Made by a program: the position numbers and the translations under genes. Of a stretch of 33,328 bases of DNA, positions 1-33,328 are shown in pieces. Position 1 is the stretch's first letter; each line of letters starts with the position of its first letter. The notes under the pieces were generated by a model, which saw only the letters and a list, made by a program, of their open reading frames with translations, was not told where the DNA came from and did no database searches. Location: contig CAMZGI010000005.1 of assembly GCA_947306305.1 (NCBI GenBank), forward strand, positions 1-33,328, in the 5' to 3' direction. The stretch is from an uncultured Fibrobacter sp. (GTDB taxonomy: Bacteria > Fibrobacterota > Fibrobacteria > Fibrobacterales > Fibrobacteraceae).

Positions 1-22
1 ATTATTTGCTTAGGAGGAAAGG

Positions 23-54
23 GAAGACGGGGTTCGCCCCGCCTTCTTTTTTTT
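23..54 (+). terminator. Rho-independent terminator of the preceding FISUMP-type cassette
   Basis: Ten-base arms at 23-32 and 37-46 close a TTCG tetraloop and are followed by eight T. One A-C mismatch sits in the stem and recurs in the two other cassette terminators at 3050 and 8088. It probably ends a gene lying left of the window. A ribosome-site-like TTAGGAGGAA lies just before it at 10-19 without a start codon. Confidence 0.85.
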
Positions 55-72
55 GCGTTCCCACCGCCTTGT

Positions 73-97
73 AACTAGTAACTTAGAACTAGTAACT
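73..97. repeat. Two copies of AACTAGTAACT
   Basis: The 11-mer AACTAGTAACT occurs at 73-83 and 87-97, a 14-base period. The same word family fills the spacer at 17033-17152. It lies between the terminator at 23-54 and the promoter at 193. No function is known to me. Confidence 0.6.
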
Positions 98-192
98 ACT
101 TTGTTTGTATTTAGAAAAATGCTTAAAATTTTATTAAATATTAAAAATTGCTTAAATTTGAATAAAAACTAAGATTTTTTATGATAAAACTA

Positions 193-221
193 TTGACTTT
201 TTAAATTTTGCGATTTATATT
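193..221 (+). promoter_or_regulatory. Sigma-70-type promoter of the first TIGR02147-FISUMP cassette
   Basis: TTGACT (193-198) and TATATT (216-221) are separated by 17 bases, with an A/T-rich stretch upstream at about 110-190. The same hexamers, spacing and flanks recur at 3195-3223 before the second cassette, which supports the call. The last base of the -10 hexamer is 57 bases before the ATG at 279. Confidence 0.7.
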
Positions 222-278
222 TAGAAATGTGAGCAGCACGGACGTTCAAGCCGAAGTGCGGCTCGTTTAGGAGGAAAC

Positions 279-1112
279 ATGAAAGATATACTAGAATACA
301 CTAGCTATCGCCAGTATATCGCGGACTACTACGCCGAGAGAAAGGCTAAGTCTGCGTTTACCTGGCAAGAATTCACGCGGGCGGCGGGGTTCTCTTCGCC
401 GGTTCACCTTAAATACGCGAGCGAAGGTCGCCTGAATTTGAGCGACGCGGCTGCGCTGCGTGTGGCTCAAGCCATGCATCTTGCAGATTTCGAGCAAGAG
501 TACTTTTGCGAAATGGTCAAGTTCGACCATGCCAAAACAGATGCCGAAAAAAAATCGGCGTTCAGCAAAATGCTTGCCATTGCAGATGCCCACAAAGCAA
601 AAATCGTAGAAGGCGATGCGTTCCGCTATTTCGAGAGCTGGAAAAATCCGGTGCTGCGCGAGCTTGCTCCTGCAATGCCGGGGGCGAAACCTTTGACTCT
701 TGCAAAAACTTGCCGTCCCGAAATTACTGCGGCGGAAGTTAGCGAAGCTTTGAACTTTCTTGTCAAGGCGGGTCTTCTGAAAAAAGACGAAGAAGGTCGT
801 TACGTGCAGACCGATAAATTTGTGACAACGGGTCCTATGGAAGTGACTCCTGTGGCTGTCCGTGGAATGCACCGCCAAATGGGCGAGTTCGCGTTGGAAG
901 CTATCGAGGGCGTCGCTCAGGATGAACGTCATTTTTCGGGGCTTACTCTTGGGCTTACGCATAAAGCCTACGAAGAAATTGTCCAAGAAATTGACGCGTG
1001 CCGCAAACGCATTGCCGCTATTGCGACTAGGGATACTGAAATCGACGATGTTTATCGCTTGAACATGCAGCTTTTCCCGTTGACAAACAAAAGTTTAAAT
1101 AAAAAAGTTTAG
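279..1112 (+). CDS. TIGR02147 family protein (Fibrobacter paralogous family, putative regulator)
   Basis: This 277-residue protein has no signal peptide or membrane segment, so it is probably cytoplasmic. It matches the TIGR02147 family of Fibrobacter paralogues. The N-terminus (EYTSYRQYIADYYAERK) is followed by a helix-turn-helix-like stretch around residues 25-60 (TWQEF, AGFSSP, LKYASEGRLNLS) and a family motif near 125-140 (SWKNPVLRELAP). A second acidic and basic helical part follows, with GMHRQMGEFALEAI near 200. The ATG is set by TTTAGGAGGAA about 10 bases upstream. It lies 9 bases before a FISUMP lipoprotein gene under one promoter. A very similar paralogue at 3446 stands in the same place before another FISUMP gene. 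I infer, without proof, that it regulates or accompanies those lipoproteins. Confidence 0.85.
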   Translation: MKDILEYTSYRQYIADYYAERKAKSAFTWQEFTRAAGFSSPVHLKYASEGRLNLSDAAALRVAQAMHLADFEQEYFCEMVKFDHAKTDAEKKSAFSKMLAIADAHKAKIVEGDAFRYFESWKNPVLRELAPAMPGAKPLTLAKTCRPEITAAEVSEALNFLVKAGLLKKDEEGRYVQTDKFVTTGPMEVTPVAVRGMHRQMGEFALEAIEGVAQDERHFSGLTLGLTHKAYEEIVQEIDACRKRIAAIATRDTEIDDVYRLNMQLFPLTNKSLNKKV

Positions 1113-1121
1113 GAGGAAACC

Positions 1122-3008
1122 ATGAAAAACTTAAGAATAAGCAGGCAGCTTGTCTGCAAAATGGCGATGCTGCTCGCCTTTATGCTCGCAGCATGTTCTG
1201 ACGACCACGTTGCTGGTGGCGTTACCGAAGAAACTCGCATCTATGCTTTGGCAGGTTACGTGGGCGAAGTTTATCCCATGCTTTTGAAGTCGGCTGATGA
1301 TGTGGAAAAAACAAGGGATTCTTTGGAAGAAGGTTCCGTGTTTGCTGCGAAGGGAACGAAGGTGAGCGTTTTCGAATTGGATTCGTTGACGCTTGAAAAA
1401 ACGGGCCGTTCATTTGTCGGAACCGTTGACAATGATAGCGGCCGCTTTGCATTTGAAAATCTTGAGCTGAACAGTCCGTATGTGCTGGTTGAAACACAGA
1501 ATTCTTGCTATATGGAAGGCTGCCAAGAGCGTGGAATACTCTTTGGTTATCAAACGCATCGTTATAGTCCTACGTATTGCGAAGATTCTGTTTTTGTAGG
1601 GACGGCGGAGTGCTCTAATAAATATTTAGATGTGGTGAGCGCTATTGTGGATTTGCGAAATGTGAAAAAAATAAGTGTTAGCTCTTTGACAACCTCAAAG
1701 ATTCCGTTATTGCAGAAATATTTTGCAGAAGGGAAGTCTTTTGCAGAAGCTAGCGAAATGGCCGAACGAGAAATTCTTGAAAAATTGGGAATATACGAAA
1801 ACCTGGGTGCGTTCGAAGATCTGTCCCGCAATGATTCGGAATTGCTTTATGTGAATGAGCTGTTCCGGTTGGGAGATTTTGATATCCGCTTTGGAATTGA
1901 TAGGATCGATATCCCGCTTTATTTCGCGCCGCCCAAGGCGTTCTCTGTGCGAGGCGAGGGCATAGAACAGTACTACTTGAATTCGATGAAAATGATTGAA
2001 TATAAAGTAGGCTATCTGGCTCGTCAAGATGGTTTGGGACAATGTACTGAAGCTCGTGAAAATGAGGCTGGCAAGGTCAAGAGCATTTATAATAGATATG
2101 ATGTTGCTGTGGTGTGCCGTTCTGGAAAATGGACTTTAGGATTTAAAGCGATTGAGCATGCTAAAGGGACGCTGACAGACAAACGTGATGGAAAAACGTA
2201 TAAGACGGTAACGTATAATTGGGGCGGAGCTACGCAAACTTGGATGGCCGAAAATCTTGATTTTGCAGAAGCGGCAGATTCTTGTTATCGCTCTTGGCTG
2301 GATGACGGAAACTGCAAAGCTTATGGCCTTGCGTATCAGTGGAACTCAGCGATGAATATCAAAAACGATGATATAAAAGCATATTTTGTCGATGCTCAAG
2401 GCGATACGGTCTTTATGAGCAAGAGGTGCTTGGATGCGTATTTTGATGAGTCGAATTTGGATTCGGTGAAGGCTGTTGTGGATTCTTGCGATACGGCGTT
2501 GTACGGAAGCGATTCGCTGGAAACCAAAAAAGGGACGACCACTTGGACCTGGAATTACACGGATTTCATTACTCCAGCGAATCAAAACTCATATCAAGGC
2601 GTTTGCCCCGATGGTTGGAGAATTCCGACATTTGACGATTGGAAGACTTTGTTACAAAATTTGGGCGAACAGTATGGCGTTGATTATAGATCTGTTGTGC
2701 CGGTATTGTACGATGAAGTCGCCACGGGATTTGACATGAAGAGCTATATGCTTGCGTTGGGTGATTCTTTTAGGGTGCTTATTCGCAATCTTGGATTTTA
2801 CAATTATTTTGTTGTGGCTGATACGCGTTTTTACGTGGTTGAATTCTTTAACCAATGGACGGTGAGTGCAGGGTTTGATTTGAATTTCCCTTCTACACGG
2901 CACATGACTATTTTTAAGGATGACAATAAGGAAACTTATCCAGAATTGCTTCAGGGGAGTTTTGGAGATCCGTATCAAAAAGCCGCGGTCCGCTGCATCA
3001 AAAATTAA
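1122..3008 (+). CDS. FISUMP-domain surface lipoprotein
   Basis: This 628-residue exported protein begins with basic residues, a hydrophobic stretch and a lipobox (LAAC, Cys25), so it is probably a lipoprotein. An N-terminal region with ELDSLTLEKTGRSF and LNSPYV near 85-125 is shared with the genes at 4286 and 6313. It looks like a small beta domain. The FISUMP domain follows from about residue 345: DKRDGKTYKTVTYNWGG, TWMAENLDF (about 373), then after a long acidic insert GVCPDGWRIPTFDDW (about 492) and the terminal RCIKN. FISUMP is a Fibrobacter domain of unknown biochemical function on secreted or surface proteins. The start is fixed by TTTAGGAGGAAACC. It is cotranscribed with the TIGR02147 gene 9 bases upstream and ends before a terminator at 3050. 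Confidence 0.85.
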   Translation: MKNLRISRQLVCKMAMLLAFMLAACSDDHVAGGVTEETRIYALAGYVGEVYPMLLKSADDVEKTRDSLEEGSVFAAKGTKVSVFELDSLTLEKTGRSFVGTVDNDSGRFAFENLELNSPYVLVETQNSCYMEGCQERGILFGYQTHRYSPTYCEDSVFVGTAECSNKYLDVVSAIVDLRNVKKISVSSLTTSKIPLLQKYFAEGKSFAEASEMAEREILEKLGIYENLGAFEDLSRNDSELLYVNELFRLGDFDIRFGIDRIDIPLYFAPPKAFSVRGEGIEQYYLNSMKMIEYKVGYLARQDGLGQCTEARENEAGKVKSIYNRYDVAVVCRSGKWTLGFKAIEHAKGTLTDKRDGKTYKTVTYNWGGATQTWMAENLDFAEAADSCYRSWLDDGNCKAYGLAYQWNSAMNIKNDDIKAYFVDAQGDTVFMSKRCLDAYFDESNLDSVKAVVDSCDTALYGSDSLETKKGTTTWTWNYTDFITPANQNSYQGVCPDGWRIPTFDDWKTLLQNLGEQYGVDYRSVVPVLYDEVATGFDMKSYMLALGDSFRVLIRNLGFYNYFVVADTRFYVVEFFNQWTVSAGFDLNFPSTRHMTIFKDDNKETYPELLQGSFGDPYQKAAVRCIKN

Positions 3009-3049
3009 AGCGGGTCGGGCATAAAGCGATTGTTTGCTTAGGAGGAAGG

Positions 3050-3079
3050 GAAGACGGGGCTCGCCCCGCCTTCTTTTTT
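3050..3079 (+). terminator. Rho-independent terminator of the first complete cassette
   Basis: Arms 3050-3059 and 3064-3073 around a CTCG loop are followed by six T. The sequence is nearly identical to the terminator at 23-54, including the A-C mismatch. TTAGGAGGAA lies immediately before it at 3038-3047. Confidence 0.88.
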
Positions 3080-3194
3080 CTTGTTTTTAGGAATAATGAA
3101 ATTGTTATATTGTAAAAAATGCCTTGTTTTTTATAAAATTTCGCCAAAAAGCTTAAATTTGACTTAAAATGAATAAAATATATTGTAAAAACTA

Positions 3195-3223
3195 TTGACT
3201 TTTTGAAATTTTAAGCGTATATT
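3195..3223 (+). promoter_or_regulatory. Sigma-70-type promoter of the second TIGR02147-FISUMP cassette
   Basis: TTGACT (3195-3200), 17 bases, then TATATT (3218-3223), with the flanks CTATTGACTTTTT and GCG-TATATTTA shared with the promoter at 193. The leader to the ATG at 3446 is about 222 bases because a palindromic element sits in it. Taking out that element and one flanking GTTTAGG leaves about 59 bases, against 57 in the first cassette. Confidence 0.7.
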
Positions 3224-3274
3224 TAAAATCGAGGAATGGTTCTGCGTTTGTTCGCTGAACTAAATTGTTTAGGA

Positions 3275-3426
3275 ACCTCTAAAAATTGCTTTGGTAAAGA
3301 AAATTTGAGCGAGACCAAGTGTAGGCAGGAATGAAAAGTGGTGAATACTGGAGGTATTTACCACTTTGAATGACGAACCAGCACGACGTGTCGCAGCCAA
3401 ATTTTTGAAAATGAATTTTTAGAGGT
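3275..3426. mobile_element. Palindromic MITE-like element inserted in a 5' leader
   Basis: Perfect 13-base terminal inverted repeats (ACCTCTAAAAATT at 3275-3287 and its complement at 3414-3426) bound about 152 bases. Inside is a second long hairpin, with 14-base arms 3335-3348 and 3354-3367 and one mismatch. GTTTAGG occurs on both sides (3267-3273 and 3430-3436), with one and three extra bases between it and the repeats, as for a target duplication. There is no coding capacity. The rest of the 3009-3445 gap holds only the terminator at 3050 and the promoter at 3195. The parent transposon family is not recognised. Confidence 0.65.
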
Positions 3427-3445
3427 GACGTTTAGGAGGAATAAA

Positions 3446-4276
3446 ATGAAAGACGTGCTAGAGTACACTAGCTACCGTCAGTATATTGCGGACTACTATG
3501 CCGATAAAAAGGCGAAGTCTGCATTTACCTGGCAAGAGTTCGCCCAAAAGGCGGGCTTCTCGTCGCCGGTCTATCTCAAATATGTGAGCGAAGGCCGATT
3601 CAATCTCAGTGAAGAAGCGACATCCCGCGTGGCTTGCGCAATGTCCCTGATAGGGTACGAGCGTGAATACTTTTTCGAAATGGTCAGGCTGGACCATGCC
3701 AAAACGGACGAAGAAAAGAAAGCCATTTTCAATAAAATGCTTGCTATTGCCGATATCCACAAAGTGAGGGTTATCGAGGGCGATAGCTTCCGCTATTTCG
3801 ATAGCTGGAAAAATCCTGTGCTGCGTGAGCTTGCCCCTGCGATGCCGGGCGCAAAGCCGCTTGCTCTTGCTAAAGCTTGCCGCCCTAAAATTACCGCAGC
3901 CGAAGTCAGCGACTCGTTGAGCTTCCTTATCAAAGCGAATTTGTTGCAAAAAGACGAAGACGGGAATTATGTTCAAACTGAAAAGTCGGTAACGACCGGC
4001 CCGATGGACGTGACTCCTGTTGCGGTTCGTGGAATGCATCGCCAGATGGGCGAATTTGCGCTTGACGCTATTGATGGCGTGCCGCAGAGCGAACGCCATT
4101 TTTCGGGACTGACGCTTGGCATTACGCGTCGTGCGTACGAAGAGATTGTTCAGGAAATTGCAGCCTTCCGCAAGAGAATCGTTGCAATTGCAACTCGTGA
4201 CGATGAGACTGATGAAGTCTATCGGTTGAATATGCAATTTTTCCCGATGACAAAAAAGAGTGTTAAAAAGGATTAG
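3446..4276 (+). CDS. TIGR02147 family protein, second copy
   Basis: This 276-residue paralogue of the protein at 279 has most residues the same from end to end: EYTSYRQYIADYYADKK, the HTH-like AGFSSPVYLKYVSEGRFNLS, SWKNPVLRELAPAMPGAK and GMHRQMGEFALDAI. Many codons differ silently, so the duplication is old or diverging rather than an assembly copy. I use ATG 3446, set by TTTAGGAGGA at 3431-3440. An upstream in-frame GTG at 3425 would place coding sequence over the ribosome site and into the MITE-like element, so it is rejected. It precedes a FISUMP gene by 9 bases and probably shares its transcript with both FISUMP genes downstream. A regulatory role is inferred from position only. Confidence 0.85.
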   Translation: MKDVLEYTSYRQYIADYYADKKAKSAFTWQEFAQKAGFSSPVYLKYVSEGRFNLSEEATSRVACAMSLIGYEREYFFEMVRLDHAKTDEEKKAIFNKMLAIADIHKVRVIEGDSFRYFDSWKNPVLRELAPAMPGAKPLALAKACRPKITAAEVSDSLSFLIKANLLQKDEDGNYVQTEKSVTTGPMDVTPVAVRGMHRQMGEFALDAIDGVPQSERHFSGLTLGITRRAYEEIVQEIAAFRKRIVAIATRDDETDEVYRLNMQFFPMTKKSVKKD

Positions 4277-4285
4277 GAGGATATC

Positions 4286-6304
4286 ATGATTTGCATAAAA
4301 ATTAGCGAGCAGTTTGTTCGCAGACTCGCTTCACTGCGGATGTTCTTAGTGGCGTGTTTGGCGGTCGCTTTGAACTTTGCTATTGCGACTCTTTTTGCCA
4401 TGATGTTCGTGGCGTGTTCTTTGGGCGGTTCTACCGAAGAGACTAGTTTGTTGGGAGGCTCTTCTGAGGAGCCCGATGTTGTGGCATCTCTTGAGAACAT
4501 CTCTGTAAGAGGGCTTGCAATGGTGAGCGCAAGTCCTGAATCCGTTGACAGTACCGAAATTGGGCTTTCTTTGAGCGGTATGCCCAAAGGCTCTGTGGTG
4601 ACTCTTTACGAGCTTGATCCCGATTCGCTCGAAAGGACGGGTGTTTCCTTTGCCGATACGATTGATAATGACTATGGCACGTTTGATATTCAAGGCGTGA
4701 CGTTGAATTCCCCGTATGTGTGGATTACTGCGGTCGAAAAAGAAGGGCTTGCCATGGATGTTGATTATATGTACAACCCGATTGAAAACTCACTTCGTGT
4801 CAGCGCGTTTGTTGATGTTCGCGATACGACTCCGGTTACGGTTGATATCTTTTCGGATCTAGTCGCTTATCGTGCTCGAGTCTTGATGCTTATCGGGAAT
4901 AGCTATAAGGATGCCGTGGCCCAGGCCAAACGTGAAATCCTTGAGGCGTTTGGAGTCTATGGTGTTTCTATCGACAGCTTGGACGTGACGAGCATCGATT
5001 ATTATGCCATGCAGTCGGTTCTTGTGGGCGTTGCGAATTCTGCATACGACGTGGGCGAAGTCCGCACCAATGAATATGTGGCAAAGGCTTTTGAACAGAC
5101 GGGTTCATTCATGAGGGAAAAGAAAACGATTCTCTATGGAATCCGCAGTGTCGCAAGTGATATGAAATTCAGACTTTCTATCCCGCAGAGTCTTTACGAT
5201 CAAATGGGTACAGTTGCTGCCAAGGAATATCAGGCAATGCTTCTTTATGAAAAATACCTTGCAGGAATGTTGTCTGTAATGCTTGAAGCTGGGCAGTGCA
5301 CTACTGAACGTGAAGGAACAACTGTTGATATTGCTAGTGAAAATATTTTCAAATCTTCTGGGCCTAAGTATAACATTGTCTGCCGTTCTGGTAGCTGGCA
5401 CATGGCGTATGAACAAGTTCCCCATACATTCGGAACGATGACGGATACACGTGATGGAATCACTTATAAAACCGTGACGATTGATTTTGGTGGGCAGACG
5501 CAGACTTGGATGGCGGAAAACTTGAGATACAACGGTGTAGAATCGAGCTGCCTTAACGATAAAGAACAGAATTGCAATACGTATGGTCGTCAATACGATT
5601 GGCATATTGCGACGGGCCTTGGCGAATCAATTTTGCGGAATGAATTCGATTCTATGCAGGAATGTATTGATTCCTTGTCTCCGCGATATTCGGCGGATCC
5701 GCTACCGTATGATTCTGCGTTTATTGCCAAATGCATTGCCGAGCTTGATGACCCGAATCCAGAAAATATTGAAAAATGTGAATATTACGGTGGTAAGCCT
5801 CAACCGATTGATTATGACTCTTTGAAAGCTGCATATAATCAAGAAATTCTGGATCGTTGCGAACGGTCTATGAGCGCAGATGCAAGGTTTATCGATTATA
5901 CAAAGTTGAATTTGGATAGCATGGCGGTTACTCAAGGCGTTTGCCCGGATGGCTGGAGAATTCCCACTTTAGACGATTGGGAAACAATCTTCCAGTATAT
6001 CGATCGTAAATGGCATTCGACTGCAGAAGGCTCGTTCTTGTTGGCGGCTCCTTCTATTGGCGACCCGTTTGGTTTTGGCTTGAACAATACGGTTGAAATG
6101 GAATGGGCTGGCGCTCAATCGCTAAAGGTTGAAAGACTGCTTGGAATGTATATGATGATTTCGACACAGAATGATCGCGTTGCGGCTTCTGTAGGTGAAT
6201 TTAAGTCTGTGCCGGTAAAGAGTACGGGATGGGTGTTTAATTATGATGCCGTTTCGTATGAAGTTTTTTTTAAGAAACTCTTTGTTCGTTGCATCAAAAA
6301 TTAG
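4286..6304 (+). CDS. FISUMP-domain surface lipoprotein
   Basis: A 672-residue exported protein. Its N-terminus is unusually long for a signal peptide: a basic start, then two hydrophobic runs before the lipobox FVAC (Cys about 46). The mature start is Ser/Gly/Glu-rich. It shares ELDPDSLERTGVSF and LNSPYVWI with its neighbours. The FISUMP domain begins at about residue 385 (DTRDGITYKTVTIDFGG, TWMAENLRY about 407) and resumes after an insert of more than 100 residues at GVCPDGWRIPTLDDW (about 552), ending RCIKN. The insert holds several short Cys-containing helices (QECIDSL, AKCIAEL, DRCERSM), suggesting disulphides outside the cell. The start follows TTAGGAGGATATC. The stop at 6304 is 8 bases before the next FISUMP start. 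Confidence 0.85.
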   Translation: MICIKISEQFVRRLASLRMFLVACLAVALNFAIATLFAMMFVACSLGGSTEETSLLGGSSEEPDVVASLENISVRGLAMVSASPESVDSTEIGLSLSGMPKGSVVTLYELDPDSLERTGVSFADTIDNDYGTFDIQGVTLNSPYVWITAVEKEGLAMDVDYMYNPIENSLRVSAFVDVRDTTPVTVDIFSDLVAYRARVLMLIGNSYKDAVAQAKREILEAFGVYGVSIDSLDVTSIDYYAMQSVLVGVANSAYDVGEVRTNEYVAKAFEQTGSFMREKKTILYGIRSVASDMKFRLSIPQSLYDQMGTVAAKEYQAMLLYEKYLAGMLSVMLEAGQCTTEREGTTVDIASENIFKSSGPKYNIVCRSGSWHMAYEQVPHTFGTMTDTRDGITYKTVTIDFGGQTQTWMAENLRYNGVESSCLNDKEQNCNTYGRQYDWHIATGLGESILRNEFDSMQECIDSLSPRYSADPLPYDSAFIAKCIAELDDPNPENIEKCEYYGGKPQPIDYDSLKAAYNQEILDRCERSMSADARFIDYTKLNLDSMAVTQGVCPDGWRIPTLDDWETIFQYIDRKWHSTAEGSFLLAAPSIGDPFGFGLNNTVEMEWAGAQSLKVERLLGMYMMISTQNDRVAASVGEFKSVPVKSTGWVFNYDAVSYEVFFKKLFVRCIKN

Positions 6305-6312
6305 GGGGAAAT

Positions 6313-8025
6313 ATGTTTAGTTTGAATAAAAAGATATTTCTTGGATGCTCGTTGTTGCTTTCTTTGTACGCGTGCTCCAATGACGATCCCAATGCAGTGG
6401 CACCGCTTGCTATTCAAATGACGGAAACTGGAGAAAGTTCCGCGAAGACGAGTGAAGCATTCAATTTGAATAACGTTCGTGTTGATGGCCGCGCGGTAAC
6501 TTTGTCGCGAAAAGAAAATGGTTCGGCGACGGTGTATCACCTTTATGAATTAGCTTCGAAGGTCAGAATGTATGAGCTGGATTCGGTGACTCTTGAACCG
6601 ACTGGCGATATCTGGAGAAGCTTTATTCTTGATACGAATGGAAACTTTCGCTTCGATAGCCTCTCGCTGCATAGCCCTTATGTGATGATTGAAGCGGAAC
6701 CGTCTAATCCAGAATTGGGCATGAACTTGAATATTAGCACAAGAGCAATTATCGATGTGCGAAAGTCAAAGGACGTTAGCGTCAATGTATTGACGTATCT
6801 TGAAAGTTTCCGCTTGCGTCATTTGGTTGCGTCGGGGGTTGCTTTTGATGCTGCCAAAACTCAGGCGATGCGTGAAGTTCTGGATGCATTTGGCTTGTAT
6901 GATGAACCGTTAGATTACGATAAAAAAGACAATGCCCACGCTCAAGAATATCTGGATTTTGCGGGATTCTTCTATATCAATATATTTTTGGATTCCGTAG
7001 TGACAGTGTTTAGCCAAAGTGGCATGTTGAGAAATATCGATAGTTTGTCTTCGCAATCGCTTGTCAACTGGGCTGTTTGCGATATTGATGCAACCAATAA
7101 ACAATATGTGGACTATGCTGCGAATTTCTTGTCTTCTTTACATGGATTTGGCAAGTGTACGCCAGAACTTGAAGGCACTAGTTTTGAGGTGACTGATGGC
7201 TATTATCATTTCCAGTGTACGGGAAATCAGTGGAAAACCTCTTTACAGGGATTTAAGCAAATTGATTTTTCTGAAGGCGAGATGACGGATAGCCGTGATG
7301 GAAAAACCTACAAGACTGTTACGTATAACATTAATGGCTCCGCGCAAACTTGGATGGCTGAAAATCTGGATTATGGAGATGGTGTGCATAAGGAATGGTG
7401 CTTTGAAATCAAATCGGATAATAGCAGTTTAAATTCAGTTTTATTCAAAAATGTTTTTCCTGCGGAATCATCGGGCTGTAGCGCTTACGGTGGCTTGTAT
7501 AGGGCTTATGATGCGTTGATGCTAGATACAACGTTCTTGGTTGAAAATGCGCTAGATACATGCATTGCCAATCGTCTGAAAAATTGGCTAGGGAATAGTC
7601 CTGTTGCTATTGATACTTTAGAAGTGCTCGAAACCTGCTATTATGATTTTTTGAACGAAGATAAGGTTGTTCATTGGGCTGATTCTGTTGAAACAGCTAA
7701 CGGCCATGTTCAAGGAATTTGTCCTGATGGGTGGCATATACCGACAGGAGATGAGTGGAAAGCTTTGTGGACGCTTTTGGACGGTGTGAGCTTTGGTGAC
7801 GATCTGTTGGGTGACCCTTCGGGATTTGGGTTGAATGCAATCTCTCAAGAATCCAAAGAAAGTGGTTTTGTTCAAGTAAAAGAGGATGTTTATTTTGCTA
7901 TGAAACCGCAATTTTTACCTGATCCTCAAATAAAGTATTGGTCTTGGAGCTATAGACCGCATAATCCTCAATTCGGATACAGAGTAGGCCCAGCTTTCTC
8001 GTTCATCCGTTGTGTCAAGAATTAA
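6313..8025 (+). CDS. FISUMP-domain surface lipoprotein
   Basis: A 570-residue protein with a compact signal peptide and lipobox LYAC (Cys about 21). The start at ATG 6313 follows TTAGGGGGAAAT. An in-frame ATG at 6289 lies inside the upstream gene and is rejected. The shared region ELDSVTLEPTG and LHSPYVMIEAE is followed by the FISUMP domain from about residue 325: DSRDGKTYKTVTYNI, TWMAENLDY (about 346), GICPDGWHIPTGDEW (about 469) and RCVKN at the end. It carries the same kind of Cys-containing insert (CIANRL, CYYDFL). It is the last gene of the second cassette, ending before the terminator at 8088. The cell-surface location is well supported. Substrate or binding partner is unknown. Confidence 0.85.
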   Translation: MFSLNKKIFLGCSLLLSLYACSNDDPNAVAPLAIQMTETGESSAKTSEAFNLNNVRVDGRAVTLSRKENGSATVYHLYELASKVRMYELDSVTLEPTGDIWRSFILDTNGNFRFDSLSLHSPYVMIEAEPSNPELGMNLNISTRAIIDVRKSKDVSVNVLTYLESFRLRHLVASGVAFDAAKTQAMREVLDAFGLYDEPLDYDKKDNAHAQEYLDFAGFFYINIFLDSVVTVFSQSGMLRNIDSLSSQSLVNWAVCDIDATNKQYVDYAANFLSSLHGFGKCTPELEGTSFEVTDGYYHFQCTGNQWKTSLQGFKQIDFSEGEMTDSRDGKTYKTVTYNINGSAQTWMAENLDYGDGVHKEWCFEIKSDNSSLNSVLFKNVFPAESSGCSAYGGLYRAYDALMLDTTFLVENALDTCIANRLKNWLGNSPVAIDTLEVLETCYYDFLNEDKVVHWADSVETANGHVQGICPDGWHIPTGDEWKALWTLLDGVSFGDDLLGDPSGFGLNAISQESKESGFVQVKEDVYFAMKPQFLPDPQIKYWSWSYRPHNPQFGYRVGPAFSFIRCVKN

Positions 8026-8087
8026 GTCAAGAATTGAATTTGCTCCCTCATTTTGTTTAGGAGGAATGTTAGGAATAAAAGAGGGAC

Positions 8088-8119
8088 AGGAGACGGGCTG
8101 CGGCCCGCCTTCCTTTTTA
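8088..8119 (+). terminator. Rho-independent terminator of the second cassette
   Basis: A GC stem (8094-8098 with 8103-8107) is extended outward through the same A-C mismatch to about 8089/8112, followed by T-rich sequence. It is related to the terminators at 23 and 3050, with a stem base changed in pairs. TTTAGGAGGAA occurs at 8056-8066 just before it. The 8026-8368 gap otherwise contains the 80-bp repeat and one hairpin of the GTCAT type. Confidence 0.8.
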
Positions 8120-8120
8120 T

Positions 8121-8280
8121 GTGTCGCTCCACTTTGTGTCATGACCGCTGCATCTCGGTCATGACAGAACGTAAACGTTCTGTCGCGACTCTCGATTTGC
8201 ATGTCATTCCACTTCGTGGCATGATCGCTGCACCTCGGTCATGACAGAACATAAATGTTCTGTCGCGACCCTCGGTTTGC
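8121..8280. repeat. 80-bp tandem repeat, two copies, each with two hairpins
   Basis: Copies at 8121-8200 and 8201-8280 align without gaps, and a third start is seen at 8281-8290. Each copy holds CATGACCG-n8-CGGTCATG (8140-8163; 8220-8243 with one changed base) and a 10-base-arm palindrome GACAGAACGT-AA-ACGTTCTGTC (8163-8184; 8243-8264). Between copies the palindrome changes from GT/AC to AT/AT, which keeps the pairing. Confidence 0.85.
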
Positions 8281-8282
8281 GT

Positions 8283-8308
8283 GTCATTCCCGGCTTGACC
8301 GGGAATCT
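8283..8308. repeat. GTCAT...ATCT hairpin element
   Basis: ATTCCCGG (8286-8293), loop CTTGA, CCGGGAAT (8299-8306): a perfect 8-base stem flanked by GTC and CT. Related elements with different stem sequences lie at 18785, 24087, 24125 and 24172. It directly follows the 80-bp repeat and precedes the gene at 8369. Confidence 0.75.
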
Positions 8309-8368
8309 TCATGCGTAAATATTGTATCTTTACTCTATCTTGCGCTTTATGCGCGAAAAGGATTTGTT

Positions 8369-9124
8369 ATGAAACCTGGTAAGACCGAACTCCGTTTGAA
8401 TGCAGAAATTGAGAAGCGTGGCGCATTGTTTGCTGTGCTGTTGGATCCGGATACTTCGGACGAAGCCGCATTTGTAAAGGCTGGCTCTTTGGCTGCAGAA
8501 AATGGTGCGGACCTCCTTTTGGTGGGCGGTTCTTACTTGGGCAACTTTACTCTCCCTAAACAGGTCGCAGCTCTCAAGGCTGCTGTCGATTTGCCGGTAG
8601 TGCTTTTCCCGGGTGGTGCGTCGCAGGTTGTCCCTGGTTTTGACGCGATGCTCTTTATGACGCTCGTGAGCGGTCGCAATCCGAACTACCTCATCGACGA
8701 ACAAGTTCGTGGTGGCGCGTTGGTGCGTGCCCTCAACATGGAAGCCATTCCGACGGCATACCAGCTCATCAATAGCGGCAAGCGCACGACGGTCGAATAC
8801 ATCAGCGGCACGATGCCTGTGCCGGCAAACAAGCCCAAGCTCAGCATGGTGAACTCCATTGCCGCAGAACTCATGGGCATGCGTTACGTTTACCTCGAAG
8901 CAGGGAGCGGCGCCGAAGAACCTGTGCCTGTCGAACACATCGCCTACACCCGCAAGGCGACTGAAATGACGATTATCACTGGCGGCGGCATCAAGGATCC
9001 GCAAACCGCAGCCGTCCGCGTTGCAGCCGGCGCTCAAATCATCGTGACCGGAACCCTTTGGGAAAAGGTGAACGATCCGGCGTTGCTCAAGGAATTCGCC
9101 GCCGCTATCCACGTGAAAGGCTAG
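8369..9124 (+). CDS. Geranylgeranylglyceryl phosphate synthase (GGGPS) family protein
   Basis: A 251-residue cytoplasmic or membrane-edge TIM-barrel enzyme. The family condenses a polyprenyl diphosphate with sn-glycerol 1-phosphate, the first ether-bond step of archaeal-type lipids. Visible motifs are LLDPDTSDE (about 22-30, Mg/diphosphate region), GADLLLVGGS, VLFPGGASQV, MLFMTLVSGRNPNYLI, the barrel segment YLEAGSGAEEPV (about 180) and ITGGGIKDP with IIVTGTLWE, which bind the glycerol phosphate. Length fits the family. The start is ATG 8369 after AAAAGGATTTGTT. An in-frame extension to 8255 runs into the hairpin repeat and is rejected. The gene stands alone. Chain length of the prenyl substrate cannot be read here. 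Confidence 0.85.
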   Translation: MKPGKTELRLNAEIEKRGALFAVLLDPDTSDEAAFVKAGSLAAENGADLLLVGGSYLGNFTLPKQVAALKAAVDLPVVLFPGGASQVVPGFDAMLFMTLVSGRNPNYLIDEQVRGGALVRALNMEAIPTAYQLINSGKRTTVEYISGTMPVPANKPKLSMVNSIAAELMGMRYVYLEAGSGAEEPVPVEHIAYTRKATEMTIITGGGIKDPQTAAVRVAAGAQIIVTGTLWEKVNDPALLKEFAAAIHVKG

Positions 9125-9285
9125 CACTCCTTTTTATAGAAAGTCCCCAATCTATCATTTAAAATTATTAATCTCATTGAAAGAATGTATTAGTCAAAAC
9201 GGCTAATTCCATCTACATTTGTGCCCGAAAAAAAGAGCTCTTGAAAAATTCATCGTTATAAAACAATCTTAAGGAGATTGAATCT

Positions 9286-9813
9286 ATGAAGTTCAAGTTC
9301 ATTGCCGTGGCACCCATTGTTGTCGCTACAGCTATGTTGTTTACGGCATGCGAAAAGGTTGAAAACTGCCACTATGATGAAGCAACCAAGACGCTCAAAT
9401 GCCAAGGCCAGACTTACGCTACTGTCGAAACGGGTGGTCGTATTTGGATGGCTGAAAACGCAAACCTTGTGAATTTTGATTCTAGCTACTGCTACGGCGA
9501 TAATTTGGACAACTGCAAAAAGTATGGTCGTCTTTACGACTGGAAGTCTGCAAAGGATGCATGCCCCACGGGCTGGGAACTTCCGAAGCAAGCGGATTTT
9601 GAACAAGCTGATTTGAAGTCGCTGAACATCAAGATGGATGGCTTCCGCTACTACGACGGAAAGTACGTCGATCAAAACGTGAGCGCCAGTTTTTGGACTG
9701 CCGATGCGTTTGACGATTCCCGCGCGGTCATGGTGCGTGTGCTGGATAAAGTAACTTACGAGCACTTTAACAAGGGCATAGCCGCTTCTGTCCGCTGCGT
9801 CAAAGTGAAATAG
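9286..9813 (+). CDS. Small single-domain FISUMP lipoprotein
   Basis: 175 residues. It has a signal peptide ending in a lipobox FTAC (Cys about 22), then almost directly a FISUMP domain: KTLKCQGQTYATVETGGRIWMAENANL, CKKYGRLYDWKSAKDACPTGWELPKQADF and a terminal VRCVKVK. Compared with the larger FISUMP proteins at 1122, 4286 and 6313 it lacks both the N-terminal domain and the long insert between the YDW and CPxGW motifs. It may therefore show the minimal domain, about 140 residues. Six cysteines after the lipobox suggest disulphides. AAGGAG lies 10 bases upstream of the ATG. It is monocistronic, ending at the terminator at 9878. Confidence 0.85.
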   Translation: MKFKFIAVAPIVVATAMLFTACEKVENCHYDEATKTLKCQGQTYATVETGGRIWMAENANLVNFDSSYCYGDNLDNCKKYGRLYDWKSAKDACPTGWELPKQADFEQADLKSLNIKMDGFRYYDGKYVDQNVSASFWTADAFDDSRAVMVRVLDKVTYEHFNKGIAASVRCVKVK

Positions 9814-9877
9814 AGCTTCAAAGTTGTCAAGATTTTTAGAATCTTAGCCGATCTTTTTTGCTGAAAAATAATAAGGA

Positions 9878-9912
9878 GCCTTGCAGTTCAATCGCTGTAA
9901 GGCCCTTTCTTT
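9878..9912 (+). terminator. Rho-independent terminator after the small FISUMP gene
   Basis: GCCTTGCAG (9878-9886) pairs with CTGTAAGGC (9895-9903), with one G-T pair and an 8-base loop, followed by CCTTTCTTTT. Confidence 0.8.
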
Positions 9913-9992
9913 TGCATGAACGCCGAAAAATACGCATTATTATGGATGCCGCCCGTCTTTTTTATTTATAAATACATATATTCAAAATGTGA

Positions 9993-10015
9993 ATGCCTTG
10001 CGGGTTGCAGGGCAT
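9993..10015 (+). promoter_or_regulatory. Hairpin in the leader of the ABC/PilT-like operon
   Basis: ATGCCTTGC (9993-10001), loop GGGTT, GCAGGGCAT (10007-10015), one G-T pair, no T tract. It ends 16 bases before the first ATG of the operon at 10032, so it could affect translation or transcript stability. Upstream 9955-9985 is A/T-rich with TATAAAT-like words, a probable promoter area I cannot place exactly. Confidence 0.4.
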
Positions 10016-10031
10016 CGTTTAGAGGCTTACG

Positions 10032-10346
10032 ATGAAGAATCTTGTAATTGTCACTTATGTGCTCAGGGGGCTTGGCTTTGTTTTGGTCTTGCTTTCGCTT
10101 TTCGGCCACAGCATCATTTTGAACGTTTTCCCGGGGCTTGAGGGAATGTCTATCAACCCGATTTTCTATTCGGGCATTGTCGTTTATTTGGTTGGCGCAG
10201 CCATTTACTTTTTCATCAACAAAAAAGAAAAGGCGGACCGCCGCCGTCGCGAAATCGAGGAATCCTACAAAAAAGCGGGTCTCGACGATGACGAGGATGC
10301 AGCCGAAGGTAGCGACGAAGACAGCGAAAATTCTAACGAAAAGTGA
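10032..10346 (+). CDS. Small two-helix membrane protein, unknown function
   Basis: 104 residues. There are two hydrophobic segments (about 4-30 and 43-62), then a basic stretch KKEKADRRRREIEE and a very acidic tail (DDDEDAAEGSDEDSE). The positive patch after the second helix suggests that the N- and C-termini face the cytoplasm. I recognise no family. It is the first gene of the operon, and its stop overlaps the region just before the ABC ATPase start at 10355. It is therefore a candidate accessory subunit of that transporter, by position only. Confidence 0.75.
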   Translation: MKNLVIVTYVLRGLGFVLVLLSLFGHSIILNVFPGLEGMSINPIFYSGIVVYLVGAAIYFFINKKEKADRRRREIEESYKKAGLDDDEDAAEGSDEDSENSNEK

Positions 10347-10354
10347 TTGCGTGT

Positions 10355-11278
10355 ATGAGCGATTTGATGATTGAAATTGATCACCTGCACAAGACGTATC
10401 GCAGTGGCTTTACGATGAAGCCGAAGCTTGCGCTTAAGGACGTGAGCTTTAATGTCCAGGCAGGTCAGGTTTATGGTTTTATCGGGCCTAACGGGGCGGG
10501 CAAGTCCACCACGATTAAGGTCTTGACGGGGCTTTTGAATTATGATTCGGGCGCGGTGCTGGTGAACGGGATTTCTCCGCGTGAAACGAAGAGCCGTCAG
10601 TACATTGGCTATTCGCCGGAACAGCCGTATTTTTACGATTACCTCACGGGTCGCGAGCTTTTGCGTTTTTACGGCAAGCTGGTAGGGCTCAAGGGTGCCG
10701 GGCTTGAATCCCGCATTGGCTGGGCTCTGGAACTTTTGCATGCGAACAAGGACTGGATTGACCGCCGCTTGCGTTCGTATTCCAAGGGCATGATGCAGCG
10801 CGTGGGCATAGCCCAAGCGATTCTTGCAAAGCCGAAGCTTTTGATTTTGGACGAGCCGATGAGCGGCTTGGACCCGATGGGTCGCCGCGATGTGCGCGAA
10901 GCGATTATGGAGCTGAACCGCGATGGCGTGACGATTTTCTATTCGAGCCATTTGCTCTCGGACGTGGAATCTATTAGCCACCGCGTGGCGATGATTGTCG
11001 ATGGGCGCATCGTGCGCGAAGGAACTGTCGATGACATTACGGAATCTTGCGGCGTGGAATATCACGTGCGGACTCGCGAAGCGATTATGGAATCGGAATT
11101 GCCGCGTGGCGTGACGCTTGCGGGGCATCCGCAAGAGTTTATTTGCTCTGACGATGTCGCTCGCGACCGTTTTCTCGCTTACTGCCTCTCTACTGGCATC
11201 GCTGTTGAAAAAATGGACCACAAGCGTCCGAGTCTCGAAGATATTTTGACGGAGGAAATTGCCCGTGCAGACGCTTAA
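10355..11278 (+). CDS. ABC transporter ATP-binding protein (NatA/CcmA-like)
   Basis: A 307-residue ATPase subunit of an ABC-2-type exporter. All nucleotide-site motifs are intact: Walker A GPNGAGKST (about residue 44), Q-loop SPEQPYFYDYLTG, signature YSKGMMQRV (about 142, the SKGMMQ form usual in this subgroup), Walker B LLILDEPMSGLDP (about 164) and H-loop SSHLLSDVE. A C-terminal extension of about 90 residues follows the core. ATG 10355 is preferred. A GTG at 10343 would overlap the previous gene, and ATG 10367 is possible. The ribosome site is weak, so translational coupling to the upstream gene is likely. It overlaps the permease gene by 14 bases. The transported substrate is unknown. Confidence 0.9.
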   Translation: MSDLMIEIDHLHKTYRSGFTMKPKLALKDVSFNVQAGQVYGFIGPNGAGKSTTIKVLTGLLNYDSGAVLVNGISPRETKSRQYIGYSPEQPYFYDYLTGRELLRFYGKLVGLKGAGLESRIGWALELLHANKDWIDRRLRSYSKGMMQRVGIAQAILAKPKLLILDEPMSGLDPMGRRDVREAIMELNRDGVTIFYSSHLLSDVESISHRVAMIVDGRIVREGTVDDITESCGVEYHVRTREAIMESELPRGVTLAGHPQEFICSDDVARDRFLAYCLSTGIAVEKMDHKRPSLEDILTEEIARADA

Positions 11279-12068
11279 GCATATTGGCATTATTGCCCTC
11301 AACACGTTCCGCGAATCTATTCGCGACAAGATTCTTTATAACATTGGCTTTTTGGCGATTGCGCTCACTCTTTTTAGCATTGTGCTTGGCGAATGGTCGG
11401 TGTTCGACCGTGCTTACGTGATTAAATCGACGACGCTTTCGGTGATGAGCCTTTCGGGTCTTTTGATTTCCATTTTTGTGGGCATTAGCCTTGTGCAAAA
11501 AGAAATCCAGAGGCGGACGGTGCTGACGCTTTTATCGAAACCCATTAGCCGCGCAGCGTTTATCGTGGGCAAATACTTTGGACTCTTGGCGGTGGTTGCC
11601 GTTCATTTGTTCTTGCTTACGGGAATTTATTACGTGATTTTGTGGGTGACGAATTCTAGCCCGACGCTCAGCCTTTTGACGGCGATTTACCTCATCTTCT
11701 GCGAAATGGCGGTTGTGATTGCGGTAGCGCTTTTGTTCAGCAGCTTTAGCAGCACGGTGCTTTCGGCTCTGTTTACGCTGGGCGTTTATTTTGCAGGCCA
11801 CTTGAGCGACCAGCTTTTGGAACAAGTGCGTTTTGCAAGCCGCATGGGCGAACTTCATAGCACGTCGTCTGCAATTCTCGAAAAAGCGGCAGTCGTGATT
11901 CATGCGGTGTTCCCTGGGCTTTACCGCTTTAACGTGACGAATTACGTGGTGCATGGCGTGGCTCTCCCAGACATGTATTTGCTCTGGAATTCCGTTTATG
12001 CGCTCGGTTACATCGGCGTGTTTTTGGCTATTGCAAGTTGGTGGTTTAGTAGGAGGGATTTCCTATGA
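11265..12068 (+). CDS. ABC-2 type transporter permease
   Basis: A 267-residue inner-membrane protein with about six hydrophobic segments, including IGFLAIALTLFSIVLGEW, LLISIFVGISLVQKEI, LLAVVAVHLFLLTGIYYVIL and the final ALGYIGVFLAIASWWFSRRD. The phrase QRRTVLTLLSKPISRAAFIVGKYFG after the second helix is typical of ABC-2/CcmB-like permeases. The GTG at 11265 is chosen as start because GGAGGA ends 8 bases before it. A TTG at 11259 is too close to that site. The gene overlaps the end of the ATPase and its stop overlaps the ATG of the PilT-like gene at 12065, so all three are coupled. Substrate is unknown. Confidence 0.85.
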   Translation: MQTLKHIGIIALNTFRESIRDKILYNIGFLAIALTLFSIVLGEWSVFDRAYVIKSTTLSVMSLSGLLISIFVGISLVQKEIQRRTVLTLLSKPISRAAFIVGKYFGLLAVVAVHLFLLTGIYYVILWVTNSSPTLSLLTAIYLIFCEMAVVIAVALLFSSFSSTVLSALFTLGVYFAGHLSDQLLEQVRFASRMGELHSTSSAILEKAAVVIHAVFPGLYRFNVTNYVVHGVALPDMYLLWNSVYALGYIGVFLAIASWWFSRRDFL

Positions 12069-13681
12069 GAAACCAGTATATCGCGAAGGTTCTCGTTCAT
12101 AACAAGGTTGTGTCTCAAGATGTAATCAAGGCGCATTGGGGCGAGATTACCGATTCAATGGATATTGGTCGAGTTCTCGTCCGTGCGGGAATTTTAAAAG
12201 AGAGCATGTATGCAAAGGTGCTTGCCTTTGTACAAAACCTCGAAGAGAAAAATGCTAAGGCAGCTCCCGTTGCCGCTTCTGCGGCTGAGCCTGCGAGTGC
12301 TGCTCCGGCACCAGCGAAGCCTGCAACTCCAGCTCCAGCATCGCCAGCGGTAGAAAAGGTTGCTCCTGCTACGGCTCCTCAGCCGGTCGAAGAACCAGCA
12401 ATAAAAATTGAAGGCAACAGCAGCCTTTATGGCGAAGCCTCCACGTCTTCTGTGGTCATCGAAAAAATCGAAGGTCTCGAAACGACGAGCATGGCGAGCG
12501 TTCAAGTGCCTGTGGAATCTGAAGCTCCTGCGGAAGAACCCTCGGAAGTGCTGCCGGCTCAATTTGCTGTTGCGACTGGCGAAGGCGACGCTGTAGAAGC
12601 TCCCGATGTGCTGCATCCGATTACGACGCTTGCAAAAATTATCGCATACGCTCGCAAGTTTAACGTGACGGACGTTTATCTGTATCCTGACCGTCAAATC
12701 ACCATGCGTCAGTCTGGCAAGCTCTTTGTCGCATCAGAAAAGGTGCTTGAAAAAACGCATTTGATGGATCGACTTTCCGAAGCGGCAGGCGGTTTTGCGG
12801 ATGGTTACAGCATTGTCATTGGACGCAATTTCAGCAAGACTTTTGCTTTGCCGGGCGTTGGGCGTGCTCGTATTTCTGTCACATGGAACGACGTGACTCC
12901 GAGTATTTCTATCCGCGTGATTCCGATGGAATCTATGGCCCTCGAAAATCTTTACTTGCCCGAGTTTTGCCACCAGTTTGCAACGCTGAAAAGCGGTCTT
13001 GTTTTGATTGCAGGCCCTTCTGCAAGCGGACGCTCTACGACGGTGACTGCATTTGCCGAGGCTATTGCTGCGAATAGGGACGTGTTCATCCAGACTATCG
13101 AAAAGCCGATTGAGCGCCTGCTCAAAAATCCGCGTGGCTCGATTACCCAACGCGAAGTGGGCTTGCATGTGAGTTCAGGAATCGCAGGGATTGAACTTGC
13201 TATTCGCACGGGCGCGGACGTTATCCTCTTTGACCATTTGGAATCCATGGAAGAGCTTTCGCTTTTGATGCAAGCTTCGAATGCGGGCTCTCTTGTGTTC
13301 GCTGTGGCTAGCGGCAACAACATCCATGCATTGCTTTCGAGGCTCCTCATGTCGGTGCCGAGCGAGAACCGTGCTGCGTTTGCGTGCTCGCTTGCCGACC
13401 AGCTCAAGGGCGTTATTGTGCAGCACTTGATTCCAGTGGTCGATAATCAAGGTCTTGTGCTTGCCACCGAGTCGATGAAGGTTTCTTCTACGATTGCGAG
13501 CATGATTCGCAAATGCGACGTGTCGCAGATTGTCTCTGCAATTAGCGGTCAAAAAGATCAAGGCATTACGCTTGATGAATCTTTGCAGATGTGCTTGGAT
13601 TCTGGTTACATCGAAGGTGTCGAAGCGTGGAAACGTGCAAACGACAGCCGACGTTTTGCGTCTTACCGCAAGGTTAAATAG
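12065..13681 (+). CDS. PilT-like secretion/pilus ATPase with degenerate active site
   Basis: 538 residues. Residues 1-65 look like the N-terminal domain of GspE/PilB-type ATPases. About 75-190 is an Ala/Pro/Glu-rich linker, and from about 195 it is PilT-like. Alignable blocks include KFNVTDVYLYP, the P-loop GPSASGRST (317-325), QTIEKPIERL, the QREV motif and the C-terminal LADQLKGVIVQHLIP. Canonical PilT has GPTGSGKST, but here the Walker A lysine is Arg323 (codon CGC at 13031-13033). The Walker B region is ILFDHLES in place of ILVGEMRD, and the His-box reads SLVFAVASGN without its histidine. ATP hydrolysis is doubtful. Start ATG follows AGGAGGG. It is coupled to the permease and followed by a second PilT-like gene. 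It may be a structural partner of another ATPase. Confidence 0.8.
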   Translation: MRNQYIAKVLVHNKVVSQDVIKAHWGEITDSMDIGRVLVRAGILKESMYAKVLAFVQNLEEKNAKAAPVAASAAEPASAAPAPAKPATPAPASPAVEKVAPATAPQPVEEPAIKIEGNSSLYGEASTSSVVIEKIEGLETTSMASVQVPVESEAPAEEPSEVLPAQFAVATGEGDAVEAPDVLHPITTLAKIIAYARKFNVTDVYLYPDRQITMRQSGKLFVASEKVLEKTHLMDRLSEAAGGFADGYSIVIGRNFSKTFALPGVGRARISVTWNDVTPSISIRVIPMESMALENLYLPEFCHQFATLKSGLVLIAGPSASGRSTTVTAFAEAIAANRDVFIQTIEKPIERLLKNPRGSITQREVGLHVSSGIAGIELAIRTGADVILFDHLESMEELSLLMQASNAGSLVFAVASGNNIHALLSRLLMSVPSENRAAFACSLADQLKGVIVQHLIPVVDNQGLVLATESMKVSSTIASMIRKCDVSQIVSAISGQKDQGITLDESLQMCLDSGYIEGVEAWKRANDSRRFASYRKVK

Positions 13682-13692
13682 CGAGGTTCGTC

Positions 13693-14697
13693 ATGGCATC
13701 AGAAATTGAATCTCTTTTGGAATATGCCCAGAATGTCGGGGCAAGCGACTTGATTGTGACTGAAGGGGCGCCTTCGGCGGTTCGTTTGGCAGGGCGCGTT
13801 TGCGCCATTCCCGATTCTTCGGCTTTGCCGTTTGGCTCGCTCGCTGAATTTTTAGGCTCGCTCGATGGCGAGTCGGGTACGTTTGTTGGCGGCCCTTGGC
13901 TGAACGCCAAATGGCGTGTAAAGTATTTCCGCGAGGCTCTGGGCAACGCGGCGATTTTCCGCCCGCTCATGGCGGAGTGCCCTGATTTCGCTTCGCTTGG
14001 GGCTCCTGCGTCGCTCGATAATTTGTTAGGGCTGAGTTCTGGGCTTGTCATCTTTAGCGGCCCTGTATGCTCGGGCAAGACGGTTTCGGCTACATCGTAT
14101 GTATCGGCGATGTGCTCGTCTAGCATTTTGCGTTTCTGCAATTTGGATTCTGGCCGTGAACTGCCTATTAAAACGGGCGAGAGCTTGATGCTCCAAAATA
14201 CGGTCGGCTCGACCTCCGAAAAGTTGGAGCAGGGGCTTCGCAGTGGAACGGATTTGTTCTGGGTGGGCGATTTTGAAGAAGCGACTTTGCTTCCCTTGTT
14301 GCGTGCTGCAGAGGCTGGTGCATTGGTCGTTGTGAACGTGACGGCTGGCAATGCTGTGGGTGTCATTGATACGCTTTTGTCGGCTGCACCTCCAGAAAAA
14401 CGCGACCTTGTCCGCACTATGCTTGCATCTGTTCTCAAGGCGATTGTCGTCCAAAGGCTTTTGCCCTCGGCAGAAGGTAACGGTTCTGTGCCTGCTTGGG
14501 AAATCCTTTATAACACGCAAAACGTGGCATCTCATATCCGCAGTGGCGATCATTTCAAGCTCCCGTCTGTAATTGCAGCTTCTAGTTCAGAAGGCATGCT
14601 TTTGATGGATGATAGCCTTGTACAACTTGTTCGCACTGGCTATGTGACAACTGAAGAGGCTAGTAGGTATGTTTCCAATCCCGCACGGCTGGCTTAA
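13693..14697 (+). CDS. PilT-like ATPase paralogue with partly degenerate active site
   Basis: 334 residues. PilT features include NVGASDLIVTEGAPSAVRLAG (N-terminal PAS-like part, canonical ASDLHL), a Walker A with the lysine kept (GPVCSGKT, about 123-130), ASVLKAIVVQRLLPS and the terminal MDDSLVQLVRTGYVTTEEA seen in PilT. The catalytic glutamate of the Walker B motif (canonical VGE) is Asp in WVGDFEEA (about 189-196). The Asp-box and QREV motif are unrecognisable, and the His-box reads ALVVVNVTAGN. It may bind nucleotide but probably hydrolyses it poorly. It starts 11 bases after the preceding PilT-like gene and overlaps the patatin-like gene by 29 bases. The two PilT-like proteins may form a mixed hexamer, one supplying the lysine. 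This is inference. Confidence 0.78.
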   Translation: MASEIESLLEYAQNVGASDLIVTEGAPSAVRLAGRVCAIPDSSALPFGSLAEFLGSLDGESGTFVGGPWLNAKWRVKYFREALGNAAIFRPLMAECPDFASLGAPASLDNLLGLSSGLVIFSGPVCSGKTVSATSYVSAMCSSSILRFCNLDSGRELPIKTGESLMLQNTVGSTSEKLEQGLRSGTDLFWVGDFEEATLLPLLRAAEAGALVVVNVTAGNAVGVIDTLLSAAPPEKRDLVRTMLASVLKAIVVQRLLPSAEGNGSVPAWEILYNTQNVASHIRSGDHFKLPSVIAASSSEGMLLMDDSLVQLVRTGYVTTEEASRYVSNPARLA

Positions 14698-17002
14698 AAA
14701 AACGCTTCTCTTGTCGGCGACGCTTGCGCTCGTCGCTCCCGTGTCGCCTATGGCGGCATTGTCTGTCGATGAATCGCTATTGGGGGCTATGACGCTGGAG
14801 CCTGATTCGCTTCACGCAAAAAAGGTGAAGTCGGTGCTTTACCTGGGCGGCGGCGAACATTCTCCTTGGTTTGATCTTGGCGCACTTTATGCAATCGAGG
14901 AATACAAGATTCCTGTAGATTCGATTGTGGCGACATCGTGGGGCGCTTGGATGGGTGCCTTGTGGTCGCTTGGCGTTTCGATTGACGATATGCAGCGGCT
15001 CATGTTGGATTCGTCCATAGCCGACTTTGTAGGTGTCAATTCAATACTGGCAAAAACACAACACGACGCTTTTGAAATTCCTGTTTCGATTAAAGGAATC
15101 CCGTCGCTCCGTGAACGATTCTCGTTCTATGCAGATACGTTGGGCAATGTTTATCGCAGCATGCATGCCCTTGTTCCTGATACAGTTTCTATTGTGCATT
15201 CCTTGGCGCGTCTTCGCTTTGAAGAGTCGCTTTACCGCCAGCGTGGCTCCTACCGTATCCCCTTTACGCTACAGACTTGCGATAGCATTATAGAGAACCC
15301 TACGGTTGCAGATATTGTCGCTTCGCTCCCTTTGGCGGGGAATGAAGAGTCGGGCGAACTTTGTCCGTACCTTGCGCTTCCGCAGTCTCAAAATCCAGAT
15401 GAAGTGCCGCTTATCGTTGTCGCTGACCCGGTCCGCTTTGAGTTGGACGGGAATGCAGAAGCTCGTACGCTCAAAAAAAATGTCTTGATGCAATTAGAAG
15501 ACTCGCAGGGCGTTTTTGTGAGGGCTCATTCTGTTCATGAAAAATCCCGCAAGACGATGATTCAGGCGGGCTTTTCGGCGGTGGAACATGCATTGCGCAA
15601 TCTTTCGCTGTTGATGGAACGTCGCACGGATTATTCCGACAAGCAAAAATCTGAAGCGTGGTTCAAGTTCAATCCGACGTTCGATAGCCTTTCGTCCGAG
15701 CACCATTCGGCGGTCGCGTCTTATTGGAATCCCGAGGACACGGGTTTTGTGGCTCCGACGCGTTTTGCGTATGCAGTGCTTTCTAAGGCTCCTTACGATA
15801 CCGTTTCTTTCAATATGCAGCCCGATGGCGACCTTTTGATTGACGTGGGCGTGCATCCGACGGTGGATGTGGCTGTAGGCGGTTTTGGCTCGAATGTGAT
15901 AGGCGCAAATGCGTATGGCGAAGTCTCGCTCAATTACGTGAACCAAATGGAAATTTTCCTCAAGCTCGCTGGATTTATCGGCACGTCGTCTTATGGATTT
16001 CAGCCTCGTCTTGAAATTTCGAACCTCATCAGCAACCGTTGGAAGTTCAGCTTTGGCTATGATTTGATGAAACTCCGCTATTTAAAGGCGTTCGAAAACG
16101 ACAACGTTTCGGGGAAGAATCGCTTTAAATACGAAAAACGCAATGACCTTTTCTTGTCGGCACGGTATGCGTTCGATAAGAAGCAAGCGATAGAAGTCAA
16201 GTTCTTGTTTGGCGGCCGCGAGTTCGATTTGGCCGAGAGCGCAATCCCTACAGAAGACGACTATGGAGACAATAATGTCTATGTCAACATGGCTAGCCAT
16301 TACAAGACGAATCCTGTGACGCAGAGCCTTCGTTATTCGCTATTGAGCGGCGAGGATGATGCATGGTTTGCTTCGGGCGGCTATGCCGCGAATGCTTATT
16401 TAGGCGTGAATTTGATTGGGTATGGGTTCCACCAGCGTGGCCCGATTTACGGGACTTACGCGTTTGATGGGCGGTATTCCTTTGCTCCTGCAAAGAACGC
16501 TTCGGTGACGATTGGCGCTGCGATGGGCTTTGATGCTTACCGTGGCGGGGAATATGTTGAAATTCCAAGAGTGATGGTGGGGACGGATACCAGCGCCGTG
16601 TCCCGTGAAGAAAGTTCATTCCGTTTCCCCAAAACGTTTGATAACGTGGCAATGGAAGACCGATTCCGCCTGCATGCCAATGCTACGCCATGGTCCGAAG
16701 ACTGGCTCGATCCAGAGCTTGCTACGCATGGATATGCCCTTGTGCGAGCAAATGCGGGCGTGCACCGCTATGGCTTTGGATTATGGCTCTCGCTTGCGTA
16801 TTTCCACGATTTTGAGGATAAAAAGACGGCGAAGCTAGGGGCGAACAAGTTCGTGTTTGAACCCGCTCTACGCTACGAATATCGCTCGTTCTCTGTTTAC
16901 GTCGGAATGAACCGCATCGTCGGAACGGATACCTTCAGCGACCTAAAACGATTCAAGGATTATAGATACTTTATCCGAATTGGGGATTATAGTTTGTTTT
17001 AG
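14669..17002 (+). CDS. Patatin-like protein with C-terminal outer-membrane beta-barrel
   Basis: 777 residues with an N-terminal signal peptide (basic HGWLKK, then a hydrophobic stretch to about residue 30). A patatin-like domain follows: VLYLGGGEHSPWFDLGAL (59-76), IVATSWGAWMGALWSLG with the putative nucleophile Ser90, and SGELCPYLALP where the Asp-Gly-Gly motif is expected. From about 390 the sequence alternates as in beta-strands (DLLIDVGVHPTVDVAVGG onward) and ends in a terminal Phe (GDYSLF), as outer-membrane barrels do. The layout resembles PlpD/FplA-type autotransporter phospholipases. Motifs deviate: GGGxRG is GGGEHS, GxSxG is ATSWG, and the Asp is not seen. The start overlaps the previous gene, so it is translated in coupling. 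Lipase activity is uncertain. Confidence 0.78.
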   Translation: MFPIPHGWLKKTLLLSATLALVAPVSPMAALSVDESLLGAMTLEPDSLHAKKVKSVLYLGGGEHSPWFDLGALYAIEEYKIPVDSIVATSWGAWMGALWSLGVSIDDMQRLMLDSSIADFVGVNSILAKTQHDAFEIPVSIKGIPSLRERFSFYADTLGNVYRSMHALVPDTVSIVHSLARLRFEESLYRQRGSYRIPFTLQTCDSIIENPTVADIVASLPLAGNEESGELCPYLALPQSQNPDEVPLIVVADPVRFELDGNAEARTLKKNVLMQLEDSQGVFVRAHSVHEKSRKTMIQAGFSAVEHALRNLSLLMERRTDYSDKQKSEAWFKFNPTFDSLSSEHHSAVASYWNPEDTGFVAPTRFAYAVLSKAPYDTVSFNMQPDGDLLIDVGVHPTVDVAVGGFGSNVIGANAYGEVSLNYVNQMEIFLKLAGFIGTSSYGFQPRLEISNLISNRWKFSFGYDLMKLRYLKAFENDNVSGKNRFKYEKRNDLFLSARYAFDKKQAIEVKFLFGGREFDLAESAIPTEDDYGDNNVYVNMASHYKTNPVTQSLRYSLLSGEDDAWFASGGYAANAYLGVNLIGYGFHQRGPIYGTYAFDGRYSFAPAKNASVTIGAAMGFDAYRGGEYVEIPRVMVGTDTSAVSREESSFRFPKTFDNVAMEDRFRLHANATPWSEDWLDPELATHGYALVRANAGVHRYGFGLWLSLAYFHDFEDKKTAKLGANKFVFEPALRYEYRSFSVYVGMNRIVGTDTFSDLKRFKDYRYFIRIGDYSLF

Positions 17003-17032
17003 GGGGCTGCTTCGCAGCAGTTAAGAGTTCTG

Positions 17033-17152
17033 AGTTACTAGTTACTAGAGACGTTCCTACAGCAATCGCTAGTAACTATTAACTAGTATCTAGTATCTAG
17101 TAACTAATATCTAGTAACTAGCCCGTAGGGCGAAGTAACTATCAACTAGTAA
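17033..17152. repeat. AGTAACT/AGTTACT word array with small GC hairpins
   Basis: The spacer between two convergent genes is made of many copies of CTAGTAACT, AACTAGTATCT and the complement AGTTACTAG, for example 17033-17048. It is edged by GCTGC-TTC-GCAGC (17006-17018) and GCGGC-TCC-GCCGC (17155-17167, reaching the mltG stop). GCCCGTAGGGC lies within. None of the hairpins has a T tract. The same 11-mer lies at 73-97. Function is unknown. Confidence 0.7.
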
Positions 17153-17166
17153 CTGCGGCTCCGCCG

Positions 17167-18180
17167 CTACTTCTTCTCCCCACGGTTCTTGGCGGCGACA
17201 TCCTTGTACTTGTTGTGGTCGGCGAGGTTTTTGCTAAAGAAGTGCGTGTGCGAGCCGTCGTCTTTTGCAACAAAGTAAAGAGCTTCAGTCTTGGCGGGGA
17301 AGAGCGTCGCTTCGATAGCCTTGCGTCCCGGATTCGAAATCGGGCCCGGCATAAGCCCTGCAAATTTGCGGGTATTATACGGATTGTTGCTGTTCAACTG
17401 GCTCTTGTAGATCGGCCCCGTCAAGTTCTTGAAGATGAACCTCACTGTCGGGTCTGCCCCGAGCGGCATCCCAATGCGAAGCCTATTGTGGAACACGCCT
17501 GCAATCAGCGGGCGTTCGTCGGGAATGCCTGTTTCTTCTTCGACTACGCTGGCGAGCGTCAACACGCGGTGCCAGTTGCCAAGCGTTTCCCACATCGACC
17601 CCTTGCGGTCTTTAAATTCGTCTCGCAGTTTGAGGTTCGCGGCGACCATCTGTCGCAGTATGGACTCTTCGTCGGAGTTGATGGCGAACTGGTAGGTGTC
17701 GGGCAGCAAGTATCCTTCGAGCGTTTTGCCTTCGATGCCGAGGGATTGGGCGAACTTCGGGTCCTGGACTAATTTGTTCCAACGGTTGGAGTCGAGGGAG
17801 GGGAAGCTCTTTTGGATGTATGCCGGGATTTCCCACGAGGCTCGACCTTCGGGGATGGTCACCTTGCGGATGGCGCTTTTGCCGCTTTGGAACAATTTGG
17901 CGATTTCATCGAGCGTTTGGTGCGCTGGAACCTCGTACCACCCTGCTTTGAGGGACGGTTTGTTCAATTTGCACCATAAAGTGAATGCCAGCTCGTCCTT
18001 CCAGATGCCTTTTTCTTGTAAAATTTGTAAAACTTTTGTAGGGGAACTGCCCTTCGGAATCTCCAAAAGGACGGTATTTTCGTTATGTGAAACGGCTCCC
18101 AACCGTTTATTTACGTGGAAATACGCAAAAACGGCGAGTAAAACGATAATAATGGCGGTAATTGAAAAAATCTTCTTCAT
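17167..18180 (-). CDS. mltG: Endolytic murein transglycosylase MltG
   Basis: A 337-residue inner-membrane enzyme that cuts nascent peptidoglycan strands and helps set glycan length. One N-terminal transmembrane segment (about 4-21) is followed by a periplasmic LysM-like part (EIPKGSSPTKVLQILQEKGI) and the YceG/MltG catalytic domain: EGRASWEI, LEGYLLPDTYQF, the catalytic glutamate region ASVVEEETGIPDERP (about 215-230), GMPLGADPTVRF and NPYNTRKFAGLMPGPISNPG. The lysine-rich end is KNRGEKK. Length is usual for the family. ATG at 18180 has no strong ribosome site. It is divergent from the secreted protein at 18277, with about 96 bases between them, and stands alone on its strand. Confidence 0.95.
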   Translation of the reverse strand: MKKIFSITAIIIVLLAVFAYFHVNKRLGAVSHNENTVLLEIPKGSSPTKVLQILQEKGIWKDELAFTLWCKLNKPSLKAGWYEVPAHQTLDEIAKLFQSGKSAIRKVTIPEGRASWEIPAYIQKSFPSLDSNRWNKLVQDPKFAQSLGIEGKTLEGYLLPDTYQFAINSDEESILRQMVAANLKLRDEFKDRKGSMWETLGNWHRVLTLASVVEEETGIPDERPLIAGVFHNRLRIGMPLGADPTVRFIFKNLTGPIYKSQLNSNNPYNTRKFAGLMPGPISNPGRKAIEATLFPAKTEALYFVAKDDGSHTHFFSKNLADHNKYKDVAAKNRGEKK

Positions 18181-18211
18181 TGAGTAAAAATTTAAAAGAA
18201 ATTACAACGGA

Positions 18212-18241
18212 TTGGCAAAATAAAAGGTATATTCGTATAGC
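18212..18241 (+). promoter_or_regulatory. Possible promoter of the small secreted protein
   Basis: TTGGCA (18212-18217) and TATAGC (18236-18241) with an 18-base spacer lie in the short divergent spacer between mltG and the gene at 18277. Both hexamers deviate from consensus. Confidence 0.35.
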
Positions 18242-18276
18242 ATTGTTGAATATTTCCCTTGTTTTGAGGAATCGCT

Positions 18277-18720
18277 ATGAAAATGATGAAAAAAGTTATG
18301 TTTGTCGCCTTCGCTTTGCTGGTCGCATCTTCCTTTGCAGCCAAGAAGGTTAAGTCCAAGCTGGGCGATGTGGAACTCACCAAAGAAAAGGATGGTGGCT
18401 CCGTAGTCTGCACGGCTGGCTTTAACGACGAACTCACCGTCTTGAAGGAAGGTGAAACCGAAGTCCTCGTGAAGGGCAGCTGCGGTCAGGGCTGGGTTCC
18501 GAAGGCCAAGGTGGAATACGTCGCACAGAAGGCTGGTGACAAGTCCTTGAAAATCGACGACGTGGACATCGTGGGCTGGCTCGATAACCCGAGTGCCGTG
18601 TTCGTGTTGGAAAACGACGACATCGACTTCGACGGTGTGAACATCGACCGTGACTTCAAGGAATACTTGCAGCACACGATGGACCGTGAACAGATTGAAA
18701 TGCACAACAACGAAAACTAA
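18277..18720 (+). CDS. Small secreted protein of unknown function
   Basis: 147 residues with a clear signal peptide (MKMMKKVMFVAFALLVASSFAA, cleavage after about residue 21) and no lipobox. The mature part is short, hydrophilic and strand-rich (DVELTKEKDGGSVVCTAGFNDELTVL, TEVLVKGSCGQGWVPKAKVEYV). Its two cysteines could form a disulphide, and an acidic helix ends the protein. The WVPKAKVEYV phrase is reminiscent of SH3-like folds, but I do not recognise a family. GAGGA sits 8 bases before the ATG. It is monocistronic with its own terminator at 18747. Codon use resembles well-expressed neighbours (AAG, GTC, GAC), hinting at good expression. Confidence 0.8.
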   Translation: MKMMKKVMFVAFALLVASSFAAKKVKSKLGDVELTKEKDGGSVVCTAGFNDELTVLKEGETEVLVKGSCGQGWVPKAKVEYVAQKAGDKSLKIDDVDIVGWLDNPSAVFVLENDDIDFDGVNIDRDFKEYLQHTMDREQIEMHNNEN

Positions 18721-18746
18721 TTGTTGATACATTCATGAAGGTTTGA

Positions 18747-18771
18747 CCCGCGCCTAGCTCGCGGGTTTTTT
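18747..18771 (+). terminator. Rho-independent terminator of the small secreted protein gene
   Basis: CCCGCG (18747-18752), 7-base loop, CGCGGG (18760-18765), then six T. Confidence 0.88.
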
Positions 18772-18784
18772 GCGTTGTTTGCAC

Positions 18785-18810
18785 GTCATGGCGGACTTGA
18801 TCCGCCATCT
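18785..18810. repeat. GTCAT...ATCT hairpin element
   Basis: ATGGCGGA (18788-18795), loop CTTGA, TCCGCCAT (18801-18808): a perfect 8-base stem inside GTC...CT flanks, as at 8283 but with a different stem. It lies just beyond the 3' end of the minus-strand gene at 18823 and may act on that transcript's end. Confidence 0.75.
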
Positions 18811-18822
18811 AGCCGGAATCTG

Positions 18823-19734
18823 TTACTTTTTGATTTTGTCGATTAAGCGTTTGGCTGGGAATCCGACGAGCTGGAATCCCTTTTCCCATATAAAGTCTTT
18901 AATGCGTTCGGCTTTGGTCTCGTTGCATTTCGGGAGCCAATTCGCGTCAAAGTCTGCATCTAGCCCTGCGTTTAAAACGAGGCTTGCGTAGTCTTGGTTG
19001 AGCGCGTCGTAAGCGTGGTGGCGGACAAAATGTTTTTTCTCTTCGTAGCTAAAGCGGCGCTCTAAGAGCTTGCGCTTGATGAACCCTGCACCCTGCGCTA
19101 TGAGCTCGTTGTACGCAAAGAATACGGGGCGTTCCGTGTGGTAGAGCGATTCCATGGCGACATCGGCTTCGGTGAACTTTTCGCTCAAGCCCACTTCGAG
19201 CTTGCGGGTCACGTCGTAGAATTCCGTTTGCTCTGGCGTTTCGAGAATATGCAAGAAGAACACGCCAAAGGCGGCGGGTTTCATGTACAAAAAGAATGAT
19301 TGCAGGTGCGGCGCAAATTCGTCGTTGCGGGTCAGCGAAACGACGTCGGCGGGGCTTTGCTCCGCCCGGTCGAAAAACTCTTTGAATTTGTTCTGATAAT
19401 AGACGATGGAGTCGTTAATGAGCAGCAAGCGTTCCGTGTCTTTAGCCATAAAGCCGGGAATGTAATTGCCCGCTTTGTCTTTGCAGTTCGCTTGCAGTTG
19501 CAAATAACGCCGCCACATGCCAAAGTCGAACCCGCGATTTTCGGTCAGGAAAAGTTCAATGTGATTTTCCTTTAAAAAATCGTAGGTCTCGCTCGAAAGC
19601 GTTCGGTGGTTCGTGAGGAGCACGACCTTGAAATCGGTTTCGGCGAGATGCTTGAGCGCAAAGCGGACATAGCCGGGGAGGTCTTCCCCGGTTTGGTAAC
19701 TGGCGTAAAGGGCTACTTTATTGCTTGCTCCCAA
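18823..19734 (-). CDS. RgpF-like (rhamnan synthesis F family) glycan protein
   Basis: 303 residues. The sequence resembles the rhamnan synthesis protein F family, glycosyltransferase-like proteins of surface polysaccharide synthesis: KVALYASYQT, HIELFLTENRGFDFGMWRRYL, RLLLINDSIVYY, DVVSLTRNDEFAPHLQSFFLYM and a late ESLYHTERPVFFAYNELI. There is no signal peptide, so it is probably cytoplasmic or membrane-associated. The start is a TTG at 19734, supported by GAGGAAGG six bases upstream and lying 3 bases after the rnr stop. It is therefore the last gene of a plsC-rnr-RgpF-like minus-strand series. Sugar donor and acceptor cannot be told from sequence. Confidence 0.75.
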   Translation of the reverse strand: MGASNKVALYASYQTGEDLPGYVRFALKHLAETDFKVVLLTNHRTLSSETYDFLKENHIELFLTENRGFDFGMWRRYLQLQANCKDKAGNYIPGFMAKDTERLLLINDSIVYYQNKFKEFFDRAEQSPADVVSLTRNDEFAPHLQSFFLYMKPAAFGVFFLHILETPEQTEFYDVTRKLEVGLSEKFTEADVAMESLYHTERPVFFAYNELIAQGAGFIKRKLLERRFSYEEKKHFVRHHAYDALNQDYASLVLNAGLDADFDANWLPKCNETKAERIKDFIWEKGFQLVGFPAKRLIDKIKK

Positions 19735-19737
19735 TAA

Positions 19738-22122
19738 TTACCTTCCTCTGCGGCCTCCGCGGCTGCTGCGTCCACGACCTTTTTCGCTAGACCTGCGTCC
19801 ACGTCTTGCTTCGCGCGGTTCGCTAGCGACGTGGAACCCTTCGCCGTCGCGAGAGCGGTTCTTGCGGAGTCCCTTGCGTTCACGTGCGTCACGGCCAGTG
19901 CGTTCAAAGCTCGGGCCGTCAAAGTCCCTGCGTCCACGGCGACCGCGAGAGACGTATTCCGGCACGTCGCTTTCGAAATCGTCTTCGTCTGGCTGGCTTA
20001 CGAGTCCAAGAGCTTCGGCGGCCGCAGCGCGGTCGGCACGTTCGTTGACGTTGCGGACATCGCGTTCTGTATCTTCGCGGCTGCGGCGTTTCTTGGGTTC
20101 TGCGCTCAGCTTTTCAGTGATGCTAAAGTCTGCCTGTCCGCGCAATGGATCGACGCGGAGGAGCTGCACCATCACCTTGTCGCCACGGCGGAATGTGCGT
20201 CCGCTACGCTTGCCAAAGGCAAGTCCCTGGTCGGGATTGAACACATAGAAGTCGTCGCCAGCGATGTCGCGGTAACGCACAAGACCTTCTGCAATCGGAT
20301 CGTCGATGGAAACGTAAATGCCCCATTCTTCGATGCCCGTGACAGTCGCTTCAAAATCGTCGCCAATGTGGTTCTTCAAAATCCAGCAGCTGCACACCTT
20401 GATGGCGATGCGTTCCACCTTCATGTTCTTGATTTCGTTTGCAGAAATCAAGTCGCAAACTTCAATCACGCTGTTCACGCGTTCGGCGGTGATTTCCTTG
20501 CCTTTGCGTGCAAGTTCACGATGGCACCAGAGGTCTGCGTAACGGCGGATCGGCGAGGTGAAGTGGCTGTAATCTTGCCAGTTCAAAGCGAAGTGCCCAA
20601 AGCTGTTGGAATCGTAATGGGCCTTCTGCATGCTGCGCAAAATGCGGTTCATGAGCGTCTCGTCGCCAGCGGCACGCTTGACCAAATGTTCGTACAGCTT
20701 AAATGCCGTCGGATTCAAGTTCGTGTCGCCGCTACGCGGCTTGCCCAAATCACGCAACATCACCGGAGCGTCCTTGAACAAATCCGGGTACATGTAGTAC
20801 AGTTCCATGATGTCCTTCGTGTCCGGAGCTTCATGGATACGGTAAATGCCTTGCAGCTTGCGCTGCTTGAGTTCCTTAGCGCAGCAGTTGTTCGCAATGA
20901 GCATGCATTCTTCGACCCACGAATTTGATTCGTCGTGTTCGCGCGGAACAATCTTGATGGGTTCGCCGTTCTCGTCGAATTTGCAGCCGTATTCCGTTGT
21001 CTGGAATTCGAGCAAACCTTCCTTGGTGCGGTTCTGCTTGAGGAGAGCGGTCACTTCGGCAAGAGCCTTGATAGAATCGTCGCCAGCTTCCATCATCTGC
21101 ACGGCCTGCTGGTATGTGATGCCCTTCGTGATTTTCACGACGCTGCGATGGAAGTCCCAAGAGAGAACGTTCGCGTGCTTGTCGAGTTCGATCATGCAAG
21201 TGAATGCGCAACGGTCAACGCCTTCGTGCAAACTGCAAACGCCGCTCGAAAGTTTTTCGGGGAGCATCGGCACGGCCGTCCACGGCAAGTATTGCGTATA
21301 ACTTCTTTCGAGAGCTTCTTCGTCGAGGTCAGAACCTTCGGGCACGTAGTAGCTCACGTCAGCGATATGCACACCGAGCTTGTAGCCACCATTTGCTGTA
21401 CGTTCCACGCTAATGGCGTCGTCATGGTCCATGGCCCCTTCGGGGTCAATGCAGAGAATATCGAGTTTGCGGTAATCAACGCGACCCTTGAAATCCTTTT
21501 CGGTCGGTTCCGTGATGGATTCCACGTACTTCTTGATGGCTGGGCTAAAGTCCTTGGGAAGATTGCTCTCTTCCATGAACTGCGTCTTGACTTCGTCCCA
21601 AGTCGCCTTGATAATTTCGGCGGAGCGATCGACCTTAGCCAAATAGCTGTGCTTGAGCTTCGGGTGCGGATAAAGCGTAAAGCTGATAGTTTCGCCTTCC
21701 TTGCCCGGAGCTTGCTTGCGGTGACACATCTCATAGACTTTGCCGGTATCGAGCTCGGTGACTTCCCAGTCTTCTTCACCGGTCTGGTGCAAAATGCCGC
21801 GCTTGACGCGTGTGCCAGAATCCTTCTCGGTTTGACGGCGGCTGCGTGCGCCCGGACGGCGGTTATCTTCGACACCTTGCTCTGCAAGTTTCTTGCGACG
21901 CTTTTCGCGTTTTTCTTCGAGCGGTTCACCATCGCCCAACTGGTATTCCTTGTGCGCAGAACGCTTTAAAACGCCACGCTCGATCATGTCGGCGAGGAGT
22001 TGCTTAAAAGCCATCTTCTGTTTTTTCGGGAGGCCGAGAGCGCTGCGGAGCTGGCTCCCTACCATGGGTTCGTCACGAAGGATTGCAATAATTTGTTCTT
22101 CGCTCGGTAATTCTTTAGCCAT
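19738..22122 (-). CDS. rnr: Ribonuclease R
   Basis: A 794-residue 3'-to-5' exoribonuclease that degrades structured RNA. Domain order: N-terminal winged-helix part (SEEQIIAILRDEPMVGSQL, about 5-70), a basic linker, cold-shock/OB domains (about 100-200), then the RNB catalytic domain. The metal-binding aspartates are all present in DPEGAMDHDDAI (about 230-242), followed by GVHIADVSYYVPEGSDLD, SPIRRYADLWCHR near 530 and an S1 domain (DDFEATVTGIEEWGIYVSI, about 595-680). The C-terminal 100 residues are Arg/Gly/Ser-rich and end in RGGRRGR, a likely RNA-binding tail. ATG 22122 has an excellent AAGGAGG site that overlaps the last codons of plsC, so the two are coupled. Confidence 0.95.
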   Translation of the reverse strand: MAKELPSEEQIIAILRDEPMVGSQLRSALGLPKKQKMAFKQLLADMIERGVLKRSAHKEYQLGDGEPLEEKREKRRKKLAEQGVEDNRRPGARSRRQTEKDSGTRVKRGILHQTGEEDWEVTELDTGKVYEMCHRKQAPGKEGETISFTLYPHPKLKHSYLAKVDRSAEIIKATWDEVKTQFMEESNLPKDFSPAIKKYVESITEPTEKDFKGRVDYRKLDILCIDPEGAMDHDDAISVERTANGGYKLGVHIADVSYYVPEGSDLDEEALERSYTQYLPWTAVPMLPEKLSSGVCSLHEGVDRCAFTCMIELDKHANVLSWDFHRSVVKITKGITYQQAVQMMEAGDDSIKALAEVTALLKQNRTKEGLLEFQTTEYGCKFDENGEPIKIVPREHDESNSWVEECMLIANNCCAKELKQRKLQGIYRIHEAPDTKDIMELYYMYPDLFKDAPVMLRDLGKPRSGDTNLNPTAFKLYEHLVKRAAGDETLMNRILRSMQKAHYDSNSFGHFALNWQDYSHFTSPIRRYADLWCHRELARKGKEITAERVNSVIEVCDLISANEIKNMKVERIAIKVCSCWILKNHIGDDFEATVTGIEEWGIYVSIDDPIAEGLVRYRDIAGDDFYVFNPDQGLAFGKRSGRTFRRGDKVMVQLLRVDPLRGQADFSITEKLSAEPKKRRSREDTERDVRNVNERADRAAAAEALGLVSQPDEDDFESDVPEYVSRGRRGRRDFDGPSFERTGRDARERKGLRKNRSRDGEGFHVASEPREARRGRRSSEKGRGRSSRGGRRGR

Positions 22123-22124
22123 AA

Positions 22125-22874
22125 TTAAGCCTCCTTAATTTCTGTTGCTGCGGTGGCAAGTTCCGCCTGCTTGTAAGGCATGACGGATTCAATCAAATCG
22201 TGAGTTTCGTCGCGGAGTTCTGCCATTGGTTTGTCGGCGTAGTCTTCGTAACGGATAAGCGGATGGATCACCATCTTCACTTCGCCAGAATAGACCGCCC
22301 ACTTGACCTTGGGGAGAATTTTGCCTGTATTGATAAACGTGACTGGCAAAATGGAAAAATGCTGTTCTTTTGCCAAACGGAAAATGCCGTTTTGGAACTT
22401 GAACATGTGCCCGTCTTCGCTACGGTGCCCTTCGGGGAACACGGTGATGTTATAGTTCTGGTCAAAACGTTCCTGGAGACGCTTGCCAAGCCCTGCGTTC
22501 ATGCGGGGATTCTTGTGGATGGGAATGCTGCCTGTGCGGTTTAAAACCCAGCCGAATATAGGAGCCTTCCAGAGACTAGCCTTGGCCATGAAAGCTGCCG
22601 GCGTGATGGAATGCCAAATGACGTTGATGTCCAAAAAACTCTGGTGGTTGGCGACAATGACGTAGCCCTTTTCGTTAGGGATATTTTCGGCACCTGTGAC
22701 CGAAACCTTGATTCCGAACAACTTGAAAATGACATTTCGGAACATGTAAGTGCAAATTTTGGTGCAATCTTCCCAATGACCGCGGATACCGCAATAAAGG
22801 GTGTACGGGATGCCCGCGATGAGCATGATGGCAAAAACGGTAAAGTAATAAAGAAAAGCAAGAATGGCGCGCAT
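22125..22874 (-). CDS. plsC: 1-acyl-sn-glycerol-3-phosphate acyltransferase (PlsC family)
   Basis: A 249-residue membrane-bound acyltransferase. It transfers an acyl group to lysophosphatidic acid to make phosphatidic acid in phospholipid synthesis. An N-terminal hydrophobic segment (about 5-27) is followed by the four acyltransferase blocks: NHQSFLD (HX4D, about 76-82), LNRTGSIPIHKNPRM, FPEGHRSEDG (canonical EGTRS, here EGHRS) and ILPVTFINTGKILPK. Length suits the family. It opens a minus-strand series with rnr 2 bases downstream, and is divergent from glk. The family also contains acyltransferases for other lysolipids, so the exact substrate is inferred. Confidence 0.9.
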   Translation of the reverse strand: MRAILAFLYYFTVFAIMLIAGIPYTLYCGIRGHWEDCTKICTYMFRNVIFKLFGIKVSVTGAENIPNEKGYVIVANHQSFLDINVIWHSITPAAFMAKASLWKAPIFGWVLNRTGSIPIHKNPRMNAGLGKRLQERFDQNYNITVFPEGHRSEDGHMFKFQNGIFRLAKEQHFSILPVTFINTGKILPKVKWAVYSGEVKMVIHPLIRYEDYADKPMAELRDETHDLIESVMPYKQAELATAATEIKEA

Positions 22875-23009
22875 TGTCTCTACTTGTTGATGTGTTTATT
22901 TTGAACCTAAACAGTTAAATAGGTTTCTTTGGGTTTAATGTATATTTTTTGAGCGGCTTGAAACAGTTGTTTTTATTATATTCAACGTGAAAATCATGGA
23001 GTTTTAATT

Positions 23010-24077
23010 ATGGAAATTAAATGGCTTAACCCCGATGCAAAGTTTGACCGTCTTGTTTTGGCGGGTGATATCGGTGGTACGAATACGAATCTTGGTCTTG
23101 TGGGCTACAAGGATGGCAAGTTTACGCTCATTCTCGAAACCGTTTGCCCGAGCCAGTGCATTGAAGGGCTCGACGCTCCGATTCGCGAAACGCTCAAGGC
23201 TGCTGTCGAAAACCGCGCTGATTTGAAGCCGTCCCACATCTGCATCAGTGCTGCAGGCCCCGTTGCAAACAACAAGTGCGTCATGACCAACCTCCCGTGG
23301 AGCGTCGATGGCGACGCCATCACGAACGCGACCGGCATCCCGACGCTTGTCATCAACGACTTTATGGCCATCAGCTACGGCATCCCGACACTCGACGTCG
23401 ATGACCCGAAACAGATTTTCAAGCTCGTGCACACCGACGGAAGCACGCCTGCTCCGCAGGCGACGACCAAGGCCGTGATTGGCCCGGGCACCGGCATGGG
23501 CGTTGGATTCCTCGCCTTTGACGGACAAAAGTACATCCCGGCTTGCTCCGAAGGCGGCCACTCCACGTTTGCCCCGTTCGACAAGGATTCTCAGGACTTC
23601 CGCGACTACATGGAAAAGCGCATCGGTACAGTGCCGGGCGTTGAACCGCTCGTCTCTGGCATGGGTCTTGCTCATCTCTATGAATGGTGGCGCGACACGA
23701 AGGGCGTTCCCGATAACGAAGCCTTCAAGAAGATCGAAGAAACCGATTGGCACGACCGTCCGAAGTACATCAGCCGTGCAAGCGACACTGACCCGGTTGC
23801 AGCCGAAATGATGCGCTTGTTCGTGAAAATGCTCGCCCGCTTCGCCAGCGACGCAGCAACGCTGTTCCTCCCGCTCGGCGGTTTCTACCTCGCAGGTGGA
23901 ACGGTCCAGAAGGACCTCCGCTGGCTCGAACGCGATAACTTGTTCATGACCTGGTTCGAAAAGAACTACAACCCGAACATCCGCCCGCTTTTGAACAAGA
24001 TCCCGGTCTATGTGATCAAGGATTACAGCATTAGTTTGTACGGTGCTGCTAATGCTAGCTTGAATTTGCAGAAGTAA
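23010..24077 (+). CDS. glk: Glucokinase
   Basis: A 355-residue cytoplasmic sugar kinase of the bacterial Glk family, phosphorylating glucose to glucose 6-phosphate. Motifs are the phosphate-binding loop LAGDIGGTNTNLGLV (11-25), CISAAGPVANNKCVMTNLPW, INDFMAISYG, VIGPGTGMGVGFLAF, the glucose-contacting EGGHSTFAPFD (about 180-190), LVSGMGLAHLYEW and the second glycine-rich segment GGFYLAGGTVQKDLRW. At 355 residues it is longer than the usual 320 or so. GGAG lies about 10 bases before the ATG. The gene is monocistronic and ends at the hairpins from 24087. GTP-dependent glucokinase activity has been reported for F. succinogenes. Nucleotide choice cannot be read from these motifs. Confidence 0.93.
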   Translation: MEIKWLNPDAKFDRLVLAGDIGGTNTNLGLVGYKDGKFTLILETVCPSQCIEGLDAPIRETLKAAVENRADLKPSHICISAAGPVANNKCVMTNLPWSVDGDAITNATGIPTLVINDFMAISYGIPTLDVDDPKQIFKLVHTDGSTPAPQATTKAVIGPGTGMGVGFLAFDGQKYIPACSEGGHSTFAPFDKDSQDFRDYMEKRIGTVPGVEPLVSGMGLAHLYEWWRDTKGVPDNEAFKKIEETDWHDRPKYISRASDTDPVAAEMMRLFVKMLARFASDAATLFLPLGGFYLAGGTVQKDLRWLERDNLFMTWFEKNYNPNIRPLLNKIPVYVIKDYSISLYGAANASLNLQK

Positions 24078-24086
24078 ACAGTACAC

Positions 24087-24113
24087 GTCATTCCGGCCTT
24101 CGAGCCGGAATCT
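24087..24113. repeat. GTCAT...ATCT hairpin element
   Basis: ATTCCGGC (24090-24097), loop CTTCGA, GCCGGAAT (24104-24111) within GTC...CT. It belongs to the same family as 8283 and 18785, with another stem sequence. It lies 9 bases after the glk stop. Confidence 0.75.
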
Positions 24114-24124
24114 GCGAAGACTGT

Positions 24125-24151
24125 GTCATCCTGAGCGAAGTCGAAGGATCT
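24125..24151. repeat. GTCATCCTGAGC-type hairpin element
   Basis: GTCATCCT...AGGATCT: 5-base arms ATCCT (24128-24132) and AGGAT (24145-24149) around GAGCGAAGTCGA. It has the same GTCAT and ATCT ends as the neighbouring elements. To my knowledge this word is met as an intergenic repeat in many unrelated bacterial genomes. Confidence 0.65.
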
Positions 24152-24173
24152 AGAGCGTAACTTTTGTGATGTC

Positions 24174-24200
24174 GCCCCGGACTTGTTCCGGGGTCGTCTT
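24174..24200 (+). terminator. Terminator hairpin after glk, related to the GTCAT repeats
   Basis: CCCCGGA (24175-24181), loop CTTGT, TCCGGGG (24187-24193), then TCGTC and a run of seven T from 24199. Orientation and T tract suit termination of glk. Flanks (GTCG...TCGTCT) are a variant of the GTCAT...ATCT frame. Confidence 0.75.
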
Positions 24201-24203
24201 TTT

Positions 24204-24533
24204 TTATCGCATCAGGCGATTCCAAAGGGCATCTTCGAGGTCTCGCCGTGAATCGACAACCGCGAGAATTACAATTTGATTCGCTTGCTTGCGGTAAAAG
24301 ATTCTCCAGGGGGTGATAGATAATTCGCGGTAGCCACCAATCTGTAACGCCTCTAGCTCAACAGGAATTTTGCCCAAATCAGGGAACCGCTCAAGAAGCT
24401 GACATTCCTTCTTGATTTTTGCGAAAGTTTCGCGTGCATTTTGCATGCTGTCCGCTGCAATGAACGAGACGATAGACTTGAGATCGAATGCTGCCGATTC
24501 AGACCATACAACTAGATACTTCTTACTTGGCAT
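24204..24533 (-). CDS. ParE/RelE superfamily toxin
   Basis: 109 residues, the usual size. Family features are YLVVWSESAAFDLKSIVSFIA at the N-terminus (helical hairpin typical of ParE/RelE), KIKKECQLLERFPDLGKIPVE (the FP-x-x-G phrase), YRELSITPWRIFYRKQANQIVILAVVDSRRDLEDAL (central sheet with Arg and the terminal helix). Members either cleave mRNA on the ribosome (RelE) or poison gyrase (ParE). I cannot decide between them. The gene overlaps the antitoxin gene by 11 bases, the standard antitoxin-first operon, and its product is expected to be neutralised by that protein. Confidence 0.88.
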   Translation of the reverse strand: MPSKKYLVVWSESAAFDLKSIVSFIAADSMQNARETFAKIKKECQLLERFPDLGKIPVELEALQIGGYRELSITPWRIFYRKQANQIVILAVVDSRRDLEDALWNRLMR

Positions 24534-24798
24534 TCAGTTCGCTCTCCAGAGAATCGAATAGGTCTTTCTGGTGGATGACTCGACCGCGGGCAACCTCGCC
24601 TTCGCTCTGTGCAAACAGCTTGAAAAGCTTTAGCCCGTCCTGCATTTTTTGGTAGGTGTCAACGTCGAGAATTACTCCGCGAGCCTCTCCATTCTGCGTT
24701 ACAATGTAAGGGGCATGTGATTCGCATACGTGGTCTAAAACCTTTGCTGCATTAGCCTTGATGTACGAAATAGGCTTGATGTTTTTGATTGTAGACAT
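24523..24798 (-). CDS. Phd/YefM family antitoxin
   Basis: 91 residues. The N-terminal Phd/YefM DNA-binding fold is visible as KPISYIKANAAKVLDHVCESHAPYIVTQNGEARGVILDVDTYQKMQD, which ends in the usual LDVDTYQ phrase. The C-terminal 35 residues are charged and would wrap the toxin. AGGGGAAAC precedes the ATG. It is the first gene of the toxin-antitoxin operon, and such antitoxins repress their own promoter upstream. The 24799-25051 gap contains that promoter area and a perfect palindrome at 24894-24918. Confidence 0.9.
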   Translation of the reverse strand: MSTIKNIKPISYIKANAAKVLDHVCESHAPYIVTQNGEARGVILDVDTYQKMQDGLKLFKLFAQSEGEVARGRVIHQKDLFDSLESELNAK

Positions 24799-24893
24799 GT
24801 TTCCCCTTTCTTTGCTGAAGGACTGAATTTGATACTAAATATAGTCTTATTTGCGAGTGGATGCAATGGGGGTGGGGTGTGGATTTGTGGGGC

Positions 24894-24918
24894 AGTTGTT
24901 TCCATTTTGGAAACAACT
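24894..24918. promoter_or_regulatory. Perfect 11-base-arm palindrome, possible operator or hairpin
   Basis: AGTTGTTTCCA (24894-24904), TTT, TGGAAACAACT (24908-24918). A partial echo, GAAGTTGTT, follows at 24930-24942. It lies between the divergent antitoxin and HNH genes. It could be an operator or a small hairpin. No T tract marks it as a terminator. Confidence 0.5.
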
Positions 24919-25051
24919 GGAGGAATTTTGAAGAAGTTGTTCGCTTTTTGCAGAATTTAGGCTGTTGTAATTGCTTATCGCATCAATAAGTAGAATAAAT
25001 TCACTATTATTGCGTAATAATTAAACCATTTTGAATAAGAGCCTAAAAGAT

Positions 25052-26560
25052 ATGATAGATGTTAATCAAGAATATACTCGCGAAGTTGATTGTGAATATA
25101 AAGGTGAAAAATATAAAGTTCGAGATAATGGGGCTATCTTTCGTATGGCGAGAGAAGGTATGCCTAAACGTCCTAAAGATGAAGTATGGACTTTTGGTGA
25201 ATCGATAAATCGTGGCTATGCTTGCTTTTGTGGTGAGGCCGTGCATCGGATTGTTGCTGTTGCTTTTTGGGGAAATCCGCCTACTAAACAGCATGTGGTG
25301 GATCACATTGATACAAATCGTCAGAATAATCGTCCTGAAAATTTAAGGTGGTTAACCAAGCTTGAAAACATTCTACTAAATCCGATTACGAGGGCAAAAA
25401 TTGAATATTTGTGTGGTAGCGTAGAAGAATTTTTGGAAAATCCATCACAACTCAGTGGACATGAAAATGATGATGCCAATTTTGCTTGGATGAGAGCTGT
25501 TTCCCCAGATGAAGCACGAAATACTTTGATTAGTTGGGAAATAATGTTAAATAAGCCAAGACCGGAAATTAGAAGTAGGGGTAATCCCATTGAAGAATGG
25601 ATATTTGGACAGAATAGGGCTAATCAAAGAGAATTGAATTTTATTGATGATGTTGAATCTGTAGAAAATGATGATAATCAAAAAATAACGTTAGAAGAAG
25701 ATGGTGACATTCATCCAATATTATCCTCAAAAGTTAATGAAAGGTTAAAGGAACGTCCTATTTCCAAAACAGAGTTTATGGCTGCAGTTTTGCAAATTTG
25801 TGAAAATAAAGGCTGGAAGTACAAGAAATACTATAAAGCTAATGGTTGGAAAGCGGATATCCTTATTTCAACAGAAAACAGAAGTGTAGCAATTTCTGCC
25901 TTTAATTCGTCTGCGTCTGCTACGAAGTCTTTGCCTCAAATAAGTGTAGAAGGATTGACGTGGTATGGATTGATTCTTTCGACGAAAAAAGATGATATTT
26001 TGGGTTTATCTTGCTTTAGATTGCATCGAAATGAGAATGCAATGGAAGTCGTTGTAGCAGAAAATAATGTGTCGTTGGAATCGTTCTTAAAGAAAGCTTT
26101 GGAGAACAAGATTGAACATTTGACTAAGGCTAAAATAACGGCGGTAGATGTGCTGTTCGAACAAGTAGAGTGTTACTTTTGCCATGAACCACATTTTATT
26201 CATTATGTACGCTATTTGATAGATGAAAAAGGAAAGAAACGAGATCTTGCCTATGTTGATGATTATGATTTGCCCGATCTTCGATTTGGAGAAGAGATAT
26301 TGGAAGTTATTAAATATTATATAGATAGTCATCCAGAGAAGGGAATTGTAATGGGTGAAGTGAAAAAACGTTATAGCAGGACGATGGAACAAAGCTATAT
26401 GTCTTTTGGATGTCCTAAATGTGATGGGATTTTAGGTGATTTTTATCTAAATGATTTAGAGGCTTGTTTGATATATGAAACTGACGAAAAAAAGATGAAT
26501 CGAATTCAATTGAAAACACCCTTTGAAGTAAAAGTGAATGAATGGATTGTGAAGGATTAG
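25052..26560 (+). CDS. HNH-endonuclease-like protein with C-terminal zinc-binding region
   Basis: 502 residues from ATG 25052. An in-frame TTG at 25031 is possible. Residues about 15-40 (YKVRDNGAIFRM) look like a NUMOD4-type segment. The HNH core follows: VHRIVAVAFWGNPP, VVDHIDTNRQNNRPENLRW, KLENIL (about 68-110). A middle part (about 235-300) contains KYYKANGWKADILISTENRSVAISAF, a helix-strand pattern like PD-(D/E)XK or CoiA-type nucleases but without a clear second acidic residue. The C-terminus has two zinc pairs, CYFCH and CPKC, with YSRTMEQSYMSF and GDFYL, a zinc domain I have seen on varied bacterial proteins. A/T-rich, with codons unlike the glk region. The neighbours suggest a defence or mobile gene. 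Its role is not established. Confidence 0.7.
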   Translation: MIDVNQEYTREVDCEYKGEKYKVRDNGAIFRMAREGMPKRPKDEVWTFGESINRGYACFCGEAVHRIVAVAFWGNPPTKQHVVDHIDTNRQNNRPENLRWLTKLENILLNPITRAKIEYLCGSVEEFLENPSQLSGHENDDANFAWMRAVSPDEARNTLISWEIMLNKPRPEIRSRGNPIEEWIFGQNRANQRELNFIDDVESVENDDNQKITLEEDGDIHPILSSKVNERLKERPISKTEFMAAVLQICENKGWKYKKYYKANGWKADILISTENRSVAISAFNSSASATKSLPQISVEGLTWYGLILSTKKDDILGLSCFRLHRNENAMEVVVAENNVSLESFLKKALENKIEHLTKAKITAVDVLFEQVECYFCHEPHFIHYVRYLIDEKGKKRDLAYVDDYDLPDLRFGEEILEVIKYYIDSHPEKGIVMGEVKKRYSRTMEQSYMSFGCPKCDGILGDFYLNDLEACLIYETDEKKMNRIQLKTPFEVKVNEWIVKD

Positions 26561-26695
26561 ATTTTGCATAGTTTATTAAAGATTCTTTGAAAAAGGAAGA
26601 TGTTTGTTGCGGGTGGTATATTAATGTAAAAATGAAATTATATATTTGTGTAAATGAAGAAAATGAATAACCTTAACTACAAGTGTTGATTTAAT

Positions 26696-26724
26696 TTGAC
26701 AATATATGTGAGTTTCACTACCAT
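26696..26724 (+). promoter_or_regulatory. Possible promoter of the STAND NTPase gene
   Basis: A consensus TTGACA (26696-26701), 17 bases, then TACCAT (26719-26724, four of six consensus bases). It lies 71 bases before the ATG at 26796. The rest of 26561-26795 is A/T-rich with no gene that I can support. Confidence 0.4.
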
Positions 26725-26795
26725 GCGCGACCACCTTCTTCCGTTTCATGCGAACGGACAAGTAACCGTAGGATAAAAGGAAAATGGTATAAAAT

Positions 26796-29700
26796 ATGTC
26801 TATCTTTACATCCATATTGAATGCAGTTGTAAAAATGATATCTCCAATATTGAAGATTCGAAATATTTTTTCTTTTAAAGAATTAAAAAGAAAACTTGAT
26901 GATAGCATTTTTAAGTTAGGACCTCGTTATACGCCCGAATTGCATGTGAATTTGCCAATTGAAGATAATTTTATAATGCTTGCAAAAGATGGTAATGAAT
27001 TTCTTGAAAAAATGTATCCATATTTCAATCTACTCAGCGAAGCGAGTTCTAAAATAAAGAATATTGGCGATGACCAATATGATGGTCATATCAGTGATTT
27101 TCTGCTTTGTGTCGAACGTGTAAAGGGTTTTTATTTCTATTGCGAAAAAAATAAAAGAAATAAAGTATTACTTGATTCGGTAATAAAAGAAATCGTAAAT
27201 GCTAAATCACTCCTAGCAAATATTTACAATTGCGGCGTAACTTTAAAAAAGCAAAATACCCCCAAGGAAATTGTGGATCAAATACGTTATAATGAAAGGA
27301 GTATTTCGGAGATTGGTGATCGATTGCAAGAATTATATAAATTCTTCAAAGAAGGACCAGGACGTTTTTTGAGTGCTCAAGTACTGCTACTTACAGGAAA
27401 AGCTGGTTCTGGAAAATCTCATTTGCTTGCTGATGTTGCAAGAAAAAGACTACAATCGAGAAAATGGACGTGTCTTCTTTTAGGAAATACCTTTGCAAGT
27501 GGCGATTTATGGAAACAGTTTTTAGAAAAATTATCTATAAAATAGAGTAAAGGAGTATTTCTTTTTCTGCTTGATAAGTACGGTTGGTTTCGGGGATCCC
27601 GTTCTTTAATTTTTATAGATGCACTTAATGAGTGTGATGTTCCTAATTTTTGGGAGCAAAATCTAGAATCCTTTTTTTACGATATTCAACAATATCGTAA
27701 TGTTGGAGTTGTTTTAAGTATTCGCTCTGAGTATATAGATTACGTCTTGACCAAACAAATAAAATCTAAAGTTAATATTGTTGACCATGAAGGTTTTAAA
27801 GGAGCTGAGTTTGAAGCCGTTAGGCGTTATTTTAAATGTTATGAGATTAATCTGCCGAATACACCTTTGCTTAATCCCGAATTTTCAAACCCTTTGTTCT
27901 TGAAACTTTTCTGTGAAATGTTAAGAAACAAAGGATTGAGAGAGATGCCTAGTGGCTTTGACAATTTTCTTGAAATTTTTAAGAATTATATTGATGACCT
28001 TAATGAACGAATTTCAAAAAAACATGCAACATTGCCTTCGCTAAACTTAATAAGAAAATCAATTGAGAATCTTGCTTTGGAAATGCAAAGACGAGACGAG
28101 GAGCTGTTGCCTAGCGATGATACACTAAGCATATTAAATACGGTTCTTTCTGGTTCAGGAATAAATGCGACGGATCTTTATAAAGATTTGGTGTCTGAGG
28201 GAATATTGGTTGAGTTTTTTGATAAAGAAAAGAATGCGAAAATTTATTTTGCATACGAAAAATATTATGATTTAATTGTTGCAAAAGCATTAGTAGAAGC
28301 GGAAAAAAATGATGATGACATAAAGCTAATGTTTGAAAAAAATGGTTCGTTATATAAGTATGTCGTGTCTGAATATGGATTTAGTAGATATCAAGGACTT
28401 TTGAATGCATGGGCCGTTTTTTTGCCAGATGTATATGATATAGAATTGTTTGATGTTGTTCCTGACAATACATTGTCATCAATAAAAGAGGCATTTTTAG
28501 ATGGCTTACTATGGCGAAAAAAAATAAATATTGATTCAATAAAGAATTATACGAATAAAGAAATTTTGGCAGATGATTATTATAAATTTAAATGGTTTGA
28601 TGTCTGCTTACTTTTGTGCGCTAAATCAGAATGTTCCTTGAATAGTGATTTTCTTCATGAAAAATTATTCCCATTAAGCATGGGTATTCGAGATGCTGAA
28701 TGGTCTATTTTTATAAGTACACAAAATGACTCTGATAGAAATAATGTTAAACGAATAATTGATTGGGCTTGGTATAACGATGATTTTGAATTATTGTCTG
28801 ACGAATCAACTCGTTTACTTGGACAAATGTTGATTTGGTTTTTAACATCAATGAATAGAGAAGTTAGAGACAAAGCATCAACAGCTCTTGTAAATTTGCT
28901 AAAAAATAAAATAGATGTTTTGATTTGCTTATTAGATAAGTTTAAAGATGTGAATGATCCGTATGTTTTACAGAGAATGTATGCGGTTGCTTTTGGCTGT
29001 GTAACAAATAGTTTTAATAGGGAAAGTATAAAAAACTTGTGCGAATGTGTATAAAAATATTTTTGAATCTGTAAATGTTGTTCCTGATATTTTACTACGC
29101 GATTATGCTATGAATACAATTGAATATGGAAGACATTTAGGGTTAAAATTTGATTTCGACATAAAGAAAATTTATCCGCCATATGGCAGTGCCATGCCTG
29201 CGAATTTACCTCCAAATAATGTTGTTGATGCTAACTTGATTCCTTATGGAGAAAAGGACATTGCTTCTCCAGAATATGCAATAAATATGATTCTGCATTC
29301 CATGACAACAGAATATGGTCGTGGAACATCGCATTATGGCGATTTTGGACGATATGTTTGGGATAGTGCTTTTAATGATTGGGGTGTTGATACTAATTTA
29401 TTGAGTAATTACGCTGTAATGTGGATTCTAAAAGAAAGTGGGTATGACTATAGTATTCACGGTGAATTTGATATGAGTGTATCTCATGGAGAACGATTCG
29501 GAAATGTTTGTGAACGGATAGGAAAAAAGTATCAGTGGATTGCTTTCTATGATTTACTTGCTAGAGTATCCGATAATTGCCAAATGAAGGAAGGTGTTTA
29601 TAAAGGTAGTTTCGAACCATTTGTAAGAGATTTTGACCCAACAACTATAAAAAAATCCGTTTATAACGCTGATGAATCTTTTTATTTTGGTGTAATGAAA

Positions 29701-30507
29701 AAATTTCATTGGAATCAAAATAATAGAAAATGGATTGTAAAAAAGAATAACTATCCTTCTGTAGGAAAATTTCTTTTTGAAAAAGATGTCGATGACGTAG
29801 AATGGATTATTTTGAATAAGTCAATACATTTAAAACAACCAGATCGATTGGATGGAATGTTCGAGCCAAAGAAGGATTTCTTTTGTGATGTAAACAGTTA
29901 TATTATGACAGATAACGATTATAATTCCTTTAAAAGTTGGTCAAAAAAGCAGAATTTTTATGGGATGCGAATGCCAGATTTCCATCAATGTTACAATGTG
30001 TATTCTAGAGAATATTGTTGGTCTAAAGCTTACGAGTCAGAATATGGCGATGACTATGATTGGAAAACAATCCGCGATAAAGCGGAAAGAGATATCTCTG
30101 TTGTTGCTCTAACCTCATACAACTACTATTGGGAAAATGAATATGATCACTCAAAAAAGAGCGTTTTCTCGTTTATAAGGCCTTCCAAAGAGTTGTGTAG
30201 AATAATGAAAATGCATCAGGGAATCAAAGATGGTGAGTTTGTTGACAGTTTTGGCCTTGTTGTCTGCAAAAATCCGTCTATAAATGAAAAGCACCCTTCA
30301 TGTTTGATGGTTAGAAAAAAAGATTTTTTGAATGCTTTGAAAAATAATGGACTTAGGATTGTATGGACACTTCTTGGAGAAAAAAGAATAGATTCTTTAA
30401 ATGATAAAGATCGTAATGCATGGATGACCTTCTCTGGAACAGGGTATATGAGGCTAGGTAAGCCTTGTATTAAAATGAATTATTTTGTGAATTATGTAAA
30501 AAAATAA
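26796..30507 (+). pseudogene. Avs-like STAND NTPase, interrupted by one amber codon and one frameshift
   Basis: Three pieces read as one protein of about 1,230 residues. Piece one (26796-27545) has a helical N-terminus and Walker A GKAGSGKS (201-208). It ends at TAG 27543-27545. Reading on in the same frame gives Walker B LIFIDALNECD (about 27606-27638), the sensor-like VVLSIRSEY and NPEFSNPLFLKLFCEML, as far as TAA 29052-29054. A shift then continues as YKNIFESVNVVPDILLRDYAMNTIEYG (from 29050) to 30507. These phrases (DALNE, SNPLFLKLFCE, LLRDYA) are typical of large antiviral STAND/AVAST-type ATPases. I see no nuclease or protease effector at the N-terminus. The gene is A/T-rich and probably horizontally acquired. 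It could be a decayed gene, a recoded gene or a sequencing error. Confidence 0.72.
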
Positions 30508-30719
30508 AAGAGGGAAGTGGGTAGCTGAAAAAAAGTATTGTGAAAAGCAAATCGTGCTTCCAACGAAGATATGGACGCTCATATTTCTAAGGTTTACGAA
30601 GTGCTTTTTTGTTTAAAAAGCAAGATGCAATAGATGCGAATTGAACTGGTTTAGCGAAACTGCAAGAAATTGAGAATGAAACGAAATATTGCTTGCTGTA
30701 GTGAATAAATGTGTAGAAG
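30508..30719 (+). pseudogene. Degraded coding remnant, unrecognised
   Basis: No intact gene. About 30550-30600 reads SNEDMDAHISKVYEVLFCL in one frame. After a shift near 30605-30620 it continues as KKQDAIDAN, stop, TGLAKLQEIENETKYCLL. It looks like a protein decaying through a frameshift and stops. The first phrase has the character of the helical C-terminal part of phage-type regulators, but this is weak. Confidence 0.3.
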
Positions 30720-30881
30720 ATGAAAAATACTAAGGAAAAAGATGTTTTTTATTCGCAATTTGGCTACGGAGTATTTGATTTGTGTTTCTGCTGTGAGGAT
30801 TTCGGTCAGAGTGTAGAAATACGTTATGAAGACGAAAATGTATGGTTGGTGCAGAAAATGCAGTTATTAAGAAAAACTTAA
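30720..30881 (+). pseudogene. Short fragment resembling the start of a RhuM-family protein
   Basis: An open frame of 53 residues from ATG 30720. Its second half, SVEIRYEDENVWLVQKMQLL, resembles the N-terminal RhuM phrase (VEVRFEDETVWLTQxQMAELF) but ends right after it. The first half (FDLCFCCEDFG) is not family-like. RhuM proteins are found in accessory regions. This is probably a truncated remnant, not a working gene. Confidence 0.4.
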
Positions 30882-30892
30882 CAACTCAAAAC

Positions 30893-30923
30893 CAACTATC
30901 CAGAATTTTCAGATAGTTGCGTT
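30893..30923. terminator. Probable bidirectional terminator between the accessory block and fic
   Basis: CAACTATC (30893-30900), 11-base loop, GATAGTTG (30912-30919), perfect arms. GCGTTTTCC follows on the plus strand and GTTTTG on the minus strand. It lies 11 bases beyond the stop of the minus-strand gene at 30934. Confidence 0.6.
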
Positions 30924-30933
30924 TTCCCCCACC

Positions 30934-31971
30934 TCACCCTTCCTCCCTTTCATCCTTCAGTCTATACCGTTTGCTTCTGCCGCCTTTGTTGTTCGTCTGC
31001 AAAATTCCTTTGTCCATAAGACTTTGGATTTCGCGGAGGGCGGTGTCGTGGCTGGTGTTGAAGAATGCGGCGGCTTCTTTGGCGGTGAAGGGTTGGGCGA
31101 TTCTTCCGGCTAAAATTTCGTCGATGAGCTGTTGTTCGCGTTCGCTGAAGGTGGTGCTTGCGTGGGCGTTGCGGAACTGGATGCGGCTGATTTCGGAGGC
31201 GAAAAGTTGTTCGCTATCTTTGATGGCGTCTCGCATCATTTGCAGGAACCATAAAATCCATTCGGTGAGGTCACCGCTTGCGGCTTGTGTGCGCGAGAGG
31301 ATTTTGAAGTAGTCGGCTTTGTTGTCGCTGATTTGCTTGTTCAGTGCGTATTGGCAATGCGTTGTGCTTTCGGCGCGGGCGAGTTGCATCGCGGTGATGG
31401 CGCGGGCGATTCTGCCGTTGGCGTCGGCGAAGGGGCGGATGGTCAAAAACCAAAAGTGTGCGATGGCGGCTTTGATGACTCCGTCCATGTTCGATTTTTC
31501 GAACCACGAGATAAAACTTTCCATTTCGCTTTGGAGGCGTTCTGGATTCGGGCCTACAAAGTGGAGCGTTTTTTCGTCTAATGTTGTCTGTACTTCGCTG
31601 GGAGTTTCGCGGTAGTGCTTGACTTTGTTCTGACCCATGGCGGCGTGCCAGTTGAAGAGTCTTTCTTCGGTCAGGGGCGAAGCGGCGTTCTGTATGGCGC
31701 CGATGTAGTTCTTGATGTAATTTTCGTTGCTCTTGCTTTTGAGTTCCACTTCGGTGAGGACTTTCGCCGCGTCGAGCGTGTAGCCATCGATGGCGTAGTT
31801 TGCAACGATGTCATCGGCGATGAGTTTTGCTTCGATGTCCTTGAGTCCGCAGATTTGCATGATCCCGATGAGTTTTCCTTCGGCGAGTCGCGTTTGCCCA
31901 AGTGCGTTGAGCACCTTGGGGGAGTCGAAGCGGAATCGTGTCCAGTCGGGGAATTGGTGGATGTAGAGCAT
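30934..31971 (-). CDS. Fic-family protein with altered active-site and inhibitory motifs
   Basis: 345 residues. Order: a DUF4172-type N-terminus (HQFPDWTRFRFDSPKVLNAL), an inhibitory-helix region, the Fic core, then a C-terminal winged helix (about 280-340: FTAKEAAAFFNTSHDTALREIQSLMDKGIL). Fic enzymes transfer AMP or related groups using HPFx(D/E)GNGR. Here the motif reads IRPFADANGR, with the catalytic histidine replaced by Arg179 (codon CGC, 31435-31437) and the first glycine by Ala. The inhibitory motif (S/T)xxxE(G/N) reads NYAIDG (58-63), also changed. The fold is otherwise complete and the frame intact over 1 kb, so it may be kept for a non-catalytic role such as DNA binding. No strong ribosome site precedes ATG 31971. 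It faces prmA divergently across 468 bases. Confidence 0.88.
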   Translation of the reverse strand: MLYIHQFPDWTRFRFDSPKVLNALGQTRLAEGKLIGIMQICGLKDIEAKLIADDIVANYAIDGYTLDAAKVLTEVELKSKSNENYIKNYIGAIQNAASPLTEERLFNWHAAMGQNKVKHYRETPSEVQTTLDEKTLHFVGPNPERLQSEMESFISWFEKSNMDGVIKAAIAHFWFLTIRPFADANGRIARAITAMQLARAESTTHCQYALNKQISDNKADYFKILSRTQAASGDLTEWILWFLQMMRDAIKDSEQLFASEISRIQFRNAHASTTFSEREQQLIDEILAGRIAQPFTAKEAAAFFNTSHDTALREIQSLMDKGILQTNNKGGRSKRYRLKDEREEG

Positions 31972-32089
31972 AAGTTCGAAGTGGTTTGCCTAAATATATT
32001 TCTTTTTGCTGCTTTTCGTTTGGATGTTTGGGCGTCGTGGTGTTGAATTGAGAAAAAATGTGTTGAAGTGCTTGATTCTGCACTTGATT

Positions 32090-32127
32090 TACATACTAAA
32101 AAAGGTCATTATGTGTTTTAATATGTA
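32090..32127. repeat. TACATACTAAA palindrome, copy 1
   Basis: TACATACTAAAA (32090-32101), 14-base loop with GTCATTATGTG, TTTTAATATGTA (32116-32127), one mismatch. First of three related palindromes in the fic-prmA divergent spacer. Confidence 0.75.
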
Positions 32128-32152
32128 ATTGGCCGTTTGTTACTTTGTGTGG

Positions 32153-32192
32153 TTACATACTAAATTGTCGATTTATGGTGTTTAGTATGTAA
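32153..32192. repeat. TACATACTAAA palindrome, copy 2
   Basis: TTACATACTAAA (32153-32164), 16-base loop TTGTCGATTTATGGTG, TTTAGTATGTAA (32181-32192): perfect 12-base arms. It starts 63 bases after copy 1. Confidence 0.8.
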
Positions 32193-32289
32193 TTTTTAGT
32201 GCAAATAGCTACTTTAGAGGGCCTTTTTGTTGAAAGATTGCTTTAAAAAGCTGTATTTTGGCTTTTTTGAGCGGATTTTCATCTTTTTT

Positions 32290-32326
32290 TACATACTAAA
32301 TGACGATTTTCCTGTTTTAGTATGTA
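32290..32326. repeat. TACATACTAAA palindrome, copy 3
   Basis: TACATACTAAA (32290-32300), 15-base loop containing GACGATTTTCCTG, TTTAGTATGTA (32316-32326): perfect 11-base arms. It starts 137 bases after copy 2. Apart from these three palindromes, 31972-32439 shows nothing that I can name. Confidence 0.8.
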
Positions 32327-32439
32327 TTAGAACAAAGTATGCGGCATTAATTCGCCTCAAAAACGTGTTGGAATCGTATAATGCGCCCAATTTTTTCAAC
32401 GCTCGTCCTGTCCGTTCTTTATTTTGATAAATTTAAGCT

Positions 32440-33282
32440 ATGCAGAAAATCGATACTTGGTACAAGGCTCAGGGCAACTGCCCCAATGAAGAATATGAAA
32501 TTGCAAGCTACCTGCTTTTCGAAGCGGGCGTGGCTACGTTGGAAGAACTGGATCCGGTGACGGAAGGTCGCACGGAGTTCTGTTTTTACACGGGCGACAA
32601 GGCTGAACGCGACCGCATCGTGGAGGAATTTCCTCAGTACAACTTCACGGTGACGGAAGAGCCTGCAAAGGATTGGGACAAGTGGTGGCGCGACCGTGCG
32701 CAGCCGGTGGCTGTGAGCGAGCATCTTTGGGTGCGTCCGCCTTGGGTGGAATTTGCGCCGGAAGATCCGGAAGCGGTTGTGCTTGAACTCGAAGCGAAGA
32801 CTGCTTTTGGTACGGGTGAGCACGAGACGACGAGTAGCTGTGCCGCGTTGATGGAAAATATTGATTTTAACGGCAAGACGGTTCTCGACATTGGTACGGG
32901 AACGGGAATCTTGGCGATGTTTGCGCGTCGCAAGGGCGCTAGTTTGGCGGTGGGTACGGAAATCGACCCGCTCACGATTCCTTGCATTGCTGAAAACTTT
33001 GAACGTAATGGTTTTGGCGAAAGCGACTGCGTGCTCGGATTCTTGGATGCGTTCAAGGACGGAACGAAGTTCGACGTGATTCTCTGCAACATGATCCGCA
33101 GCGAACTTTGGCCGTTGCGCGATGATATCGAGGACTTGCTTGCGGAAGGCGGCGAACTGATTATTAGCGGTCAGCTCGTCACTGAAAAGGATTACATCCT
33201 CAAGTGGTTCGAAGAAGCCGGCTTCAAGGTCTCTGTTGAACGCGAAAAAGGCGAGTGGTGGAGTGTGCTTGCGCACTCCTAA
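32440..33282 (+). CDS. prmA: Ribosomal protein L11 methyltransferase
   Basis: A 280-residue S-adenosylmethionine-dependent methyltransferase that trimethylates ribosomal protein L11. The N-terminal substrate-binding part (about 1-100; WDKWWRDRAQPVAVSEHLWVRPPW, canonical W...F.P...) leads to the catalytic domain: TAFGTGEHETTSSC (about 122-135), the SAM loop TVLDIGTGTGILAMFARRKGA (about 147-167), the acidic TEID after the next strand and FDVILCNMI (canonical ANIL). The family usually reads LDVGCGSG, and here IGTGTG is a mild variant. Size is close to the normal 290. No clear ribosome site precedes ATG 32440. It is first after the accessory region and probably marks the resumed core chromosome. 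Confidence 0.92.
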   Translation: MQKIDTWYKAQGNCPNEEYEIASYLLFEAGVATLEELDPVTEGRTEFCFYTGDKAERDRIVEEFPQYNFTVTEEPAKDWDKWWRDRAQPVAVSEHLWVRPPWVEFAPEDPEAVVLELEAKTAFGTGEHETTSSCAALMENIDFNGKTVLDIGTGTGILAMFARRKGASLAVGTEIDPLTIPCIAENFERNGFGESDCVLGFLDAFKDGTKFDVILCNMIRSELWPLRDDIEDLLAEGGELIISGQLVTEKDYILKWFEEAGFKVSVEREKGEWWSVLAHS

Positions 33283-33328
33283 ACGATTGTACTAATTGCG
33301 GATTATTTATTCCGCCAAAATTTAATTC

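Follow-up and report, generated by a model that had tools for sequence, protein, structure and literature searches.

The fic-prmA Array and Its Neighbors

The window, by which we mean the whole stretch of 33,328 nucleotides analyzed here, carries a fic and a prmA gene on opposite strands, and the spacer between them holds an array of three palindromic units (Table 1). Almost the whole of the Fic protein is covered by its match to PADLOC SoFic (E 4e-43), and the protein contains the Pfam Fic and DUF4172 domains. Elsewhere in the window (25031-30507), ORFs with a P-loop motif (GKAGSGKSH) come after an HNH-like ORF; judged by eye, this is possibly a defense-type block.

Table 1. Coordinates of the array, its units and its flanking genes in the window, and contigs of genome G000 that carry TACATACTAAA clusters
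Feature	Location	Strand	Description
Palindrome array, three units	32090..32326	.	start-to-start 64 and 136 bp (~6 and ~13 helical turns)
Unit 1, TACATACTAAA-N16-TTTAATATGTA	32090..32127	.	38 bp; arms 32090-32100 and 32117-32127, one mismatch
Unit 2, TACATACTAAA-N16-TTTAGTATGTA	32154..32191	.	38 bp; arms 32154-32164 and 32181-32191, perfect
Unit 3, TACATACTAAA-N15-TTTAGTATGTA	32290..32326	.	37 bp; arms 32290-32300 and 32316-32326, perfect
fic (Fic domain and DUF4172; PADLOC SoFic-like)	30934..31971	-	neighbor, outside the element
prmA (ribosomal protein L11 methyltransferase)	32440..33282	+	neighbor, outside the element
TACATACTAAA clusters in G000	contigs C2, C5 (the window), C25, C79, C140, C247, C284		

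A preliminary description of this DNA had reported three palindromes in the spacer, and our analysis confirms them, in the form TACATACTAAA-N15/16-TTTAGTATGTA: with at most one mismatch allowed, six arm matches were found in the array against 0.36 expected, and none of 100 shuffles reached six. Two units have perfect arms of 11 bp and the third has a single mismatch, located in its right arm, TTTAATATGTA. The loops, previously given as 14-16 bases, are 16, 16 and 15 bases long. The part of the unit that is common across the genus is a 7-bp core, TACATAC...GTATGTA.

These palindromes are far above chance, yet they are no fic-specific feature. A spacer of 467-571 bp with an array separates fic and prmA in G000, the genome of the window, and in G077 and G114. 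Six relatives with PrmA proteins of 95-98% identity (G117, G131, G106, G067, G060 and G102) keep the same gene pair with an array-free spacer of only 84-96 bp. Thus, the array is polymorphic and dispensable to fic. No short direct repeat around it rose above the shuffled level, and a candidate target duplication, GTTGAATT, tentatively picked out by eye, was dropped as unsupported.

Dispersed Arrays in the Genome and the Genus

All 33 exact copies of TACATACTAAA in the G000 genome sit in seven clusters, and a reversed control of the full unit had no match genome-wide. Typically, a 37-bp unit is separated by 135-137 or 147 bp from a 38-bp unit, which in turn lies 63 or 64 bp from another 38-bp unit. 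The C79 cluster features a fourth unit (spacing 63-137-63), and those on C140 and C284 are more degenerate than the remainder. Such a genome search had been proposed in the preliminary description as the check on a link to fic, and the copies proved to be scattered without one. The genes flanking the arrays (named by eye) are mutually unrelated, including those for an AraC regulator and a cupin, a thioesterase and a MATE protein, a TIGR02147-like protein and a pectate lyase, a lipoprotein and a stomatin-like protein. The C2 array and its orthologues fill the interval between the stop codons of two convergent genes.

The exact unit was recovered from 11 of the 168 genomes of the phylum, all belonging to one genus, which is Fibrobacter according to the named hits. 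The 7-bp core is present in 18 of the 80 genomes of the genus, with 2 to 38 units in each, and is absent from the family's other genera. Beyond Fibrobacter, the pattern had four matches, in a Lachnospiraceae member (L023), Slackia (L030), Listeria (L033) and Brachyspira (L045). All four are single palindromes and probably chance matches; the genomes behind L023, L030 and L045 gave no match to the protein X described below. In IMG/VR, the unit pattern occurred in one contig only, with a loop of 12 bases, and no contig was confirmed to encode a relative of X; a phage origin of the arrays was rejected on this basis.

A Protein Family Encoded Beside the Arrays

By clustering the array-flanking genes, we picked out a protein family, here termed X, whose start is directly preceded by an array at eight loci from several unrelated contexts. 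In G000, X is a protein of 281 residues encoded on contig C284 (1449-2294, minus strand), again with an array directly upstream; the arrays lie ~50-590 bp upstream of X genes. The family is present in 49 of the 80 Fibrobacter genomes. A second, distant version (34% identical) is encoded in G000 on contig C121 (locus L133, 1967-2797, plus strand), with palindromes of a different arm, TTTTTACGTAA, on both sides. Among phages and plasmids, X was seen on one 4-kb human-gut contig, on which no array was detected, and otherwise as partial, C-terminal matches. A search for recurrent cargo genes beside X returned mostly orthologous neighborhoods and no universal partner. Many Fibrobacter X genes (L110, L116, L123, L130 and L141) share a stretch, GTTTGCAAAATGA, between the array and the start, which is possibly part of the X promoter.

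Membership of X in a known family was rejected, there being no family match in Pfam (for 30 X proteins), NCBIfam, PHROGs or the PDB sequences. Over its last ~110 residues, X is similar to the C-terminal ends of PADLOC PDC-S68 and of other AAA/helicase proteins. An AlphaFold model (pLDDT 91.7) predicts an N-terminal helix, a β-hairpin and a long helix, followed by a C-terminal PD-(D/E)XK-like nuclease domain. The best Foldseek matches, all of them weak (none with E <0.001), include PD-(D/E)XK proteins, first DrdV and Bax1 and then MunI, the ST1444 resolvase and Vsr; these point, weakly, to a PD-(D/E)XK-like nuclease fold in X. Conservation is complete at E170 and E216 and reaches 98% at D201. 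Catalysis by X is uncertain, since the motif's canonical lysine does not occupy its standard position.

Linkage of X to Arrays with Private Arms

At least three similar palindromes were detected at 63 of the 70 Fibrobacter X loci, compared to 2 of the 50 control loci examined with the same detector. Both control matches come from a single region of a G125 contig, close to htpG. Inspection showed a real GTACCTAT array there, and GTACCTAT is the arm type of an X in G125. The region upstream of htpG is occupied by an TACGTACT array in G067 (L175, 2911-3192) and by the GTACCTAT array in G125 (L201, 954-1213); it is either a hotspot or a place where one specificity was replaced by another.

In genomes that lack TACATAC arrays, the X genes are accompanied by arrays built in the same way from different arms, such as GTACCTATAAA, ATGCATATAAA, GGGGCGTATAA and GGGGCATATAA. 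Further private arms beside X include TTACGGACTAAA, TTACGTACTA and TTGTAGG, among many others. At several loci, X is flanked by an array on either side, and several different X/array pairs can co-occur in one genome. At a miaB-like locus, an X gene is found at the same position in eight genomes (L135, L137, L154, L160, L162, L163, L164 and L165), and the arms, where arrays were detected, drift from TGCTAC(A/T/C)A to GGTACTAA. This locus is a natural series for co-evolution of protein and site.

Two arms, TACGTACT and GGGCGTAT, were first predicted from X genes and then searched for, the former across all 80 genomes of the genus. The TACGTACT arm, predicted from the X proteins of G067, G125, G128 and G130, is represented there by 21, 44, 58 and 20 units, respectively; three other genomes have one unit each and the rest none. 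The GGGCGTAT units are commonest in the genomes with the cognate X (11, 14, 6 and 5 in G071, G081, G129 and G123), and six other genomes have 1-4 units, which may be relics. The TACATAC-linked X itself is present in 12 of the 18 TACATAC-positive genomes. Of the others, a single array is present in each of G073, G102 and G128, the assemblies of G082 and G114 are 71% and 88% complete, and G123, at 95% completeness, is an unexplained exception. Fisher tests of dispersed arrays against the cognate X, on counts tabulated by hand and uncorrected for shared ancestry, gave p values of 3e-7 for TACATAC, 6e-7 for TACGTACT and 1e-4 for GGGCGTAT.

X with palindromes beside it was also found in a second phylum. 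Of 200 genomes sampled from the family Lachnospiraceae, 70 have a match to X, in some cases only in the C-terminal domain of a larger protein, and 18 of the 30 X loci that were fetched have 3-22 private palindromes. The units are mostly spaced by 52-54, 62-64 or 73-75 bp, i.e., about five, six or seven turns. Three loci of this family (L219, L225 and L230) have 12-22 palindromes near X that recur in tandem with an almost constant period of 53 or 75 bp; arrays such as these could be mistaken for CRISPRs by repeat finders.

Proposed Arm Recognition, Spacing and Conservation

Across 77 X proteins with arrays, the distance between arms follows the distance between proteins (Mantel r=0.53 against a null maximum of 0.15 in 1000 permutations, uncorrected for shared ancestry). 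Once overall distance was removed, arm tracking was strongest at H49 (0.38) and N48 (0.28), both in the predicted N-terminal β-hairpin; in the permutations, the best column had a 95% level of 0.23 and a maximum of 0.30. N64 is also significant, and nine of the 20 best arm-tracking columns lie within residues 41-68. Arms of the TACRTAC and TACGGAC types are associated with N-H, C-H or S-H at positions 48-49, and those of the GGGGCGTA and GGGGCATA types with H-K. This correlation suggests that the hairpin reads the arm.

The spacing of the units follows the DNA helix. The center-to-center distances of 170 distinct pairs of neighboring units have a Rayleigh R of 0.91 at 10.5 bp with a phase near zero, and p remains ~1.6e-8 when every distinct distance is counted once. 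The main distances are 62-65, 74, 84-85, 94-96, 134-138, 146-148, 157-159 and 167-168 bp, nearly all of them whole helical multiples. Within a unit, the arms are 30-32 bp apart, as derived from the unit lengths, which is three turns, and the unit center is 94-97% A/T. Between orthologous arrays of different species, the arms are 96% identical compared to 60% for the loops, 66% for the linkers and 61% for the flanks, indicating that the arms are under selection.

Perfect inverted arms with variable loops might also be expected of hairpins in a non-coding RNA family. Nevertheless, an Rfam search with the array gave no match and no pairing covariation was found between the arms: at positions 9 to 13 the left and right sides vary independently, and position 8 has a mild excess of symmetry. 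With the distances following the DNA helical repeat as well, we regard an RNA family as very improbable. Conserved arms, divergent loops and two arms that vary independently are signs of DNA recognition, and the array thus appears to act as double-stranded DNA rather than as an RNA hairpin.

Possible Movement of the Arrays

Several observations bear on how the arrays came to be dispersed. A solo array in G067 is a 414-bp copy, 91% identical, of the array adjoining X. The arrays at L176 and L103 are bracketed by direct repeats of ~65-105 bp, in which the end of a neighboring gene is duplicated. Clear flanking duplications of this kind were seen at 2 of 75 arrays and are the only strong insertion marks, so that mobilization by X is weakly supported. 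Classification as a MITE or classical IS element, with terminal inverted repeats and a short (2-14 bp) target-site duplication, was rejected: the window gave no signal above shuffles, and the repeats seen elsewhere are long and confined to two loci. Dispersal of arrays by X is plausible from these sequences, and most arrays are old and conserved. The alternative offered in the preliminary description, a repeated mobile or recombination site, is partly supported. The arrays are dispersed and differ in presence among close relatives, at least one has been copied, and a nuclease-like protein is linked to them, but the strong conservation of arms in orthologous arrays implies that they are more than mobile debris.

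Possible Functions of X and Its Arrays

Linkage, a private arm for each X, dispersed cognate arrays, phasing, arm conservation and arm-residue covariation are features seen at the level of sequence, whereas the binding of X to arrays, its catalysis, mobilization and autoregulation are what we infer. On this evidence, the arrays are probably binding platforms for their cognate X, with solo arrays dispersed in the manner of REP/RAYT, although both the protein and the DNA architecture are unrelated to those of REP/RAYT. The fic-prmA array would then present six half-sites on one face of the DNA to an X encoded elsewhere, on C284. The β-hairpin of X would read the arm, and X molecules might line up on the phased array, the A/T-rich centers being bent between the arms. 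An array upstream of X may in addition control X itself. Solo arrays would be the non-coding members of the two-part element, copied and inserted between genes, and retained because X still binds them.

A broader proposal, which we hold with only middling confidence, is that X/array pairs form a new and widespread class of two-part elements, each combining a PD-(D/E)XK-type protein with a private 7-8-bp arm and a phased platform of palindromes. The arm would be read through hairpin residues ~46-49. Distinct pairs would evolve side by side in a genome and disperse arrays between genes, possibly with long target duplications, and the arrays would come to gain a host role.

Alternatively, X might be a transcription regulator with a repurposed nuclease fold and the arrays its operators, which would repress or activate the genes beside them by DNA looping and be dispersed by ordinary duplication and recombination. 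We treat such a regulon as a possible, if somewhat doubtful, explanation. The presence of arrays upstream of X and of many other genes is consistent with it, as is the conservation of orthologous arms amid diverging loops and linkers, and helical phasing fits cooperative looping. However, the C2 array and its orthologues lie between convergent genes, the genes beside arrays have no common theme, and the retention of nuclease-type residues, including the invariant E170 and E216, is unexpected for a pure regulator.

An improbable alternative is that X and its arrays organize the chromosome, as scattered binding clusters with a nucleoid-structuring or centromere-like role. The small number of phased clusters per genome (~5-18), their independence of gene orientation and the conserved arms would suit such a role, but the TACATAC arm is patchy (18 of 80 species), several X/array pairs coexist in one genome and close relatives are polymorphic for the arrays. 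Finally, the operator proposed in the preliminary description, bound by the winged-helix part of the Fic protein, is hardly credible: the location in the fic-prmA spacer speaks for it, but the remaining arrays adjoin fic-unrelated genes (e.g., AraC/cupin, MATE, pectate lyase and lipoprotein) and six relatives keep fic-prmA array-free.

If X binding the arrays as platforms is the correct reading, a protein family so far unannotated would at once have a partner, a site to bind and a recognition code open to testing. It would be a second, unrelated invention, after REP/RAYT, of a protein combined with dispersed palindromes. It would also provide a naturally occurring series of DNA-binding specificities, each distinct from the others, which may be set by a short hairpin, and account for a class of intergenic repeats, so far unannotated, in bacteria of the rumen and gut.

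Comparison with Known Systems

The X/array combination is apparently a previously undescribed two-part genetic element, present in at least two bacterial phyla. No description of it was found in the open-licence literature, and an earlier account elsewhere is possible. The closest parallel is furnished by the REP/REPIN sequences and RAYT (TnpA-REP), in which dispersed extragenic palindromes are tied, set by set, to one protein gene (PMC3116915, PMC8266576). Like these, the X arrays are extragenic and palindromic, the same repeats lie beside a protein gene, the protein is of a mobile-element type, and several distinct pairs can occur per genome. Unlike RAYT, X has a predicted PD-(D/E)XK-like fold rather than that of an HUH/Y1 (IS200/IS605-type) transposase, and neither Y1_Tnp nor any other Pfam domain matched 30 X proteins. 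The units of X are further set apart by their grouping into phased arrays, 3-22 at a time and at fixed helical intervals, with ~5-18 arrays per genome, and by paired arms that would be read as duplex DNA. REP repeats have a GTAG or CGTC tag at one end (PMC3733652); the arm consensuses of 77 X loci have no common tag.

The X arrays also resemble certain transposon ends in being spaced, putative protein sites that are sometimes found on both sides of the gene. Tn7- and Mu-type ends are arrays of transposase sites at defined spacing. The sites in X arrays differ in being palindromic and helically phased, and most arrays stand alone. Moreover, X is not a TnsB- or MuA-like DDE protein, and in place of a short target-site duplication there are direct repeats of ~65-105 bp at two arrays.

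With CRISPR and TIGR systems, the X loci share regularly spaced dyad repeats beside a nuclease-like gene, most strikingly in Lachnospiraceae. Here, the arm is private to each X, the intervals are degenerate tandem sequence (in Lachnospiraceae) rather than unrelated spacers, and the spacing is by helical turns. TIGR-Tas systems have a Tas gene with a Nop domain (PMC12045711); X has no Cas, whole-length PADLOC or other family match. At the protein level, PDC-S68 and the AAA/helicase proteins share with X the homologous last ~110 residues that make up its C-terminal PD-(D/E)XK-like domain. Those relatives are helicase/ATPase fusions of ~1,200 residues, whereas X, without helicase or ATPase domains, has instead a proposed DNA-reading N-terminus and its arrays.
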